DNA of 63,203 nucleotides from a virus, in the IMG/VR virus record IMGVR_UViG_3300025889_000117, positions 1 through 63,203 of that record. One strand, 5' to 3'. The number at the start of each line of letters is the position of its first letter. The first letter of the stretch is position 1. Below, piece after piece: positions 1 through 63,203 of the stretch. Position numbers and translations under genes: made by a program. The notes beneath the pieces are model-generated. The model had not been told where the DNA came from, did no database searches, and saw nothing but the letters and a program-made list of their open reading frames with translations.

Positions 1-121
1 AGCTGAAAAACAAGAAGCTGAAAAACAAGAAGCTGAAAAACAAGAAGCTGAAAAACAAGAAGCTGAAAAACAAGAAGCTGAAAAACAAGAAGCTGAAAAA
101 CAAGAAGCTGAAAAACAAGAA
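1..121 (+). repeat. 15-bp tandem repeat (EAEKQ), left end
   Basis: Eight near-perfect 15-bp units occupy the left end and continue the array at 63067-63203. Across the join there are about 17 full units. Because both ends fall inside the array, its true length is uncertain. Confidence 0.9.
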
Positions 122-322
122 GCTGAGTCTTATAAGAAATCAAAATCAAAATCAATTAGTAAAAAAGAATCTTATAAGCCTGAATCAAAACAAGGCAAAT
201 CAAAAGGTAAAACAAAACAAGGATCTTATAAGAAATCAAAAAATACTGGAAAAATAATTGGTATAGCTCAAAAAATACCAAGTGTACCAAGTGGACATTT
301 TGAGGGATCAGAATGGAGATAA
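1..322 (+). CDS. EAEKQ-repeat protein, C-terminal part (gene crosses the window ends)
   Basis: This is the 3' part of the gene that starts at 62893; joining the window ends keeps the frame and gives a protein of about 210 residues. The window opens inside a tandem array of the 15-bp unit GAAGCTGAAAAACAA, which encodes EAEKQ. After the array comes a Lys/Ser-rich tail in which SYKKSK or SYKPES-type segments recur about three times. The last residues (SGHFEGSEWR) are not repetitive. The stop overlaps the start of the next gene by 10 bp. No family is recognised. The composition suggests a charged single helix followed by a basic disordered tail. It is the third gene of the AAA-VWA module. Confidence 0.75.
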   Translation, partial: AEKQEAEKQEAEKQEAEKQEAEKQEAEKQEAEKQEAEKQEAESYKKSKSKSISKKESYKPESKQGKSKGKTKQGSYKKSKNTGKIIGIAQKIPSVPSGHFEGSEWR

Positions 323-774
323 CAGACTTAGAAAAATATATTGATAATATGATCAAAGTTCTTGATAAAGATCATTCTGTATCTAGATATTATAAGTGGT
401 TTAAACAAAATGCCAAAGTATATCACGTTATAAACAAAGAAAAATCTATTCAATATTCAAAGCAAAGTATAATTCAACGCTGTTTTGATAATTCTTATAA
501 AATCGTTATTAAAAGAAAAACTCTAAAGTATATTGAAGGTTTTACCCTTGCTTATGGAATACCAATAGAGCACGCTTTTATAACTAATAGTAAGAATGAG
601 ATTATAGATCCAACATTAGCGATCCCCGCATGCGGTGAATTTGAACGATACGGAGTAGAATATTACGGTGTAGAGATTCCAAGAAATCTTATAAAAATGC
701 TAAGATCAAAGGATAACTTCAACCCATTACCCTTTAGATACTGGCAATACTTAGAAAATGGGGGAACTTTATAA
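313..774 (+). CDS. hypothetical protein with possible Cys-His-Asp (transglutaminase-like) residues
   Basis: The protein has 153 residues and starts inside the end of the preceding gene (ATGGAGATAA overlap), as in an operon. It contains QRCFDNS, then GIPIEHAF, then IIDPTLA and YYGVEIP. This order (Cys, His in an E-H-A context, Asp in D-P-T) matches a small phage protein family I have seen annotated as hypothetical, and it is compatible with a transglutaminase or papain-like triad. The triad is my inference. No signal peptide or membrane segment is visible. Confidence 0.7.
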   Translation: MEITDLEKYIDNMIKVLDKDHSVSRYYKWFKQNAKVYHVINKEKSIQYSKQSIIQRCFDNSYKIVIKRKTLKYIEGFTLAYGIPIEHAFITNSKNEIIDPTLAIPACGEFERYGVEYYGVEIPRNLIKMLRSKDNFNPLPFRYWQYLENGGTL

Positions 775-775
775 A

Positions 776-874
776 ATGTTCAAGTATTGTAAAAAATGTA
801 TAGGTATTAGACAATTCTTACCTAATGGATACGGTGTTATAAGGCATTGTGATATATGCGGAGCTGAGGAATAA
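776..874 (+). CDS. 32-residue zinc-ribbon protein
   Basis: A tiny ORF (MFKYCKKCIGIRQF...) with two CxxC pairs, YCKKC and HCDIC, spaced as in a zinc ribbon. Its stop and the next start share one base (TAATG). Position and motif support a real gene. The function is unknown; nucleic-acid binding is plausible. Confidence 0.65.
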   Translation: MFKYCKKCIGIRQFLPNGYGVIRHCDICGAEE

Positions 875-1413
875 TGATAAAGTTTGAGTGTCATGTATGC
901 AAAGCGTGTTATAAGACCGAAGAATATCTTAGAACTCATTTACTATTTGAACACTCAATATTAAAACCGATTTGCCAAAATCATGATCTTATAAAGAATC
1001 GAATTATAGCGGAAAATAACTTAATATCAGAATATAGTACGCATTTAGATTTTTTAAAAAGGCGTGTCATGAAACATGCTTTTAGACTAAGTATAATGGA
1101 ATTTTATAAATTAATATCATTAGAAAGAAAATTAAAAGCATTTAATATTAAATCTAGAAAGGATTCAAAAATGTTTAATGATATATCCGTTATAATAGAC
1201 GATTTGCATTTCAAACTATACGGCAAAAGAGTACCATTAGATTATAAGATTGATTATACTAAAACAGAATTACCGGATAATAAAATGAATGAGGGAATAT
1301 TTGTTGATATAGATTCAATTTATAAATTAACTTATGCAGGTTATGATAAATATCAAGGTATAATAAGAAAACGTGAGGATATAATAACTGACTTATACTG
1401 GGTTGATAAATAA
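874..1413 (+). CDS. C2H2 zinc-finger protein
   Basis: The protein has 179 residues. The N-terminus holds a classical C2H2 finger (C-x2-C-x12-H-x4-H, residues about 5-28, CHVC...HLLFEH). The rest is Lys/Ile-rich, mainly helical, and not recognised. It is coupled to its neighbours by TAATG overlaps on both sides. A single C2H2 finger on a small viral protein usually means DNA or RNA binding, so a regulatory role is a guess. Confidence 0.75.
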   Translation: MIKFECHVCKACYKTEEYLRTHLLFEHSILKPICQNHDLIKNRIIAENNLISEYSTHLDFLKRRVMKHAFRLSIMEFYKLISLERKLKAFNIKSRKDSKMFNDISVIIDDLHFKLYGKRVPLDYKIDYTKTELPDNKMNEGIFVDIDSIYKLTYAGYDKYQGIIRKREDIITDLYWVDK

Positions 1414-1568
1414 TGATAGTATATTGTAGTTTATGTTTAATGGAATTTAACAAAACAGATCCCGATTATAATAATCGTATTATAAGACACAATGATTTTC
1501 ATAGTTTAGCAAGAAAGCAAAAACGAAACACGACACAAGGAAATCCAGAATATAATATCAAAGTATAA
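1413..1568 (+). CDS. small C2H2-like zinc-finger protein
   Basis: A 51-residue ORF with YCSLC near the start and RHNDFH about 17 residues later, a C2H2-like arrangement. It overlaps the preceding stop by one base. Its last codons run into the first unit of the 15-bp tandem array at 1557. Confidence 0.6.
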   Translation: MIVYCSLCLMEFNKTDPDYNNRIIRHNDFHSLARKQKRNTTQGNPEYNIKV

Positions 1569-1615
1569 TCAATCAAAGTATAATCAATCAAAGTATAATC
1601 AATCAAAGTATAATT
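1557..1615. repeat. 15-bp tandem repeat (ATCAAAGTATAATCA), 4 units
   Basis: Four units with a 15-bp period; the last has a changed end. The core CAAAGTATAA recurs once at about 3106, beside the 13-bp array. The first unit overlaps the end of a coding region and the remainder is intergenic, just upstream of the promoter at 1668. Confidence 0.85.
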
Positions 1616-1656
1616 AAAAATTTATTTAAATACTAATTTTTTCTCTTTAAATACTC

Positions 1657-1697
1657 AATCACAAAGATTTATATTACTAATTAGTATTCTACTAATT
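1657..1697 (+). promoter_or_regulatory. archaeal promoter, copy 1 (TATA box 1668-1676)
   Basis: TTTATATTA begins 30 nt before the ATG at 1698, so transcription should start at or beside the start codon. The preceding AATCACAAAGA is repeated almost exactly before the gene at 3756. Confidence 0.75.
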
Positions 1698-1937
1698 ATG
1701 GAAAGAATAGAAATTCCCAAAGATTGTTTGCTATGTGATATATGTAACAAACAACTAAGCGACAATTCATTTGTTGCCTTAGAAGATCAAATATGGTATG
1801 CAGGGCAATTAACTTGCGAATCATGCGATCTAAAATATGAATGTGGTAAATCTTACGAAGCAATAAGATTTATTAAAAAAGGCGATGATCTATCTGATAC
1901 AGATTTAGCATTACCGATCGTAATGGAGTTTGGTTAG
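1698..1937 (+). CDS. small zinc-binding protein
   Basis: The protein has 79 residues with two CxxC pairs (CLLCDIC and CESC) plus a later Cys, typical of a treble-clef or zinc-ribbon fold. It is the first gene after a clear TATA promoter and so probably heads a new transcript. The acidic C-terminus (GDDLSDTDLALPIVMEFG) carries no motif. The family is not recognised. Confidence 0.75.
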   Translation: MERIEIPKDCLLCDICNKQLSDNSFVALEDQIWYAGQLTCESCDLKYECGKSYEAIRFIKKGDDLSDTDLALPIVMEFG

Positions 1938-1938
1938 A

Positions 1939-2154
1939 ATGATTTCTAATCGAGAAATGTTTTGTACCATAGCAGGTGTTATAGTGACAACAACAAAAGA
2001 CGCACCCACAATAAGACAAAGCCTAATACAAAGTACTATGAAACTTTGTAATATAAAACAAGAAGAAGCAGATAAAATTTTAGAGGAAACATACGATACT
2101 CTAAGGTTTATAATCCAAGCTGGTTTTTCAAAGGGAGAAAAACCACTTGTCTAG
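1939..2154 (+). CDS. hypothetical protein
   Basis: The protein has 71 residues starting at the ATG one base after the preceding stop; a TTG start at 1930 would overlap that gene and is less likely. It is predicted mostly helical (MISNREMFCTIAGVIV...). No known motif. Confidence 0.65.
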   Translation: MISNREMFCTIAGVIVTTTKDAPTIRQSLIQSTMKLCNIKQEEADKILEETYDTLRFIIQAGFSKGEKPLV

Positions 2155-2269
2155 TTTTTCTTCTGATAGATACGAAGAAGCTTATAATATCCTAATGGAT
2201 TATTGGGATTCATTTCCAGAAGAAGAAAAAGACATAATAGACGCAAAACTTCAGGAGCTAGGCTTATAA
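2147..2269 (+). CDS. short acidic hypothetical protein (TTG start)
   Basis: A 40-residue ORF, SSFSSDRYEEAYNILMDYWD..., starting with TTG inside the end of the previous gene and ending in a TAATG overlap with the next. The tight coupling and lack of any other gene here support it. An ATG at 2195 is an alternative, shorter start. Confidence 0.5.
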   Translation: MSSFSSDRYEEAYNILMDYWDSFPEEEKDIIDAKLQELGL

Positions 2270-2400
2270 TGTGTGAGTGTCCTATATGTGAAAGTCCTTG
2301 TTCTGAGGAAATCACAAAGTTTGTTTTAAACGAACTTTATAAAATGAGCAAAAATCCAAATTATAAACCCAAAAACGCAAGAGAGGCAGGTTTGTTATAA
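2269..2400 (+). CDS. small Cys-rich protein
   Basis: A 43-residue protein beginning MCECPICESPC, a compact cluster of four cysteines likely to bind zinc. The start at 2269 overlaps the previous stop by one base; a longer frame reaching back to 2203 would overlap that gene and is rejected. The rest is a short helix with a basic tail. Confidence 0.65.
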   Translation: MCECPICESPCSEEITKFVLNELYKMSKNPNYKPKNAREAGLL

Positions 2401-2834
2401 TGGGTTACACGCATTATATGACAAGGGATAATCATGACTTTGATAAAGACCAATGGAACAAGGCAATACTTGATTTTTATAAAATATTGCCTGAATATAT
2501 GGATAGATTAGATAATGATCCTGAAAGTAGCCAATGTCTAAAAGCAAATACTGAAGAAATACTTTTCAACGGTATAGGCGAAAATAGCCATGAAACGTTT
2601 TATATTGATAGGGTAGTATCAGAAGGCAAATATTTCAATTTTTGTAAGACAGCTAGAAAACCATATGATATAGTTGTATGTGTGAGTATGTTGATCTTTA
2701 AAAAACACTTCCCAAGTCAATTAGAAATATCTAGTGATGGGGGGTATCAAGAGTGGTCTAAAGCAGTAGAAATCGTAAATGACAAACTGGGTTATAATAT
2801 AGATAATCCATTTGATCTTGAAGAAGAAGATTGA
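2400..2834 (+). CDS. conserved phage protein, MGYTHYM family
   Basis: The protein has 144 residues and starts MGYTHYMTRD, which closely resembles the MGYTHYW start of a family common in tailed phages. It continues with alternating strands and helices, and has a conserved-looking ETFYIDR and a C-terminal acidic tail. The function is unknown in the family as I know it. It is coupled by TAATG to the preceding gene. Confidence 0.8.
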   Translation: MGYTHYMTRDNHDFDKDQWNKAILDFYKILPEYMDRLDNDPESSQCLKANTEEILFNGIGENSHETFYIDRVVSEGKYFNFCKTARKPYDIVVCVSMLIFKKHFPSQLEISSDGGYQEWSKAVEIVNDKLGYNIDNPFDLEEED

Positions 2835-2839
2835 TAAAC

Positions 2840-2926
2840 ATGGATATGAAAAAATTTAGAAAACAGTGGAAAAAAATAATGGAAGAAGAAGTAAAAACTC
2901 ATACACAAAGACTAGCAGAAGAATAA
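2840..2926 (+). CDS. 28-residue basic helical peptide
   Basis: A short ORF (MDMKKFRKQWKKIMEEE...) 5 bp after the preceding gene, with charge-patterned helix composition. It is the last ORF of this cluster before a long intergenic region. No homology is recognised; the reading depends on position only. Confidence 0.4.
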   Translation: MDMKKFRKQWKKIMEEEVKTHTQRLAEE

Positions 2927-2967
2927 TTTTTTTATCTTCTTTTATTTTTTATAATTTATAATATCGT

Positions 2968-3103
2968 AGTATATCTTCATAGTATATCTTCATAGTATAT
3001 CTTCATAGTATATCTTCATAGTATATCTTCATAGTATATCTTCATAGTATATCTTCATAGTATATCTTCATAGTATATCTTCATAGTATATCTTCATAGT
3101 ATA
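2968..3103. repeat. 13-bp tandem repeat (AGTATATCTTCAT), about 10.5 units
   Basis: Ten identical units in perfect register plus a partial unit. Each unit carries AGTATATC, which reappears at 3294-3301 just upstream of the gene at 3317. The array may be a multi-site protein target or a cluster of decoy TATA elements. It is not CRISPR: the period is too short and there are no spacers. Confidence 0.9.
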
Positions 3104-3138
3104 ATATCAAAGTATAACTTTATAATTTTATAAAAAAG

Positions 3139-3290
3139 AAGCCCACTAGTAGAAATTCACGAAGATCTAGTGGGAAGCCTTTAAGTCTGCTTATACTTAC
3201 GCTTTATTTATACTCTAAAGACTAAGAGTAGAGTTAAACCTATCTGATCTTCTCGTCTTATCATGAGAGATTGTGATCGTTTAACTCAAT
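3139..3290 (+). ncRNA. candidate structured RNA
   Basis: Two strong stems lie in a stretch without an ORF. CCCACTAG (3142-3149) pairs perfectly with CTAGTGGG (3167-3174). GAGTTAAAC (3231-3239) pairs perfectly with GTTTAACTC (3279-3287), extended inward by GATC/GATC and TCTC/GAGA. A small ACTCT/AGAGT hairpin lies between them. TATA-like TTTATAATTTTATAAA lies just upstream (about 3119-3134). It does not read as a tRNA. The strand is inferred from the upstream TATA element. Confidence 0.4.
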
Positions 3291-3316
3291 AATAGTATAT
3301 CTTTTACCTAATTTAA

Positions 3317-3685
3317 ATGTATGTTTTTGGTATTCTTGGTATTCTTGGTTTACTTGGCATAAGTTATATTACATATAGTATAATGTATAACATGAATCAA
3401 GACATGAAAGAAAAGGTGGAATACCTCAAACATTGGGAACAAATACATAAACAGTATTTGAATAAAGACGGTTCACTAAACTTTGATGGGTATAATTTAT
3501 GTCATACCTGCGAAGTGGAATGGGGTAATGATCCAAAATGGAATGACTATGAGTTGTACCATTTAAGACCGAGATTAGAAAATTATTGGTATGATCACCC
3601 TGACGACTCAGAAGATAATGACGGAGAATACAAAGATATATTCTCAAAAGCACACCCTAGAAAAGCTAAAGAATTATGGGAATAA
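3317..3685 (+). CDS. membrane-anchored hypothetical protein
   Basis: The protein has 122 residues. Residues about 2-25 form a hydrophobic segment (VFGILGILGLLGISYITYSIMY), so it is probably an N-terminal membrane anchor. A polar domain follows with CHTC and several Trp/Tyr residues, and the C-terminus is acidic then basic. A TATA-like AGTATATC lies 23 nt before the ATG, a little closer than at most genes here. No family is recognised. Confidence 0.65.
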   Translation: MYVFGILGILGLLGISYITYSIMYNMNQDMKEKVEYLKHWEQIHKQYLNKDGSLNFDGYNLCHTCEVEWGNDPKWNDYELYHLRPRLENYWYDHPDDSEDNDGEYKDIFSKAHPRKAKELWE

Positions 3686-3711
3686 TACCCATTTTTTATT
3701 TTTCTTTAAAT

Positions 3712-3755
3712 ACCAAATCACAAAGATTTATATTACTATATCACTAATTACTAGT
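3712..3755 (+). promoter_or_regulatory. archaeal promoter, copy 2 (TATA box 3727-3735)
   Basis: TTTATATTA begins 29 nt before the ATG at 3756. The flank CTTTAAATAC...AATCACAAAGA matches the promoter before the gene at 1698, so the two transcripts probably share control. Confidence 0.75.
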
Positions 3756-3935
3756 ATGAAATCAAACATGATTCACAGCTTTACAAAAGCAGAACTAGTA
3801 AGAGTATGCGATCTTGCCATGAGAAGAATGATTGATAATAACATAGAAAACTATGCCATGGAAGATCAAATGCTTTTTAAAAAATGCCAAACTCTTAAAG
3901 TCAGTTATGGCAAAAAATATGGGGGTTTACTTTAA
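3756..3935 (+). CDS. small hypothetical protein
   Basis: The protein has 59 residues (MKSNMIHSFTKAELVRV...). I chose the ATG 29 nt downstream of the TATA box; the open frame extends upstream but without a promoter. It is helical with a basic C-terminus. Its stop overlaps the next start (TAATG). Confidence 0.65.
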   Translation: MKSNMIHSFTKAELVRVCDLAMRRMIDNNIENYAMEDQMLFKKCQTLKVSYGKKYGGLL

Positions 3936-4129
3936 TGAAACCCCTTACTTTTTATAAAAGAAAATATGCTTACAAATATCACACCATAGGTGCTAAAATA
4001 AAATGGTGGATTCTTGCAAATATTATAAAAGACGAGTTAATAGAAGAATACGCACAGGATAAAGAATTATTGAGAGATTATTATTTGTCCGAACCTGATT
4101 ATGAGGATTACAGACATGATTACTACTAA
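3935..4129 (+). CDS. small hypothetical protein
   Basis: The protein has 64 residues, with a basic Tyr-rich N-terminus (MKPLTFYKRKYAYKYH) and an acidic Tyr-rich C-terminus. It is coupled to the preceding gene by TAATG. No motif is recognised. Confidence 0.6.
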   Translation: MKPLTFYKRKYAYKYHTIGAKIKWWILANIIKDELIEEYAQDKELLRDYYLSEPDYEDYRHDYY

Positions 4130-4130
4130 T

Positions 4131-4298
4131 ATGCAATTAGTTATAAGTTGTAAAATGTGTAATACTCTTATAAAACAAGAAATGCCCAAAAGTTTAATCG
4201 GTAAAACTACTAGAAAATATTGTTCCGATTGTGTAAAACTTAGAAAAAAAACAAAGGCTAGAGAATGGTATATAAAAAATCGAGGTAATAAACAATGA
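4131..4298 (+). CDS. small zinc-ribbon protein
   Basis: The protein has 55 residues with CKMC and CSDC pairs about 25 residues apart, followed by a basic tail (KLRKKTKAREWYIKNRGNKQ). I chose the ATG one base after the preceding stop; an ATG at 4116 would overlap that gene by 14 bp. Nucleic-acid binding is likely from composition. Confidence 0.65.
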   Translation: MQLVISCKMCNTLIKQEMPKSLIGKTTRKYCSDCVKLRKKTKAREWYIKNRGNKQ

Positions 4299-4468
4299 AT
4301 ACTAAAGATAGGGAACTTATGGATAATATAAGAAAAACCATTAAAGAAGCAAAAAATGTAGCAATAAAAGATATGCAGAAAACTACTGATCTAAATGATA
4401 TATGTTATTATAATGGACTTCATGATGCGTATAGTTTCGTATATGAAATTATAAGGAAGGTAAGATAA
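4295..4468 (+). CDS. small helical hypothetical protein
   Basis: A 57-residue ORF (MNTKDRELMDNIRK...) overlapping the preceding stop by ATGA. It is highly charged and helical, ending YSFVYEIIRKVR. No family is recognised. Confidence 0.6.
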   Translation: MNTKDRELMDNIRKTIKEAKNVAIKDMQKTTDLNDICYYNGLHDAYSFVYEIIRKVR

Positions 4469-4469
4469 A

Positions 4470-4571
4470 ATGATTTGTGATAAATGCGATTCGTATTGCC
4501 CGAATTATAACTTCTTTATAGTAAAAGGTAAAGGTGCTTTGTGCAAGGAGTGTTTTGAAAATGGGTTGTAA
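4470..4571 (+). CDS. 33-residue zinc-binding protein
   Basis: A tiny ORF with CDKCDSYC and, after about 15 residues, CKEC. Four or more cysteines in 33 residues argue for a zinc ribbon. It overlaps the next gene by 11 bp. Confidence 0.55.
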   Translation: MICDKCDSYCPNYNFFIVKGKGALCKECFENGL

Positions 4572-4764
4572 AGGGGTTTGTAACCGTTATAAGGCTAAAA
4601 GAGTAGTCGGAGAGAGCAGGTATGGACAAGGGCAAAAACGTTGCACAACTTGCCAAGAGTATATAATATGGGAAGGTGTTTATTGTCCTTGCTGTAATTA
4701 TAGACTTAGAGTAAAACCTAGATTTATGAAGTATAAGAAATTATTAGTAGAGGTAAAGAAATGA
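4561..4764 (+). CDS. Cys-rich protein resembling a conserved Nitrososphaerota family
   Basis: The protein has 67 residues with CKGVC near the N-terminus, then GQGQKRCTTC, EGVYCPCC and a C-terminal RLRVKPR. From memory this pattern (CKG-C...GQKRC..C...W.G..CPCC..RLR..PR) is frequent in proteins of ammonia-oxidising archaea. If so, it is a host-lineage marker. I chose the ATG at 4561 because it gives the motif start MGCKGVC. Three Cys pairs suggest two zinc sites, possibly in a transcription-related role. Confidence 0.75.
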   Translation: MGCKGVCNRYKAKRVVGESRYGQGQKRCTTCQEYIIWEGVYCPCCNYRLRVKPRFMKYKKLLVEVKK

Positions 4765-4874
4765 GAAAATGTAATTGTGGTTATAAAATGATAATAGAAA
4801 CAAAAGTCTTTTATGATTATAGTGATTTAGAATATTATAAATGTGAAAAATGTGGTGCAGAAGATTATGATTAA
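4761..4874 (+). CDS. 37-residue zinc-ribbon protein
   Basis: A small ORF (MRKCNCGYKM...) with CNC and CEKC and an acidic end, overlapping its neighbours by ATGA and 8 bp. It looks like a minimal zinc ribbon. Confidence 0.6.
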   Translation: MRKCNCGYKMIIETKVFYDYSDLEYYKCEKCGAEDYD

Positions 4875-5067
4875 GGCAAGAAAATTATTTTTAATTCCAA
4901 GTTTAAGTGCATTATTGCTTATAATACCATTTTTAGGTATTCCATTGTATATCATAGTATGTATAGCATGGTATCTTAGAAATAAAAATAACATACATTT
5001 ATATTTCCAAGGGATTAATTATGATCAGAATGAAATTAAAGACAAGGAGCTTGAGAAATTAAAATGA
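4867..5067 (+). CDS. small membrane protein
   Basis: The protein has 66 residues with a long hydrophobic stretch (about residues 7-40, LIPSLSALLLIIPF then LYIIVCIAWYL), enough for one or two membrane helices joined by a Gly-Ile-Pro turn. The C-terminus is charged. The start at 4867 is preferred to one further upstream because it limits the overlap. The role is unknown; membrane modification or lysis are possibilities. Confidence 0.6.
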   Translation: MIKARKLFLIPSLSALLLIIPFLGIPLYIIVCIAWYLRNKNNIHLYFQGINYDQNEIKDKELEKLK

Positions 5068-5162
5068 AACATTACGGTATTCAATATTGCAGTTATTGTG
5101 AAAAAGTATTTGAATTTCCATATGAATTATGGGATCATGAATCAAAGGTGCATGAAAAATGA
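5064..5162 (+). CDS. 32-residue C2H2 zinc finger
   Basis: Nearly the whole peptide is one classical finger, C-x2-C-x12-H-x4-H (YCSYC...DHESKVH). It overlaps both neighbours by four bases (ATGA). A single-finger protein this small probably acts as part of a complex or as a dimer. Confidence 0.65.
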   Translation: MKHYGIQYCSYCEKVFEFPYELWDHESKVHEK

Positions 5163-5494
5163 GAGTTTGGGATCAAATATCACCTGATAGACTTTGTAAA
5201 AAACATTTACTAGCAGAACATAGAGAAACTTTATGTGTGTATAGTGTTATAACTAATGGTAAGAAAGGATATTCAAAACATCCCGAAACCGCAAGGTTTA
5301 GACATAATATAAGTGCATTAGTATATAGGCATAGACAGTTAGTTAATGAAGCAACAAGACGTGGTTATAATTTTAAATCATTACCAAATTCGGAGTATAT
5401 CATTGCTTTTAATAAAATGCCTAATGCTTGGGATAATCAAGAAAAATCCCTAAGTCGCAAAGAATGTGAATGTATAAAGGTGATAAAAAAATGA
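5159..5494 (+). CDS. pyrimidine-dimer DNA glycosylase-like protein (T4 endonuclease V family)
   Basis: The protein has 111 residues and starts MRVWDQISPDRLC, followed by KKHLLAEHRE. This lines up with T4 DenV without gaps: Glu23, the catalytic glutamate of DenV, is Glu23 here, and the His/Arg context (HLLAEHRE against HLMAEYRE) is kept. The later segment (HPETARFR...RGYNFKS) also fits the family. DenV uses an N-terminal Thr nucleophile, while here residue 2 is Arg, as in the MRIWD subgroup, so the chemistry may differ. A role in repair of UV damage or in DNA processing is inferred. Confidence 0.8.
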   Translation: MRVWDQISPDRLCKKHLLAEHRETLCVYSVITNGKKGYSKHPETARFRHNISALVYRHRQLVNEATRRGYNFKSLPNSEYIIAFNKMPNAWDNQEKSLSRKECECIKVIKK

Positions 5495-5733
5495 TAATAA
5501 TAGATAAAAAAATTCATAGTTTATGGAAAGCTAATCCAGACTATATTGGAAAATATCAATATGTATTGTCAAATGGAAATCAAAGTATATCTATAGTTGA
5601 AATTATAAAGACTTATGGTAGCAGTAAATGGGAAGTATTTCAAATCAAGGGAGATATAATTTTGTTTGATGATATTATAAGATTTGATTCTTATAAAGAA
5701 GCAGAAGATTATTCAAGGAAGTTACTAAATTGA
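5491..5733 (+). CDS. hypothetical protein
   Basis: The protein has 80 residues (MIIIDKKIHSLWKANPDY...), with predicted beta-rich content and a final helix (SYKEAEDYSRKLLN). The ATG overlaps the preceding stop by four bases; an ATG at 5470 lies inside the previous gene. No family is recognised. Confidence 0.6.
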   Translation: MIIIDKKIHSLWKANPDYIGKYQYVLSNGNQSISIVEIIKTYGSSKWEVFQIKGDIILFDDIIRFDSYKEAEDYSRKLLN

Positions 5734-5960
5734 CTGAAGATTATATACAAAATAAAGAAATCGAAGTTCTTGTATGGTATGACTATGAATATCAAGATAA
5801 GTTAGGTTCACCATCAATAGAGGCAAGTTTTGACGACTTTGAAGAAGCTTATAATTTATACACAAACGCAACAGAATTTTTGTGTAAGCAGATTATAAGA
5901 TATGATAACTCAGATGAAGAATCAGAAGGAGAAATTATAGACGAGGAATGGAGAGAATAA
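5730..5960 (+). CDS. acidic hypothetical protein (TTG start)
   Basis: The protein has 76 residues, strongly acidic at the C-terminus (DNSDEESEGEIIDEEWRE). The only start near the previous stop is TTG in a TTGA overlap. It has the look of small acidic DNA-mimic or inhibitor-type early proteins, but that is only composition. Confidence 0.6.
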   Translation: MTEDYIQNKEIEVLVWYDYEYQDKLGSPSIEASFDDFEEAYNLYTNATEFLCKQIIRYDNSDEESEGEIIDEEWRE

Positions 5961-6172
5961 TGGAAGAAAGTTTTGCAGGTACTTCATGGATTCTTGGTGC
6001 AAAGTATAACACCGAAACAAAACAAATGCAAGTTTATATTGGAATGAAAGGTGAAGTATATGAATTTGAGGGAGTTGATCATGAAACTTGGTCAGAATTT
6101 AAAAATGCTGAATCAAAGGGCAAGTATTTTAATTTGTATATAAGAGGAAATTTCCAATCTCCTAGTATATAA
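5960..6172 (+). CDS. KTSC-domain protein
   Basis: The protein has 70 residues. It has strand-rich segments YNTETKQMQVYI, GEVYEFEGVDHETWSEF and the family-like end AESKGKYFNLYIRGNFQ, which match the KTSC domain found in phages and near RNA-processing proteins. The start at 5960 overlaps the previous stop by one base; an in-frame ATG at 5948 is possible. The biochemical role of KTSC is not established. Confidence 0.7.
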   Translation: MEESFAGTSWILGAKYNTETKQMQVYIGMKGEVYEFEGVDHETWSEFKNAESKGKYFNLYIRGNFQSPSI

Positions 6173-6205
6173 GCTTATATAGTTATATACTGATAATCGA
6201 AGTAT

Positions 6206-6544
6206 ATGACATTAAAAGACGATATAAAAGAAATTAAAAAAAAATGTGGTGATATGGCAGTTGGTAATGGTTCTTGTTGGATTTGTGGTTGTCAAACAGC
6301 AAAACGCGGAATGACAGTTCACCATAGGTGGTATTTACAAAAAGACGTTATATACAAAGACTATCCCCGCAACGATAGTGGAACATTACAATATTATAAG
6401 GACTTATATCCAATGATACAACGTAACCCAAACAGGTTTATGTATTTATGTAATACACACCATCAAGCATTAGAAAGAATATGTAGATATAGCGATAAGA
6501 TTTTTAATAAATTATGTACCGCTAGAAAAATGACAAAAACATGA
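6206..6544 (+). CDS. HNH-like zinc protein
   Basis: The protein has 112 residues. CWICGCQ, then MTVHHRWY and later YLCNTHHQALERI give the CxxC...HH...CxxH layout of HNH-type zinc-finger nucleases. The active-site pair would be the HH of VHHRW. TATA-like elements (CTTATATAG, TTATATAC) lie 23-32 nt upstream, after a 33-bp gap, so this gene may start a new transcript. Nuclease activity is inferred from the motif; it could be a non-catalytic relative. Confidence 0.7.
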   Translation: MTLKDDIKEIKKKCGDMAVGNGSCWICGCQTAKRGMTVHHRWYLQKDVIYKDYPRNDSGTLQYYKDLYPMIQRNPNRFMYLCNTHHQALERICRYSDKIFNKLCTARKMTKT

Positions 6545-6663
6545 CAGAAGTAATTCATTGTATAGTATGTGGTGAAGAATTATGGATAGACGATTATAGA
6601 AACTATTCAAAATGTGATAAACATAAAAAGACTAATATATATCGAAGTATATCCGAAGTATAA
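6541..6663 (+). CDS. 40-residue zinc-binding peptide
   Basis: A small ORF (MTEVIHCIVCGEELW...) with HCIVC and CDKH, a CxxC/CxxH zinc site. It overlaps the HNH-like gene by ATGA and the methyltransferase gene by TAATG, which ties the three together. Confidence 0.6.
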   Translation: MTEVIHCIVCGEELWIDDYRNYSKCDKHKKTNIYRSISEV

Positions 6664-7229
6664 TGAATATTCCATTACCAAGTAAAAAGTATAATATAAT
6701 ATATTGTGATCCAGCATGGTCTTATAATGATAAGGCTCTCGCTGGTAATCGTGGTGCAGGTTGTAAATATAATGTAATGACATTAGAAGAATTAAAACAA
6801 TTACCTGTTCAAAGTATATCCGAATCTGATAGTATAATGTTTATGTGGGTTACAATGCCAAAATTATTAGATGGTACTTGTATGGAAGTTATGAAGTCAT
6901 GGGACTTTATACCGAAAACTTGTGCTTTTACTTGGATAAAATATTATAAGAATTTAAAACCATTTATGGGAATGGGTAGGTGGACAAGAGCAAATGCGGA
7001 GTTATGTATATTGGGAACAAAGGGAAAGCCACAGCGTATAAGTGCAAGTATCAGACAGTTAATAGAAACTTATAATGGTGATATTATACAAAGCATACCC
7101 GAAAGACATAGTAAGAAACCAAATGTTGCAAGAGATAGAATAGTTGAATTATGTGGTGATTTACCTAGAATAGAATTATTTGCTAGAGAGACAGCAGACG
7201 GTTGGGATTCTTGGGGTAATGAAATATGA
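6663..7229 (+). CDS. MT-A70-type adenine N6-methyltransferase
   Basis: The protein has 188 residues. YNIIYCDPAWSY (Asp16-Pro-Ala-Trp) is the DPPW-type catalytic motif with Ala in the third place, followed by a family-typical IMFMWVTMPKLLDG segment, the AELCILGTKGKP strand and the RIELFARETADGWDSWGNE end that closes MT-A70 proteins. It transfers a methyl group from SAM to adenine N6 in DNA or RNA. No restriction partner is seen, so self-protection or control of viral DNA is likely. The target sequence is not known. Confidence 0.9.
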   Translation: MNIPLPSKKYNIIYCDPAWSYNDKALAGNRGAGCKYNVMTLEELKQLPVQSISESDSIMFMWVTMPKLLDGTCMEVMKSWDFIPKTCAFTWIKYYKNLKPFMGMGRWTRANAELCILGTKGKPQRISASIRQLIETYNGDIIQSIPERHSKKPNVARDRIVELCGDLPRIELFARETADGWDSWGNEI

Positions 7230-7351
7230 AAATACATATAACGAAAAAAACTTGGACAGAAATAATCAATGATAAGGACTTCTTTGATAATATAAGAAAC
7301 ATAGATAATGAAAAATGTTTTTTTCCTAAAGGATATGATGATACTGTATGA
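7226..7351 (+). CDS. 41-residue hypothetical peptide
   Basis: A small ORF (MKIHITKKTWTEIIN...) starting in an ATGA overlap with the methyltransferase. Its stop abuts the stop of the next, minus-strand gene at 7352 with no base between, so the two large transcription blocks converge here with no room for a terminator. Confidence 0.55.
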   Translation: MKIHITKKTWTEIINDKDFFDNIRNIDNEKCFFPKGYDDTV

Positions 7352-7906
7352 TTATAATTTGTATATCTCTTTTGCTTTCTTTATTGGTATATAAGGAAAT
7401 GTTATAGGAATCCATATAATACCCCAACGTTCCCAAATCTTAATCATTTCTTTTGAACCATACCAGTTATCATGGACTATAACTGTTGCTGAAGAACCAC
7501 GACTACCTGCTCTACCTTCAGGTGCATCGTATTTTCTTGTTATATGAGTAGTTCCTACATTATCAATGTATAAAGCATGGAGTAATTCATGTACCAATGG
7601 TGGTATATTTTGTCTTAATATAAACTGACTTTTTATATCGTTTATAAACATATAAATGACTTTTTGACCTGTTACTCCCCAAGCAATACCATCAGAAGTT
7701 TCTACATTTAGATGTTGATAGTATTTTTTATAATCTTCCTGTTCTGTAACAGGTATAATCCATAAATCCCAATTTTCATAAAAATTTAACCAATTTTTAT
7801 AACCTGACATTGGTGTACCATCATCACCATTAAGCATTATAGCTTTCTGTATAATGCGAGTCATTCTATCTTGATCAATGTTTTTAGTTTTATAAGTTAT
7901 TGGCAT
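7352..7906 (-). CDS. zinc metallopeptidase-like protein (HELLH)
   Basis: The protein has 184 residues. IPPLVHELLHALYID carries the HExxH zinc signature, followed about 30-35 residues later by ATVIVHDNWYG, which could give the third ligand. Family members I recall share a PEGR.G segment between the two, seen here as APEGRAGSRG. There is no signal peptide. Possible roles are host-protein cleavage, virion maturation or release; none is proven. Confidence 0.7.
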   Translation of the reverse strand: MPITYKTKNIDQDRMTRIIQKAIMLNGDDGTPMSGYKNWLNFYENWDLWIIPVTEQEDYKKYYQHLNVETSDGIAWGVTGQKVIYMFINDIKSQFILRQNIPPLVHELLHALYIDNVGTTHITRKYDAPEGRAGSRGSSATVIVHDNWYGSKEMIKIWERWGIIWIPITFPYIPIKKAKEIYKL

Positions 7907-8139
7907 TTTTGGTATTCCTCTATTACATATTCAATCATTTTCAAATTTTTTTTTGCTTCTTCAACACCAAGTTCTCTTCTTATAATTTCTGTTCTCCAAT
8001 TAGGAAGATTATAATCTTTATATTTTTGTGCATCTTCTAATGATTTTTCTGCTGATAACAAGTCTTTTTGATAAAATAATCTAAATTCTAATAACTGGTA
8101 CAAGTCATATTTATCACCTGACTTATAATTCCATGTCAT
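7897..8139 (-). CDS. coiled-coil hypothetical protein
   Basis: The protein has 80 residues, mostly charged helix (LLSAEKSLEDAQKYKDY...VEEAKKNLKMIEYVIEEY), with heptad-like spacing in the second half. It overlaps the peptidase-like gene by 10 bp in the same operon. Confidence 0.6.
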   Translation of the reverse strand: MTWNYKSGDKYDLYQLLEFRLFYQKDLLSAEKSLEDAQKYKDYNLPNWRTEIIRRELGVEEAKKNLKMIEYVIEEYQKCQ

Positions 8140-8258
8140 TATTCTTCTTCTTCTTTTGTAATATTTAAGCCTTTATATGAACAAAACCCCTCTTCACATA
8201 ACCCCATAATATCTTCTGCTTTTATATATTTATTAAATTGTTTAAGTTCTTCAACCAT
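8139..8258 (-). CDS. 39-residue acidic hypothetical peptide
   Basis: A small ORF (MVEELKQFNKYIK...) with two cysteines and an acidic EEEE end; its stop overlaps the next start by one base. TATA-like TTTATATAC and ATATATAAG lie 10-31 nt upstream, so it may be the first gene of this small operon. Confidence 0.55.
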   Translation of the reverse strand: MVEELKQFNKYIKAEDIMGLCEEGFCSYKGLNITKEEEE

Positions 8259-8288
8259 AGTATTACTTATATATGATGTATATAAAAA

Positions 8289-8621
8289 TTATGAACAAAA
8301 TTCGCATTGGTGGGGTGAACCGTCTCTATTAAGATTCTGTTTCCCATTATGTGACTTTAACATCCATAAATCATCAACCCATATACAAGCAACGTGCCAA
8401 GGGTATCTAGTATTTTCATATTCTTCTTCCCTATTAAAACCAAACAAGCCGTTTGATTTACCTTGTCCTTTAGTCCAAGTGGTGACTTTTTTTAAACTAC
8501 CGATATTATTGTCTATCATCCATTGTTCTATACGGTTTATTTCTTTCTCTAATTTTATACGATCAGGGTGATCCCAATCCATTTCTTCCCGTTTTGCTCT
8601 TAAATCTGCTAGTTTACCCAA
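8289..8621 (-). CDS. hypothetical protein with C-terminal Cys/His
   Basis: The protein has 110 residues. The N-terminus is a charged helix (MGKLADLRAKREEMDWDHPDRIKLEKEINRIEQW). The C-terminal part has WHVACIWVDDLW and ends HQCEFCS, possibly a zinc site with an upstream His. It overlaps the start side of the helicase gene's end by 8 bp. Confidence 0.65.
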   Translation of the reverse strand: MGKLADLRAKREEMDWDHPDRIKLEKEINRIEQWMIDNNIGSLKKVTTWTKGQGKSNGLFGFNREEEYENTRYPWHVACIWVDDLWMLKSHNGKQNLNRDGSPHQCEFCS

Positions 8622-11037
8622 CTTTTCTATACCTCTCTAAGTCGTTATCTAATTCCAGTACCCCTGTTTCTATAAGTTTTCTAACCCTTTCATGTCCATC
8701 TAATTTGTTTAGTTTATAATTAATCTTATTTGCTAATTCGCCCTTATCTATTGTATTATCATATTCTGAATCCTGACATTCATGGATTGCTTCTAATATC
8801 TTACTGTCGTTTGTGTCTTTTTTCTTATTAAATTCCCCAGATACTTCCCCTGTCTGCATATTCATTTTCATACTTTTATAAGATTCGCTTATAATTGACT
8901 CGACAATATCGAAATCATCTGCTGTTACTTCGTTTCTAAGATGTGCTTTTGCACAAGCTGTTAATAATCTGTATAACCCGTGATACTGTCTTAATCCAAT
9001 AGGAACACCTGAATTAACATTAAGTGGTCGCATTTTTTTATGTAGTGCATCAATTCTATCCATATAATAATCAGGAATAATTGAATCTAAAGTTTGAATA
9101 TAAGTAAAGTATCTTTTTAATTCATCTACACTCATATATTTCTCCTTTCTGGAATTATAAGATCTAATCCATTTTCGCATTTTATCATCAGTTTCAGGAT
9201 CATTTGCATCAACAAGCAACCAAATTATATCAAATCTGGAAACAAATGGTGCTTCCATTTCAAAGTTATCCATTACACTAGGATATTTAGAATTAAACTT
9301 GCCGTTCTTTGGATTACCTGCTACTAGTATTGGACATTTTGCGGGTAAAGTTATACCACCACCACTCCCTGCTTTAGCCTGACTAGTTGTTTGTTGTTCC
9401 ATTACTTCGAGACATGAATTATGATCCTCTTTTTTCATTTTATCTATTTCATCAAGGATACAATGGTGTCCTGTATGCTGTGGAAAGAAACCTGCTTGTG
9501 GCATCATAGTACCGTTATAAAGTTTCACAGTTGCAATAGTAAGACCTGCACCACTTACATTTCTACCAACTGTATAACCTGAACCGTCTAATAGTTTATT
9601 CATTTTTAATAGTAATTCTGATTTACCTAATTGTGCATCACCTAATATGGCACAATGTATAAGATCTCTCTTACCATTGAGAGAATTACCACCACAAGCC
9701 CATAATACTAATGTTTGTATAATCTTATCATTCATGTATATATCAGGAACTATTGAATCTGTAACTCTTTTGAATATATCTGATTTTTTCCATTCTTCTA
9801 CTTCTTCTGCTGTTGGTAAACAACCTTGTGATTGTTCAATATCTTTCATATCTGTTATTTGAAATACTATTTGATTATAAGCCTGATTCTTTTTCATTAT
9901 AGAGCGAAACTTTGCTGTTACTGTTTTTCGTTGACCAATGAAAGCTTCACCTACTGTTTCATCAGTTATTTCTGCATCAAATTGAATAGGGCTACTGTTC
10001 CTAGCATCTTCAAAAAACTCTTGTATTCTAAGTTGTTGAATATAAGATGTCACTTTTGATCTTTCGTCTATAACATAAGAAACCTTGTCCTTTACACAAT
10101 ATGGTGCTGTTATACGGTGTAAATCATCACAATGAGTTTTTGTTTGATTATGACAATAAGGACATTCATAATCTGCTGATACAGTATAAGTCATTCTTTC
10201 TCCAACTGCTATAATCATACAGTTAAAAGATATTGGTTTTCCTTCTAATGCAGGTGTTATATTCTGCATATCTACAGGCATAGGAGTTCCGCCTAATTGT
10301 TGTAATACGGTTCTTGCATCATCAATATGTTTTATAAGATTTTGTTTTTCTGATTTCTCCGCCTGTGAGATTATAAGTTTTAATTCTGAAGTAGGCATTG
10401 GTGGTGTATGTCGTTTATTTAGTTCTTCTAATTCTTTGTATAATGATTGTCCATACAGTCCCTTATCTCTTATAAGATAACAGGCGTATTTAAAAGTGGA
10501 ATCATTTCTACCACCTTCTGATACTCCTTGTGCTATTTCTTCTATTGATCTTGTTTGTACGTTAAATCCTATTGATTCAAGTTTTTCCCGAAGTCTTGTT
10601 CCACTTATATCCATTATGGGTGAATCATCAACTATTGTATATACACTTCCATTTGGATGTATTGAACTAGGTGCTAAAACATAACCGCCTTGTGATTTTA
10701 TATCAATATGCCTTCCACGTTTATCATCTAGTTTTTTATTTGGTGGTGGAAATCCATGAAAATGAAAATACAGGTGTTGTCCTTTACCTGTCTTTACTTT
10801 TAATGTTTTAAATTCTTCAAAGTCTTTGATTAATGATTCATCATCTAGATCAACCACAAATAGATTGTCACTTGATCTTCCACAAACTACTCCTATATTA
10901 CAGGTTGAGGGAAACGAACCTTCGTATTTTTCTTCTTGATATTCTTTCCAATTAAAACCACCAATAGGTTCTTTTGATCTTGGTTTAAGAGGTATTAGGT
11001 TAAATCCTAATGCTTTTAGTTTATCTATTTCTGACAT
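8614..11037 (-). CDS. primase-polymerase / MCM helicase fusion
   Basis: The protein has 807 residues. Residues about 1-145 form a bifunctional primase-polymerase domain: VVDLDD (61-66) as the metal-binding D-x-D, GKGQH (84-88) and HIDIKS (110-115). The middle part carries a zinc site (CPYC at 292-295, then C303 and C314) in an OB-like region. Residues about 430-700 are an MCM AAA core with Walker A GDAQLGKS (466-473), Walker B CILDEIDKM, sensor ILVAGNPK and an SRFD arginine finger. A winged helix closes the protein. It would prime and unwind viral DNA, and no separate replicative polymerase is seen. Confidence 0.93.
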   Translation of the reverse strand: MSEIDKLKALGFNLIPLKPRSKEPIGGFNWKEYQEEKYEGSFPSTCNIGVVCGRSSDNLFVVDLDDESLIKDFEEFKTLKVKTGKGQHLYFHFHGFPPPNKKLDDKRGRHIDIKSQGGYVLAPSSIHPNGSVYTIVDDSPIMDISGTRLREKLESIGFNVQTRSIEEIAQGVSEGGRNDSTFKYACYLIRDKGLYGQSLYKELEELNKRHTPPMPTSELKLIISQAEKSEKQNLIKHIDDARTVLQQLGGTPMPVDMQNITPALEGKPISFNCMIIAVGERMTYTVSADYECPYCHNQTKTHCDDLHRITAPYCVKDKVSYVIDERSKVTSYIQQLRIQEFFEDARNSSPIQFDAEITDETVGEAFIGQRKTVTAKFRSIMKKNQAYNQIVFQITDMKDIEQSQGCLPTAEEVEEWKKSDIFKRVTDSIVPDIYMNDKIIQTLVLWACGGNSLNGKRDLIHCAILGDAQLGKSELLLKMNKLLDGSGYTVGRNVSGAGLTIATVKLYNGTMMPQAGFFPQHTGHHCILDEIDKMKKEDHNSCLEVMEQQTTSQAKAGSGGGITLPAKCPILVAGNPKNGKFNSKYPSVMDNFEMEAPFVSRFDIIWLLVDANDPETDDKMRKWIRSYNSRKEKYMSVDELKRYFTYIQTLDSIIPDYYMDRIDALHKKMRPLNVNSGVPIGLRQYHGLYRLLTACAKAHLRNEVTADDFDIVESIISESYKSMKMNMQTGEVSGEFNKKKDTNDSKILEAIHECQDSEYDNTIDKGELANKINYKLNKLDGHERVRKLIETGVLELDNDLERYRKVG

Positions 11038-11294
11038 TTTTGTATTATCTTATTGTTTAACTCACATATTAAGGTACTCATTTGTAACTTCTCCTCTTTA
11101 CTCATTTTATCTAAAATTTTATCCCAGTCATCTTTATCTGCAACAAGTGATTTATTGTCATTTATATTCTGAACATATAATTTAACTGCATTACCTATTG
11201 CACCTGAAAATGATTTATTTCTTGATTCTGAAATAACTTTTAGTTGATCAAAGTATTCTTGGTATTTTTTACTTTGATATAGATTTATTGTCAA
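11025..11294 (-). CDS. possible ribbon-helix-helix protein
   Basis: The protein has 89 residues. The first 45 (MTINLYQSKKYQEYF...SFSGAIGNAVKLYV) have the strand-helix-turn-helix look of ribbon-helix-helix DNA-binding proteins, and the rest is helical. It overlaps the primase-helicase gene by 13 bp. A role in origin or operator binding is possible; the fold call is by eye. Confidence 0.6.
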   Translation of the reverse strand: MTINLYQSKKYQEYFDQLKVISESRNKSFSGAIGNAVKLYVQNINDNKSLVADKDDWDKILDKMSKEEKLQMSTLICELNNKIIQKCQK

Positions 11295-11722
11295 TTTTTA
11301 CCACCTAATTTTTCTTGTATTATTTTATCTAACAAGTCAAATATAGTTGTTTCTATTTCTAACTTGTTTATAACTGCTAATGGTATTCCCGCTAACTCAT
11401 AATCTTTGTTTCTTCTTTCCGTATCTTCTATTTTTTTATCGTGAACACCACCATCTATCTCGATCACTAGTAGTAATTTATTTGTTTTCTTATCTATTAT
11501 AATTATATCTGGATTTCTTATTTTGTTTATATTTTCAATTTTTATATTTGATGTGTATCCCAAATAATGTCCTATATGCTTGTCAAATACTATATACCAT
11601 TCTCTCTCCACTCTGTAATTAGTTATATCTCTTATAAATTGAGCTATTTCAACAAGTTCTATATCATCATTCTTATAACTAAAATAAGATTTTGCTTGAT
11701 TATTCTTTTTATTCATAGCCAT
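11291..11722 (-). CDS. PD-(D/E)XK nuclease-like protein
   Basis: The protein has 143 residues. PDIIIID followed by LLLVIEIDGGVHD gives the D...ExD core, and RRNKDYELAGIPLAVIN matches the helix-strand that follows in Vsr/DUF559-type nucleases. It sits between the helicase operon and a membrane protein with short overlaps. It could process replication or recombination intermediates. Confidence 0.75.
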   Translation of the reverse strand: MAMNKKNNQAKSYFSYKNDDIELVEIAQFIRDITNYRVEREWYIVFDKHIGHYLGYTSNIKIENINKIRNPDIIIIDKKTNKLLLVIEIDGGVHDKKIEDTERRNKDYELAGIPLAVINKLEIETTIFDLLDKIIQEKLGGKN

Positions 11723-11949
11723 TTTCTTTTCCCCATAAAGTTATTGAATATACGTCTAAATGTAAATGATCTTATCATTGATACACTTGTATAAACCAGT
11801 CCTATTAATAATGCTATTTTTATATCATAATTCTGTATTTCATCAATAAAAAACGGAAGGAAAAGTAAATTAAGTATTGATGCAATAAAATAACCTGAGC
11901 CAACATTTAAAATTGTTTCTATTGCTGATCCTTTTTTAGTCTGATACAT
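11713..11949 (-). CDS. two-helix phage membrane protein (DUF7220-like)
   Basis: The protein has 78 residues: TKKGSAIETILNVGSGYFIASILNLLFLPFF, then KIALLIGLVYTSVSMIRSFTFRRIFN. The order (K-S-x-x-E-x-x-x-N...GY...; second helix ending in S-x-x-R-x-x-x-x-R-R) resembles a very common phage inner-membrane family of unknown role. Two transmembrane helices are predicted. Confidence 0.75.
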   Translation of the reverse strand: MYQTKKGSAIETILNVGSGYFIASILNLLFLPFFIDEIQNYDIKIALLIGLVYTSVSMIRSFTFRRIFNNFMGKRKWL

Positions 11950-11961
11950 AATCTATCTCCG

Positions 11962-12828
11962 TTAATTAACATATTTACATTCCCCAACATTGTTATCCTG
12001 TGTATCTCTATATTGATCAAAATAATGTTTTTCCTGTAATCTTTCTGCTGTTCTTATATTCCATTTATTCACAAGGAAAAAATCATCAATATGAAATACT
12101 TTCATATTATCTGATGGTTGTACATATGGTTCATCTATATGATTATAATCTATCAGTAGATTATGATTTTTTGTATGAATACACATACTCTTTTCTGTGT
12201 AATAATGTATTCCATGATTAAGAGGAATCATTCTTGGTGTTTTACCATCTTTATTGCTATCATAGGCATAAGCTCTACACATTCCCACATCGGGATAAGC
12301 TTCATCTAATAATGGTTTTAGCCACAAATGAACTCTTCCTGAATTTTGTTGGAAAAATTCATCGCCATCCTTAACAAAAATATAAGCTCTATCTTTTGGA
12401 AACAACTTACCAATCATATCAATTTGTGTATTTCGTTTTTTTGATTCTGATTCCCATAATTCATTGGTTTTGTTTGTTATAAATATTATAGGCACATCAG
12501 TTGTTTTTGAAAATTCTTCTACTAATTCAGCAGTTCGATCTGTCGAATTTACACTTTGACCACCATTTTTCCATGCACCATCAATAATATGAATCATATC
12601 TAAATCAGGAATAGTCAAATCATCTTCTAATACTTGTTTTATAAACTGTTCATCATTATATACACAATGAGCCATTATAAGTTTTATATTATCGTTTGTA
12701 AAATTATGAATTTCTTTATCAATCTGTTCTTTTAATTGTCTTTCACTGAATTTTCTGTGTGCGTTACCATATATTATTTTTTCCTTTAGAATATTTTTAA
12801 CATTATCTTTCATTTCTTTCCTCTTCAT
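11962..12828 (-). CDS. GT-A-type glycosyltransferase
   Basis: The protein has 288 residues. After a charged N-terminal helix it shows LIMAHCVYNDEQFI, DMIHIIDGAWKNG, STDRTAELVEEF and AYIFVKDGDEFF, the last giving the D-x-D motif for metal and sugar-nucleotide binding. This is the layout of family 2-like glycosyltransferases. It lies directly before the fibre genes in the same orientation, so glycosylation of virion fibres or the host surface is plausible. DNA glycosylation is less likely but cannot be ruled out. Confidence 0.75.
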   Translation of the reverse strand: MKRKEMKDNVKNILKEKIIYGNAHRKFSERQLKEQIDKEIHNFTNDNIKLIMAHCVYNDEQFIKQVLEDDLTIPDLDMIHIIDGAWKNGGQSVNSTDRTAELVEEFSKTTDVPIIFITNKTNELWESESKKRNTQIDMIGKLFPKDRAYIFVKDGDEFFQQNSGRVHLWLKPLLDEAYPDVGMCRAYAYDSNKDGKTPRMIPLNHGIHYYTEKSMCIHTKNHNLLIDYNHIDEPYVQPSDNMKVFHIDDFFLVNKWNIRTAERLQEKHYFDQYRDTQDNNVGECKYVN

Positions 12829-13153
12829 ATTTTATCTTTAAATAAATAAGATAATTAATGGTATCTTCTATTGTATCTGAAACTTTTTCATCTTTTACTT
12901 CTGGGTTTTCATTTGGATTTCTACAAAGGGAACTCAACCTACTAAATTTATCAGATAATCTTACAAGTAATCCTTGACATACTGAATCTGTTATTCCCAA
13001 TGTCTTACAATTAGTTATGTTTGCTAATGTGTCTCCATTCTTATGCTGTAATCTTGCATAATCCATACCTTTTTTCTCCACAATATTATAAGCCTGTTCA
13101 CATATTTTTTTATGTTCTGCTAATACTTTTTCTAGACTAGTCAACTTTCTCAC
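12803..13153 (-). CDS. MazG-like / DUF1599-type protein
   Basis: The protein has 116 residues and is all helical. The segments KKGMDYA, LLVRLSDKFSRLSSL and VSDTIEDTINYLIYLKIKY match the Nmad1/DUF1599 family, an alpha-helical MazG relative found in phages. MazG folds hydrolyse nucleotides; the name Nmad reflects association with nucleotide-modification loci. The gene overlaps the glycosyltransferase gene by 26 bp. Confidence 0.7.
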   Translation of the reverse strand: MRKLTSLEKVLAEHKKICEQAYNIVEKKGMDYARLQHKNGDTLANITNCKTLGITDSVCQGLLVRLSDKFSRLSSLCRNPNENPEVKDEKVSDTIEDTINYLIYLKIKYEEERNER

Positions 13154-13448
13154 CCCATAGATTTTCTAACACTTGTGTTATTTCTGTTGCACTAAGACCT
13201 GTATGTTCATATCCCATCATTTCTTTTATTCTTACATAGTTTCTAAATGCTAACATAAATTCATTACCTGATGCCATAGGATCAACAGTTTCCCAACCAA
13301 CACCTTGAACATAAACCATTGGTTCTACTGAAAATCTTGGTTTCCCACTACCACCATTTTTTGCTGACACTGGTGCATATGATTCAGAATGAAATGTTGC
13401 TTTTGTCATTTGAATATGCTTGTGTTCTCTTGTTGAAATATCACTCAT
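13137..13448 (-). CDS. hypothetical protein
   Basis: The protein has 103 residues with a Gly/Pro-rich central part (NGGSGKPRFSVEPMVYVQGVGWETVD) and a helical end with an acidic/Lys finish. No family is recognised. It lies between the MazG-like gene and the structural genes and could be either. Confidence 0.6.
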   Translation of the reverse strand: MSDISTREHKHIQMTKATFHSESYAPVSAKNGGSGKPRFSVEPMVYVQGVGWETVDPMASGNEFMLAFRNYVRIKEMMGYEHTGLSATEITQVLENLWGEKVD

Positions 13449-13472
13449 ACAAAGTGAATAGTATTTGAGTTA

Positions 13473-13829
13473 TTAATAGCTTTCTATGATATTGAAATTA
13501 AATTTTTGTTGATCTATGATAACTGGTGTTATATTTGAAAACTCTATTTCTCCAATCCAGTTGCCTGCATTTGCTGAAGTTGTAATTGATGCAAGTATCG
13601 TAAAAGAAACTATTCCATTTGCCCTGTCAGTAAATGAGACGTTTGTACCTGAGTCAATCAATGTTCCATCAGGCTTATAAATTTTCACTACCCCTGTTGC
13701 ATATACATTTGTATCTGTCATATCTACGGCTAAATTAGTATCTGGATCAAGAATTGTTAATTGAAATGTTTTTGTTGTGCCTACTGTTATCTCAAAAGTA
13801 ATCCCAAAATCTTCTCTATTTACGCTCAT
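13473..13829 (-). CDS. beta-sandwich virion protein (tail-fibre or baseplate associated)
   Basis: The protein has 118 residues and is almost entirely beta-strand (FEITVGTTKTFQLTILDPDTNLAVDMTDT...NWIGEIEF...FNFNIIESY). Its pattern recalls the N-terminal domain of phage upper-baseplate BppU-like proteins. It is coupled to the repeat protein by an ATGA overlap. Confidence 0.6.
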   Translation of the reverse strand: MSVNREDFGITFEITVGTTKTFQLTILDPDTNLAVDMTDTNVYATGVVKIYKPDGTLIDSGTNVSFTDRANGIVSFTILASITTSANAGNWIGEIEFSNITPVIIDQQKFNFNIIESY

Positions 13830-15403
13830 ATCTGAATATTACCTCTATTGGTTTTAAATTTTATTGACTTGCTTGTATCTTTTATTCTTATAACTGCACC
13901 TGAGATTAGCAGGTAGGTTTCAGTAATATTGTGTTTTAGTATTTTATAAGAAATTATTGATGAATTAATATTATGTTTTAATATTTTTGTTACTTTTAGC
14001 AATCCAGACATATTATGCTTTAAGATAATTAATTTCTGTACTGAGTTTAATACAACGTGCTTTAATATGACATTAACTACCACAGTACCAGCTAGACCAT
14101 GTTTAAGAATAACATTTTTTGTTGTTGATGAGTTTATATTGTGTTTTAATATGTTATTTACAAGTAAGAATCCTGATAAACTGTGTTTTAGTATTATTAA
14201 TTTTTCTACGGAGTTTAAAATGGTGTGTTTTAATATCACGTTCTTTGTTAGTGCTGAATTAATATTGTGTTTTAATATTTTGTTTACAATTAATAATCCA
14301 GATAAATTATGTTTGAAAATGATATTCTTTGATATTGCCTCAATTATAGTGTGTTTGAGAATTATATTCTTTGATATTGCTTCAATTATAGTGTGTTTGA
14401 GAATAACATTTTTTGTTGTTGATGAGTTTATATTATGTTTTAATATTGTTGTTTCTAACACACTGTTTTGAATATTGTGTTTTAATATTTCAAATGTTCC
14501 TACCACTCCAGCTAAATAATGTTTAAAAATAACATTCTTTGATATTGCTTCAATTATAGTGTGTTTGAGAATAACATTTTTTGTTGTTGATGAGTTTATA
14601 TTATGTTTTAATATTGTTGTTTCTAACACACTGTTTTGAATATTGTGTTTTAATATTTCAAATGTTCCTACCACTCCAGCTAAATAATGTTTAAAAATAA
14701 CATTCTTTGATATTGCTTCAATTATAGTGTGTTTGAGAATAACATTTTTTGTTGTTGATGAGTTTATATTATGTTTTAATATTGTTGTTTCTAACACACT
14801 GTTTTGAATATTGTGTTTTAATATTTCAAATGTTCCTACCACTCCAGCTAAATAATGTTTAAAAATAACATTCTTTGATATTGCATCTCTTATATTATGT
14901 TTAAGAATAACATTCTTTGTTATTGCATCTCTTATATTATGTTTAAGAATAACATTCTTTGATATTGCCTCAATTATATTGTGTTTGAGTATTTTTGTTG
15001 CTGATACAGCACTGTTTATATTATGTTTAAGTATTTTTGTTGCTGATACAGCACTGTTTATATTGTGTTTGAGTATTTTTGTTGCTGATACAGCACTGTT
15101 TATATTGTGTTTGAGTATTTTTGTTACTTCTAATGCTGAATTTATATTATGTTTAAGAATAACATTCTTTGTTATTGCATCTCTTATATTGTGTTTGAGT
15201 ATATGTAATTTTTCAATACTATTGATTAGATTATGTTTAAGAATAATATTTTTTGATGCAAAAGTATTGATATTATGTTTAAGTATTGTATTTAATTCTG
15301 TTTCATATGATATTATAATTCCATCGGTTCCACCATCTTCTAAAGTAAGAAGGCTTGTTCCATCTTCTAATGTAAGTAGATTTTCACGGGATTCAGTAGG
15401 CAT
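13826..15403 (-). CDS. tail-fibre-like protein with 33 copies of a 14-residue repeat
   Basis: The protein has 525 residues. After a short start containing two LLTLEDG copies, I count about 33 units of consensus ILKHNInsaisknv; LKH or FKH is invariant. The DNA period is 42 bp. A block of four units (56 residues, 168 bp) is repeated three times almost identically. Regular short repeats of this type usually form a beta-solenoid or fibrous shaft. The unrepeated C-terminus (SGAVIRIKDTSKSIKFKTNRG) may be a tip or anchor. Its place among fibre genes supports host recognition, and recent repeat expansion is evident. Confidence 0.75.
   Translation of the reverse strand: MPTESRENLLTLEDGTSLLTLEDGGTDGIIISYETELNTILKHNINTFASKNIILKHNLINSIEKLHILKHNIRDAITKNVILKHNINSALEVTKILKHNINSAVSATKILKHNINSAVSATKILKHNINSAVSATKILKHNIIEAISKNVILKHNIRDAITKNVILKHNIRDAISKNVIFKHYLAGVVGTFEILKHNIQNSVLETTILKHNINSSTTKNVILKHTIIEAISKNVIFKHYLAGVVGTFEILKHNIQNSVLETTILKHNINSSTTKNVILKHTIIEAISKNVIFKHYLAGVVGTFEILKHNIQNSVLETTILKHNINSSTTKNVILKHTIIEAISKNIILKHTIIEAISKNIIFKHNLSGLLIVNKILKHNINSALTKNVILKHTILNSVEKLIILKHSLSGFLLVNNILKHNINSSTTKNVILKHGLAGTVVVNVILKHVVLNSVQKLIILKHNMSGLLKVTKILKHNINSSIISYKILKHNITETYLLISGAVIRIKDTSKSIKFKTNRGNIQI
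14378..14880. repeat. 168-bp direct repeat, three copies, inside the 14-residue repeat gene
   Basis: The segment starting GCTAAATAATGTTTAAAAAT occurs at 14511, 14679 and 14847, exactly 168 bp apart, and the sequence between is nearly identical. This equals four 42-bp units and shows recent segmental duplication. Confidence 0.9.
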
Positions 15404-15980
15404 TTACTTCACTCCATGTATCATTTGATTTGTTATAAATCCAAGTTTTACCAGTATCGGTTTCTTGATATTCAAGTTTATCTTGTATTGTATAACGATT
15501 AATGTTGCTATCATATAATGTTTTAAGTGTTGAATCTGCTAGAAAATCAGCACCAGTACCTTTGTTTATATTGATTTCATTGATATAAGAATCAGGAGAT
15601 GGACTATAACTAAAAGCTACCTGTATTAATCTATTGTTTTGAGCTACACTATCCCAACCATAAACTATCGCATAACCTAATTTATCCCTATTTGGGAATT
15701 GACTAAGAAAAACAACACCAAAATGCTGATGATCAGTAGTAACATCAAGCGGTATATTTGATTGACTTGTAGCTTGAACATCACTAGCAGAAATCACATA
15801 TTCATTTGAACTATAAGAATAATTTGAATTTGTATCATTATTAAATGTAAGAATACTCTCCGATACTGAACCCATAGTATCAAAAATAAATAAACCGTGA
15901 GTGCTTGCTGTTATCCCACTGACGTTAAGATTAGCACCTGCTACACTTAATGTAACTGCACCGTTATCAGTCCAAGGCAT
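15393..15980 (-). CDS. tail-fibre/adhesin protein, FNNDTNSNY family
   Basis: The protein has 195 residues and is beta-rich. It contains ILTFNNDTNSNYSYS, a motif shared with the genes at 17919 and 19616. The end (EYQETDTGKTWIYNKSNDTWSEVNAY) resembles the C-terminal strand segment of phage fibre proteins. It overlaps the repeat-protein gene by 11 bp. Confidence 0.65.
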   Translation of the reverse strand: MPWTDNGAVTLSVAGANLNVSGITASTHGLFIFDTMGSVSESILTFNNDTNSNYSYSSNEYVISASDVQATSQSNIPLDVTTDHQHFGVVFLSQFPNRDKLGYAIVYGWDSVAQNNRLIQVAFSYSPSPDSYINEININKGTGADFLADSTLKTLYDSNINRYTIQDKLEYQETDTGKTWIYNKSNDTWSEVNAY

Positions 15981-17092
15981 TAATTACCACCCCACCATTT
16001 TATATTATTAACAGTTGTATCACTACTATTTATTTTAAATCTTCGTAAATCTCCATTTGGTATCCAACCACCGACTAAAGTCTGTCTATGTGTTATAACA
16101 TTAGATCCATTACCTTCTTTCCAAGTGTACATACAGATATTATTGGTCTTAGACTCGTATTGTCCACCAAATGCAGATCTTTTAAATGAAAAAAGATCCA
16201 TATGAAGATAAACATTTGCTGTATGATTAATTGCACCTAACTCAAAGTCAGTATAATATGGTAAAGTACTTGAATAGTCTGTAAAAGTGCCATCTAAGTT
16301 ATTCATATGAGAATATGGATAACCTTGAGCTGCCGTATAATATTGAGAATCAGAGATAATTGAATGGTTGCCAAGCTGAAATGAAGGAGTAGTTGTAGTT
16401 CCATTAGTAAGTGTTAAATCACATGAAATCCAGTTATAATTTTTAGGTTTGGTTGAAATTACTTCATTATCCCCTGTTGAAGAACCAATCTCTTCCCAAA
16501 AATTATGAGACTGTGGTATATTATCATCATAACCAAGTACAAGGATTGATGTACCTCTTCCAAGTTCCTTGCTTTGGTCAAAAATATTTATTGTGTCCAA
16601 TAAATCTGTACTGTTTTCCCAAGTTCCACCCACATCTAGATGATCTTTATCAAACAAAGAATTAGTTGTTCTTGCACCTAGTCCACGATATGCTTTAAAA
16701 GTATCTTGATTATTAGTAATCCAAGTAAGCAAAAATGGAGCTGATGGATTAAAAGTAGTAGTTAATTGAAATGAAGTGCCACCTTGAGCACCCCAAAGAT
16801 CACTACCATTTCTTCTAATTTCGGAATTATAATTACTACCTGTATCCACAACACCACCAGTACCAAATCTCATATCATGAGCAGTGCTGTATCCAGCTAA
16901 ACTTTCTATATTAATAAATACCATATAAAAACGCTTATTGGCTATATTCGTCAGTGTAATTGATGTAGCATCTGCTTCTAATACAGCTCTTCCACATTCA
17001 ACCCATCCACCAGTATTTGTTCCTAACCCATTAGTAATATCATATCTTTCTTGTTTTGTTCCTTTTGCTCTATTACCTGATAACCATTCCAT
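15980..17092 (-). CDS. tail-fibre/adhesin protein
   Basis: The protein has 370 residues. There are two similar halves with the pattern 'state-of-object' strands: MRFGTGGVVDTGSNYNSEIRRNGSDLWG in the first and FQLGNHSIISDSQYY in the second, plus SILVLGYDDN..., a segment that recurs as MVVLGYDPSD in the gene at 17919. It is probably a paralogue of the FNNDTNSNY proteins. The start overlaps the upstream gene by one base. Confidence 0.65.
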   Translation of the reverse strand: MEWLSGNRAKGTKQERYDITNGLGTNTGGWVECGRAVLEADATSITLTNIANKRFYMVFINIESLAGYSTAHDMRFGTGGVVDTGSNYNSEIRRNGSDLWGAQGGTSFQLTTTFNPSAPFLLTWITNNQDTFKAYRGLGARTTNSLFDKDHLDVGGTWENSTDLLDTINIFDQSKELGRGTSILVLGYDDNIPQSHNFWEEIGSSTGDNEVISTKPKNYNWISCDLTLTNGTTTTPSFQLGNHSIISDSQYYTAAQGYPYSHMNNLDGTFTDYSSTLPYYTDFELGAINHTANVYLHMDLFSFKRSAFGGQYESKTNNICMYTWKEGNGSNVITHRQTLVGGWIPNGDLRRFKINSSDTTVNNIKWWGGN

Positions 17093-17358
17093 TATGATTC
17101 AAACCTCATATATATTTTAGAACCACAATCACAATCTATAACATATTCACCCATTTCGTTTCTAATTTTTAATTTAACTTTACATTTAGGACATGAACCT
17201 TGTTTTAATCTGAAGTAATTCCAATGAGATTCACATAATCGCATTGATTCGGTTATATAATTATTGTATTCATGTTCTCCTAGTTCAACTGTGCATTTAT
17301 AAGCATCACAAATGTATTTTTGTCCATTGTTTATATGATTATAATATTCTTCACTCAT
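17092..17358 (-). CDS. zinc-finger protein inside the fibre cluster
   Basis: The protein has 88 residues with CDAYKC, CESH, CPKC and CDCG, enough for two zinc sites. It does not resemble its fibre neighbours in composition and seems an insertion into the cluster. The function is unknown. Confidence 0.65.
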   Translation of the reverse strand: MSEEYYNHINNGQKYICDAYKCTVELGEHEYNNYITESMRLCESHWNYFRLKQGSCPKCKVKLKIRNEMGEYVIDCDCGSKIYMRFES

Positions 17359-17361
17359 CTT

Positions 17362-17919
17362 CTATTCCTCATCCCAAAATGTTATAATAGTGTTATCTCT
17401 TGAATCATATGTTGAAGGACTAATCTTTCCGGTTACTGTAGGACTAGGTGTTATATAATTAGTGTTAGGTAGAAAATTAGAAAATCCTGTTCCTGTGTGC
17501 CACATATAGTCAGTTATTCCATTAGGTGTGAAATTGTTATAAAATCCCATATATACTCTAAGCACTGATGTAGGATAAGTACCTGTATCACCAATCGTCA
17601 TAACATATTGTATTCCACCACTGAAAAATATGGATTTGAAATCATCAAGATAACTTACCGCAAAAGTAAGATCACTTATACCGAGATCAATGTTAATTGC
17701 AAAAAAATTCTCAAATTCAGTGGAATTAGCATTATTTCTCCTATGAAGATACTCTGCATTAGTGTCAATATTATTTATTTGTAAACTACATTCAGGACTA
17801 CCATCAGTTTTAAGTCCTATAACTGTCTCAAGAAATGCGTTGGTAGCGGTTATTGGAAAAGCTGTACTACCTGAACGATCACCATTTATATTTGCACTGT
17901 GTATTCTAGTCCAAGCCAT
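17362..17919 (-). CDS. tail-fibre/adhesin protein
   Basis: The protein has 185 residues, starting MAWTRIHSANINGDRSG. The segment LQINNIDTNAEYLHRRNNANSTEF is a divergent form of the FNNDTNSNY motif, and VTIGD/MGFYNNF strands follow. It ends PSTYDSRDNTIITFWDEE, like the ITVWG(H/G) end of its paralogues. Confidence 0.6.
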   Translation of the reverse strand: MAWTRIHSANINGDRSGSTAFPITATNAFLETVIGLKTDGSPECSLQINNIDTNAEYLHRRNNANSTEFENFFAINIDLGISDLTFAVSYLDDFKSIFFSGGIQYVMTIGDTGTYPTSVLRVYMGFYNNFTPNGITDYMWHTGTGFSNFLPNTNYITPSPTVTGKISPSTYDSRDNTIITFWDEE

Positions 17920-19616
17920 TAGTCATGTCCCCACACTGTTATTTTTCCACCCACATAACTTCCCGGAGCTGTAATCTGAATAGATGATGCTTGGGTACTG
18001 GTGTCCCATTTAGAATATGTATCTCTTTGTCTTTGACTGTTACTATTATCGAAACTAGGTACTTGAGAAATCATTAATTTTGGTTTATCATCACTATTAA
18101 CCATAAAACCTATACCAGCAGCGTGCTGATTACCTACAGCAGCATAATCAAGTGCATTTAATATATTTGATTGAGTTAAAGAATCAGTAAAAGCGTTATT
18201 TGTCCATTGACTAAATGTATAATTTGAATTTGTATCATTATTAAATGTTGTAGTAGTATTAATATTGTTTGTGTTTCTAGTGGCAGTTCTGATCATTAGA
18301 TATTTTTTAGGAGTGAAACTAACAGACAAAGAACTACCGCTAGCAGTACCTTCTCCTAATTTTTGCCAAAAATTATCACTACTACTATGTACGTCACTTG
18401 GATCATATCCTAATACGACCATTTCAGAACCAACAGCAAATGAATAATCACTATTTATAGGTACAACACGAACTGAAATCTTTTCTATATATTCACCCGG
18501 AGCTTTCCAATTACCACCACCAATATGTCCATCAGGTGCGGTCGCAACACCGCTACCTGCTTCTCTTACAGCTTGAGACATGACAAGATGATGTCCTTCC
18601 GGAGTATCTGGATTATAAATGTGAATTACTGCAAATTCAGAATCAGCATTGGCAACACTTTTTGTGATTATTTTTATTCCACCATCGTTAGAGGTAGCAT
18701 ATGCACCATGATTTGTTGTATATCTATTATAATATCTAGTACTTGGATCATTATTAAAAATCATTTCAGTATCAAAGTCACCATTAGCAATAAAATCTTT
18801 CTCTTTTCCTTTTATATGTAAAAGAACCATATAAAATTTTTTCTTTGGTACATCAACTTCCATAAATCCTCTATCTGCAAATTGTGGAGATAATGCACCG
18901 CTACTTTTAACTGTATATCTTGCTACTTCTTTCCAAGAACCAGTTGCTAATTCCTTAGTAGTTGGATTATAAGAAAGTGTCGTTTTTTTAGGTTCATTTT
19001 CATCTTTAAAAGTTATTTCTTCATTACCAATTAAAAGTTCCTTATTAAAATATGGAATATCAGGATTATAAGAACTGGTATGAATACTTGTATCAGTATC
19101 ATAGTATCCATTTACATCACCATAATAATTTTCAAGTTGAATACTTTGAATATTTTTATTAGTGCCACTACTATTAATATCTTTAACGATAGCACAACCT
19201 TCTCCGTATTCAGGTACTACAGTAGCACCTGTACCCGTATTGAATACACAGTCATAAAAATAAACTTGATCATATCTATTTGTTGTTCCAGCATTTTCAA
19301 ATGCAGACCTAGTTATCCAAGGCAAAGCAAATACTTCAGTAGTTGTAGATGTATAATTAAAAGTGGTATTAGGTGAAAAACTTAGAGTTTGTGAGGTTAA
19401 AATAGTAGAATAATTAGATGAATACCTATATCTGTACATACAAAAATTACTACCTTTTTTATTATTACAATACATATTATAAGCAACTGGTTGCGTGCCT
19501 TCAGGTACATATCGAATCCAAGGATTGACTATTGTTGCTTCTGTACTTAGATCGAGATTAATAGTTTTAGATGTTGCAGGTAAAGGATCTATATAACCTG
19601 TTGTAACCCAAACCAT
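17919..19616 (-). CDS. large tail-fibre/adhesin protein, FNNDTNSNY family
   Basis: The protein has 565 residues from the ATG at 19616, which overlaps the previous stop as TAATG; a longer frame to 19658 is rejected for that reason. It contains EMIFNNDPSTRYYNRY and TTFNNDTNSNYTFSQW and ends KITVWGHD, so it seems built from at least two copies of a roughly 180-residue module. It is likely a receptor-binding or fibre protein. Confidence 0.65.
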   Translation of the reverse strand: MVWVTTGYIDPLPATSKTINLDLSTEATIVNPWIRYVPEGTQPVAYNMYCNNKKGSNFCMYRYRYSSNYSTILTSQTLSFSPNTTFNYTSTTTEVFALPWITRSAFENAGTTNRYDQVYFYDCVFNTGTGATVVPEYGEGCAIVKDINSSGTNKNIQSIQLENYYGDVNGYYDTDTSIHTSSYNPDIPYFNKELLIGNEEITFKDENEPKKTTLSYNPTTKELATGSWKEVARYTVKSSGALSPQFADRGFMEVDVPKKKFYMVLLHIKGKEKDFIANGDFDTEMIFNNDPSTRYYNRYTTNHGAYATSNDGGIKIITKSVANADSEFAVIHIYNPDTPEGHHLVMSQAVREAGSGVATAPDGHIGGGNWKAPGEYIEKISVRVVPINSDYSFAVGSEMVVLGYDPSDVHSSSDNFWQKLGEGTASGSSLSVSFTPKKYLMIRTATRNTNNINTTTTFNNDTNSNYTFSQWTNNAFTDSLTQSNILNALDYAAVGNQHAAGIGFMVNSDDKPKLMISQVPSFDNSNSQRQRDTYSKWDTSTQASSIQITAPGSYVGGKITVWGHD

Positions 19617-20764
19617 TATGTACCCCCCCATACAGTGAAGGTTGATCCATTTTTCCAAGTATATCCCGAAACAGTACTTTGATCGATTTCAAACTGTACA
19701 GAAGAGATTGATTCCATTCCTGTTTCGTTTGTTGAACAAGTATGTAGGGCAAAAAAAGGGTATCTACTAGGATCTGTACCACCCGCATTTGACATATGAT
19801 TAAAACTATAAAAAAATTTTATCGGCACCATATTAAATACAAAAAACATAGCAAAATTGGTTTCTTGATCACCATTTGTTGCATTACCTGCGAAACTGTC
19901 GTAGTAAGATATTAAATTACTCCATTTACTTGCACCAGTGACAGGGTTACCATTACCAGTATCAATTCTCCATTTGAAATCATTTTTAACTGCATCTGTA
20001 TTGTTATTAAAAGTTATTAGATCAGGAGCAACATCACCAATGGTTCCAGTAGCATCAGCATTTACACTCATAATATAAAAATCTTCAGTTCCTTCAGTTG
20101 ACCAATCAAGATCAACACTGGTGGGGGTATTATTAACTATGACTTCTTTTTTCTTTTTAAAGAATCCCGGTGTCGTTGTATCATCTGGATCAAAAGCTAA
20201 TACACAAACATAAATATTCTCAGCTGTACCTTGTGTTATAGTCCAAGTAATTGATGTTATAGGATCGGTCGTATTACACCATTTAGCTACATCCCATGTA
20301 GGAGAGGATCGAGTAGGATTGAAAAGTTGTTTATTACCACCACCTCTTCCAAAAATTAATTTTTCACGATTAGGTGTATTATCAATAAAAAATGTCATAA
20401 AACACTCAGCATCAAAAGTACCCTGATAACCGCCAAGTCCATCACATCTTATTCCTGTTTGAGAAGTAAATGAATCCTCAGTAGTATCATAGTAATTTAG
20501 TCTTTTGAACGCATAATTAGCAGTACTGTCTCCGTTAAATTGCATTAAATTATTTGGATAAACCGTATTGATTAGTTTATCATGATATATTATCATTAAT
20601 TTTTTTTTAACTGGTAAATCACTTATTGTCCACGTTGTTTGACCGTCTTTTGATCTATATTCTCCTATTTTCTTCCATGCACTTATATCATTATATGATT
20701 CTTGACTATTAAATCCATCTTGTGTCATTTCCATCCTATTTGGTGCTAAAAATTTTACTGTCAT
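19616..20764 (-). CDS. tail-fibre/adhesin protein, FNNDTNSNY family
   Basis: The protein has 382 residues with two module copies: MQFNGDSTANYAFKRLNYY in the first half and ITFNNNTDAVKNDFKWRIDTG in the second. It ends FTVWGGT, matching its neighbour. The set of related genes in tandem suggests duplication and diversification of receptor-binding modules. Confidence 0.65.
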   Translation of the reverse strand: MTVKFLAPNRMEMTQDGFNSQESYNDISAWKKIGEYRSKDGQTTWTISDLPVKKKLMIIYHDKLINTVYPNNLMQFNGDSTANYAFKRLNYYDTTEDSFTSQTGIRCDGLGGYQGTFDAECFMTFFIDNTPNREKLIFGRGGGNKQLFNPTRSSPTWDVAKWCNTTDPITSITWTITQGTAENIYVCVLAFDPDDTTTPGFFKKKKEVIVNNTPTSVDLDWSTEGTEDFYIMSVNADATGTIGDVAPDLITFNNNTDAVKNDFKWRIDTGNGNPVTGASKWSNLISYYDSFAGNATNGDQETNFAMFFVFNMVPIKFFYSFNHMSNAGGTDPSRYPFFALHTCSTNETGMESISSVQFEIDQSTVSGYTWKNGSTFTVWGGT

Positions 20765-20799
20765 ATTAATTACCTTATAACTTGTACTTTATAAGCCTT

Positions 20800-22248
20800 T
20801 TAACTCACCTGTACTTCTACAAAAGCTCCGCCTTTTTTCTGTATAACAAATAAAGCATCATTGTTTCCATCAACGGCTTTTTGATAATATCTACCATTAT
20901 TAGTTGCTGGATCTGCTGGTTTAGACTGATTTTCCATATCATAATAATAAGTATCAAAGTCATGGTTTTCTGTCCACGGAGTATCTGAACCACCACCACC
21001 ACCGCCACCACCATATTCATACCAAACACCGTTTCTTCTAACAACTAGTGTTGGAACTGTTTCTGATAAAACTTTATCTGCACCTGCTAATGTTACAAAT
21101 TGGTCTGTTGTTGGACTTGCTTGGTGTTTTAATGTAATGGTATCTCCCGCATCTGCGTATAAGAATTTATATTGATTATTTGATCCACTTGTCAATGTGA
21201 GTAGATCATCTGCTGTACCTGAAAATGCTTGCAGGATGAGAGAAGTGTCAGACTCGTCTGTTAAAGCTACACTGTCATTTTGTATTAGTCTTGTTGAAGT
21301 TTTAATTGTCCAAGGATCTTCACTTATAATACGCCAATAAGCACTATCACGCCCTATAAGTGTAATCTGTCTATGTGGTTCTAATGTTATTGGTGCATTT
21401 ACAGTAGAACCTTCTCCTATATAGTCATTAGTGTTGGGATAAATTTGTATTACATTGTTAGTAGAGTTCATAACAGTTACATAATTTCCAAGTAAGGCGA
21501 ACGGTAATGTAACTACGTCATTTGTATTTGCTACGTTTACATTATTGATACTGTTTGTAAGTACCTGTTGTCCTTGTGTTTGAGTTGTACTTGCTGTAAC
21601 ATTACCAGCCCCAATTCTCATTCTACCGAAGAAATACTGTAAAGCACCTTGATAATAATTACTCCAGTTGTTTCTGCTAAAATAAAATTCTTGGGTATTT
21701 GCATCACCATTTAATATTGTCTGAAATTCACTTGTACCTCTATGTAGTGAAAGGCTAAATCCCGATGCGTTAACTGAATCACCAATATTATTACTACCAT
21801 AAAATCCAAGTGATCCTACCCTTCTATTAGAACTTGGATTATAAGTTCCATTTGATGTATCAGCATAAAAATTCAAGGCTTCAAAACCATATAATCCATT
21901 TGCACCTGAAGTTTGATGAGTATCTTTAATTGATATTCCTATACCTGTACTTGAAAAATCTTTTTCTACGGTTGCACCGTTGATAGTTGTTGTTGTAACA
22001 AATTCATCAAAATCACTAAGTGCTGTATTAAATTGTGCTTTAGTACCTGTAAAAGAGTTTCCAGTTCCACCTAGATCAAATGTTTTATTTGTGAATGTAG
22101 AAGTTTGATCGTCATAGTCTTTTAATACATCTGCAATAGTAGCTTTTCTAGGATTTTTAGAAACGGCTGGATCATTTACAACATATAAAATATCAGTTGA
22201 TAATGGTGTTGTAATTGCTGTTAGTGCTGTTAAGTCTTGATTAACCAA
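20800..22248 (-). CDS. tail-fibre protein
   Basis: The protein has 482 residues. The N-terminus (DLTALTAITTPLSTDILYVVNDP...KATIADVLKDY) is the common phage-fibre attachment segment. A long beta-rich shaft follows. A run of nine glycines (about residue 418) and a final strand segment (FVIQKKGGAFVEVQVS) precede the stop. Confidence 0.75.
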   Translation of the reverse strand: MVNQDLTALTAITTPLSTDILYVVNDPAVSKNPRKATIADVLKDYDDQTSTFTNKTFDLGGTGNSFTGTKAQFNTALSDFDEFVTTTTINGATVEKDFSSTGIGISIKDTHQTSGANGLYGFEALNFYADTSNGTYNPSSNRRVGSLGFYGSNNIGDSVNASGFSLSLHRGTSEFQTILNGDANTQEFYFSRNNWSNYYQGALQYFFGRMRIGAGNVTASTTQTQGQQVLTNSINNVNVANTNDVVTLPFALLGNYVTVMNSTNNVIQIYPNTNDYIGEGSTVNAPITLEPHRQITLIGRDSAYWRIISEDPWTIKTSTRLIQNDSVALTDESDTSLILQAFSGTADDLLTLTSGSNNQYKFLYADAGDTITLKHQASPTTDQFVTLAGADKVLSETVPTLVVRRNGVWYEYGGGGGGGGSDTPWTENHDFDTYYYDMENQSKPADPATNNGRYYQKAVDGNNDALFVIQKKGGAFVEVQVS

Positions 22249-22261
22249 GACTGATTACCCC

Positions 22262-22615
22262 CTATGGTAAATCGAGCTTAATGGTTATTTCCGACTTGCA
22301 TTTTCTGCAAGACAGTTTCTCACCATCTTGATGAAGGAATACAAAGTGTGGAGCATTACATTTAAGCTCGAATCCTTTGCTATTATGTCCTGTAACTTGT
22401 GAACAATAAACCCAAAATCCCGGAACTGAACTATCAACACCTTTTACCCATTCTTTACCATCTTCATCAAAGTGTACAAATAGTTGATCTTTCTCACTCC
22501 AATCATATATTCTACCATTAGAATCAGTTTGTTTTGTTACTTTAATTCTTGCAACTTCTTTATCTGCAATTTCTTTCATAACTGATTTTGGTGTGTCTTT
22601 AGTAATCTTAGGCAT
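22262..22615 (-). CDS. small zinc-ribbon-ended protein
   Basis: The protein has 117 residues. It has DWSEKDQLFVHFDEDGKEW and a C-terminal zinc-ribbon-like CSQVTG...CNAPH...LSCRKCKSEI. It lies between fibre genes and is not recognised. A structural or accessory virion role is possible. Confidence 0.6.
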   Translation of the reverse strand: MPKITKDTPKSVMKEIADKEVARIKVTKQTDSNGRIYDWSEKDQLFVHFDEDGKEWVKGVDSSVPGFWVYCSQVTGHNSKGFELKCNAPHFVFLHQDGEKLSCRKCKSEITIKLDLP

Positions 22616-22625
22616 ATCTTTACTC

Positions 22626-23144
22626 CTATGGGTTGGTATCTCCTTGAATACCTAATGTGTATGAATCTAGTGTAGCAGCTGCGGATGCAGTAACATCGTA
22701 CTCTACCCAAAATCCCCTATAATCACCGGAATTTAAATCACCTAATGCAATACCAGCTGCGAAATTTGCTGGTGCTGAATAAGAACCACTTACAGATGGT
22801 GCAGTTTCTTCTGTTCCAATAGTTTCAATAGCAGTGTTTTTTGCCTCTGCACATAAAGCCACTCTAAGAGTTGTATCTCCAGATGAAGTTTGAGTATCAA
22901 TCCAAAATTTTGGTGCAATATAAGTTAATGAACCATGTGCATTTTCATAATAATAACCGTGATGAATAATAATACCTGCACTTGCTTCTGCTGAAGTGAT
23001 GTCATCCATGTCATTATTTAGAGTATCTGAAGTAATAATTCCCCCTGCAACTGTGGACATAGCTCCACCCAAAGCGTTGTTAGGATCTGTTTCTGATGCA
23101 CCGCCTGAAATTCTTAAATTAATATCGGAAGCTGCTATTGGCAT
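22626..23144 (-). CDS. phage minor structural protein (SDI.LRLSGG type)
   Basis: The protein has 172 residues starting MPIAASDINLRISGGASETDPNNALGG, then a helix-loop and HHGYYYENAHGSLTYIAPKFWID. This order (ASDI...L.GG...P..SLGG; E.SAG...YR..Y..N.H) is a recurrent phage virion family, usually tail or decoration. It is the last fibre-side gene of this block. Confidence 0.75.
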   Translation of the reverse strand: MPIAASDINLRISGGASETDPNNALGGAMSTVAGGIITSDTLNNDMDDITSAEASAGIIIHHGYYYENAHGSLTYIAPKFWIDTQTSSGDTTLRVALCAEAKNTAIETIGTEETAPSVSGSYSAPANFAAGIALGDLNSGDYRGFWVEYDVTASAAATLDSYTLGIQGDTNP

Positions 23145-23168
23145 GAGGATACTTATTTTAAATAGTAT

Positions 23169-23342
23169 TTAAATATTTTTATCTTCTTTATTTAGATTAG
23201 ATACATATGGTTTTATTAAACCTATTGCTTTCATTATGAATAAAAACTCTCCCCTAAATGTATCATTTCCTTTATATTTATAATAATAAACAAAAGCCCG
23301 ATTAAACCAAACGTTGTTTTTTGGAAAGAATTTTAGTTCCAT
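23169..23342 (-). CDS. small basic protein
   Basis: The protein has 57 residues from MELKFFPKNN. I chose this ATG because TTAATATAA lies 29 nt upstream on the same strand; an ATG seven codons earlier falls between the TATA and the expected transcription start. It is rich in aromatic and Lys residues. No family is recognised. Confidence 0.5.
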   Translation of the reverse strand: MELKFFPKNNVWFNRAFVYYYKYKGNDTFRGEFLFIMKAIGLIKPYVSNLNKEDKNI

Positions 23343-23377
23343 ATATTGTATATTCAGACACATTATATTAATGTTAC

Positions 23378-23611
23378 TTAAATAAAGAATTTTTGTTTAA
23401 TTCTTCTACTTTCTACCATATTTCTTATTGCTCTTCTTATATGAGCTGGATCGGTGTCAGGTATAACATCATATAATTTTGCAACAGTGTCATGTCCTTT
23501 TATTATTTGTTCTTCAATACGATCTTGTAAAGGCGTTGCTTGACCATTTATACCTCTTCGTGAGGTTTGTATCGTAGGCTCTATATTATTTTTCTTTCTT
23601 CTTATAACCAT
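23378..23611 (-). CDS. small winged-helix-like protein
   Basis: The protein has 77 residues. The basic start is followed by RIEEQIIKGHDTVAKLYDVIPDTDPAHIRRAIRNMVESRRIKQKFFI, which has the helix-turn-helix and short wing look of a small DNA-binding domain. It is coupled by one base to the phosphoesterase gene. Confidence 0.6.
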   Translation of the reverse strand: MVIRRKKNNIEPTIQTSRRGINGQATPLQDRIEEQIIKGHDTVAKLYDVIPDTDPAHIRRAIRNMVESRRIKQKFFI

Positions 23612-24456
23612 TAGATGTGACCTTTAATTGTTCCATTATAAGAATCAAATGAAAGTGTAGCAGTACCAATATTTGTTGGTGTTATCTCGTTCTTTCTATC
23701 CATATAACCATCTGTTCCTTCTACTAAAGGTTTACAGAAAGTTCCCGAATTTATAAGATGAATGTCTCTTTCCCACATTTTCCCTGTTTCCCAATCAAAG
23801 TCTATTGCTATTTGAGGTGTGTATCTTTTTTGATGTAAATGACCACATATAAAAATATCCATATAGTGATTCTTTTTCATTTGTTCAAACATATATTCAG
23901 GTCTGCCACCACCACTTCCATGTATTGCAAGTATAGACCACTGAGATTGTATTTTATTCTTATAAAGAACTTCTAATCCTATAATGGCTCTACTACCTAA
24001 AAATGTAAGTGCATGAGGATTACAAAAATTATTTTCAATATATGCTCTAGTAGCTTCTCTTATCTTATATTCGTGATTACCGTGTTCTAATCCCCAAATC
24101 TTTTCGTTTTCGCCTTTTTTAAGTTCCCATTGTTCATAGTCTATCTCTTTAAATCTAGATTTATGTTCATTTAATAGAGGTCTAGATAGTTTTTCCCAAA
24201 TTTTTCTTTGGTTATCAACATCATGTTCTGTTGCCATATCTGGATTATAACGTTTATCATATACTGAAATTGCATCAATTTGATCACCCAAAAACATAGT
24301 ATAACGATCAGTTGATTTAGAAATAGATTTTATTCTTCTTGTGTATAAATCTTCATCAAATCCAACATGACCAATATGAATATCTGATAATGGTTCAAAA
24401 TGAAAAATATCATCTTGTTTTTCTAAATTAATAGTTATTTTTTTACTAAAAACCAT
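23611..24456 (-). CDS. metallophosphoesterase
   Basis: The protein has 281 residues with all calcineurin-type motifs in order: LSDIHIGH (D-x-H), FLGDQID (GDxxD), LEHGNHEY (GNHE), LAIHGSGG and FICGHLHQ (GHxH). It acts as a binuclear-metal hydrolase on phosphoester bonds. Viral members often act on nucleotides, DNA or RNA ends; the substrate cannot be read from sequence. It lies upstream of the terminase group. Confidence 0.85.
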   Translation of the reverse strand: MVFSKKITINLEKQDDIFHFEPLSDIHIGHVGFDEDLYTRRIKSISKSTDRYTMFLGDQIDAISVYDKRYNPDMATEHDVDNQRKIWEKLSRPLLNEHKSRFKEIDYEQWELKKGENEKIWGLEHGNHEYKIREATRAYIENNFCNPHALTFLGSRAIIGLEVLYKNKIQSQWSILAIHGSGGGRPEYMFEQMKKNHYMDIFICGHLHQKRYTPQIAIDFDWETGKMWERDIHLINSGTFCKPLVEGTDGYMDRKNEITPTNIGTATLSFDSYNGTIKGHI

Positions 24457-24500
24457 TACACAATATACTCCAAATACCCTTATAAAAACTTTACAAAAAA

Positions 24501-24932
24501 TTAAGAATTTAGAAAGATGTAAGCTCTTTCTATTTTATCTGTGTAAGCAGATACGATCATTCCAAATTTCTGTGAATCTTCAGGCTCGTTGGGTAATCTC
24601 TGTTTTGTTAATTCTACCGCTTGTACTTCAAAATTTTCTACCATTTTTGCTGCCAGTTTGATTTTATCAACTGTTTCTTCCCCTACTGTGTATTCAGTTT
24701 TCCAATTTACATTTGATTCTCTTATGTATCCTTTTGGTATAAATTCTGCATATTTGGAAGAGGCAAAATCAAACTCTTCAAATGTTTTATCTAGTTTTTT
24801 TATTTCTTTTGACAATTCAATTATACTCTTACAAGCATCTCTTCTGTCAATTTTTGGCTGTTTCTCGTCTTTGAGGATAGCCCATCTTGCTTTTAGACTT
24901 TTCATGTGTTCGACTATTACTTCATTAGTCAT
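24501..24932 (-). CDS. helical hypothetical protein
   Basis: The protein has 143 residues, charged and helical, with MTNEVIVEHMKSLKARWAIL and ELSKEIKKLDKTFEEFDF heptad-like runs. No family is recognised. Confidence 0.6.
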   Translation of the reverse strand: MTNEVIVEHMKSLKARWAILKDEKQPKIDRRDACKSIIELSKEIKKLDKTFEEFDFASSKYAEFIPKGYIRESNVNWKTEYTVGEETVDKIKLAAKMVENFEVQAVELTKQRLPNEPEDSQKFGMIVSAYTDKIERAYIFLNS

Positions 24933-24990
24933 AGTTATAGAATATATAATCCCTAATATAAAGGTTTAAAAAAAATGATAGATGTAAAAT

Positions 24991-25338
24991 CTACTCAGCA
25001 GCTACAAGGGTATAATAACCCATTCCGCCACTCTTTGACTTTACTTTTTCGGCTGGACATTTAACTTTAAATGTCTCACCTTTAGCAAGAGCAGATTGAA
25101 AATCTTCACTTAAAAGCATACTAACTATTGCTTTTCTTGTAGTGTGGATCTTATTTACTTTTTGCCCATCTGCTTTTTCCCAATTTTCTTCTGTAGTGAT
25201 TTTTACTCCCTCAGTTTCTTCTTCGCCATTAACATATGGTGAAGATTCAACTTTGGTGATAGTAAATGGTTTATCACCTAGTTCAGCAAGATTTATGGAA
25301 TCCCCTGCTTTTTGGTTGAAAGAATTGAAATCTCCCAT
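24991..25338 (-). CDS. possible small OB-fold or virion protein
   Basis: The protein has 115 residues. It has the look of a beta-barrel: KPFTITKVESSPYVNGEEE, GVKITTEENW, KIHTTRKAIVSML, GETFKVKC, GMGYYTLVAAE. A single-strand binding or decoration role could be proposed, but nothing specific is seen. Confidence 0.5.
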   Translation of the reverse strand: MGDFNSFNQKAGDSINLAELGDKPFTITKVESSPYVNGEEETEGVKITTEENWEKADGQKVNKIHTTRKAIVSMLLSEDFQSALAKGETFKVKCPAEKVKSKSGGMGYYTLVAAE

Positions 25339-25414
25339 GTTAATAATATTAAATGAACAGATATAAAAAGCTTTTTCAGTAAAGACTTATATATGTCATA
25401 TATTAAACAACAAT

Positions 25415-25621
25415 ATGGCTAGACCACAAAATGAACATAGGACTTCTACACCTATTAGTATATTAAAATCACAAAAAGCTAGATTGAGAAAATATGCTCA
25501 ACAAGATGTTAAGCGAAAAGGTAATGAAAGTGATGCTGTTGTCTTTGAAAGAGTTTTAAGATTCTATGAAAATGCACATCCTACTGATGCTCAACCTAAA
25601 CCAACTTATTCTAAAAACTAG
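25415..25621 (+). CDS. small basic DNA-binding-like protein on the plus strand
   Basis: The protein has 68 residues. TTATATAT begins about 29 nt before the ATG, so the gene has its own promoter within the minus-strand block. The sequence is MARPQNEHRTSTPISILKSQKARLRKY and then a charged helix, consistent with a ribbon-helix-helix or AbrB-like binder. Its 3' end overlaps the 3' end of the next minus gene by 11 bp. Confidence 0.6.
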   Translation: MARPQNEHRTSTPISILKSQKARLRKYAQQDVKRKGNESDAVVFERVLRFYENAHPTDAQPKPTYSKN

Positions 25622-25790
25622 CTGATTCCATTTCTTTTAATCTTTTTTGTTGATCATCTTCGCTCATACCATGCCAAATTTTTCTACATACAGGTGAATC
25701 ATAAAAAATTTTTTCTCTACCTTTATAACGACTTGGTAATTCCCTATTGCAAGGGCATTTACATCTTCTAATCTTTTCCTTTCTTTTCAT
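25611..25790 (-). CDS. small Cys-rich protein
   Basis: The protein has 59 residues from MKRKEKIRRC, with CKCPC and PVCRK. I chose this start over one at 25826 because it reduces the overlap with the upstream gene. Likely zinc-binding. Confidence 0.55.
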   Translation of the reverse strand: MKRKEKIRRCKCPCNRELPSRYKGREKIFYDSPVCRKIWHGMSEDDQQKRLKEMESASF

Positions 25791-26427
25791 CTTTTCCTGT
25801 ATCCATCTCAGATCCCTCAGATTCATGTTGTCTTTTTATTTCTTCATCAATTCTATCAGATACAGATTTCTCTTCATTTAGTGGATTATAAACTGGATTA
25901 TGTGTTCCAGATGTCGTGGTTGTTGTTCCAGCTGGACTAACATTTTTTAAAATTGTTTGCCTAATTTCTGTTGCTAAATTATTCCAATTTTGTTTATTAT
26001 AAAATGTAGGTAAATTTGATAATTTTAATATTTCCACTCTATCCACGTTTGTCATTGTATCCCAATGAATTTCACCTAATAATTCTTTTTTTAAAAATAC
26101 ATCATTTTTAATTATTGGGTAATTTCTTCCATCTGATAATATTTTTACTTTATCTCCATCAAATCCAGATATAACTCCGGACTTGTTATATTCTGCAAAA
26201 ACTACTTCATCTCTAATTTTAAAGGGTGTTTTTATAAGATCCAATCTTTTCTTATAAATTGATTTCTGAGCTTCTTTAGTATTTGATTGTTTTGCACCTC
26301 TAAGACTAGGTAAAGCCTCTCTGACTCTATCTTCAGCATCTTCCCCTGCATTTACTTTAACTTTTTTCCCGCCTACAGTAATCCATTTTTCTGCATCAGA
26401 ATCTTCTACAGGCTTATCTGCTGGCAT
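25768..26427 (-). CDS. hypothetical protein preceding the terminase (possible head-assembly role)
   Basis: The protein has 219 residues. An acidic N-terminus (WITVGGKKVKVNAGEDAEDRV) leads to a strand-rich middle (KIRDEVVFAEYNKSGVISGFDGDKVKILSDGRN), then a Thr/Ser linker and a highly charged tail (EKKGKD). It is next to the large terminase, so head morphogenesis is a reasonable guess. Confidence 0.55.
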   Translation of the reverse strand: MPADKPVEDSDAEKWITVGGKKVKVNAGEDAEDRVREALPSLRGAKQSNTKEAQKSIYKKRLDLIKTPFKIRDEVVFAEYNKSGVISGFDGDKVKILSDGRNYPIIKNDVFLKKELLGEIHWDTMTNVDRVEILKLSNLPTFYNKQNWNNLATEIRQTILKNVSPAGTTTTTSGTHNPVYNPLNEEKSVSDRIDEEIKRQHESEGSEMDTGKDEKKGKD

Positions 26428-26467
26428 ATATAAACTATATATAATGTGTATTTAAATATATCTATTG

Positions 26468-27922
26468 TTACCAGCCTTCATATTTACCTACATAATCTGT
26501 AGCCCAGAGATCAGGTACCTCTCTTATAAAATCTACCTTTTGTTGACCAAAGCATACAAGGGCTAAACTATCACTATAATCATCTGCGTGTTCACTTCTT
26601 ACTTTTGGTTGTTGATCCTTAAATTTGCCATGATCCCAGTACATATAAGATAGTTGTTCTACCAGTTTATCTTTATGAAATTCATTTAATAATGACAAGT
26701 TTATAAGGCGTTCTTCAAATAATCTTTCTAGGTTTATATATAAATTTGTTTTATCTGATTTAAAATTAACACCATATATGTTTAATTCTGGATCTGTTTC
26801 TTTACATAAATCAATTAATGTGTCCCCCATACCAGTTTCATCTATATAACATCTGCGAAATCCATATTGTCTATTAAACTTTTTAATGGTTCTAGCAAGT
26901 GCAGGTTGTTCAGTTGTTAATTCAGTATATATTTCAACTGGATAAACAGTATTGTTTATAACACCTGCAATAGTGATTACTGTTTCATCTTTACCTTTTC
27001 CACTTGTATCTACTCCACATTCATAGTATTCAAATTTAGGTCGTTGTTTCAGATTCATAAGTGATTCCTGAAGTAGATTATAAGGAATTAATGAATTGCC
27101 ACCATCAAGAAATTCACCATATAATTCTTGTTTTTCAGCAGCTTCAGTGGTACTTTTGATTAGTTTTAATACTGCTGGATCATCTCTAGCATAGGGGTTA
27201 TCAAAAGTAGTTACATGAAATTGAGTCCATGGGTATTTTTCTTTATCTTCTTGTAATATTCTAGGTTTACCATGTTCATATATTGTGTGAGATAACATAC
27301 ATGATTTAAAAAACTGTCCCGCTTTACCTTTAGGTGTACTTGTTAATAGTATAACTGGTTTAGTGGTTACTGTTGAAGGCAAGAATGAATCATATACGAC
27401 TTCAGGAATATAAGCTGCCTCATCTAATATAGCCATATGTACAGTAAAACCTCTCAATGAATCACCAGTATCACCTATAGGTCTTACAATGAAATTTGTT
27501 TTCCCTCGACCATCATACCACTCTATTGTGATCTCAGTTCTTGTTTCTCTAAAAATTTTAAATGAATGATTCATATGTATGAACTCTGAAATCTTGGATA
27601 GAATGAGATGTGCCTGATCTTTTGACAATGATGCTATAACTATATTTGCAACGTTGGTGTCAATGTTGTTTGCAAATAATGGTGCAAAATACGCAAAATG
27701 AATTGCTTTTAAAGCTGCGTTTGTGGATTTTCCCACCTGCCTTCCAGTTCTATATACTATGAATCTATCTTTACAATCAAGAAAAGCTTTGTTATAATCA
27801 AATACTTCCCAGCCTAAAAACATCTTTACAAAGTATCCACATGATTTTGCACATTTGACTAATTCTTGTGCGTATTCTATGGGATCTTTAATCCTTTCTA
27901 TCAGTGGTAAATGATTCTCCAA
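26468..27922 (-). CDS. terL: terminase large subunit
   Basis: The protein has 484 residues. ATPase motifs: Walker A RTGRQVGKST (58-67), Walker B AILDEAAYI (Asp167-Glu168), motif III LLTSTPKG. The C-terminal nuclease domain has Asp305 in GVDTSGKGKDE, Asp361 in CYIDETGMGD and the Asp pair near 447-451 in HADDYSDSLAL, the RNaseH-like triad of phage terminases. It packages DNA into proheads. It overlaps the upstream small gene by 35 bp. Confidence 0.95.
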   Translation of the reverse strand: MENHLPLIERIKDPIEYAQELVKCAKSCGYFVKMFLGWEVFDYNKAFLDCKDRFIVYRTGRQVGKSTNAALKAIHFAYFAPLFANNIDTNVANIVIASLSKDQAHLILSKISEFIHMNHSFKIFRETRTEITIEWYDGRGKTNFIVRPIGDTGDSLRGFTVHMAILDEAAYIPEVVYDSFLPSTVTTKPVILLTSTPKGKAGQFFKSCMLSHTIYEHGKPRILQEDKEKYPWTQFHVTTFDNPYARDDPAVLKLIKSTTEAAEKQELYGEFLDGGNSLIPYNLLQESLMNLKQRPKFEYYECGVDTSGKGKDETVITIAGVINNTVYPVEIYTELTTEQPALARTIKKFNRQYGFRRCYIDETGMGDTLIDLCKETDPELNIYGVNFKSDKTNLYINLERLFEERLINLSLLNEFHKDKLVEQLSYMYWDHGKFKDQQPKVRSEHADDYSDSLALVCFGQQKVDFIREVPDLWATDYVGKYEGW

Positions 27923-28433
27923 ATAAATCCTCTTTATTCATTTTTATGGTTCTTGCTATTTCAGTTCTTTGATCATCAGTAAGTGTTTCTCTTTGTGTTA
28001 CTTCTACAGTTTCTCTTCTTGTTCTTACTTCTTCTATAACTTTACCCAAATTATTTAATGAGTTTATACGTTTCGTAACTTCTGGATTTAACTCACCTGA
28101 CATATCTTCCATTTGTTCAAAAAACTTTAATTTTTCATAATTATCGTGAAATTCAGCTTCCAGTAATTCCAATGTTCTTCCACCATTTTCATCTATTAAT
28201 TTTGCAATATCACTCCTTATAACACATAAAGCATCTTTTTCATATTTTGTACATATTCCATTACCGCCTTCTTCCTGTGGTCTAAATGGACAATGATTAC
28301 ATTCAGGTGGTAAATTTCGTGCATATTTTAAAGCCTTGACGTTTCTAGGTTTAGAATGAGGTAAACTACGCTTATCTATAACTAATTCTTTTTCACCAGT
28401 TTTTTCATCTTTTTTCTCGATGAATTTAACCAT
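27888..28433 (-). CDS. probable small terminase subunit or terminase-associated protein
   Basis: The protein has 181 residues. ECNHCPFRPQEEGGNGICTKYEKDALCVIRSDI holds five cysteines, four in two close pairs around a predicted zinc site. The rest is helical (LELLEAEFHDNYEKLKFFEQM, then VTKRINSLNNLGKVIEEV). Position directly upstream of terL and a helical core fit a small terminase. No named family is recognised. Confidence 0.6.
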   Translation of the reverse strand: MVKFIEKKDEKTGEKELVIDKRSLPHSKPRNVKALKYARNLPPECNHCPFRPQEEGGNGICTKYEKDALCVIRSDIAKLIDENGGRTLELLEAEFHDNYEKLKFFEQMEDMSGELNPEVTKRINSLNNLGKVIEEVRTRRETVEVTQRETLTDDQRTEIARTIKMNKEDLFGESFTTDRKD

Positions 28434-28457
28434 ATATAAATGCCTAATTTATATTAT

Positions 28458-29171
28458 TTAAAGCTTTTGTTCTATAAGGATTAATTTTTTCCATAGATCA
28501 GTTTCATAATCATCTATGTTTATTTTAAATGCCTTTAATTTACCATCCCATGATATAACAATTATAACGCCTTGTTTTATTTTCTCGCCCGTACAGAATT
28601 CCCACATTTTACTATATGCACATAATTGAGTAAAGTAATTTCTTTTTTCACATTCTGATTTTGTTTTCATTTTCCTACTGTTTTTAAAATCTATTATAGA
28701 TAATACACCATCATATTCTGCTATACAATCACTAGTTCCCGCTAACTCTAGTTCATCTGAATAAATAGGAATTTCTATTCCATGTATATTATCTATATGT
28801 TCATTTAAATGATTATGTAAAGGTTCAAACAAGCTGTTAAGATCTACTGGATATTCTCTATCTGTCTGTATTTCTACTATTTTATCATTGTTTAAATGTA
28901 CCTCGGCATATTTATGTAGAGCATTTCCCACATCAAGGGAATCAACACTTATCTGATGGCATATTTTTTCTGCTTTTAATTCGGTACAATTATGTTTTTT
29001 TGCAACTGAAGCTATCCAAAATTTTTTCCATTCTCCATCATCTAGTAATTTAAACATTGTAGTAATACTTGGGTATCTTTTACCTTTATCTGTTATATAA
29101 TAATGCCCTGTATCATCATGATCTGTTTTAACAAAAGGTCTTTCTATATTATGTTTTACATGAGTAAACAT
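28458..29171 (-). CDS. MGME1/RecB-like PD-(D/E)XK nuclease
   Basis: The protein has 237 residues. RYPSITTMFKLLD and VGNALHKYAEVHL in the first half, then ELELAGTSDCIAEYDGVLSIIDFKNSRKMK, giving the G-T-x-D, D-F-K-x-S active site, and YFTQLCAYSKMWEFCTG matching the helix seen in MGME1 and Cas4-like phage exonucleases. It would trim DNA ends in replication, recombination or packaging. Confidence 0.8.
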   Translation of the reverse strand: MFTHVKHNIERPFVKTDHDDTGHYYITDKGKRYPSITTMFKLLDDGEWKKFWIASVAKKHNCTELKAEKICHQISVDSLDVGNALHKYAEVHLNNDKIVEIQTDREYPVDLNSLFEPLHNHLNEHIDNIHGIEIPIYSDELELAGTSDCIAEYDGVLSIIDFKNSRKMKTKSECEKRNYFTQLCAYSKMWEFCTGEKIKQGVIIVISWDGKLKAFKINIDDYETDLWKKLILIEQKL

Positions 29172-29201
29172 TTATTTATTTGTAGTTGTACAACTATTTA
29201 T

Positions 29202-29354
29202 ATGTTTCAAGATATATTAAAAGAACTTGTTAAAATAACAGAGAGTTTACAAACTACTAATAAATTACTTTCTCAAATTGAAGAAAATCTAAGAGTTCCT
29301 AATATGGTTGAATGGGCTGAATATAGAAAATCATTAAAGAGTGGTATCAACTAA
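29202..29354 (+). CDS. short coiled-coil protein on the plus strand
   Basis: The protein has 50 residues (MFQDILKELVKITESLQ...). TTTATTTA begins about 30 nt upstream of the ATG, in the 30-bp gap to the divergent nuclease gene, so both share that gap. Its 3' end overlaps the tail-hub gene's 3' end by 21 bp. The helix has a leucine-rich heptad pattern. Confidence 0.55.
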   Translation: MFQDILKELVKITESLQTTNKLLSQIEENLRVPNMVEWAEYRKSLKSGIN

Positions 29355-31115
29355 TCCATCTTGTGTTGAACTTGTTTTTATAAACTCATCATATTGATCA
29401 ATTATGTTTTCACCCATATGTACAACTGTGATTCCTTCTGGATAATTATATTCTATATGAGTTATAATCTCTCTTCCATCTTTGCTTTCATCATTTACAC
29501 CTAATCTTTGAGCTGTACTACCTACTTCTCTTCTAATAGTAACATCGTGATTAGTTCTTATATGATGTAAATAAGCTGGTGCTTTTACTACCCATCTTTT
29601 CCCTGCATTTACAACTAGAGCGAGATTAAGTACTATTATATTTGCATATGTGTTTAAATCACCATTGTTATCTAATTGAAATAAATTTTTTCTATATGTT
29701 CTATTTATACCATCATTAGGAAACAAATAACTATATCCATAAGTACCACCTCTTCCTGTAAAAACAAGTTCATTGTTTCCTTTTGCATTAGTGGTGGCTG
29801 TAGTCTGTATATCATATCTATAACTACCATCATTTTGATCAAATTCATAATTAGCTCTTGTACCATTATCGGTTTCTATTATAACTATTCCTTGTGGAGT
29901 TATATTGAAAACTACACCTGCATATACTGTTAATATGGTTAAAACATCTATGGCTGCTCCTTGTAAATGTATATTTCCAAGTAACCCCGCTCTTGCAAAT
30001 GAGTCACCCGGAAAAATTTTAACTACAAAATCTATATTAGAACTTGTTGAAGCTTCATCAACTATAGTCTGTGCTATTGTTTTAAATGCTGTACTTGATA
30101 ATGGATATGATGTAGGTGGTGAAGCTCCAGCAGATGAACCTATTTTGCTTTTTAAAACTTGTACTGATATACTCTGTGCATGAGCAATATTGTGGGTTAG
30201 TCTTTCATCTATTTTCCATACTCTTCCTTTAAATTTTAAAGTTGCAAGTTGTTGTTTTGACATTCTAATTCTTTCTGCATCTTCCTCACTTAAATGCCCG
30301 CCACAATATACTCTAACCTGATAGAAATAACCTTCAAAATGTTCAGAACCAGCAAAACTGTCACCAAATCTCATTGTACCACCTGATGGTTGTAAACTTG
30401 CAGAAGTGGTATAATCTCCATCATCTACACCCATAACCTGTAATCTAATGACATTATCGGCTTTTCTAAATACACGGATCATCATTGGTGATTGAAAAAA
30501 CTGTCTAGGAAAAACTGGTTCATTATTACCAACAATGGTTTGTGTTCCTACTCCATCATGTATTCTAACATATGCTCTAGCATTTAGATCATTTCCAGAT
30601 ACTTGATCACCAGTAATACCTATTTCCAATCCGTTTGTTCCATCTGTAAAACTCCATAGTATTATAATATCACCTGTACCTACAAATGGATCAGTAAAGG
30701 GTGCAAATCTTATAATTATATCAAATTGTTTCGATAAATCTATATCAGGATTATTATATAATATAGGATTAGATGAACCTGTTGGAAAATGAAGAATAGG
30801 GCGACCTCTAAATTGAGCACTACTACCACTTTGTTCAATAAATCTAGTTTCATCTGGATCTACTGTTGGATCATTGTCAAAACAACTTTCATCTTTACAT
30901 GATAGATTAAAATTATATACTGCTTTTATATAATCTACATCTGCAATATCATGTATAAGACAAACCATATCTCCTTTTCTGATTCTATTATTTGCTGGTA
31001 ATTTTACAGATAAGGTATCAGGTTTTTTTGTTCCAAAATAATTCATTTTAAATTGAGATGGAGTATATCTTCTATTTTTTATTCCATCATATACATTTAC
31101 TTTACATTTACTCAT
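29334..31115 (-). CDS. tail hub / baseplate protein with LamG-like insert
   Basis: The protein has 593 residues. The start (KVNVYDGIKNRRYTPSQFKMNYFGTKKPDTLSVKLPANNRIRKGDMVCLI) and the second half (LKSKIGSS...AFKTIAQTIVDEAS; FDQNDGSYRYDIQTT; YNYPEGITVVHMGE) fit a gpD/gp27-type hub. About residues 100-285 interrupt it with a jelly-roll domain (DIIIRFAPF...EIGITGDQ...FEGYFYQVRVYCGGHLSEEDAERI), typical of LamG/concanavalin modules. The insert could bind glycans at the tail tip. Confidence 0.75.
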   Translation of the reverse strand: MSKCKVNVYDGIKNRRYTPSQFKMNYFGTKKPDTLSVKLPANNRIRKGDMVCLIHDIADVDYIKAVYNFNLSCKDESCFDNDPTVDPDETRFIEQSGSSAQFRGRPILHFPTGSSNPILYNNPDIDLSKQFDIIIRFAPFTDPFVGTGDIIILWSFTDGTNGLEIGITGDQVSGNDLNARAYVRIHDGVGTQTIVGNNEPVFPRQFFQSPMMIRVFRKADNVIRLQVMGVDDGDYTTSASLQPSGGTMRFGDSFAGSEHFEGYFYQVRVYCGGHLSEEDAERIRMSKQQLATLKFKGRVWKIDERLTHNIAHAQSISVQVLKSKIGSSAGASPPTSYPLSSTAFKTIAQTIVDEASTSSNIDFVVKIFPGDSFARAGLLGNIHLQGAAIDVLTILTVYAGVVFNITPQGIVIIETDNGTRANYEFDQNDGSYRYDIQTTATTNAKGNNELVFTGRGGTYGYSYLFPNDGINRTYRKNLFQLDNNGDLNTYANIIVLNLALVVNAGKRWVVKAPAYLHHIRTNHDVTIRREVGSTAQRLGVNDESKDGREIITHIEYNYPEGITVVHMGENIIDQYDEFIKTSSTQDGLVDTTL

Positions 31116-31876
31116 GCTAGATCCACCTCAAGTAATGGTGAGGGTTCTCCTACACCTACATCAGATCTTGCTCTAACCATAACTAAATATTTTTGACCTG
31201 AACTTAAACTTCCAACTGTTATTGGTGAGGAAGTTGTAACAGATGTTGACCATGCACCTGAACTTGGTAATCTATAATATACGACATAATCATTAATTGT
31301 AGAAGATCCAGAATCAAATGGTGTAGTCCATGAAGCATCAAAGGAAGTAGTTGTATTCTTTGTTACTGTGAAGTTTAATGGTCTTGTAGGTGCATCAATT
31401 TCATATACAGTGAAAACTCTTCCTTCTATGAACTCAATACTTGCATTAAAAGTAAGTGTTTCTGCACCATCTGTATTAAACATCATTTTTGTTATTGATC
31501 CATACCATATAATGGTATTTCCCGGATAATCAATTTGTAAAGCATATGAATCATCAATGGATTTATTAACAAAAAAATCTTTAAAATGCACTAATTGTCC
31601 ATGCACTGTTGCTGTATTAGATCTTTCTGTTTGAGAGTTATCTAAAAATCTATTACTTGATTCATCTTTTAATTTCCATGAAATTGTGATTTGAGATGAA
31701 TTTCCTTCCATTTTTATAAGAACGTTTTCATCTGATCTTTCTTCAGGTAAAGGTGCTGGTGTTACAGGGGTGTTAATACTATAAGATAATCTTGTAAAGT
31801 TTGGAAATAGAAAAGTCTCTCTTAATTCAGTTGCACTAGCATCAAAATATGTTTTGATTAATTTAATCTGAACCAT
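31112..31876 (-). CDS. tail protein with C-terminal fibronectin type III domain
   Basis: The protein has 254 residues. Residues about 1-160 are beta-rich and not recognised, with ISWKLKDESS and IIWYGSITKMMF. Residues about 163-254 form a Fn3 domain: APTRPLNFTVT, FDASWTTPFDSGSSTINDYVVYYR, YLVMVRARSDVGVGEPS. It is coupled with the hub by a 4-bp overlap and is probably a distal tail or tip component. Confidence 0.75.
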   Translation of the reverse strand: MVQIKLIKTYFDASATELRETFLFPNFTRLSYSINTPVTPAPLPEERSDENVLIKMEGNSSQITISWKLKDESSNRFLDNSQTERSNTATVHGQLVHFKDFFVNKSIDDSYALQIDYPGNTIIWYGSITKMMFNTDGAETLTFNASIEFIEGRVFTVYEIDAPTRPLNFTVTKNTTTSFDASWTTPFDSGSSTINDYVVYYRLPSSGAWSTSVTTSSPITVGSLSSGQKYLVMVRARSDVGVGEPSPLLEVDLA

Positions 31877-32979
31877 TATCCATTACTTCCTTGATTGTAT
31901 CCTGAAAACAAGTCGTTGAAAAATGCTCCCGCATCATTGATTCTATCTGAAAAGTATTTTCCAGCATTATCAAATGTTGCATATACTGTATTATTATTTG
32001 TAGTGTTACCTCTATTGTCATCTTTATTACCACCAGTAAAGAATTCCCAAATACCTAAGAAAAAGTCTCTTATAGTATCAATTACAGTTGAAATTTCTGT
32101 TTTTAATGCGTTAAAGGCATTATTTATATCTGTAAATGATGGTAATCTTAATGAAGCTTTAAACCAAGCTATTTTATTTGTAAGATCACTCCATTTAGGT
32201 AAAGGTAAATTCATTACCCATGTTGTCATTTTTATATACAAATCAGTTGTCCAATCAGGTAAAGTCAAATTATCTATAAATTCTGTAAGTTTATCACCTA
32301 GATCTAAATCAAATCGAGGTAAAGAAAATAAGTTTACAAAGTCAGTAATTTTATCACTTAAAAGTGTTGAAGCTGGTAATTCAAATGTTGATAACCATTC
32401 ATCTGCTGATAGTGCTATATCATTAAATACTTTTGAGGCTTTTTCATAATCTGAGCTTATTTGTGTAGCAGCCATATCATATGCTTTTTGAAAGTCACCT
32501 GTAACTATTGCTGTCAATCCTTCCCAATTACTTTGTAAGTTTTTCGTAGCTTCAAGACCTAACCATACACCTAACTGTCGCATTATAGGTGCAGCTAAAC
32601 GATAAAATGGTAAAGCTATTGTTCTTATAAACCAAATCATAATTGGTCTAAGGAAAAATCCAAAAAAGTCCCCAATAGGTCTTAACAAAAACATAACACC
32701 GACATTCATTAGTTTTAAAACACTTTGTAATATAGGTGAAGCATCTACAGTCATAGATGCTATCTTACTTACAAAGGTGACTATTGCTAGTACACCACCA
32801 GCGATCATTCCTAATTTACCAAGATTTTTTGCTATATCTCCCCTTCCACCACCAGTAACACCTGCGAGAGCACTTTGACCAACAGTTCCACCGCCAACTA
32901 TATTTTTCAATCTTTTTTCTATTTCTTTGATTTTACTATCATCTATTGCTATTTTTAATGTATATGCATTACTACTCAA
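31876..32979 (-). CDS. tape measure protein (TTG start)
   Basis: The protein has 367 residues, starting with TTG that overlaps the stop of the frameshift product (TTGA). A charged helix is followed by hydrophobic segments (LGMIAGGVLAIVTFVS; GVMFLLRPIGDFFGFFLRPIMIWFI), then amphipathic repeats with LPxW/LP motifs (ELPAS, SLPRF, TLPDW, PLPKW, RLPSF), and a disordered end. Position after the frameshifted chaperone gene is diagnostic. It is short for the role and predicts a modest tail length. Confidence 0.8.
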   Translation of the reverse strand: MSSNAYTLKIAIDDSKIKEIEKRLKNIVGGGTVGQSALAGVTGGGRGDIAKNLGKLGMIAGGVLAIVTFVSKIASMTVDASPILQSVLKLMNVGVMFLLRPIGDFFGFFLRPIMIWFIRTIALPFYRLAAPIMRQLGVWLGLEATKNLQSNWEGLTAIVTGDFQKAYDMAATQISSDYEKASKVFNDIALSADEWLSTFELPASTLLSDKITDFVNLFSLPRFDLDLGDKLTEFIDNLTLPDWTTDLYIKMTTWVMNLPLPKWSDLTNKIAWFKASLRLPSFTDINNAFNALKTEISTVIDTIRDFFLGIWEFFTGGNKDDNRGNTTNNNTVYATFDNAGKYFSDRINDAGAFFNDLFSGYNQGSNG

Positions 32980-33475
32980 AATTTAACACCGCCAATAACA
33001 TCTTTGATCATTCCCATACTTATAAATATTGTATCCATTATATAAGTTGCAGGTAGTTTATCTACTTGATATTTATCCCAGCCATATAATAATGCACAAT
33101 AAGCGTAAACTTGACCACTTATGTTGTCTCTTGGGACATAAGTCCTTCCATTCCCAGATTGCTGAAATAACTCTCTAAAGGGATAATTTTCAATATCTCT
33201 CCTAAGATAACACTAACTTCACTCATTGGTAGTTCTTTCATTTTTACCATGTTAGTAGCTGGGAATGGTAGTCCTTCTAATATTGTTTTCTGTAATAAGA
33301 AATCACAGAAGTTACTAAACAAAAAATCTTTTTGACCATTATCTAAAACTTTTACTGATCGTGTTAAAAGATCCTGAGTTTCTCCCCAAGATAAATCAGT
33401 TTTAATTTTTAATGTTGTATCATTTCCATTAATTTTACATTGAAAAGAGTGTACGTTTATGTTGTTAACTGACAT
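32976..33475 (-). CDS. tail assembly chaperone, -1 frameshift extension (G-T type)
   Basis: The frame-zero gene (33119-33475) can be extended by a -1 frameshift to 32976. Reading 100 codons through CCT TTA and slipping back one base gives 66 more residues (REL FQQSGNGRTYVPRD ... IGGVKF), making 166 in total. The extension is open from the frame-1 stop upstream of the site, ends 3 bp inside the tape measure start, and fits the gpG/gpGT arrangement of siphoviruses. This entry covers the fusion product; the slip site is 33176-33182. Confidence 0.75.
33119..33475 (-). CDS. tail assembly chaperone (frame-zero, G-type)
   Basis: The protein has 118 residues (VNNINVHSFQCKINGNDTTLKI...). It lies between the tail tube and tape measure, as tail assembly chaperones do, and the -1 product from the same start adds a second domain. 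The zero-frame end (NLGMEGLMSQETT) would be made in most translations. Confidence 0.75.
   Translation of the reverse strand: MSVNNINVHSFQCKINGNDTTLKIKTDLSWGETQDLLTRSVKVLDNGQKDFLFSNFCDFLLQKTILEGLPFPATNMVKMKELPMSEVSVILGEILKIIPLESYFSNLGMEGLMSQETT
33176..33182 (-). promoter_or_regulatory. programmed -1 ribosomal frameshift site CCCTTTA
   Basis: On the coding strand the heptamer is C CCT TTA, a perfect X XXY YYZ slippery site: both tRNAs can re-pair after slipping one base (CCT to CCC, TTA to TTT). It lies 18 codons before the zero-frame stop, inside the overlap of the two open frames. I did not identify a downstream stem. Confidence 0.75.
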
Positions 33476-33509
33476 ATAGATTGTATAATATAAGAATATA
33501 TAAGTCTTT

Positions 33510-34490
33510 CTAAGGTATTGCTGTTACTTCGTTCTTTGCAACAACATTAATACTTCTTGCTTGGAAGTCCATGTTTTCCAATACTAATTCTCCGGGACTT
33601 AAACCTGTGTTGTTATGAGCTGAAAAACTTACACCTGATAATGTAATTGTAACACTTCTTTCTCCATCACCTGCAACACCATTTGAAATTGTTATAACCA
33701 TATCATTTGCTGATTCTGCCCTTGCATATACTTCTTCTAAAAATGTTGAATCTTTAACTGTAACTGTAACCTTACCAGTCAACTCTAAAATTTTTCTATA
33801 AGCATCTGCTGCATCAGCAGTTCCTAACTCATAAACCAATTCTGATTGACTGTTCATGTTTAATTCAAAGTCTTGAACTGTTGCGAGTGTTGATCCTGTT
33901 AATGGTGATGTAATTGAGGCATGAACAAATGTATAACCAATCTCTCCCGGCATTGTTGTTGCAGTTGGACTAGCAAATGTTTGATTAACTGTTTCTGAAC
34001 CCCATACTAATTCTTGTGAAATTTTAACTGTTTCACCTAATGCTGATTTTAATGATAATGTAGGACATACAACACCGATAGGTAATCTAACGAAATCAGT
34101 ATCTACTCCATAACCAATTCTTAATGCCATTGATTTTGTGGTTCTTATATCTGTGTTTACTGTTGGATCAGAATCCCATGTATGAGAATATAATAAACCA
34201 GCACCGACACCATCAATATCTGCTGAAACACCTGAATATAAAATTGATTCAAAAAACCATGGATTTGCCAATACAAACTCCATAGATAATTTTCCTTCAC
34301 TTTTTCCATAAGCATAACAAGTAATTTCAGGTGAGTATAATTGTCCTAAAGGCATTTGATTGTTTTTAAATTCCAAACCATTTGCTTTTTGTTCTTTTCC
34401 AAATAACATAGGGAAACTACCAGCTGCACCAGCTTTAAAATTTGGTTCATAAGCATATTCTACATATATACTGGATGCAGATTTAGTCAT
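33510..34490 (-). CDS. tail tube protein
   Basis: The protein has 326 residues, mainly strands, starting MTKSASSIYVEYAYEPNFKAGAAGSFPMLFGKEQK. Position directly upstream of the tail chaperone and tape measure, together with its beta-rich composition and repeated V-x-V-x-L strands (ITITLSGVSFSAHNNTGLSPGELVLENMDF), supports a major tail tube protein. The N-terminal SFPMLFGKEQKANGLEFK segment is like that of other phage tube proteins. Confidence 0.75.
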   Translation of the reverse strand: MTKSASSIYVEYAYEPNFKAGAAGSFPMLFGKEQKANGLEFKNNQMPLGQLYSPEITCYAYGKSEGKLSMEFVLANPWFFESILYSGVSADIDGVGAGLLYSHTWDSDPTVNTDIRTTKSMALRIGYGVDTDFVRLPIGVVCPTLSLKSALGETVKISQELVWGSETVNQTFASPTATTMPGEIGYTFVHASITSPLTGSTLATVQDFELNMNSQSELVYELGTADAADAYRKILELTGKVTVTVKDSTFLEEVYARAESANDMVITISNGVAGDGERSVTITLSGVSFSAHNNTGLSPGELVLENMDFQARSINVVAKNEVTAIP

Positions 34491-34526
34491 ATTATAAACC
34501 TTATAAGCATATTATTTAAATATTCT

Positions 34527-35000
34527 TTATGGGTTATATCTCAGAGTATCAACATCTATGGTGTACCTATAAATGTTTCTAAATTCTTCATTTAAAGATG
34601 TTATATTACTAGGTAACATTTGAATATATTCTCTTCCATTTATGGTTGTAACTACATTGTTTTTTAATATCCTTACACATTCGTCAACCAACTGAAGAAC
34701 CCTAGCCTCACTTACACTAGAATATATGTCTATAGTTACTGAAATTTCATGTAGCCAATCATAGTTCCATTTTCCATCAGCACCTATTCCTGAAATCATG
34801 CTAAAGATTTTTGGGTTTTCAGAGTCTAGGCTTATAATTACTTCATCATATCCTTTTGTTCCTACACCTAGAGCTTTAACTTTCCACTGTGTAGTAAAGT
34901 TTGGTTTCTTACCACCGTTGGAAGTCCAATTATCACCAAGATGTTTTACCAAGTCGTTTGCAAATGGGAGTCCACCCATTCCATCTGTTCTAGTACTCAC
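34527..35000 (-). CDS. probable tail terminator/completion protein
   Basis: The protein has 157 residues. The alternating strand-helix pattern (DEVIISLDSENPKIFSM, HEISVTIDIYSSVSEARVLQLVDECVRIL) and the order connector, gp10-like, this gene, tube match a tail terminator. The family is not recognised from sequence alone. Confidence 0.65.
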   Translation of the reverse strand: MSTRTDGMGGLPFANDLVKHLGDNWTSNGGKKPNFTTQWKVKALGVGTKGYDEVIISLDSENPKIFSMISGIGADGKWNYDWLHEISVTIDIYSSVSEARVLQLVDECVRILKNNVVTTINGREYIQMLPSNITSLNEEFRNIYRYTIDVDTLRYNP

Positions 35001-35611
35001 TTATAACGCCTCATCTTTTTATAATATCTATTTACTTTATTAAGATTTTTGTTTCCTTTTTTGGTTGTACTACTTATTGTTTTTATTGCTTTTGTAAGTT
35101 TTCTGTTTAATTTTTTCATGGCTTTTTTAAACTTTCTTGCAAATTTACTTCCTTGTGGTTTTCTAGGAGCTCTTACTGTTGCAACACTGCTTTGTCCTAT
35201 GAATTTCTTTAATGCCTTTTTTATAAACCATTTTGGTTTCAAACCTTTGTTTAATATTTTGTTATAAATTTTATAAGTTACATCCATTAAATTTTCATCA
35301 GGTATTCCTAGTTTTTTACTAACCCAATATTTTAGTGCATCAAAATTAACTTTATTTCCCGGAGCCATACCATACTCAATTATATAACCATATGGAGAAT
35401 CAACTACGATCATACTTACATTGTTTTCTGTGACCATATGAATAGAATCCGTGAGTTTTCCTGTGAAATTAATATCTTCTGTACCTAATGTATTTTTCAT
35501 ATGATGTATTATTCTTTTTCTCATATGATCTTTCATTTTTTTCATTTCTATTTTATTTTGAGGATCTAAATAATCATCTTGTATTGGTTGAGTTGATGTA
35601 ATTGCTGACAT
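34997..35611 (-). CDS. HK97 gp10-like neck/tail-completion protein
   Basis: The protein has 204 residues. FTGKLTDSIHMVTENNVSMIVVDSPYGYIIEYGMAPG is the family core (substrate-free neck protein, HK97 gp10 type). An unusually basic C-terminus (KKAMKKLNRKLTKAIKTISSTTKKGNKNLNKV), about 60 residues, may bind DNA or the tail. It overlaps the downstream gene by four bases. Confidence 0.75.
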   Translation of the reverse strand: MSAITSTQPIQDDYLDPQNKIEMKKMKDHMRKRIIHHMKNTLGTEDINFTGKLTDSIHMVTENNVSMIVVDSPYGYIIEYGMAPGNKVNFDALKYWVSKKLGIPDENLMDVTYKIYNKILNKGLKPKWFIKKALKKFIGQSSVATVRAPRKPQGSKFARKFKKAMKKLNRKLTKAIKTISSTTKKGNKNLNKVNRYYKKMRRYK

Positions 35612-35612
35612 T

Positions 35613-36275
35613 CTACCATACGAAGGTTATTTCACTTCTACTCCAAATTATATTATCAATTTCTTCTTGCCATCTATCCATAACTTTTTGTTTGTCAATA
35701 TTTCCCTCTCCACCATATGCAATTTGTGACATTTGAAAATCAGTGCTAAGTATATCTATACAAGTCATTAATTTACAGGCTTTTTGAATATCTCTAGGAA
35801 CTGTATCTTCTTCTGCTGGATTGACTTCATTATCTCCCCCATATCTATAAGTAACTCTGAATCTATTTGTTCTTAATGGTGTAAACAAATATCCTCTAAG
35901 ATAAACCATTCCTTTAATTTCTTGAAAATAAACTATTGAGTTATTGTCTTGTGATTGAGGTGTTTGATCTGACCAATATGCACCATCCCAAACTTCAAAT
36001 TTATCTCCTTTTGTTGGATCAAAAGGTTTTAAATTTCTTTTTCTTGGGAATAATGGCATGCCTCTACCCCAATCATATAATTGATTAACTGAAAATTCTT
36101 GTGTTACTTTTTTATCTACTAACCATGTATGTCCTGTTAAACGATCAATTCTATCTTCGTTAGACATTATATAATCCTCTACAATGGAAGCACTAGGATC
36201 AGAATTGGCATTTATTGTAATTCTGAGCCAATCTGCTACATCCTTAACCTGACAATAATATGCTGATCGTGGCAT
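35613..36275 (-). CDS. head-tail connector/adaptor protein (gp6-like)
   Basis: The protein has 220 residues with helical first half (DVADWLRIT...SASIVEDYIMSNEDRIDRLTGHTW), a central beta-rich insert and a helical end (VPRDIQKACKLMTCIDILSTDFQM). This is the helix-insert-helix layout of head-tail adaptors. It lies between the capsid genes and the neck genes. Confidence 0.75.
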   Translation of the reverse strand: MPRSAYYCQVKDVADWLRITINANSDPSASIVEDYIMSNEDRIDRLTGHTWLVDKKVTQEFSVNQLYDWGRGMPLFPRKRNLKPFDPTKGDKFEVWDGAYWSDQTPQSQDNNSIVYFQEIKGMVYLRGYLFTPLRTNRFRVTYRYGGDNEVNPAEEDTVPRDIQKACKLMTCIDILSTDFQMSQIAYGGEGNIDKQKVMDRWQEEIDNIIWSRSEITFVW

Positions 36276-36308
36276 AACTTGTATAAAAACTTATTCTATT
36301 TAAATTTA

Positions 36309-36575
36309 CTATTCATATATGACGTTGACTTCGCCTGTAGTTCCACTTGCTACAGTTACATATAAAGCATCTTTAAATCCTAAATCTAGGTCTTGATGAA
36401 TTTGATATATTAATGCTGTATCCATTTCATATATGATGTTACCCGATGCATTTACTTCTCTAAATTCTAATACTCTGTCCCCAGTTGTCTTAATATTAAT
36501 ATGTCTAAGTTTACCTGATCTACCAACTACTTCACCTGCTGCACCAGCAGTTTTATGAGCATTACGACCTGACAT
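36309..36575 (-). CDS. small structural protein (decoration or minor capsid)
   Basis: The protein has 88 residues, starting MSGRNAHKTAGAAGEVVGRSGKLRHINIKTTGDRVLEFRE, then strands. Position between the connector and capsid-side genes suggests a small virion component. No family is recognised. Confidence 0.55.
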   Translation of the reverse strand: MSGRNAHKTAGAAGEVVGRSGKLRHINIKTTGDRVLEFREVNASGNIIYEMDTALIYQIHQDLDLGFKDALYVTVASGTTGEVNVIYE

Positions 36576-36616
36576 ATATTTATAAGAAAAATAAAAGTAT
36601 TTAAGTATTTTTATAC

Positions 36617-37015
36617 TTAAATTCCACGGATTCTACAGGTCAATGTTAGACCTTGAATGAGTGCTGAAGTATCTGCGATCTCATCTAGTGCTGTGATAGA
36701 TCCACCACCAGCTGCTTCATCAATACCATAGAATTTTATTTTACCAGTTGCAGAATCGTTGCCTGCTGCTGGTACAAATTCGCATAAGAAACCACCATGA
36801 CCTTGTATGATTTCACATACATATACTTGTTTCATGGTTGCACCTACACCTGAAAAATCAACAGTAATACCACCAGTTGAGTAGGTAGTTGTTGCAGTGA
36901 TGGCTACATCAACAATCACTTCTTTTTCTCTACCAATTCCACCCGGCTTTACGACATATGATCTGTCTGCATTTAGGTGTTTGAATGTGGTATTTTCTGT
37001 GATGGTAATTGCCAT
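36617..37015 (-). CDS. small capsid-associated protein
   Basis: The protein has 132 residues starting MAITITENTTFKHLNADRSYVVKPGG, with a YSTGGITVDFSG segment and Gly-rich end. This pattern recurs in phage genomes next to major capsid genes, often annotated as minor capsid or decoration. It has its own promoter: TTATATAC starts about 30 nt before the ATG. Confidence 0.65.
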   Translation of the reverse strand: MAITITENTTFKHLNADRSYVVKPGGIGREKEVIVDVAITATTTYSTGGITVDFSGVGATMKQVYVCEIIQGHGGFLCEFVPAAGNDSATGKIKFYGIDEAAGGGSITALDEIADTSALIQGLTLTCRIRGI

Positions 37016-37053
37016 TATTATAATACTAAAAATTGAGGTATATAAGTATTATT

Positions 37054-37086
37054 AATGTAAAAAAAAATAAAAAAAGGGGTTTTTTT
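37054..37086 (-). terminator. terminator after the capsid gene
   Basis: On the minus strand, downstream of the capsid stop, AAAAAAACCCCTTTTTTT forms an A/T stem with a CCCC loop and is followed by a further T-rich run. Together with the promoter of the next gene it separates two transcripts. Evidence is sequence only. Confidence 0.55.
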
Positions 37087-37090
37087 ATAT

Positions 37091-38332
37091 CTAGATTCCT
37101 GAAGCGATGTCTCTAATCTTGGCTTGTGCTTTAAAGTTGCGACAAGTGGTTTCTGCTAACATATTGTACAAAGCTCTGTCTGTGAAAGCTTCGTTAATGA
37201 AAGGATAACCTTGTTGTCTCTTTCCAGCTTCATAATAAACGATTGGTTTGAGTACTTGAATACCCAATAATGGTTTATTTGGAGCGTTTTTGTCTGCACT
37301 GGTGTTTAAGATATACAAGTTATCTACTGATCCTTCTGTACTTTGTGCTGTATCCTTTGATGGGATAAATGGAAGTCCATATACTGTGGATATATGAAGT
37401 CCCGCACCTGTGCCAGTAAAGGTATCAACACCGTTTACACCAACACTAAATTCTGTTCTAAGGTCTGCTGTATTTTGGATACGGTAAGCGTTCATGTAGA
37501 TTGATTGAACTTCAGAATAAGTATTCTGACCACCAATCATAACAGTTGGCTCTTTTCCAGCTGCAATTCTAACATCTGCAAGGGTTTCTCTTAGTACTGC
37601 ATCAGTTAATACATCTGCTGTACCTAAAGTACCACTAGGAGATTTTACAGTGGAGTCGTAAGTTGATGTCGTTCTATCAATTCCATTTCCGTTTGCTGCT
37701 CTCCATGGATCATAGAGATCGGTAACGGTTGTTGGATTTTCATAGGTATATTCACCTAATGAAGAAACGATTCTATCAATGGTTTCTAGGTTTAATTGCT
37801 TGTTAGCATCTGTTTGTGCAACATCTTCAGGGATGTACATTAACATTTGGTTAACTCTTTCCTTGAATTGATCTACTGCATAAACACGCTGTTGTGCAAG
37901 TGAACCATAGTTGTCATCTCTAGAGTTGTCAACTAATTGTTCCAAAAGCTCAGAAGCCTCAAATACATACTGTAGAGTCTTTGGCTTACAAGTAACTTCT
38001 TCAACTGTTGGTTTTTGAGTTGCTTGGATTGCTCCACCTTCAACTGTACCACCATCTTCATCAATAGCATCATTGACTGAGGCTGGTTTTACTGCCTTTG
38101 TTGAGAAGATACGCCAACCTGAAAAGTCCCAAACATATTTTGGCAAAGCTGCGAATACGTTTGCTTCTAGGTTGAAGTTAGCCCATGCCATAGCACCGAA
38201 TAGTGGGTTATAGTTACCACCAACACCCGGATCTGCTGTGGTGAAACCTGCCTTCATAATCTCGTCTGGGGTTCTATTATAGGTATAGTTTACCAGCTCA
38301 TCGATAGTACGGAGTCCTAAGTAGTTAGCCAT
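37091..38332 (-). CDS. major capsid protein (HK97 fold)
   Basis: The protein has 413 residues. The N-terminal helix (YLGLRTIDELVNYTYNRTPDEIMKAGF), the central FEASELLEQLV and FKERVNQMLMYIPEDV helices, and a C-terminal strand pair with GIQVLKPIVYYEAGKRQQGYPFINEAFTDRAL are consistent with an HK97-fold capsid protein. Context is strong: scaffold and protease lie directly upstream, and connector genes downstream. Confidence 0.85.
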   Translation of the reverse strand: MANYLGLRTIDELVNYTYNRTPDEIMKAGFTTADPGVGGNYNPLFGAMAWANFNLEANVFAALPKYVWDFSGWRIFSTKAVKPASVNDAIDEDGGTVEGGAIQATQKPTVEEVTCKPKTLQYVFEASELLEQLVDNSRDDNYGSLAQQRVYAVDQFKERVNQMLMYIPEDVAQTDANKQLNLETIDRIVSSLGEYTYENPTTVTDLYDPWRAANGNGIDRTTSTYDSTVKSPSGTLGTADVLTDAVLRETLADVRIAAGKEPTVMIGGQNTYSEVQSIYMNAYRIQNTADLRTEFSVGVNGVDTFTGTGAGLHISTVYGLPFIPSKDTAQSTEGSVDNLYILNTSADKNAPNKPLLGIQVLKPIVYYEAGKRQQGYPFINEAFTDRALYNMLAETTCRNFKAQAKIRDIASGI

Positions 38333-38333
38333 T

Positions 38334-38996
38334 TCAATACACTCCTGAAGGAAGCCCTAAACCGAACTCTCCTTTCTCGAATCTATTGTGCATTTCTACT
38401 AATGCTGCCTCTGCACTTGAAGTTTTACCGCCAAATCCACCGATTACTGCTTTAAGAACTTGGTATCCAGTAGGATATGTTTGTTCTAAGCCTGTGGATT
38501 TTTGGACAGGTCTAATAGTCTCTACGATTTCATATACGGAATCAGATTTCTTTACTTCTTCTTTTTTCTCGTCTTTCATCTCTTTCTCATCCATTTTTTC
38601 TACTTCTTCGTCATCATCTTTCTTTTCATCTTTGTCATCATCTGCTTTATTCTCCAATTTCAGATCATCTGTTTTGGATTCTGCAACAGCTGGTGCGATG
38701 ATAGAAGCTTGTGCCTCAGAAGGTTTTGGTGCAACTTCGTTGCCTGCAACGACTGGTTGACCAACATCGTCTGCATCTTCGGTTTTTGGCTTTGATTCAG
38801 CCTCAATACCTTGATCGACTGGATTAGCATTTCTTTCTTTAATTAAAGTTGCAAGGTGTTCGAATTTTTTCTCGAAAGAATCAATTCTTGCTTCTTGTGC
38901 TTTAACTAATTGTGCTAAAATTGATGTAACTGAAGTTTCAGTCTCATCTGATTTTCGTACTTCAGAAATTTCTTTTGTAGATTCTTCTGTAGTCAT
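38334..38996 (-). CDS. probable scaffold/assembly protein
   Basis: The protein has 220 residues. The N-terminus is a helix (TSILAQLVKAQEARIDSFEKKFEHLATLI). The middle is very acidic (KADDDKDEKKDDDEEVEKMDEKEMKDEKKEE), and the C-terminus (PTGYQVLKAVIGGFGG...) is short and Gly-rich. Position between protease and capsid, with a coiled coil and a disordered acidic part, fits an HK97-type scaffold that is degraded during maturation. Confidence 0.7.
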   Translation of the reverse strand: MTTEESTKEISEVRKSDETETSVTSILAQLVKAQEARIDSFEKKFEHLATLIKERNANPVDQGIEAESKPKTEDADDVGQPVVAGNEVAPKPSEAQASIIAPAVAESKTDDLKLENKADDDKDEKKDDDEEVEKMDEKEMKDEKKEEVKKSDSVYEIVETIRPVQKSTGLEQTYPTGYQVLKAVIGGFGGKTSSAEAALVEMHNRFEKGEFGLGLPSGVY

Positions 38997-39056
38997 GTTG
39001 TTAATATAAACCTAAATTTTATAGTATATAAATATTAATTTATAAATTGATATTAT

Positions 39057-40202
39057 TTATAAATCATATTTCTTATAAAGATTTTTTAAATATAAAACTG
39101 TATCATGTTGTTGTAGTGCTTTTCTGATTTCATCAGCACCGTATAATTTTATAAGAGCATTTACTGGTGGTAATAGATCATCTTTCTTAACTTCATTTTT
39201 CTTTCTAGCTTCTTCTTCTTTTTCTTCAGCCATTCCCGGAATATGATCTTTTTTAGTTTCAACATATTCTTTTAATCTTGTATAGTAATCCGGAACTTCT
39301 TGTAAATGATCTCTAGCTATTTGTTCTGCAACTGTAGGATCATTTGTGTGTTCCATTTCTACTTTAATTCCCATTTCTAATTGTTTTTCATCATATTTTT
39401 TTAATGGGTTTTTTATATGAGGTATTTCTTTTAATTGGTCATTAATCTGTTTTGGACTAGTAGTTGCCATTCCTACTGCCTCAGATCTCGTAACTGCCGC
39501 TCTTCCTACCAGTGTTTCTCCTTTTTCTAATTCATCTTCAGGTTTATCAAATTGTTCTAAATCTTCATCGTTGTTGTCAATATCTACATCGACTTCCCTA
39601 TTAGTTCCTTTTTCAAAACAACATTGTAAAGTATGACATTTTATAAACTCTCTACCATTTTCTTCTTGTATCATTTCCTGATCTAATCCCACTGCTTTAG
39701 CAAATGTATTAACTGATTCTATTACCGCAAATGGATTTGCAGGTGTAGTACATAATGCAATTTCATATAATTCTAGTTTTCTTAATTCTAATGCTGTTTT
39801 TCCATTTTTTATAATAGGCTCTCTTTCTTTACTAGCACCACCCATTGATAACCCTGCATATTCACCTTTTACTACTTTTTCCCATACTTTATCATATAAT
39901 GTTACACCGTCTTTTTTATAAACCTCTCCTGTAATCAATACGGTGGGTACTCCTTGATATTCAGATTGTTCATAATCTAAAACTCTTCCCACCATTCTAT
40001 TTGAATGAAAATCTGAAATAACTGGATTTACTTCCATAAATGTTTTCATAATGTCTAATACTTCTTTGACAAAAATAAACTCATTTTGTCTATCAATAAC
40101 TTCTGCTGTTATATGTCCTTTAAATATTCTTTTACCATTTTCATTTTTTTCTACTTCTATTCCTTTTGTTATAAATTCTGAAAATGTAACATAATCAGTC
40201 AT
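39057..40202 (-). CDS. prohead protease with C-terminal DUF5661-like domain
   Basis: The protein has 381 residues. The first 170 are protease: FKGHITAEVIDRQNEFIF, then VISDFHSNRMVGRV with the catalytic-type His, and EYAGLSMGG with the Ser. Residues about 240-345 (LEMGIKVEMEHTNDPTVAEQIARDHLQEVPDYYTRLKEY) match DUF5661. The extra C-terminal part is larger than in HK97 gp4, and the DUF5661 fusion is seen in other tailed phages. It matures the capsid. Confidence 0.8.
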   Translation of the reverse strand: MTDYVTFSEFITKGIEVEKNENGKRIFKGHITAEVIDRQNEFIFVKEVLDIMKTFMEVNPVISDFHSNRMVGRVLDYEQSEYQGVPTVLITGEVYKKDGVTLYDKVWEKVVKGEYAGLSMGGASKEREPIIKNGKTALELRKLELYEIALCTTPANPFAVIESVNTFAKAVGLDQEMIQEENGREFIKCHTLQCCFEKGTNREVDVDIDNNDEDLEQFDKPEDELEKGETLVGRAAVTRSEAVGMATTSPKQINDQLKEIPHIKNPLKKYDEKQLEMGIKVEMEHTNDPTVAEQIARDHLQEVPDYYTRLKEYVETKKDHIPGMAEEKEEEARKKNEVKKDDLLPPVNALIKLYGADEIRKALQQHDTVLYLKNLYKKYDL

Positions 40203-40244
40203 ATATAAACCAATATTTAATCATATAAAAATATTAAGGTTGGT

Positions 40245-40487
40245 CTATGATTGTGCGACCGTAGAACCATTTGCCTGACCAGCTCGTATTCCTAGATAAG
40301 TTAATCCTGAACCTACCAAGATACCAAAGACAAAACTAAAGATAGTCTCAAATTGTCCTTGTGTCATTTGTACTTCTGGATCATATAATAGTCCTTTAAT
40401 GGCACCCCAACTAACGAAAGCAATAATTGCTATCATTGACATACCGACTATTAATAAAGCCAAATTGTTTTTCTCAAACGTAGCCAT
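40245..40487 (-). CDS. small two-helix membrane protein
   Basis: The protein has 80 residues. NLALLIVGMSMIAIIAFVSWGAIKGLLY and FETIFSFVFGILVGSGLTYLGI form two hydrophobic helices, with a Gln/Asn-rich end. The size and topology fit a holin or a virion membrane component; there is no endolysin nearby to decide. Confidence 0.6.
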   Translation of the reverse strand: MATFEKNNLALLIVGMSMIAIIAFVSWGAIKGLLYDPEVQMTQGQFETIFSFVFGILVGSGLTYLGIRAGQANGSTVAQS

Positions 40488-40536
40488 TAAATTGATAAAA
40501 AGAAACGATTATATAAAAGTTTGGCTCTATTCATGT

Positions 40537-41118
40537 ATGGATTTTTATGTATATGATAATATATACACATTTAATAAAAGAAACCCATTTACGCATACGG
40601 TTAATAATAGATTAAATATAAATAAAATAGAGATACAAAAAAACCATTCATTTTGGTTTTATACTGATATGAATCATATAGTTGATAATATAAATATCAA
40701 TAAAAGATATGTTCATATACATCCGGGAATTGGTAAAACAAATAAACCAAGTTTTGATGGTGAACCTTATAATGTCAACAGAAGTAATCTCTATTATAAT
40801 CCAAAAGAAAAAAGAATAGAGATAGGTGGTGGGTTTTTAAGAAAACCAATGTTTGCTAAAAAATGCGTGTATTTAGGAAGTATAATACCAAAGAAAAAAA
40901 TGAGTATATTAGGAGAATGGTTATATGATTTTGGTCAAAACACAGTTAGTTTTATACTTGATTATAATCCCCAAAAAATAAAATTCACATGGGAAGATAT
41001 TGATGATGAACCTAGCAGGGCTGAACAATTAACAAAAATAGCGAAATTAGAAATAGAAATAAAGGAAAAAGAGAAACTTATCGCCCAGCGAAACGTTGAT
41101 CGTGTGTTTGATCCCTAG
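40537..41118 (+). CDS. hypothetical protein on the plus strand
   Basis: The protein has 193 residues. TTATATAA begins about 28 nt before the ATG at 40537; the longer frame begins inside the opposite gene. Sequence MDFYVYDNIYTFNKRNPF..., then Asn/Lys-rich and strand-rich (EKRIEIGGGFLRKPMFAKKCVYLG). A final charged coiled coil (TKIAKLEIEIKEKEKLIAQ) is clear. The 3' end overlaps the next minus gene by 41 bp. No family is recognised. Confidence 0.65.
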   Translation: MDFYVYDNIYTFNKRNPFTHTVNNRLNINKIEIQKNHSFWFYTDMNHIVDNININKRYVHIHPGIGKTNKPSFDGEPYNVNRSNLYYNPKEKRIEIGGGFLRKPMFAKKCVYLGSIIPKKKMSILGEWLYDFGQNTVSFILDYNPQKIKFTWEDIDDEPSRAEQLTKIAKLEIEIKEKEKLIAQRNVDRVFDP

Positions 41119-41617
41119 AAAAACCATTACCTAGTATAGCGTTCATATCTTTACCAAATACTTTTCTGCGTTTACGATCATCAGGTGCAGTATGTAATCT
41201 ACCGCCTGCCTTTCTATAATTACTATGAATAAGTGAAATTCTGTGCATACAGGTTGTACAAAATGATGCATTGATTTGCCAACATTCATCAAATTTCCAA
41301 GTTTCACATTTATCACAAAGCTCCCAATTATGTTTTCTAACATTTATACACAAAAGTCCCTCATGTCCTCTTTTTTCCATACATTCTGCACACATATACA
41401 CTAATGTACTTAACACTTGATCTACTTTACTACAGCCGTAACAATAGCCTTCAGAATAAGTATTGATTTTTGTAAATTCATCTGATTGTACAGCCTCACG
41501 AAGTTTTTTAGTATGTATATTTTCTTTACCAGCACGTTCTTTTAAATCATTTATTTGTATTCTATCTTTTTGATCAAGTCCATCTTTAACCCATCCAAAT
41601 CTCTTACTTTCGCTCAT
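41078..41617 (-). CDS. zinc-finger protein with several CxxC pairs
   Basis: The protein has 179 residues. The cysteine groups are YCYGC, MCAEC, LCDKC and FCTTC, giving at least two zinc sites in the order of treble-clef or RING-like folds. A basic C-terminus follows. It overlaps the small gene at 41604 by 14 bp. Confidence 0.65.
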   Translation of the reverse strand: MSESKRFGWVKDGLDQKDRIQINDLKERAGKENIHTKKLREAVQSDEFTKINTYSEGYCYGCSKVDQVLSTLVYMCAECMEKRGHEGLLCINVRKHNWELCDKCETWKFDECWQINASFCTTCMHRISLIHSNYRKAGGRLHTAPDDRKRRKVFGKDMNAILGNGFSRDQTHDQRFAGR

Positions 41618-41783
41618 TTTTTTTCTCCCATTCTTCGTATCTCTTTTTCATCTCACACAGTTGACATATATAAGCATATGAGGGTTCATGGCAAATTTCA
41701 CAATGATTAATGTTTCTAAGAAAATCTTTACTAAAAGTAAATGATTTTTTTAGTCCCTCAATAAATCCTGAAAATATACTCAT
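41604..41783 (-). CDS. small zinc-ribbon protein
   Basis: The protein has 59 residues: MSIFSGFIEGLKKSFTFSKD..., then HCEIC and ICQLC pairs, and a charged tail. It overlaps the gene at 41780 by 4 bp (ATGA). Confidence 0.6.
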   Translation of the reverse strand: MSIFSGFIEGLKKSFTFSKDFLRNINHCEICHEPSYAYICQLCEMKKRYEEWEKKNERK

Positions 41784-41932
41784 ATTCCATGTATCTCCTT
41801 TAATATGAATAATACTCTTTCATCTGCTATACCCATTGAACTAAAATGTCTAACAATATCATATGCTGTTGCATATCTATTTTGATTAATAAAAATTAAC
41901 ACCATTTCAAGTAATTCACTATTTGATACCAT
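41780..41932 (-). CDS. small winged-helix-like protein
   Basis: The protein has 50 residues, MVSNSELLEMVLIFINQNRYATAYDIVRHFSSMGIADERVLFILKEIHGI in outline (helix, helix-turn-helix, helix). It resembles a minimal helix-turn-helix domain. It is coupled to both neighbours by short overlaps. Confidence 0.55.
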   Translation of the reverse strand: MVSNSELLEMVLIFINQNRYATAYDIVRHFSSMGIADERVLFILKEIHGI

Positions 41933-42572
41933 TTATTATTTCGATCTCCTTTATTATATTTAAGATTTCTAAGTCACTTATCACAGCTATATCATCATCA
42001 TTATAACGCTTATAAACTCTTAATCTGTCTCTAATTTCAGATAATAATACTACCCCGACTCTATTTTGCTCTTCTAACTTTACCCAAGTTTTGACGGTTA
42101 TCGGGGTATAATTATGCTCAGAAACTATTGTTTTTAAATTTAATGTATTTGAAATAATGTTTTTAATACTTGATAAAACATTTAAATTTTCTATTTTTTC
42201 ATCATTTATATTATAATTAATTGATAATTTATTATTATCGTTTTGTTTAATTTCACTTATAACATTAATGTCATCTTTATTAACATAATCAAATTTATTT
42301 AACACTAATATAGAGAATTTTTTATTTGTTTTTTTATTACATATTATATTTAATCCTACATTTATATCAAAATCAAATTCCTTTTCTTCATAAGGTTTTA
42401 TTTTTACATTTTTCCATTTTGATTTTGGTTGAGAAAATACAGGGTTATAAACTCCGGGAGTTGTTGTAAGAAATCCATTTATAATATCAAGTATTTCTTC
42501 TACAGTGCCAATACCGTATTTTTTAAAGAAAGTAAATAATCCACTTACGTTAGGAATTATATTAAATGGCAT
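41919..42572 (-). CDS. beta-rich hypothetical virion protein
   Basis: The protein has 217 residues. A hydrophobic helical N-terminus (MPFNIIPNVSGLFTFFKKYGIGTVEEILDIING) precedes strands. It lies 2 bp from the spike gene and may be its chaperone or tail component. No family is recognised. Confidence 0.6.
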   Translation of the reverse strand: MPFNIIPNVSGLFTFFKKYGIGTVEEILDIINGFLTTTPGVYNPVFSQPKSKWKNVKIKPYEEKEFDFDINVGLNIICNKKTNKKFSILVLNKFDYVNKDDINVISEIKQNDNNKLSINYNINDEKIENLNVLSSIKNIISNTLNLKTIVSEHNYTPITVKTWVKLEEQNRVGVVLLSEIRDRLRVYKRYNDDDIAVISDLEILNIIKEIEIINGIK

Positions 42573-42573
42573 T

Positions 42574-44736
42574 TTACTTTGTCCTAATATACTGTCTTAC
42601 TTTTGTTATATCAAACGTTTGTGTACCTGAAGAATCTCTAGTTTCAAACTCAAATAATGTTGTACCACCAGTTTTACCGTTTTTATCATATATTTTTAAT
42701 AATCCCGGACTAACCCATTCTTGTTCATTAAACATTAATTCTTGTATTTCTTTAGCTCTTAATGATATTTCAGCATCAACTGTAAAGTCACCTTGATCTC
42801 TTACCCTTCCTAGAGTATTTTGAGCAATTACACAACCATCATCAATTACAACCCTAGATACATCAGTTCCTACATCTACTCCATATCCACCATTGTGAGT
42901 TATAATACAGTTTTCAATGTGAATGTTATCACAAGCACCTACACCAGTTGAAGTTATATCTATACCATCACCAATACTTTTATTGATTTTTGTATCTTTG
43001 ATTAACAAATCATCTGAATTGTCCACTTGGATTCCTGTTGCACAGCCTTCGAAAAAGCAAGAATAAAGCTCATTGTAGTTTCTTCCATTACTTCTAAAAC
43101 CTGCTCCTGTTACATTTGTAAAGATAAGACGCTTTAACATGAGATCACCACCACTATTGTGTTCTATTCCATTGAATGTACCAACTATATCTCTATGATC
43201 TATTTCAAAATCAGATATTTCACAATGGTGTGCTGAAACAGTAATTGCTACACCTGTTGTTGGTCTAAACTTTGTATGCGATCCAAGACCTCTAAGATGA
43301 ACCGAGTTTTTACTAATTACTACATTTTCTGTCATTGAAACGTGAGTTACGTTTGGATCTGGAATTCTAAGATAAACAATATCATCATTACCAGCAATTA
43401 TAAGATTATCATGAATACTCTGAAATGTAAATCTTGGTGTTAATTCCGTTAAACCATCATTTAAATCATTACCATAAAGTGGATCCCAGTAATACACATT
43501 ACCTGCACCACCGTTTTCACTCAAGGTTTCTACGGATTGTGCAACGTTCAAAATATCTTGCTTGATGTTAAGTTCTGCATCTATTGTATTTGTACCATTA
43601 TCAAGCAATCTACCAAGTCCATTTTCTCTAATGTTGTTATCATTGTGAATCATGAACTCGTTTACCAGTGTTCCAACTTTAATTTGATAACCAGCATTTG
43701 AGTGAATGATACAATTTCTTAAAATGTTCTTATCAGAAGCAGATAAAGAGGTAGCTGTAAGTTCTATACCATTATTTCCACAATCAACGATTGCACATTT
43801 TTCAATTTCATTAAAGAATGAATCGTTCATTAGAATACCATCATTTGTTCCTACACCTATTTTACAGTTGAAAATTTTATTTGAGTTATTATTACTTAAT
43901 TTAATCCCATTATCTGTAAAAGCAATAACTGTTAGATTTGCAAGATAAGTTCTATCTCCAGTAACTAATACGTTATCATTTGTACCTGAACCTGCACCTT
44001 GTATTTGCATATTATTTAATTCACAGTTTGAACCAGTGATTTCTATTGTTGGTTTTGTATTATCTGTCGGAGATAAAATCATATTTCTACCAGTAGATCT
44101 TAAATGAATATTATTTTTAGAAATAAGTAAACTTTCAGTAACGGTGTAAGTACCAACAACATCAGGAGTAGCTAATACAATAAGATCATCTCCACCATTT
44201 GTACATAAATCATGTGCTTTTGTAAAAGTTTTAACAGCGTTTTCTTTTGATTTTCCGTTATTTGCATTATTTCCCGAAAATGGATTCCAGTAATATGTAG
44301 TACCAATAGCTGTTGATTCATTCTGAAATTCAACTTTATAATCCAAGTTTTCAAGTGTTTGAGCATTTGCTAATGATGATACTGTAGATTCTGCAAGTAA
44401 CCATGTTACATTAACAGGTGTCCCTAACGGAAATCCACTTGTTGCAGCTAAAACACCTTTTGAAAATCTAACTTTATGTTGCGATCCTTGATCTTCTACC
44501 CATATAGTCCATCCATCTTGCATGATCATAACAACACCAGTTCTATCTCCCAATGGTAATAGATCAAATCCTGACCATTTAAAAACTGCATTTAAGTCTA
44601 TATGAGGTGAATATTGTAATTCTTCCTTAATGTAAGAACCTAATTCCTGTATTGAATATTCAGTTTCAGTTCCCGGTGAAACACCTAGATAAATACGCTT
44701 TTGTGGTTCATCAAGACGTATGATACCTTTTGCCAT
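42574..44736 (-). CDS. parallel beta-helix tail-spike protein with duplicated domain
   Basis: The protein has 720 residues. A roughly 130-residue attachment domain is followed by two related modules beginning YYWNPFSGNNANNG (about 145) and YYWDPLYGNDLNDG (about 420). Each has the LXN/NXL/N rungs of a right-handed beta-helix (NNIHLRSTG, NCELNNMQIQGAG; NSVHLRGLG, HCEISDFEIDHR). Such spikes bind or cut surface polysaccharide. No catalytic residue can be fixed by reading. Confidence 0.8.
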   Translation of the reverse strand: MAKGIIRLDEPQKRIYLGVSPGTETEYSIQELGSYIKEELQYSPHIDLNAVFKWSGFDLLPLGDRTGVVMIMQDGWTIWVEDQGSQHKVRFSKGVLAATSGFPLGTPVNVTWLLAESTVSSLANAQTLENLDYKVEFQNESTAIGTTYYWNPFSGNNANNGKSKENAVKTFTKAHDLCTNGGDDLIVLATPDVVGTYTVTESLLISKNNIHLRSTGRNMILSPTDNTKPTIEITGSNCELNNMQIQGAGSGTNDNVLVTGDRTYLANLTVIAFTDNGIKLSNNNSNKIFNCKIGVGTNDGILMNDSFFNEIEKCAIVDCGNNGIELTATSLSASDKNILRNCIIHSNAGYQIKVGTLVNEFMIHNDNNIRENGLGRLLDNGTNTIDAELNIKQDILNVAQSVETLSENGGAGNVYYWDPLYGNDLNDGLTELTPRFTFQSIHDNLIIAGNDDIVYLRIPDPNVTHVSMTENVVISKNSVHLRGLGSHTKFRPTTGVAITVSAHHCEISDFEIDHRDIVGTFNGIEHNSGGDLMLKRLIFTNVTGAGFRSNGRNYNELYSCFFEGCATGIQVDNSDDLLIKDTKINKSIGDGIDITSTGVGACDNIHIENCIITHNGGYGVDVGTDVSRVVIDDGCVIAQNTLGRVRDQGDFTVDAEISLRAKEIQELMFNEQEWVSPGLLKIYDKNGKTGGTTLFEFETRDSSGTQTFDITKVRQYIRTK

Positions 44737-44768
44737 GATAAAGATATAAATAGCTTATATAAAAATAT

Positions 44769-47549
44769 CTATGTCGGTGAATATATACTATCTGCCTGTC
44801 TAACCGCACCGACAGATATACCTGCACTTGTTATTGTACCTGTAGTGTCAAAATCTACAATAGATGTGTTTCTTACTCTAATAACCACATTTCTATTTGA
44901 TACGAATGTTAATACTTCTGATTCTGAAGTTGCATTTGCCACCCTATCAATATATGGTATATAACCTGTATCTGATCCCGAAGCATATGATATTGCTAAT
45001 ACATTGGAATCCCAAGTATCACCTGCTTCCCATGTATTATCTGTTCCACCTTCTAATGTTGTAGTTATAACAAGATCGGTATCAATTTCTTTAATCCATG
45101 CGTATGATCCATCTGTTGTATTTCTTATAACATCTCCAACTTCTAAAGTGCCTAAATGAATACCTGTATCATTAAGTTGAATTGAAGTTCCAGCTGAAGT
45201 TGCTGTTCCAGTATCACCTGTTGCAAGTGTTACAGTTGTACCTGTATAAGATGTTCCTCTATATCTTAATTCTTTGTTTTCAGGAGATGTACTAGTAATA
45301 TCAACTAACTTAACTACAATATTATCTCCACTTCCAGTAGGTGTATCATTTGGTAATGAGGCATTAAATATAATGGAAGTGTTACCTGCTGTATTTCCAG
45401 CACCTAATGTAAATTGAGATTTATCTTCTTGACCAGTACCATCATCTAATACCACTTCAACGTGATCACCTGATATTAAGTTAGTTAGTGATACAGATAT
45501 ACTTGCAAATGGTGCATTTTTAGATCCATCTGTTGCAGTTAAAGTATAATTGTTAGCATCTCCGCTTGCTATATTAATTAAAGCCCAGCCTTGACCTGTT
45601 GTAATAGCAGCTCCCGGTTTTACGGCAATACGAGAATCTGCTGATTGATCTGTTGGATTGTTTGCAGGGGTATCTTCATCAGTAAATGCTCTAAAAAATT
45701 CTTCACCTTGTATTGCTTGTAGAATTAAAGTACCTGCACCTAATTCTTGTTTCATCATATTAAGTTCTCTATCTTGATCAGGATCAGAGTTTCTAGAATT
45801 TGGATCTGTGTTTCCAGCTGTAGCTCTAGCTTGTTGGAAATATTTTATATAATGAAATACTTCTGTTGCTGTTCTGTTATTACAGTTTATAAGACCATAA
45901 TAACTTTTTGCTGATTGTAATGGAAGTGTATATTGTAAAGTTGACACTCTTGTTGATGCTGAAACTGTAGTTGTATCTGCTGAATCATCATCATCAATAG
46001 AGTTAGTAGGATCAAATGCTGTGGTGTTATTTAAAGATACAATTATAGATGTTCCATCTGGAATCTCTAATATAGTTCCTTTTGCACCTGAAGTTTGCTG
46101 AGTAATGTTATCACCGATTGCGAATGAGGTACTAGAACCTACTGTAAGATCAAATGCCGCTAGTTTAATTTGAATATCATCTAAGTCAAATGCTAATCTA
46201 CTATAAGAAGTAGTTACAAAATCTGCTGTAACATCTACACCTGTACCTGTGATATTATCGTTATCTGAAAAATCGGTATAATAAGTAGAATCTGCTTTTA
46301 GATCATGATTTGATTCACAAATTAAATAGGCTTGACCTGTACCTGTTTCAGTTAATGTTAAATGTCCTACTAGATATGCTTTTGCACCTGAAGTACCACC
46401 TGTGAGTATATTACCATAATCTACTTCATCTGCTTGTGATGTTTCTGCATCAATAGTGATTAATTGTCCACCAACTGTTCCTCTAGTTGTTCCAGTTCCA
46501 CCCCCACTAAAAGTAACGGCAGTGTCGTTTGTAGGATAAGATGTTAATCCTCTTAACTGAACTACTCCATTTGTAGAGTTTGCACCTTCAATAAATGAAA
46601 CTACTTCTGCTGAATCTGCTGTTCCCCAAGTCATTTCTTCACCTGCGATTGGATCTGTTGTATTTCTACCATCAATGGCTAACCATACTTCACCAATAGT
46701 ATCTTCAGTATCGTTTGATTGTGCGATTGGTACAGAAATTCTACCACCTGCTGAAATATCAATAGCGAAATCTGCGAATTTGAAAAGTCCTTGACGACCG
46801 TAAACTCTAATTTCACCTACTGGATTACCTAATGTGGTTCCGGAATCTTTAATTCTAATTAATACGTCTAATGCACCTCTGTCTGAGTTAAGTAAAGTTG
46901 GATCTGGATCATCATTCCATCCTTCATTACGTCTAGCATTACCGCCAAAATCACCAGTTGTTAAGTCACTTGTATATACATACATGAGTGGTTGTTGACC
47001 AGTTGAGCTTAAATCACCGATTGTGTTAATGTTAGTCCAAAGATCTTGTGTATCATCTACTGAGGCATTACTTGCATCTGAAGTACCTGCACCTGTACCA
47101 GTAGTAATAGCCATAGTTGAAGCAGCTGCGACAGAAGTTACAGTGCCGTTAGTTCTAACCCACCATACTTTTCTTGTATTGTCAAAATCTACTAATTGAC
47201 CAATACCAACGGCATCATCTGTGACTGTTTTTCCTATATCTGATTCAATAACGTTAGTATAACCTGCTGTTTGAAGTGTGATTTTTTCAATTTCATTTGT
47301 TCCATAATTAGCAGTAATAGAGCCATTTTTTAATCTTCTAATTGAATCTGTTCTTAAATACCACCCATTTTTTAGTGTAAAATTAGTAGGAGTATTTGCT
47401 GTCCATGCAAAGTCATCATCAATGTTTGCTGATAATTTAAATTGTTCTTTAGAATATGAATATAATACAGATACGTCATATACAGTTGTGCCTGTAACAC
47501 TAATAATCTTATTAGTAAAATCTATAGTTGTATCTGAACTAATAGGCAT
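44769..47549 (-). CDS. large beta-rich virion protein
   Basis: The protein has 926 residues. The start MPISSDTTIDFTNKIISVTGTTVYDVSVLYSYSK matches a phage family of large tail proteins with 'ISVTGTTVYDV' and a following LYS-...-D-A-W segment. There are repeated strand modules (TGTGAG..., GTSYTGTTVTLATGDTGTATSAG). It is likely a baseplate or fibre protein. It is the largest ORF in the window. Confidence 0.7.
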   Translation of the reverse strand: MPISSDTTIDFTNKIISVTGTTVYDVSVLYSYSKEQFKLSANIDDDFAWTANTPTNFTLKNGWYLRTDSIRRLKNGSITANYGTNEIEKITLQTAGYTNVIESDIGKTVTDDAVGIGQLVDFDNTRKVWWVRTNGTVTSVAAASTMAITTGTGAGTSDASNASVDDTQDLWTNINTIGDLSSTGQQPLMYVYTSDLTTGDFGGNARRNEGWNDDPDPTLLNSDRGALDVLIRIKDSGTTLGNPVGEIRVYGRQGLFKFADFAIDISAGGRISVPIAQSNDTEDTIGEVWLAIDGRNTTDPIAGEEMTWGTADSAEVVSFIEGANSTNGVVQLRGLTSYPTNDTAVTFSGGGTGTTRGTVGGQLITIDAETSQADEVDYGNILTGGTSGAKAYLVGHLTLTETGTGQAYLICESNHDLKADSTYYTDFSDNDNITGTGVDVTADFVTTSYSRLAFDLDDIQIKLAAFDLTVGSSTSFAIGDNITQQTSGAKGTILEIPDGTSIIVSLNNTTAFDPTNSIDDDDSADTTTVSASTRVSTLQYTLPLQSAKSYYGLINCNNRTATEVFHYIKYFQQARATAGNTDPNSRNSDPDQDRELNMMKQELGAGTLILQAIQGEEFFRAFTDEDTPANNPTDQSADSRIAVKPGAAITTGQGWALINIASGDANNYTLTATDGSKNAPFASISVSLTNLISGDHVEVVLDDGTGQEDKSQFTLGAGNTAGNTSIIFNASLPNDTPTGSGDNIVVKLVDITSTSPENKELRYRGTSYTGTTVTLATGDTGTATSAGTSIQLNDTGIHLGTLEVGDVIRNTTDGSYAWIKEIDTDLVITTTLEGGTDNTWEAGDTWDSNVLAISYASGSDTGYIPYIDRVANATSESEVLTFVSNRNVVIRVRNTSIVDFDTTGTITSAGISVGAVRQADSIYSPT

Positions 47550-47574
47550 ATAAAAACCTTTGTGTTATTAGTAT

Positions 47575-47805
47575 TTAAATATTATCTGTGTCTTTTTCCA
47601 TGTGTTTTTTATAAATGTTATCCATATAATTTTCCATATCATCTTTTGACATTCCTATGTATTTTTTATTATCTTCAAATGTTGCATCCCAGATTTCTTG
47701 TTTTCTTTCTTGTGAAAAGTTTCTTAGTGGATATTTTTTTCTAATTGATCGTTTTAATGCTAATTCTGAACTAAAAACTAGAGGAATGTTCTCTTCACCG
47801 TTCAT
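47575..47805 (-). CDS. small hypothetical protein
   Basis: The protein has 76 residues, charged and helical (SIRKKYPLRNFSQERKQEIWDATFEDNKKY). It sits between two fibre genes. No family is recognised. Confidence 0.55.
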   Translation of the reverse strand: MNGEENIPLVFSSELALKRSIRKKYPLRNFSQERKQEIWDATFEDNKKYIGMSKDDMENYMDNIYKKHMEKDTDNI

Positions 47806-47835
47806 ATTTTATATGATTATAACTAGTTTATAAAC

Positions 47836-49497
47836 TTATGTTGGTGTATAAATATTATCATCTGTTAATGCAACAGTCTGAGTTAAACCTGTACTTGATG
47901 CAACTATGGCTGGAATTTTGACATTTATTTCATCTTCATCTCTTACTCTTATAAATACAGCACCAGTAAAAGAGGTTGTTCCACTTGCTATTCCTGAACC
48001 ATTTGTAACGGTGTTTAGTATTTCAGCATTATTGTCTTGCCTATGTATGCCAACTCTAGCACCCACCACAGGCGTAATAAAATCTTCCGCCTCAACTACC
48101 GTAACCTGAAGTGGTTGAGATGAAACTATAGTGATAGTACCGCCAAATCCACCATCACTTGTAGTTGGTGAGTCTGATCCATCAAGGACATTAACGGTTA
48201 ATAAACCAGTGGTATGATTATAACGTAAATCTGCTGTATTGTTAATAAATTTAATGTTTCTCAAATCTAATGTATTAGCACCATCAGTTTCCCATTCCAT
48301 AGCATGAACACAGTTCTGTATAATCATATCTCTAAATTCAGGATCAGTTGGGTTATCATTATGTATAACCGCACCTGTACCACTTGGAGCTGTACTGTTT
48401 GTAATGATACCATCTCTCCATTCTGATCCAGATCCTCTTATAAGAGATCTACAGTTTACTAATGTAACACTTACAGATTTAGCATTTGTTTGTGTCCATG
48501 TTATATCTCTAGCAGTATCAATAGTCATACCAAATAATTCTACAATGGCGTTTGTATTATCTGCTATAAAATCAAATCCAGCACCATCTGATTTTAAAAT
48601 ACCCCCTTGTGATCCTACTGAGTTTGGCGGTGTACCTGATTCTGCACCCCATCTTATTGTTTGTGTACCACTTGCATTTCCGGGAGCATTAATAAAAAAT
48701 CCACCATCATTCACTCTATGATTAGGAAAAATAACAGCTTCGTTTTGTGATGTTAAAGTTGCGGTTCCAGCAGCACTTCCAAGTGTAAGTGATCCGTTCA
48801 TTTGATATGCACCACCTAAATTAGAAATTACACCTAAATCAAATGCAGTTACATCTGCATATATTTCTGAAAATAAAGCACCACTTGTTGTTACAGTTCC
48901 ATCTACATTAATCATAGAAGTTCCATTTGTTATAGATGTTGCATCTAAGTGATTCATTTCATCTATAAATATAGTTTGAATGTTACCCATAATATCTGTT
49001 ATAACATCAAATTGAATTGCAAAATAATCAACAGCTGTCCAATCTATTGTTCCTGAAGTGCTATCAGGTGTGACACTAACATCTACAGTATAAGGTTGCC
49101 ATCCACCTGCATATACTTGACCGTTACTACCATCACCAGTTGCCACTTGCCATTCCACCCAATTACTTGCATCAGATCCTACTCTTAATGTTATTCCACC
49201 TGTAGTTGCAGTGTTGTTAAGTACAGAAGAAGTATTAGCCCAGAAAATGATCATACCAGCAGGGGTACCTGTATTATCAAAATCTATTGGTGTACTTCTA
49301 GTTATTTCCATTCCACCTCTAGCACCAGTAGCACCACCGTCTAATCTGCATGATATAGATCCAGATCCTACTCTAACAATATCTATCTGTGCTGTTAAAG
49401 AAGCTGCTGAACCAAGGGCTACCCATGTACCACCATTATCAGAAATGCCTTCCATATTGAAGGTTTCTGTCATATTATTAGTAACCGTTAATGCCAT
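47836..49497 (-). CDS. beta-rich tail-fibre/structural protein
   Basis: The protein has 553 residues: MALTVTNNMTETFNMEGISDNGGTWVALG, then a long succession of short strands with Thr/Gly/Asn-rich loops, typical of phage fibre proteins (DGGATGARGGMEITRS; LDGSDSPTTSDGGFGGTITIVSS). The C-terminal part (VVGARVGIHRQDNNAEILNTVTNGSGIASGTT) is like a repeat found in bacterial and phage Ig-like adhesins. Confidence 0.7.
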   Translation of the reverse strand: MALTVTNNMTETFNMEGISDNGGTWVALGSAASLTAQIDIVRVGSGSISCRLDGGATGARGGMEITRSTPIDFDNTGTPAGMIIFWANTSSVLNNTATTGGITLRVGSDASNWVEWQVATGDGSNGQVYAGGWQPYTVDVSVTPDSTSGTIDWTAVDYFAIQFDVITDIMGNIQTIFIDEMNHLDATSITNGTSMINVDGTVTTSGALFSEIYADVTAFDLGVISNLGGAYQMNGSLTLGSAAGTATLTSQNEAVIFPNHRVNDGGFFINAPGNASGTQTIRWGAESGTPPNSVGSQGGILKSDGAGFDFIADNTNAIVELFGMTIDTARDITWTQTNAKSVSVTLVNCRSLIRGSGSEWRDGIITNSTAPSGTGAVIHNDNPTDPEFRDMIIQNCVHAMEWETDGANTLDLRNIKFINNTADLRYNHTTGLLTVNVLDGSDSPTTSDGGFGGTITIVSSQPLQVTVVEAEDFITPVVGARVGIHRQDNNAEILNTVTNGSGIASGTTSFTGAVFIRVRDEDEINVKIPAIVASSTGLTQTVALTDDNIYTPT

Positions 49498-49911
49498 TTA
49501 TAAGAACCTACCCCAAATTGCAGATAAACATTCTACAGCCCATAAATCTTTTGCAGGTAATTTAACATTATAATCTGCATTGTTATAATCTAATCCATTA
49601 CTGTCACTTCCAAATATATAAACAACATTATTTGGTTCTTTATATTCTATAAAGTCAGTGTTTCCATTGGGAGTGAAATAGACTTGTTTACATTGGGGGT
49701 AATTTTTTTTAAGTAAATCTAAAGCCTCAGAAAATGAATCTACTCTATGACCTGTAATTGATTTTGTTTCTGTCCAATTAGGAACTATTCGTTGTTGATC
49801 TATCATTATATAAAAATCATATTTCATTTTATCTATAGTGTTTGTCCATGCAATAGGATCTCCCCAAATTGATAAATGTTCAGGTTCACTGAAAAATATT
49901 ACTCCTTTCAT
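49498..49911 (-). CDS. hypothetical protein, weakly SPOUT-like
   Basis: The protein has 137 residues. FDSFSEALDLLKK-type and NVVYIFGSDSNGLDYNNADYNVKLPAKDLWAVECLSAIW resemble the C-terminal knot region of SPOUT RNA methyltransferases (FGxExxGL...VxIP...). The similarity is weak and partial, so the call is only a possibility. It abuts the fibre gene. Confidence 0.45.
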   Translation of the reverse strand: MKGVIFFSEPEHLSIWGDPIAWTNTIDKMKYDFYIMIDQQRIVPNWTETKSITGHRVDSFSEALDLLKKNYPQCKQVYFTPNGNTDFIEYKEPNNVVYIFGSDSNGLDYNNADYNVKLPAKDLWAVECLSAIWGRFL

Positions 49912-49914
49912 TTA

Positions 49915-50265
49915 CTACACCTTACTTATGTATAATGTACCCGTTACTTTAATATCTAACTCAATAGCACTTAATTCTTTTTTACCTTTGATCTCAACCA
50001 TTTCACTAAAATCTTTGTTTAATTTTATATAACAACTTATTTCACATGATTCATTTGGTAGTAATTCAGTTCTAATACCAGTTATCTTTTTACAATAATT
50101 AACCTTTGTTTTATTACCATCTTCTTTGATAGTTTGAGCATTTATGCTTAGATTTCTTATAACATGGCGATTTTCATTAGTTAATTTATATTTTATAATT
50201 TTTTCTATATCTTCAAAACAATCTACATCATCAGTTATTTTCTCAATTTTGAGAGGTATTTTCAT
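49915..50265 (-). CDS. small beta-sandwich hypothetical protein
   Basis: The protein has 116 residues with alternating strands (HVIRNLSINAQTI, CEISCYIKLNKDF, LDIKVTGTLYISKV). It overlaps the portal by 4 bp. A minor virion role is possible. Confidence 0.55.
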   Translation of the reverse strand: MKIPLKIEKITDDVDCFEDIEKIIKYKLTNENRHVIRNLSINAQTIKEDGNKTKVNYCKKITGIRTELLPNESCEISCYIKLNKDFSEMVEIKGKKELSAIELDIKVTGTLYISKV

Positions 50266-52229
50266 TCTTCCACCTCAATTTTTGTATCGGGTTTTCCATC
50301 TCTTTTTATAATATATGTTTTCTTTTGTTCTGCTATAGGTGTTTCTTTTTCTATTCTTTTTAAAAATTGATCCCATTCTTCTTCATTCATACCTGAAGAT
50401 TTATTACTTAAAGGACTACTACCGCTACCTCTAGGATCACCAAATCCAACTCCACCTTTATCACTAGGTCTTGAAACTTGAGGTTCACCATCAAATTTGG
50501 CTTGACTTTCTTTTGCTGGTTTTGGTGATTTTACTTTGTTTGGATCACCACTATTTGCACCTTCACCCGGACTATCTTTTGCTGCACCACCCATCATCAT
50601 TTGTGCCTCTTTATCAGGATTAGGATATTGTGATATTTTTAATTCATTTTCACCATCAAATGCAACATCAAATCCCATGCTATATAATTTAACAGCGTTG
50701 TCGATTTTTTGACCTTTGATTTGTTCTTCTCTTAACTCATCAATTTCTTCACTAGTGACTAATTGTATTCTCCAATCATATATATCTATAATTTTTGCTA
50801 TTTTATCAAAGAAATTTTCATTAAGGAATCTTTGAAACCATTTAATAGTTCTATTTGTAAGTGTTACTTGAAGTGCCTCATTACCTAATCCAGCTTTAGC
50901 CTGTTCACCATAAAATAATGGTTGAACACCATATACGGTAGATATAATCTGTCTCTGTTCTTTTCTTAATTCTGTTAACTCTAATTCTTTAAAGTTTGGA
51001 GTAAGATCTATGTATTCTAATGCTGAACTTACATTATCTGTATTAAGTAAAATTGGTCTTGGTAAATATGGATCTTGTCTAGCACCTTGTCTTTGTTTTT
51101 CCATAAATGAAGCTACTGATTCACCGTTTCTACTACCCATAACAAGTAAAGATTTTGGTGGTCTTTCTTTATCAAAATATTTCCACATATATTCATCTTG
51201 GAACATTAAAGACATGATTTTTTTCCATACTGATTGAATTGGTGAGTTACCGTATAATTGATCTGGATAATATTTTCCCGGAATCCATATTATTTCTTCT
51301 TTGGCATAAAACATTTTTTTAGGGTTGTTTGCTGGAACACCATAAGGTACACTATTGGTTTCTAAGAAAGCATTAAAACATTCACAGCCACATTGATTAC
51401 ATTTTGGTGATTCTTGTATATCTTCCCTATGTCCGTAATTTGGACAGATATATCTAGGCTTTCCATCTGAACCTATTCCTAACTGATTTTCTTCGTTTGC
51501 AATAACACTACAAAGCAAAGGTGATATTCTTATAATTTCATCTATTTTTGATTCCTTTGAATCTCTTACAGCTCTTTTCGTAGCACCTGTAATTGGATCA
51601 GGTTGATCTAATTGTTCTATTTTCCATTTTCTTGATATAAGAATATAACAATTATCAACTATATCTAGATCTCTTTCTGCCTGTCTTGCAACAATTTTAA
51701 GAGATTGTTCGTTATTATTTACAGGGTTATCAATAATTGATTGAAGTATTTGTCTATTTTTTGGATCAGGTTTACCCCATTTTCTAGGATTTTCATTACC
51801 ACATGAAGTACATCTTAATTTTTTATCTTTATTACCTAATTCAGAAATCTTAATAAATTCTTTAAGTGGTTCTTGTTCGTATTCTTTTAAACATACTAAA
51901 CATTTATGCTCAAATCTAGGAATTATTTCTATTCCGTTTCTAAACATTTCTCTTTGGATTGTTTCAATAACTGCCCTCAAATCACCAACATAATCTGCTA
52001 ATTCATATAATCTATTTGGTGCGACACGCCACATTGGGATTTTTGATCCGCTAGGTGTGTCCATATATGGATATGGGTTACTGGCTCTACTTTGTGATTG
52101 AACAAAGGTATCATTAAAGTCTTTCAACATATCATAGTGACTTTGAGTTACTCTCTCATAGTCTCCTTTATCTACCAAACGATAGTTTCTAGGATCTACT
52201 GTGTCCCTAATCCTGTCGATTACTCCCAT
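50262..52229 (-). CDS. portal protein with zinc-ribbon insertions
   Basis: The protein has 655 residues. Core portal features: WRVAPNRLYELADYVGDLRAVIETIQREMFRNGIEIIP, FYAKEEIIWIPGKYYPDQLYGNSPIQSVWKKI and LRKEQRQIISTVYGVQPLFYGE. Two cysteine groups are unusual: HKCLVCLKEYEQ...LRCTSCG (about 108-143) and YICPNYGHREDIQESPKCNQCGCEC (about 260-283). A disordered Pro/Gly/Ser-rich C-terminus follows. It forms the dodecameric DNA entry channel. Confidence 0.85.
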   Translation of the reverse strand: MGVIDRIRDTVDPRNYRLVDKGDYERVTQSHYDMLKDFNDTFVQSQSRASNPYPYMDTPSGSKIPMWRVAPNRLYELADYVGDLRAVIETIQREMFRNGIEIIPRFEHKCLVCLKEYEQEPLKEFIKISELGNKDKKLRCTSCGNENPRKWGKPDPKNRQILQSIIDNPVNNNEQSLKIVARQAERDLDIVDNCYILISRKWKIEQLDQPDPITGATKRAVRDSKESKIDEIIRISPLLCSVIANEENQLGIGSDGKPRYICPNYGHREDIQESPKCNQCGCECFNAFLETNSVPYGVPANNPKKMFYAKEEIIWIPGKYYPDQLYGNSPIQSVWKKIMSLMFQDEYMWKYFDKERPPKSLLVMGSRNGESVASFMEKQRQGARQDPYLPRPILLNTDNVSSALEYIDLTPNFKELELTELRKEQRQIISTVYGVQPLFYGEQAKAGLGNEALQVTLTNRTIKWFQRFLNENFFDKIAKIIDIYDWRIQLVTSEEIDELREEQIKGQKIDNAVKLYSMGFDVAFDGENELKISQYPNPDKEAQMMMGGAAKDSPGEGANSGDPNKVKSPKPAKESQAKFDGEPQVSRPSDKGGVGFGDPRGSGSSPLSNKSSGMNEEEWDQFLKRIEKETPIAEQKKTYIIKRDGKPDTKIEVEE

Positions 52230-52263
52230 ATTATACCAAATACTGTGATATTATATAAGTTTT

Positions 52264-52365
52264 CTAAACATATTCTTCTTCACAGTTACTACATTCAAAG
52301 ACTTGTTTGCCTTCATAGAAGTATGGTGTTTTAATCAATGTTTTTTTACATAGTTCGCATTTCAT
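52264..52365 (-). CDS. 33-residue zinc-ribbon protein
   Basis: A small ORF with CELC and CSNC pairs (MKCELCKKTLIKTPYFYEGK then ECSNCEEEYV). Start coupled by TAATG to the next small ORF. No longer gene is possible in this gap. Confidence 0.6.
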   Translation of the reverse strand: MKCELCKKTLIKTPYFYEGKQVFECSNCEEEYV

Positions 52366-52433
52366 TAATTGTCTAAATCTGTTTCTTTATATATACGTTC
52401 ACATTCACGACAATTATGCCATTTTTTTGTCAT
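52365..52433 (-). CDS. 22-residue CxxC peptide
   Basis: A very short ORF (MTKKWHNCRECERIYKETDL) with one CxxC, overlapping its neighbours at both ends. Alone it could not fold a zinc ribbon, so it may be a fragment or a partner peptide. Confidence 0.35.
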   Translation of the reverse strand: MTKKWHNCRECERIYKETDLDN

Positions 52434-52680
52434 ACTTCTTCTTCAATAGAGAATACATAATCATACCTATATTTATTATGGAAACAATTTCAATCAAATC
52501 CACCCCATATAAGAACCAATCCAAAATCGGATGTATTCTGCTCACTAATCCTGATTGTAGCATAAGATCTGCGTTCCATATCATATGTGGTATCTGAATA
52601 AACTGGATTACAGCAATTAATATCACTGAACCCAAAATCTTGTTTTCGTACCATTCCCAAAATCTACTCCACGGGTTCAT
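52414..52680 (-). CDS. membrane protein downstream of RadA
   Basis: The protein has 88 residues from MNPWSRFWEWYENKILGS; an upstream ATG lies in the RadA gene. It has one or two membrane helices (ILGSVILIAVIQFIQIPHM; YGVDLIEIVSIINIGMIMYSLL). From memory, similar proteins occur in ammonia-oxidising archaea, which supports the host guess. The function is unknown. Confidence 0.65.
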   Translation of the reverse strand: MNPWSRFWEWYENKILGSVILIAVIQFIQIPHMIWNADLMLQSGLVSRIHPILDWFLYGVDLIEIVSIINIGMIMYSLLKKKYDKKMA

Positions 52681-53692
52681 CTTCTTCCTTTTCCTCTTTC
52701 TTTGCTTTAGCCTTTGCTTTTTTACGTTCTTTTTCAATTTCCTCTGCTATTTCTTTATCTACAACACCAGCTTCACTTAATCCAAATGCAACTTCAATTT
52801 TTGCGTGTTTTGGACTATCAACCATTATAGCTATTCTATATGCACCTGATTTTTTGAAATATACTCTATATGTTGATTTATGTGCAAGTACAGTTCCCCC
52901 AACTGCCGTAACTGGATCACCGTAAAATACTCCGGGATTGATCATAACTTGGTTTGTCCATATAATTGCTATATTATGAAAATCAGCAATATTACTAGCC
53001 ATTGTTAAAAACTCATCAAGATATTTCTGTCTTTCAGATAACATACCTCTACCTGAAAAATCTTGTCTGAATAATCCTATTGCAGAGTCCATGATTATAA
53101 GTTTTATATTATTTGGATTTGATAACATTTCTTCTATTTGTTGAAGAATCATATATTGATCTGCTGAATTATAAGCCTTAACTCTAATTATTCTTTCTAG
53201 TGCTTTATCTTCATCTAAATTCAGATACTTTGCTATACTTCTTATCCTACTTGGTTCAAATGTTCCCTCAGAGTCAAGATATATTGCATCACCATCAAGA
53301 CCACCTTGATCTTTTGGTAACTGTACTCTTACACACATTGTATGGCAGAATTGGGTTTTGCCACAACCGAACTCCCCATATATTTCAGTTGTAGCTCCAC
53401 ACTCAATTCCACCTGTGAAGAGTTTGTCAAGTGCATTAGTTCCAGTTGTAATTTTTTCTATATTTCTATCCTCTTCATCAGCTTCCAATCCAGTTTGAAA
53501 TAATGGTTTTGAATTAAACACAGCTCTTGCTTTTTTAAACAAACCGATCGCACTTTCGTTATCTATACCTAACATTTCTGCTACTTTCGGTGGTGGTATT
53601 ACGAATAACTGTTCTACTGTTGTAATTCCATGCTCTGCAAATTTATCTGCATTTGCTTTACCTATACCTTTTAACTTTGTAATTTCTGTCAC
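52664..53692 (-). CDS. radA: RadA recombinase (GTG start)
   Basis: The protein has 342 residues. An N-terminal helix-hairpin-helix domain (TKLKGIGKANADKFAEHGI) precedes the core: Walker A GEFGCGKT (106-113), LDSEGTFEPSRIRSIA, NSADQYMILQQIEE, Walker B LIIMDSAIG, WTNQVMINPG and GGTVLAHKSTYRVYFKKSG. It is an archaeal Rad51-type protein, not bacterial RecA. The Lys/Glu-rich C-terminal tail is an extension. A TATA box (TTTATATGG) lies 30 nt before the GTG. It performs strand exchange in replication-coupled recombination. Confidence 0.95.
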   Translation of the reverse strand: MTEITKLKGIGKANADKFAEHGITTVEQLFVIPPPKVAEMLGIDNESAIGLFKKARAVFNSKPLFQTGLEADEEDRNIEKITTGTNALDKLFTGGIECGATTEIYGEFGCGKTQFCHTMCVRVQLPKDQGGLDGDAIYLDSEGTFEPSRIRSIAKYLNLDEDKALERIIRVKAYNSADQYMILQQIEEMLSNPNNIKLIIMDSAIGLFRQDFSGRGMLSERQKYLDEFLTMASNIADFHNIAIIWTNQVMINPGVFYGDPVTAVGGTVLAHKSTYRVYFKKSGAYRIAIMVDSPKHAKIEVAFGLSEAGVVDKEIAEEIEKERKKAKAKAKKEEKEEDEPVE

Positions 53693-53725
53693 AAGTTTTT
53701 AATAGTATAACTTCCATATAAACAT
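53693..53725. promoter_or_regulatory. shared divergent promoter, radA and the gene at 53726
   Basis: Only 33 bp separate the two start codons. TTTATATGG serves the minus strand at a 30-nt spacing, and AGTATAAC lies 24 nt before the plus-strand ATG. The core elements overlap, so the two genes cannot both be loaded fully at the same time. Confidence 0.6.
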
Positions 53726-53917
53726 ATGGCGATCGCAACAGTGTATGTAATAAAAGATAATCAAATAATAAGAGAGTTTGATATGGAATACGAAAATGCT
53801 ATAAGATCATATTGGGGTAAATCTGGGTACTATGTGGCAAAAAAAGGTATTAAGGTTCCTTTTCAACATCAGATGGCTGAATTGAAAGATGTTCATCCTC
53901 AAGGTCAGAATCACTAA
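53726..53917 (+). CDS. small hypothetical protein divergent from radA
   Basis: The protein has 63 residues: MAIATVYVIKDNQIIREFDMEYENAIRSYW, strand-rich then basic. Its 3' end overlaps the minus gene at 53850 by 68 bp. No family is recognised. Confidence 0.5.
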   Translation: MAIATVYVIKDNQIIREFDMEYENAIRSYWGKSGYYVAKKGIKVPFQHQMAELKDVHPQGQNH

Positions 53918-54206
53918 GTATTTTTTTAAGTTCACTTAATTTTTCTGAATCACTTAATTTATCATCATTAAAAATTTTCTCTGTTTCTTCAATTAGTTTT
54001 TTTGTTACCTTTTGTATTATTTGTTGTTTTCTTGAAATCTCAGTAAATGCTGTTGTAGATACTGCTAAACATCTTGCTAAGTCTTTTGGTGATAAATCTT
54101 TAATTGAACATTCAACTATAACTGCACTTTTATTTTTAATTGCACCATATGATATTTGTCTTAATTGTTTAATTTGCTCCTTGATTCTAGGAGTCATTTG
54201 AACCAT
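53850..54206 (-). CDS. helical hypothetical protein, possible helix-turn-helix
   Basis: The protein has 118 residues. IKDLSPKDLARCLAVSTTAFTEISRKQQIIQKV has a helix-turn-helix look, with a helical acidic C-terminus. It faces the palindrome cluster at 54.27-54.45 kb, so it could bind there. Confidence 0.55.
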   Translation of the reverse strand: MVQMTPRIKEQIKQLRQISYGAIKNKSAVIVECSIKDLSPKDLARCLAVSTTAFTEISRKQQIIQKVTKKLIEETEKIFNDDKLSDSEKLSELKKILSDSDLEDEHLSIQPSDVEKEP

Positions 54207-54458
54207 GATTAATTCATATTATAATAGTTAATAAGTGTTATTAATCATATTACCCCAAAAAAAATTACTAGTATGTATATACATGATCAGGTTTTTCTAA
54301 AAATATGATCATGATCATAAAAATAAAAAAATATGATCATATTTCATAAAATTTAAAGAAATATGCCCTATTTACCACCGTTTGATAGGAAAACATGTAA
54401 TATAAACGTTATGTGCATAATAATGAAATTTATATGATCATGTATGTACATATTCATA
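54207..54458. promoter_or_regulatory. intergenic operator region with four palindromes
   Basis: Divergent genes flank 252 bp containing ATGTATATACAT (54273-54284), TATGATCATGATCATA (54304-54319), AAATATGATCATATTT (54329-54344) and TATGTACATA (54443-54452), all perfect palindromes. The last lies between the TATA box (54429-54437) and the ATG at 54459. The TGATCA core recurs. This is best read as an operator array; an origin is the alternative. Confidence 0.65.
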
Positions 54459-54731
54459 ATGAGTAATTGGAATGAATTGTTAGATATTAGGCGTGGTAAA
54501 TTTATTATTGATTTTAGAATATGTAATCCAATATCACATACAAAAGGAGATACTTATTTTGATTCAGAACGTGCATGGATTAATTTAATGCCACATGAAA
54601 ATCTTTGGGATATTTATGATACAATTAATCACGAAGCACTACATATTGCTTTACATAGAGAAGAAATTAATGATGATTCAGAGCATTTATTGTTCAAATA
54701 TATTGCTTGGGTTCAAAATGAATGGATTTAA
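54459..54731 (+). CDS. small zinc metallopeptidase-like protein (HEALH)
   Basis: The protein has 90 residues from MSNWNELLDIRRGKF. TTTATATGA begins 30 nt before this ATG, which decides the start over one at 54444. TINHEALHIALHREE carries HExxH, followed by SEHLLFKY, which could give the last ligand (Glu/His). It is shorter than the usual peptidase domain. It may be an SprT/WLM-like minimal peptidase. Confidence 0.65.
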   Translation: MSNWNELLDIRRGKFIIDFRICNPISHTKGDTYFDSERAWINLMPHENLWDIYDTINHEALHIALHREEINDDSEHLLFKYIAWVQNEWI

Positions 54732-54994
54732 GGTATAAATAATTTTTCAAATGTTTGATATGCGGCAAAACCTGCTCCCATTAATGCTATTACAAAATAA
54801 ACACGCCTATCTTTCCTTTTTGCAAGTCGATCTAGTTCATTTTTCTTATATTCATCTAATTCTTGTTCTACTTTTAAATGAACTTCAATTTTTTTCTCTA
54901 ATTCTGCTTGCCTATTACATAAATTATTAATTTCTTTACGAATATCTTCAAAACTATCTATTACACGCTTAACAAATTCTTCCTGAGATAACAT
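54728..54994 (-). CDS. coiled-coil membrane protein (holin-like topology)
   Basis: The protein has 88 residues: a long charged coiled coil (VIDSFEDIRKEINNLCNRQAELEKKIEVHLKVEQEL) followed by one membrane helix (VYFVIALMGAGFAAYQTF) near the C-terminus. This tail-anchored layout occurs in phage spanin and holin accessory proteins. It overlaps the peptidase-like gene tail-to-tail by 4 bp. Confidence 0.6.
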   Translation of the reverse strand: MLSQEEFVKRVIDSFEDIRKEINNLCNRQAELEKKIEVHLKVEQELDEYKKNELDRLAKRKDRRVYFVIALMGAGFAAYQTFEKLFIP

Positions 54995-55024
54995 AATAGG
55001 TTATAAATACTAAAACTTATAAAT

Positions 55025-55189
55025 TTAATTATAATCATTCGTTACTTTTGCAAGTAAACCCTCAATACACATATGTCTATACCAGTAAATATCATTTCTT
55101 GACTCACTTTCAGCTTTTTCTTTGTAAATTTTACTCCATTTTTCCCATTCAGGTACATGATCTAATGTATTATTATTTTTTTCCGTCAT
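55025..55189 (-). CDS. small hypothetical protein
   Basis: The protein has 54 residues (MTEKNNNTLDHVPEWEKWSK...), Trp/Lys-rich and helical, overlapping the gene at 55173 by 17 bp. No family is recognised. Confidence 0.55.
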   Translation of the reverse strand: MTEKNNNTLDHVPEWEKWSKIYKEKAESESRNDIYWYRHMCIEGLLAKVTNDYN

Positions 55190-55370
55190 TTTTTACCAAC
55201 TCTTCATTATTTTTTACTTCTTTTGTAATAGCTAATTTAGCAAAAATCTCAACCTTACTAACTAATTCATTATAACTTGCCATTGTACGATTAATATCCG
55301 TACCTACAATAGTAATTAATTGACCAATCTCTCTTATTAGTTGCTCTTTAGGGTGTATATTTTCTGTCAT
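55173..55370 (-). CDS. small helical protein
   Basis: The protein has 65 residues, helical with heptad-like spacing (LIREIGQLITIVGTDINRTM; LVSKVEIFAKLAITKEVKNNEELV). No family is recognised. Confidence 0.55.
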   Translation of the reverse strand: MTENIHPKEQLIREIGQLITIVGTDINRTMASYNELVSKVEIFAKLAITKEVKNNEELVKNDGKK

Positions 55371-55404
55371 TTAATTTAAATTGTAGTTGTATCTTATAAA
55401 CCTT

Positions 55405-55557
55405 ATGGCTTTACAGTGTATTGTCCCTACTTGGTTTGCAGATTCAGCAAAATTATGGTATGATCAAGGACTTTTCCCTGAAAATGAATTTATTTTTGCA
55501 ATAAATTTTATGGTTAAAAATTTATTGGCAAGATGCTTTGATGTAGCAATAGTTTAA
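55405..55557 (+). CDS. small hypothetical protein
   Basis: The protein has 50 residues (MALQCIVPTWFADSAKLWYD...). A TTTAAATT element starts about 29 nt before the ATG and serves in the gap to the divergent gene. It is aromatic-rich. No motif. Confidence 0.5.
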   Translation: MALQCIVPTWFADSAKLWYDQGLFPENEFIFAINFMVKNLLARCFDVAIV

Positions 55558-55581
55558 ATTAGAGTTTATTCTTATTTTATT

Positions 55582-55746
55582 ATGTCATGTCCTCATTGTG
55601 GAAAAAAAACAAACAGAGTAGAAAAAGAATTTTTTGAAAAAGGTAAATATGATGAAGCTTTACCTGAAATAGAAGTTATGAATATAATTTTGGCTTGTTC
55701 TGAATGTGGATATGGGTGGAATTGTATAGGAACAAAAAAGATTTAA
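55582..55746 (+). CDS. zinc-ribbon protein
   Basis: The protein has 54 residues: MSCPHCGKKTNRVEKEF..., then CSECGYGWNC. The two CPxCG/CxECG knuckles are typical of TFS/TFIIS-like or ribosomal-type zinc ribbons. A transcription role is possible. Confidence 0.65.
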   Translation: MSCPHCGKKTNRVEKEFFEKGKYDEALPEIEVMNIILACSECGYGWNCIGTKKI

Positions 55747-55770
55747 ATATATGTTTATAAATAATAAAAT

Positions 55771-56034
55771 ATGCCAAAAATCACAAGTATGGGGGAAGGT
55801 TTAGCAAGATTAAACAGAATTTGTCCGGGAATTAGTTTGTCTAATAAAGATATATTAGATATTATTGATGGTGAAACAAACGCTGTGATTAAACGTTTTA
55901 ATGAAAAGAAAAATAAACCTGTAACTAAAAAAGAAAAAAAGATTGAATCTGAACCAAAGAAAAGTGAAGATGTTTATAATCCAGAAGTAGCCTCAAATGA
56001 TGAAAAGGCTTTTGATGAATATTTTAACGACTAG
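55771..56034 (+). CDS. basic-acidic hypothetical protein
   Basis: The protein has 87 residues (MPKITSMGEGLARLNRICPGIS...), with a disordered charged second half (KKNKPVTKKEKKIESEPKKSED). TTTAAATATAT begins about 29 nt before the ATG, overlapping the stop of the preceding gene. Confidence 0.55.
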   Translation: MPKITSMGEGLARLNRICPGISLSNKDILDIIDGETNAVIKRFNEKKNKPVTKKEKKIESEPKKSEDVYNPEVASNDEKAFDEYFND

Positions 56035-56071
56035 TTTATACTTTAAATACTTTAAATATTAACAAACAATT

Positions 56072-56239
56072 ATGTCATATGTAGATTTAAATGTAAAGGA
56101 TCTTAGAAGAATGTTAAGTATCTTTGCACAGTTATTTGTAGATAAACCTCTTACTGAAGCAGATGAAAAATTAAAAAAGAAATTAGAAGTCATGCTTGAA
56201 GCCGAAACCGATTGGGAAGAAGATTCTGAAGAAGATTAA
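56072..56239 (+). CDS. small acidic hypothetical protein
   Basis: The protein has 55 residues (MSYVDLNVKDLRRMLSIFAQLF...), helical with an acidic end (EAETDWEEDSEED). TTTAAATAC lies about 29 nt upstream of the ATG. No family is recognised. Confidence 0.5.
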   Translation: MSYVDLNVKDLRRMLSIFAQLFVDKPLTEADEKLKKKLEVMLEAETDWEEDSEED

Positions 56240-56412
56240 TATTACCCCAACGTTATATGAAATTGGCGATGAAGAAACACTTGAATCACTACTTCTACCA
56301 CATATGAATAGTGACTGACTATATCTTAGATCGATAGTAAAAAAAACCCGAATGGAGAAAAAATAGAAATCTGAGCCATTTACTTTAAATGTAAGTCTTT
56401 ATAAATAAGATA

Positions 56413-57171
56413 TTGCCTAGACTAACAGACATTACTGGTAATTGGTTTCCAGATCCTACATTACTTGTAGATATTACCCATGGCGGTGTCCCTAATTTAA
56501 AAAGTGTTGGTAAATTTGGTCATAACTTTGCCGTATCAAATACAGGTGATCCTGAAGATATATGGGAAGATGGGGGTAATTTGGTTTATCTTACCAGTGC
56601 AGAAACAATGACCATAGTTAGTACAAGTACCGAAGATGATGTTGGTGGTACAGGTGCAGAAAATATTATAATAGAAGGACTAGATAATGATTGGAAAGAA
56701 ATATCAGAAAAAATTAATCTCAATGGTACTGATGCAGTTGTTACAACAAAATCATTTATAAGAATAAACAGGGCGTACTGTGATGATGTAGGTAGCGAGG
56801 GAGTTAACCTTGGACTTATAACTATTGATGCAACAATAGCAGGTACTAGACAGGGATCAATTCAAACAAATGACGGTCAAACACAAAAGACACAATTTTC
56901 AATACCAGTAGGTAGAACTGGATATGTAAGACATTTTTGGGCTAACTGTGGTAAGGGTGATGATGCTACTGTAAGATTAATGGTTAGAAACTTTGGGAAA
57001 TCATGGAGAATACAAAGAGAGATAAAACTATTTGAATCTGTAGTTGATATAGAATTACAATCATATATAAAATTACCAGCAAAATCAGATATTAGGGTAG
57101 AAGCAATAAGTGGAGTTACTAACGGTATTAGTGTAGCAAGTGGATATGATTTATATATTTCAGGTCGCTAA
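56413..57171 (+). CDS. phage virion-associated protein (TTG start)
   Basis: The protein has 252 residues, starting TTG (MPRLTDITGNWFPDPTLLVD). TTTAAAT begins 29 nt before the TTG, confirming it as the start. FGHNFAVSNTGDPEDIWEDGG, ESAETMTIVSTSTEDDVGGTGAENIIIEGLDNDWKEISEKINLNGTDAV and SFIRINRAYCDDVGSEGVNLGLI form a recurrent family in phage genomes. It is probably a virion or capsid-associated protein, lying far from the other structural genes. Confidence 0.75.
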   Translation: MPRLTDITGNWFPDPTLLVDITHGGVPNLKSVGKFGHNFAVSNTGDPEDIWEDGGNLVYLTSAETMTIVSTSTEDDVGGTGAENIIIEGLDNDWKEISEKINLNGTDAVVTTKSFIRINRAYCDDVGSEGVNLGLITIDATIAGTRQGSIQTNDGQTQKTQFSIPVGRTGYVRHFWANCGKGDDATVRLMVRNFGKSWRIQREIKLFESVVDIELQSYIKLPAKSDIRVEAISGVTNGISVASGYDLYISGR

Positions 57172-57319
57172 TCTTATAAGCAATAGCCTCAAAGCCTAAT
57201 TGTGAGAGAGTCAGAGTTCGACATTCTTGTGCGTTGGTGTGTAAACACATAAACGTATTCCCCTCAATTATATCCTAGTTGGGGGGACATTATAAATAAA
57301 AAAACGGTCTAGTCTTACG
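57172..57319 (+). terminator. intergenic region with terminator-like hairpin
   Basis: After the stop there is a TGTG/CACA hairpin and then CCCCTCAA...TTGGGGGG (about 57258-57285), an 8-bp stem with one G-U pair, followed by an A/T-rich stretch. It may terminate the preceding transcript. The shared element CCCCTCA(A/G)TTATAT also occurs in the RNA candidate at 57.5 kb. Confidence 0.45.
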
Positions 57320-57442
57320 CTACCAAACCGATCCTTTGTCAGAACAATCTAACTGTGATCCGCAGTTATCACATCTTAGATGACATGGTTGTATTTCATT
57401 CATTCTGAAATCACATACCATACACAACTCGTCAGATTTCAT
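57320..57442 (-). CDS. 40-residue zinc-finger protein
   Basis: The protein is MKSDELCMVCDFRMNEIQPC and then HLRCDNCGSQLDC, with three cysteine pairs. TTTATATAT begins exactly 29 nt before the ATG, so the gene has its own leaderless promoter. It is probably nucleic-acid binding. Confidence 0.7.
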   Translation of the reverse strand: MKSDELCMVCDFRMNEIQPCHLRCDNCGSQLDCSDKGSVW

Positions 57443-57463
57443 AATATTTATAAACCGTTATCA

Positions 57464-57470
57464 TATATAA
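57464..57470. promoter_or_regulatory. shared TATA element for divergent transcripts
   Basis: TATATAA here serves the minus zinc-finger gene (as TTATATA) and, on the plus strand, would place a transcript start at about 57490, which is the first base of the structured region. Confidence 0.6.
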
Positions 57471-57489
57471 AGTTTCGGTGGTGTGTGCG

Positions 57490-57555
57490 TAACGTCAATC
57501 GTGAGACGGCAGGATCTCATCACTGGGGGGTAATTCTCACGATACCCCTCAGTTA
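57490..57555 (+). ncRNA. candidate ncRNA with H-type pseudoknot
   Basis: ATCGTGAGA (57498-57506) pairs with TCTCACGAT (57535-57543), and ACTGGGGGGTA (57522-57532) pairs with TACCCCTCAGT (57543-57553, one G-U). The order is A, B, A', B', so the two stems interlock. The stretch has unusually high GC, contains no ORF, and starts at the expected distance from TATATAA. The next gene has its own TATA box (57554-57566). Function is unknown. Confidence 0.45.
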
Positions 57556-57588
57556 TATTTATATGATGTAAAGTTATAACTTCCTATT

Positions 57589-57690
57589 ATGTCAGAATGT
57601 CCAACTTGTTCAGATGGCGGTATAGTTGAAAACCACGGGGGTTGTCACACTTGTCGCCAATGTGGATGGAGTGCTTGTCCTAGCGGATAA
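57589..57690 (+). CDS. 33-residue Cys-rich protein
   Basis: The protein is MSECPTCSDGGIVENHGGCH... with CPTC, CHTCRQCGWSAC, resembling the NGC-x-TC-x2-CGWS-x-C tail motif seen in some ribonucleotide reductases and phage proteins. TTTATATGA begins about 30 nt before the ATG. Confidence 0.65.
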   Translation: MSECPTCSDGGIVENHGGCHTCRQCGWSACPSG

Positions 57691-57722
57691 CATTTTTATA
57701 TCCCATTAACCTTTCTTTTTTT

Positions 57723-58052
57723 ATGGACAGGGATTTATATTTAGATGGGTTAGCCCAAATTGACGTTCTTATGATTGATGAAGATAACAACTTGTTCAAG
57801 GTTAAGAAGGAATACTATGATGAATCATTAACCCATTGGAAAGATATGATAAAGTTATTCCCTAAACAAACAAAGTTTACCGTCTTTAATTATTGTTGCA
57901 TTACTGAATTACAAAAACGTTTGGGGGATATTAGTGATGAAGAACTTACAAATTATACAATGTTATTAATTCAAATAATGAGTGTTTCAGGAATATATAA
58001 AAAACTATTTGGCGAGGGGTGGGAGAAGGAATTATTAGACTATGAGCCGTAA
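57723..58052 (+). CDS. hypothetical protein
   Basis: The protein has 109 residues (MDRDLYLDGLAQIDVLMIDEDNNLFKV...), with strands then helices. TTTATAT lies about 29 nt upstream of the ATG. It overlaps the zinc-finger gene by 11 bp. No family is recognised. Confidence 0.6.
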   Translation: MDRDLYLDGLAQIDVLMIDEDNNLFKVKKEYYDESLTHWKDMIKLFPKQTKFTVFNYCCITELQKRLGDISDEELTNYTMLLIQIMSVSGIYKKLFGEGWEKELLDYEP

Positions 58053-58284
58053 AGATTGGGACTGTAAAGATTGTGGTAGAGAATTACCAATGGACTCTAA
58101 TCGGGGTAGGATCTACTGTGCAGAATGTGCGTATCAAAGAAGAAAGAAACATATGAACGCTATGAATATGCACCGAAGAATGATACCTAAATATATAATG
58201 CTACAAAGAATTATAAAGGATAACTTTAAAATAATGCAAAGTATGAACGTGACCGACAATGGGTGCGAAGCACCCGATCCATAA
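58042..58284 (+). CDS. small zinc-finger protein
   Basis: The protein has 80 residues. CKDCGRELP and YCAEC form a zinc knuckle, followed by a basic helix (YQRRKKHMNAMNMHRRMIPKYIM). Probably nucleic-acid binding. Confidence 0.65.
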   Translation: MSRKDWDCKDCGRELPMDSNRGRIYCAECAYQRRKKHMNAMNMHRRMIPKYIMLQRIIKDNFKIMQSMNVTDNGCEAPDP

Positions 58285-58360
58285 TTTTAACCTTATATAT
58301 ATCTTTTTCGGGCGATCGGTAGGGGGAACCTTAATATTGGGGGATAGCCTACCTCTATTA

Positions 58361-58528
58361 ATGAACATTAGAGAAATCCTAACAAGGCAAAATCGCATGA
58401 ATGAGTATGTATATCAAGTAATGAAAAGCATGAATGATGAGTTAAAGATACTTGGTGATGCACTAGAGATGTATGAAAAAAGAATTGGAGAGATCGAACT
58501 TAAATTAATGCAGTTAGAAAATCGCTGA
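58361..58528 (+). CDS. small coiled-coil protein
   Basis: The protein has 55 residues from MNIREILTRQNRMNEYV. TTAATATT lies about 30 nt upstream, which supports this ATG over starts further upstream. The helix (YVYQVMKSMNDELKILGDALEM...) has clear heptads. No family is recognised. Confidence 0.5.
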   Translation: MNIREILTRQNRMNEYVYQVMKSMNDELKILGDALEMYEKRIGEIELKLMQLENR

Positions 58529-58535
58529 ACACTAA

Positions 58536-58610
58536 TCAAGCCAGTATTACGAATACTGTGGTATAGGCGATGGCAAGGATACCTGCACCTATGTAGAAGA
58601 ATTTGTTCAT
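58536..58610 (-). CDS. 24-residue single-helix membrane microprotein
   Basis: A 24-codon ORF (MNKFFYIGAGILAIAYTT..., ending VFVILA) is almost entirely hydrophobic. TTTAAATAC begins exactly 29 nt before its ATG on the minus strand, the spacing used by proven-looking genes here. Third positions are unusually GC-rich for this window. It is too short for most gene finders. It could be a toxin-like or lysis peptide. Confidence 0.5.
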   Translation of the reverse strand: MNKFFYIGAGILAIAYTTVFVILA

Positions 58611-59711
58611 ATGGGATCGCTAAATTTATGGTATTTAAATGTTGCTTTTGATGAAGCATCTGCTTCTATAAGGCTTACTTTGTTAGCATTACGGGATTTG
58701 ACTCCCCCCCCATTTATAAATCTTTTTCCTTATAAATTATAAAATTTTTCCCGTATAAGGCGATCTTATCGGATAACCTTATAATCTTATAATTCGGTAC
58801 CCCCCTATTTATAAATCTTTTTCCTTATCATGCGTGGCGAGTATGAGGATTTGAACCACCGTCATATATAAGGGTTGCGTGTGATTTTTATCGATCACGC
58901 CTAAAAAATTAGCGATGATCGCACATCACGCCTAGATTTTGGGGTATATAGTGATTTTTGATCGTAAATCATGTTTCACAAAGCGGAACAGGGGTGATCG
59001 CTAATACAATAAGGGGGGGTTGCTTTTTTTTTCATGCCTATATGGGGATCTTATAAGATATGATCATAATTGTTATAGGCACAAAGGGGGGATCAGTATA
59101 AAAAAACGCTTATCATTAATGATTAACATTGAATTCCCGCCATGCCTAAAAGATCACTATATAGTAATTTTTTTTTGGAATTTGTCAAAGTCTGCAAATT
59201 ATAAGCGTGATCTATTGTGGGAAATCCAAAAATTCTACAACAAAGGATTAAATACGCATGATCGCCCGTTTTTTTCGCATATTTTAAAAAAATCAATTTA
59301 GATTTTCTAGCTTCTATAGTTTTATAATTAATTCTATATAGTTTATAAAAAATCTATATAGATTTACCAAAAAACTGTATTCTCTTATAATTCGGTGTAA
59401 AATTAATTTTATAAAATTGTCAATGTTCTTTTAGTGTATTTTTTGCAAAAAATCCCGCAAAACAAAACACTATTATAATCAATTTTTGGCAAATCCTAGA
59501 TCGTCAGATTTTTTTGGTGAAATAGAAAGATTATTATAATCATTTTTTCGCAAATCCTAGATCGTCAGATTTTTTGATAAAATAGAAAGGTTATTATAAT
59601 GATTTTTTGGCAAATCCTAGATCGTCAGATTTTTTTACTGTAATTATTTTGACAACAAAATCCCCGAAAATTCACACCGGATTTTTTATAATAATTTTTT
59701 TTATAATTTTC
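58611..59711. other. 1.1-kb non-coding region: GATC cluster, iterons, minus-strand promoters
   Basis: No convincing gene. From about 58705 and 58802 two copies of CCCCC(C/T)ATTTATAAATC occur, reading on the minus strand as GATTTATAAAT promoter-like elements. From 58880 to 59260 I count about ten GATC sites, mostly in TGATCGC or GATCACGCC contexts. At 59470-59637 three iterons follow. Frames at 59020-59301 and 59607 upstream of 59712 look spurious. Best read as a replication or control region. Confidence 0.7.
59474..59637. repeat. three 60/61-bp iterons (CAAATCCTAGATCGTCAG core)
   Basis: The core CAAATCCTAGATCGTCAGAT occurs at 59490, 59551 and 59611, and each copy is flanked by TTATAAT and a T-run. 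Spacings are 61 and 60 bp. AATC...GATT inside the core gives weak dyad symmetry. Iterons of this size next to a dispersed-motif region are typical of replication origins or partition sites; function is inferred. Confidence 0.75.
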
Positions 59712-59816
59712 ATGGAACAAAAGGAAATTGAAAAAAAATTTCTCAAAAGAGTAAATTTTGATCAATATATGGAAATCCAAGAATGGATTATAGATCAGAT
59801 TGAGCGTAAAATCTGA
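59712..59816 (+). CDS. 34-residue charged helical peptide
   Basis: MEQKEIEKKFLKRVNFDQYM... is strongly helical. TTTTATAATAA begins about 29 nt before the ATG, so I prefer this start over the longer upstream frame that runs through the iterons. Confidence 0.45.
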   Translation: MEQKEIEKKFLKRVNFDQYMEIQEWIIDQIERKI

Positions 59817-60150
59817 TTTAATTTTTTTTCTTTTTTGGCACTTTTTTCTTTTTTAGGCACAAAACCCCGCATCATGATTTATATGTGGTCTCAACGGTGT
59901 AAAAGTTTGGATCGTTTTTTCTTACTAGTGCCTAATTATTTTATCCTAGTGCTAAAAATAAAATTTCAGAATTTCACTAAGTCCACAAATTATAATTTTA
60001 AACAAAAAATCCCTTTTTTTTATGCGTAAAATTCGATTTATGGAATTTTTATAAAATTAGGCACGAATTTTATAAAAAAAATGTCAAAAAATGAGCATTT
60101 TTTATTTTTACGATCTTTTTTTATAATTTTTTTTTATAAAATTATAAGAT

Positions 60151-60203
60151 TTAGGCACAAATTGCCTATTAAACCATCACGATTTTTTCGATTTGTGCCT
60201 AAA
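60151..60203. promoter_or_regulatory. inverted repeat upstream of the AAA gene (TTAGGCACAAAT/ATTTGTGCCTAA)
   Basis: The two arms, 60151-60162 and 60191-60202, are perfectly complementary with a 28-bp loop containing TGCCTATTAAACC. The repeat ends about 20 bp before the TATA box at 60222, so it is more likely a DNA operator than part of an RNA. The same repeat occurs at 61956-62005. Confidence 0.7.
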
Positions 60204-60221
60204 TGATGGATCACTTATTGA

Positions 60222-60230
60222 TTTATATTA
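60222..60230 (+). promoter_or_regulatory. TATA box of the AAA gene
   Basis: TTTATATTA begins 29 nt before the ATG at 60251, identical in sequence and spacing to the VWA promoter. Confidence 0.75.
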
Positions 60231-60250
60231 TAATTCATTTTAAGAATGGC

Positions 60251-61564
60251 ATGAAGAAATTCACAATTCAAACAATCGAAGAATTCGCAACAAGCGGATC
60301 ACAAAAATCATGGTTAAAGAAATTTTTTAACCTAATCGAAGATCATGATTTATGGAATCAATCAGTAAGCCAAATCTTACTTAGAATGGAACAAGAAGTA
60401 ACAACAAAAACCACGTACTCAGCAATGAAGTCAACTTTTCTAAAGTTCACAAGTTCTCTCGATTTAGAAGGTAAAACTTCAACCGAATCTCAAGCAGAAT
60501 TGAGACAAAGAGAAGAATTCATCAAAATTCAAGCCGAACAACTAAGAGAACAACAAGAACTAGCAAAAATTGAAGCTGAAAAAATCGCAGAAATGCAAAA
60601 AATCGAAGCTGAAAAAATGGCAAAAATCGAAGCTGAAAAATTAGCACAAGCACAAAAAGAGAGAATTGAGGAATTAACTGCGGGTTTCGTACCTGAGGAA
60701 ATTCCAGACGAATTTATAAAATTCGATCCTGAAAATTATAAACTCCAAAAAGCCTCAGAATATTTCCAACAAGATCAAGAAAAAGAAATTTTCGATGCAT
60801 TGTTGACATTCGGAAAAAATGTGATTTTGACCGGTCAACAAGGAACTGGAAAAACTGAGCTTGCACAATTACACGCTTTTGAAAATCAAGATCCAATGTT
60901 CAAAATCGCTTGTTCAGCTGATTTAAGAAAAACCGATTTGATCGGATCAAAAACATTAGATCAAGACGAAAAATTAAAACAAATTGCGGGAATGTTAACA
61001 AGAGCCGTTTTAACCGCAAATAAAACCGGATCTGCCATGGTGCTTTTAGACGAAGGAAATGCCTTGATTCCTAAAGTGCAAATCATGCTTTATGGTTTGA
61101 CAGATTCAACAAGAAGGATCGATCTTCCTGAAATGACAAAACCACTTGTTTTGAATAAAGGTGCTAGATTGAAATTTGTCATTACCATGAATGATCAATA
61201 TTCAGGAACTAGTCCATTGAATAAACCATTATTGGACAGATTCAATGTAATCCAAATGAAGAGACTACCAAAACAAATTGTTTTGAAAATTATAAAAAAT
61301 TATAACGTCTCAAGCGAAATCAAAAACAAGCTTTTTGAACTTTCAGAAGCTATTGATCAAGCACAAAGATCAAACACTCTATCAGAACAAGCTAACATGA
61401 GTGTTAGAGCGATTAAAGCAATTTGTGAAGAAATAGAAATTTTCACAATGGCAAAAATCGAAAACCCTGTGAAAGAAGCTTTAGAAGTAGGGATCGTTAA
61501 AAAATTCTCAGAAGAGAAATACCAAGAAGAGGTGAGAGAAATTATAAGAAAAATCGGATTTTAA
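60251..61564 (+). CDS. MoxR-type AAA ATPase with coiled coil
   Basis: The protein has 437 residues. The ATG at 60251 is set by the TATA box. Residues about 1-75 form a helical domain, and about 80-140 a charged coiled coil with KIEAEK repeats (like the EAEKQ repeats of the third gene). The AAA core has Walker A GQQGTGKT (195-202), SADLRKTDLIGS, Walker B MVLLDEGN, sensor ITMNDQY and an LDRFN arginine-finger region. MoxR ATPases act with VWA partners to remodel protein complexes, as in ATV p618/p892 of an archaeal virus. The partner is next door. Confidence 0.85.
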   Translation: MKKFTIQTIEEFATSGSQKSWLKKFFNLIEDHDLWNQSVSQILLRMEQEVTTKTTYSAMKSTFLKFTSSLDLEGKTSTESQAELRQREEFIKIQAEQLREQQELAKIEAEKIAEMQKIEAEKMAKIEAEKLAQAQKERIEELTAGFVPEEIPDEFIKFDPENYKLQKASEYFQQDQEKEIFDALLTFGKNVILTGQQGTGKTELAQLHAFENQDPMFKIACSADLRKTDLIGSKTLDQDEKLKQIAGMLTRAVLTANKTGSAMVLLDEGNALIPKVQIMLYGLTDSTRRIDLPEMTKPLVLNKGARLKFVITMNDQYSGTSPLNKPLLDRFNVIQMKRLPKQIVLKIIKNYNVSSEIKNKLFELSEAIDQAQRSNTLSEQANMSVRAIKAICEEIEIFTMAKIENPVKEALEVGIVKKFSEEKYQEEVREIIRKIGF

Positions 61565-61955
61565 AAAATCCAATTTTTTTTTCAAAATTTTTTTTATAAA
61601 ATCTTATAATTTTTTTTTTCATTTTTTTTTCAATTTTTTTTTCAAAAATTTTTTTTATAAAATTCTTATAATTTTTTTTTGCAACAAAATTTTTTTGAAT
61701 TAACGGTACGGTACTTTCAAGTACTGGTACTTTATTTTAAATCAACGGTACTTTATTTTGTGGTAAATGGTATGCTAAGTATGGATACTATTGATACTGT
61801 TTAGATTTCAGAAATTTCTTAAGTCTTAATTTTAGTATCCATTTTACTGATACTGTTTTTTTAGGCACAAATTAAGCATGAAGAAAAGGCAAAAAATGAA
61901 CATTTTTTATTTTACCGATCTTTTTACTTGTTATTTTTTTTCAAAAATTCCCGAT

Positions 61956-62005
61956 TTAGGCACAAATTGCCTATTAAACCCCAATGATTTTTTGATTTGT
62001 GCCTA
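61956..62005. promoter_or_regulatory. inverted repeat upstream of the VWA gene (TTAGGCACAAAT/ATTTGTGCCTA)
   Basis: The arms 61956-61967 and 61995-62005 pair perfectly over 11 bp, with the loop TGCCTATTAAACC conserved from the AAA copy. It lies about 20 bp before the TATA box, as in the AAA copy. Confidence 0.7.
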
Positions 62006-62024
62006 TTTTGCGATCGGTGGTTGA

Positions 62025-62033
62025 TTTATATTA
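62025..62033 (+). promoter_or_regulatory. TATA box of the VWA gene
   Basis: TTTATATTA begins 29 nt before the ATG at 62054, the same box and spacing as for the AAA gene. Confidence 0.75.
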
Positions 62034-62053
62034 GAACTATTGATAAAAATGCC

Positions 62054-62890
62054 ATGGAAATTACAGAAATCACACTAGAGAAAAACCAAAAAGATCCAAT
62101 TTTTAAAGAGCGATCAAATAAAGGTTACAAGGTTAATCAAGCATTAGCCGACAGAATCGGAGAAACTTTAAACAAAATTAAAGGAAGAATGGATCAAGAA
62201 ATCGGAGAAAGCGGAGATTTAGACGAAGAAGAATATCTAGATTTTCGTGTGGATCGAAAATTAGGATTCATGAAAAACTTAGATATTTTTAACGAAACAA
62301 ACGAAAAAAACGGGTTAGACGTCGTTTTTCTTGTTGATTGCTCCGGCTCAATGCGTGGACTTCAGCAAAAAATGGCAGACATAACCGCCACTGTTATGTT
62401 GGGATTAAAAAAATGTCCTTTCATTAATTTTAAGACATTGGCTTATTCGGCTAGCGGGTACGAATATCAAGGATATTATGAAATAATTACCGACTTCACA
62501 CAAGCTGGAAAAATTCACGCCGACGAAGATCACTATCATGATGTTCACCATTTAGCGATCGCTGAAGCTAGAAAAATGTTGGAAGAAAGCGAAAATAAAC
62601 GTTTGATTATTTTTATGACCGACGGTTACCCAGAAGGTAGATTAGAAGGAAGATCAATACCTCAAGAATTATTGTGGACTATGATCGAAAAAGAGATCAC
62701 AAAATCAAAAAATAAAGAAATTGATTTTTTCGCTATCTACTACGATCGTATTGGGCGTGGTGCTTCTGATAGAATGAAAAAATGCTTTAGAAATTCACTT
62801 TATGTGACTCACGATTTCTTAGATATTCAAACAAAGTTAATTGAAAAATTAAATCAAACAGTGGAAAAACTAAATTCAGGAGCTTCTTAA
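62054..62890 (+). CDS. VWA-domain protein, partner of the AAA ATPase
   Basis: The protein has 278 residues from the ATG set by the TATA box; a longer frame to 61997 starts in the inverted repeat. After a charged N-terminus comes the VWA domain: MIDAS VFLVDCSGSMRG (Asp95, Ser97, Ser99), a Thr/Asp later in IIFMTDGYPEG. The middle has a His-rich loop (DEDHYHDVHH). Pairing with a MoxR ATPase is a recurrent arrangement (CobS/CobT, RavA/ViaA). The gene is followed at 2 bp by the EAEKQ-repeat gene. Confidence 0.85.
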   Translation: MEITEITLEKNQKDPIFKERSNKGYKVNQALADRIGETLNKIKGRMDQEIGESGDLDEEEYLDFRVDRKLGFMKNLDIFNETNEKNGLDVVFLVDCSGSMRGLQQKMADITATVMLGLKKCPFINFKTLAYSASGYEYQGYYEIITDFTQAGKIHADEDHYHDVHHLAIAEARKMLEESENKRLIIFMTDGYPEGRLEGRSIPQELLWTMIEKEITKSKNKEIDFFAIYYDRIGRGASDRMKKCFRNSLYVTHDFLDIQTKLIEKLNQTVEKLNSGAS

Positions 62891-62892
62891 AA

Positions 62893-63203
62893 ATGGATTT
62901 AGATCAAGAATGGCTTGAAAAATTAGCTTCTGTTTTTCATTTTTCAGAAATTAAAGAAAGTTGGAATAAAAATTTAAAGTCTGAAATTTCAGATAATGAA
63001 TTAAAGGTTATAATTTCAAATTTTCAATTAAAAATGAAACAAGAAGCTTATAAAAAATCAGAACAAGAAGCTGAAAAACAAGAAGCTGAAAAACAAGAAG
63101 CTGAAAAACAAGAAGCTGAAAAACAAGAAGCTGAAAAACAAGAAGCTGAAAAACAAGAAGCTGAAAAACAAGAAGCTGAAAAACAAGAAGCTGAAAAACA
63201 AGA
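62893..63203 (+). CDS. EAEKQ-repeat protein, N-terminal part
   Basis: The ATG lies two bases after the VWA stop, so it is the third gene of the same transcript. The first 58 residues are helical and charged (MDLDQEWLEKLASVFHF...); then the EAEKQ units begin and run to the window end. The last two bases form one codon with base 1. The short helical start may bind the AAA-VWA pair. The repeat resembles the coiled coil of the AAA gene. Confidence 0.8.
   Translation, partial: MDLDQEWLEKLASVFHFSEIKESWNKNLKSEISDNELKVIISNFQLKMKQEAYKKSEQEAEKQEAEKQEAEKQEAEKQEAEKQEAEKQEAEKQEAEKQEAEKQ
63067..63203 (+). repeat. 15-bp tandem repeat (EAEKQ), right end
   Basis: Nine full units plus two bases; contiguous with the left-end array. 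The overlap of the two ends may hide the true copy number. Confidence 0.9.

Follow-up and report, generated by a model that had tools for sequence, protein, structure and literature searches.

The virus analysed here probably encodes a remodelling machine of the MoxR-superfamily AAA+/VWA type with a charged-repeat protein as a separately encoded subunit. In the window, by which we mean the whole stretch of 63,203 nucleotides that was analysed, genes for an AAA+ ATPase, a VWA protein and an EAEKQ-repeat protein follow each other in tandem. This order had been proposed in the preliminary description and is borne out by the open reading frame calls and by Pfam matches to AAA_5 and VWA. The virus belongs to the archaeal tailed viruses, and a marine Nitrosopumilales ammonia oxidiser is its most likely host; all 44 matches of the viral RadA are thaumarchaeal RadA proteins.

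The three genes

The translation of the first gene contains a Walker A motif (GQQGTGKT), a Walker B motif (LLDE), the sensor-1 asparagine and an arginine finger, and its N-terminal part is helical/coiled-coil. The protein matches Pfam AAA_5 with E=3e-16 (60 bits, cut-off 22), its best PHROG match is PHROG 249 (E=1.7e-18), and its matches among PDB sequences are CbbQ, NorQ (best) and CobS (weak). An upstream ATG at 60246 yields ATG-GCA-TGA only, and the start codon lies at 60251. The VWA protein matches Pfam VWA with E=3.5e-6 (27.8 bits, cut-off 23.8) and possesses a complete MIDAS motif (DCSGS...TDG, with D95-S97-S99 and T189-D190), while a motif scan of it detected neither an HExxH domain nor a D/E-rich linker. 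The window contains the sequence features of an AAA+/VWA pair, namely a motif-complete AAA_5/MoxR ATPase and an adjacent gene for a MIDAS-containing VWA protein, for which physical interaction and ATP-driven remodelling are predicted.

The repeat gene begins 2 nt 3' of the VWA stop codon. It had been taken to end at 63203 but continues in frame at the other end of the window, and joining the contig ends yields one open reading frame of 210 aa. A 120-bp direct terminal repeat of the contig falls inside the repeat array, and the 17 repeat copies obtained by simple joining are not a reliable figure. No Pfam family was found for the protein of the gene that follows (Table 1). T-rich tracts behind the AAA stop codon are a possible archaeal terminator that would separate the AAA gene from a VWA-repeat operon. 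The module is located in a rightward gene block, probably of early genes, apart from the leftward structural genes.

Table 1. Features of the module and its surroundings, in window positions
Feature	Position	Strand	Basis or remark
AAA+ ATPase gene, 437 aa	60251..61564	+	MoxR superfamily, CobS/CbbQ/NorQ-like
VWA protein gene, 278 aa	62054..62890	+	Pfam VWA, alignment with the relative's VWA, motif scan
Repeat-protein gene, 5' part	62893..63203	+	58-aa N-terminal region, then (EAEKQ)n; ORF and repeat calls
Repeat-protein gene, 3' part	1..322	+	(EAEKQ)n, then Lys/Ser-rich basic tail; reading frame continues from 63203
Gene after the repeat gene, 153 aa	313..774	+	overlaps end of repeat gene; same strand and block
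T-rich tracts 3' of AAA stop	61566..61682	+	read directly from sequence; putative
Duplicated upstream region, copy 1 (AAA promoter)	60083..60250	+	alignment, shuffle test
Duplicated upstream region, copy 2 (VWA-repeat operon promoter)	61887..62053	+	alignment, shuffle test
Inverted repeat ATTTAGGCACAAAT-28-ATTTGTGCCTAAAT	60149..60204	.	proposed operator; perfect 14-bp arms 60149-60162/60191-60204, loop 28
Inverted repeat TAGGCACAAAT-27-ATTTGTGCCTA	61957..62005	.	proposed operator; perfect 11-bp arms 61957-61967/61995-62005, loop 27
TATA box TTTATATTA	60222..60230	+	29 nt 5' of AAA ATG
TATA box TTTATATTA	62025..62033	+	29 nt 5' of VWA ATG
Single half-site AGGCACAA	59077..59084	+	
Single half-site AGGCACAA	59855..59862	+	
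Single half-site AGGCACAA	61863..61870	+	

Duplicated promoter regions

The regions upstream of the AAA and VWA genes align lengthwise (blastn, 78% identity over 209 nt, E=2e-37), and their local alignment score is 157, against at most 38 among 500 dinucleotide shuffles. They had been described as duplicated leaders; the duplication is genuine, but with the TATA box located downstream of the inverted repeat, these regions are probably untranscribed. The inverted repeat common to both, with its perfect arms, is confirmed and probably represents a DNA operator rather than an RNA leader, and the promoters appear to be leaderless. A reading of the repeat as an RNA hairpin was rejected because of its position upstream of the TATA box; both copies fold well as RNA (z -4.3 and -5.0), the outer-arm changes in copy 2 are uncompensated, which counts against a hairpin, and no Rfam family was found for the repeat. 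The identical TATA boxes do stand exactly 29 nt before both start codons, as had been noticed, but this spacing is not special, since a TATA box 27-32 nt before the ATG is a rule of the whole genome, found for 16 of the 35 genes with an upstream gap of their own (against 1-5 for control windows of the same width). Sites found in a scan for sigma-70-type promoters were no more numerous than in shuffles. The half-site of the inverted repeat is enriched also 5' of the AAA gene of a relative, hence in two lineages in all, and together with the duplication this supports a shared control element.

Conservation of the third gene

Relatives were reached via terminase and capsid searches. Direct searches of viral_contigs with the AAA and VWA proteins returned no relative, a VWA search among phages gave no match, and no further genome emerged when the 313-774 protein and the VWA of the relative were used as queries; contigs obtained by a RadA scan mostly stop before the module, and a capsid scan of genomes revealed no provirus. 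The relative is represented by two near-identical contigs (G034/G035), and the comparison spans only three lineages.

Over the shared proteins, G034/G035 have a mean identity of 57% to the window virus, and they contain the AAA-VWA pair followed by a coupled repeat gene in the same order. The presence of the repeat gene beside the pair in relatives had been set in advance as the test of whether it belongs there, and G034/G035 show it in this place. Coupling to the VWA gene is by a 4-nt overlap there and a 2-nt gap here, the repeat is (SE)n there and (EAEKQ)n here, and the N-terminal regions of the repeat proteins look unlike between the lineages. The AAA and VWA proteins share only 21-24% identity with the relative's, while capsid and RadA of the same viruses are 76-82% identical. 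G011, a third contig, carries the far part of an (SE)n repeat gene next to a homologue of the 313-774 gene (54% identity), and the relatives thereby show the repeat gene from both sides. In every relative in which it is seen, the contig ends with this gene, which is therefore probably under-reported. An EAEK theme common to the coiled coil and the repeat protein had also been suggested; it is a local resemblance that we dropped, as this theme is absent from the AAA and repeat proteins of the relative.

The AAA protein of G034, which occupies a very long branch in an AAA tree without a resolved branching order, has neither a canonical Walker B motif nor the C-terminal lid, suggesting that an active motor is not necessary in every copy. 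In the relative G045, profile searches detected neither an AAA nor a VWA domain, so that this virus group seems able to do without the module, with the limit that the AAA_5 profile also misses the divergent AAA of G034.

Comparison with known AAA-VWA systems

ATV p618/p892 had been named as a precedent but is not supported as the nearest one; AAA-VWA pairs are already described in the archaeal tailed viruses HVTV-1, HCTV-2, HHTV-2 and Hardycor1 (PMC7911831, PMC8651126). HVTV-1 (Druskaviridae), whose portal and RadA are distant relatives of those of the window virus, likewise encodes AAA and then VWA (gp59/gp57, annotated as porphyrin biosynthesis/von Willebrand factor type A, 'CobST'). Its gp57, however, is one protein of 743 aa that combines an HExxH motif and a D/E-rich linker with a VWA at the C-terminus. 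The window VWA has 278 aa and neither HExxH nor linker, the charged stretch being encoded by its own gene; a Druskaviridae-type VWA fused to an HExxH domain and an acidic linker was not found in the window. Hardycor1, HCTV-2 and HHTV-2 also possess AAA and vWA/MIDAS genes, which in Hardycor1 are adjacent in the replication/accessory region (PMC7911831); the Hardycor1 VWA is long (711 aa), and the pertinent sections of the source mention no separate repeat gene for these three viruses. In ATV, a MoxR ATPase and a VWA partner occur as here, and their interaction has been shown experimentally (PMC4124505); p618 is a component of the virion of this spindle-shaped virus, and a third repeat protein is not mentioned in the pertinent passages.

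Among cellular systems, CbbQ-CbbO/NorQ-NorD and the AAA-VWA pairs of hosts equally combine a MoxR-superfamily AAA with a VWA partner, but the host AAA of about 265 aa is without the N-terminal coiled coil of the viral protein and alignable only over the AAA core. The MoxR-vWA ternary conflict systems (VMAP and others, PMC7159879) have a third component as well; they are cellular, mostly of multicellular prokaryotes, and this third part is VMAP, iSTAND or others in place of the charged repeat (PMC7159879).

Proposed mechanism

In the remodelling machine that we favour, the AAA+ protein would form a ring and spend ATP on remodelling a client complex, and the VWA protein would serve as an adaptor that presents the client or a linker via Mg2+-carboxylate contacts at the MIDAS. 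The Glu-rich repeat protein, acting in trans, would serve as the flexible acidic linker that HVTV-1-type proteins have fused to their VWA, and the duplicated operator upstream of the TATA box would keep the AAA gene and the VWA-repeat operon in step. Ring assembly, the contact of MIDAS and repeat, co-regulation, leaderless transcripts and a role outside cobalamin synthesis are what we infer for this machine, and its client could about equally be a multi-subunit complex of the host or tail/fibre assembly.

Composition and position suggest equating the repeat protein with the fused linker. A split linker is supported by the D/E-rich linker fused before the VWA in HVTV-1 gp57 and Kvothe gp81, and by an acidic (DSDDS)n stretch behind an HExxH domain, encoded next to an AAA gene on a Nitrosotalea MAG contig. 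Against it, (EAEKQ)n is expected to be helical and (SE)n disordered, and the fused linker precedes the VWA, whereas the repeat gene here follows it. AlphaFold yielded poor models (mean pLDDT 41 and 49), and since no match in the fold search reached E<=0.001, the VWA-like and Rea1/NorQD matches in it are no evidence. Only tentatively do we go further and propose, for viruses of ammonia-oxidising archaea, a three-part machine that is unrelated to cobalamin and expressed from promoters under an operator of their own. In it, the acidic linker of CobT-like/midasin-like proteins would have become a distinct, fast-changing repeat protein that serves the MIDAS in trans as a polyvalent ligand.

Alternative roles

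A possible, though doubtful, alternative is host takeover or counter-defence, in which the viral pair competes with or redirects a host AAA-VWA pair or another host complex. Six of the examined hosts have an adjacent pair of an AAA (about 265 aa) and a VWA-motif protein, the viral AAA is 32% identical to the host AAA over 189 aa, and the module lies in the presumed early block. The low identity of AAA and VWA beside the conserved capsid and RadA would be expected for proteins facing changing partners, but fast change may equally reflect relaxed constraint or replacement of the module. PADLOC gave no convincing match for the module, only two sub-threshold-looking AAA matches (E 0.003-0.007) that were taken as chance; this library covers defence proteins, with anti-defence proteins lying outside it.

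It is likewise rather unlikely, in our view, that the repeat gene is a mere low-complexity bystander that happens to lie downstream of the VWA gene. The differing repeat sequences and unlike N-terminal regions of the lineages would fit it, yet the same place, the same coupling to the VWA gene and the same class of charged repeat recur in a lineage with such divergent AAA and VWA proteins.

A chaperone role in virion or tail assembly like that of ATV p618/p892, in which the repeat protein would be part of the tail or of a scaffold, appears unlikely as well. It has an experimental precedent in ATV (PMC4124505) and has been proposed for jumbo phages (PMC7824862), and G011, which has the repeat gene, shares tail/fibre-region genes with the window that are missing in G045, the relative without AAA-VWA. 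However, the module stands away from the leftward structural genes, and in the comparison of three lineages G045, which lacks it, still has the same capsid and portal genes and most of the tail genes.

The weakest reading, in which AAA and VWA are CobS and CobT and join a host CobN to raise cobalamin synthesis, is very improbable and, given a Nitrosopumilales host, largely refuted, as the likely hosts are without CobN, the enzyme that the pair would need. It is already published for related viruses, Druskaviridae and other tailed viruses (PMC8651126), and could draw on the 'porphyrin biosynthesis' label of PHROG 249 and on CobS among the weak PDB and NCBIfam matches. PHROG 249 is unspecific, though, with the hosts' own small AAA proteins scoring better (1e-35 to 6e-40); the AAA reaches 19 bits against NCBIfam CobS TIGR01650 (cut-off 558), which is not CobS level, and the VWA, which has neither the N-terminal part nor the acidic linker of CobT, 12 bits against TIGR01651 (CobT; cut-off 759). 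With controls that were detected, CobN was found neither in the virus nor in any of the 10 hosts examined first, and it is absent in 200 of 201 genomes of the order to which the inferred host belongs; 9 of the 10 hosts carry the single-subunit chelatase CbiX instead.

Implications

Having the VWA and the charged stretch as two coupled genes offers a way to probe the acidic linker of MoxR-VWA machines by omitting one small product. Viral AAA-VWA pairs commonly carry vitamin-B12 labels (CobS/CobT) and are assigned to auxiliary metabolism, and a virus group with likely hosts that use CbiX and have no CobN is well suited to challenge this annotation.

The AAA-VWA-repeat gene module

Near the right end of the window, genes for an AAA ATPase, a VWA protein and an (EAEKQ)n repeat protein lie in tandem, and the AAA protein has PDB sequence matches to CbbQ, NorQ and CobS. 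Both ends of the 63,203-base contig lie in the repeat array, with a direct terminal repeat of 120 bp that corresponds to eight 15-bp units. Joining the ends yields a single repeat gene, whose product has a 58-residue start, EAEKQ units in a number that is not reliable, and a Lys/Ser-rich tail.

Features of the window, by position
Feature	Position	Size	Remarks
Gene adjoining the repeat array	313-774		homologue (54%) in G011
ORF, rightward block	874-1413	179 aa	C2H2-like start (CHVCKACY...HLLFEH); no Pfam family; candidate regulator
Tandem TAGTATATCTTCA, rightward block	2967-3124	13-bp unit	10.5 copies
MT-A70-family methyltransferase	6663-7229		E=3e-28; 75% conserved in G011
Tail-fibre-like ORF, leftward block	13826-15403	525 aa	tandem repeats, periods 168, 126, 84, 42 bp
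Direct repeats in 1.7-kb non-coding stretch before AAA gene	59449-59629	three of 60 bp	~91% matches; iteron-like; possible origin or control region
Upstream region, AAA gene	60083-60250
AAA gene	start 60251	437 aa	Pfam AAA_5, E=3e-16
Upstream region, VWA gene	61887-62053
VWA gene	start 62054	278 aa	Pfam VWA, E=3.5e-6; MIDAS complete
Repeat gene	62893-63203 + 1-322	210 aa	single ORF across joined ends

The preliminary description took the repeat protein for a third component of the module, and this is supported by two related, nearly identical contigs collinear with the window, G034 (IMGVR_UViG_3300030061_003386) and G035. At the corresponding place they carry an AAA gene (416 aa), a VWA gene (289 aa) and a third ORF, which has a 4-nt overlap with the VWA stop and, where the contig ends, continues as (SE)n. 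The related contig G011 (3300032360_000008) shows (SE)n from the opposite side, at its own end, next to its homologue of the first gene in the table. The order is therefore kept, despite the divergence of AAA and VWA to 21-24% identity between the window and its relative (capsid protein 82%, RadA 76%); mean identity is 83.4% between G034 and G011 and about 57% for each against the window. The G034 AAA protein (L083:829-2079) has an intact Walker A, a degenerate or non-canonical Walker B and no C-terminal lid, and judged from these motifs it is possibly inactive. In G045 (3300020235_000181), a contig continuous through the region, a profile search found neither AAA nor VWA domains, a result that rests mainly on VWA because the AAA_5 profile also misses the G034 AAA; a GATase_6-like gene (L092:15533-16558) occupies the corresponding region.

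Upstream regions and promoters

The duplication of the upstream regions with their inverted repeat is confirmed, as the two can be aligned over their entire length (local alignment score 157, shuffle maximum 38). The inverted repeats are perfect in both: the arms measure 14 bp around a loop of 28 in the AAA copy and 11 bp around a loop of 27 in the VWA copy, compared to longest arms of 11 and 10 in 300 shuffles. The half-site AGGCACAA occurs seven times in 2.2 kb of window upstream DNA (0.03 expected) and three times in 2.1 kb before the G034 AAA gene (0.04 expected), and none of 2,000 shuffles attained either count. Since the motif was picked after inspection of the window, where 4/7 sites fall within the duplicated pair, it is the G034 count that provides the independent test of enrichment.

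The spacing of exactly 29 nt before the ATG had also been regarded as special, but a TATA box 27-32 nt before the ATG is found in 16 of the 35 genes having an upstream gap (control windows gave 1-5), and the spacing is therefore that of the general promoter of this virus. In archaeal promoter geometry, a TATA box at such a distance gives leaderless transcripts. Transcripts from these promoters would accordingly be leaderless, so that the inverted repeat would lie upstream of the transcribed region and is probably a DNA operator. Although the repeat can be folded as RNA, copy 2 has changed at its outer positions without compensation.

Likely host and the cobaltochelatase label

The window encodes both an MCM-type primase-helicase and RadA. 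Its terminase has Halogranum tailed virus 1 as nearest match, portal and RadA show a distant likeness to Haloarcula tailed viruses such as HVTV-1, and searches with terminase and capsid recovered dozens of related contigs in IMG/VR. A published capsid tree places marine Thaumarchaeota viruses in one clade with Druskaviridae (PMC8651126). With one genome searched per species, the viral RadA had 44 relatives (46-53% identity), each with a title that names Thaumarchaeota, Nitrosopumilales, Marine Group I or a genus belonging to one of these. A Nitrosopumilales host is thus likely, on RadA evidence that is good, though not conclusive because the search required exact 7-residue seeds. Host archaea have an AAA_5 gene (about 265 aa) of their own next to a VWA-motif gene (L171-L176), and one (L177) has a MoxR-DUF58 pair.

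Related viral pairs have been named CobST and proposed to hijack the host cobaltochelatase partner CobN (PMC8651126); they have alternatively been read as MoxR-vWA chaperones (PMC7824862, PMC7911831). CobN was absent in 200 of 201 genomes of the likely host order, with positive control searches, and was not found in the virus. Among the ten host genomes first examined none had CobN, and nine had the single-subunit chelatase CbiX. The PHROG label "porphyrin biosynthesis" is non-specific, because the hosts' own small AAA proteins outscore the window AAA in it. A cobaltochelatase role is therefore unlikely for the window pair, and the likely hosts of the virus group argue against the usual label.

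Comparison with fused linker proteins

HVTV-1 gp57 combines an HExxH motif, a D/E-rich stretch and VWA within a single protein, a plan shared by Kvothe gp81. The window, by contrast, has a short VWA protein, with the charged stretch encoded by a gene of its own that is coupled to VWA and follows it, whereas in the fused proteins the linker precedes VWA. We infer that the repeat protein may stand in for the linker, in trans, with the reservation that the order differs and that the (EAEKQ)n of the window and the (SE)n of its relatives should differ in structure. On a Nitrosotalea MAG contig (L178/L181, 61,890 bases), an AAA gene is followed by an HExxH protein entering (DSDDS)n at the contig end; this contig, which may be a different kind of mobile element, also has a very large ORF and two proteins that resemble each other and have hydrophobic starts.

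The observations of the preliminary description were largely right and its interpretation, a self-contained viral machine under dedicated control, holds only in part: the third component is supported, the special spacing is not. Viral AAA-VWA pairs are already known; new here are the separate charged-repeat gene and the duplicated putative operator. Candidate clients of the module may be host complexes, or tail or fibre assembly.
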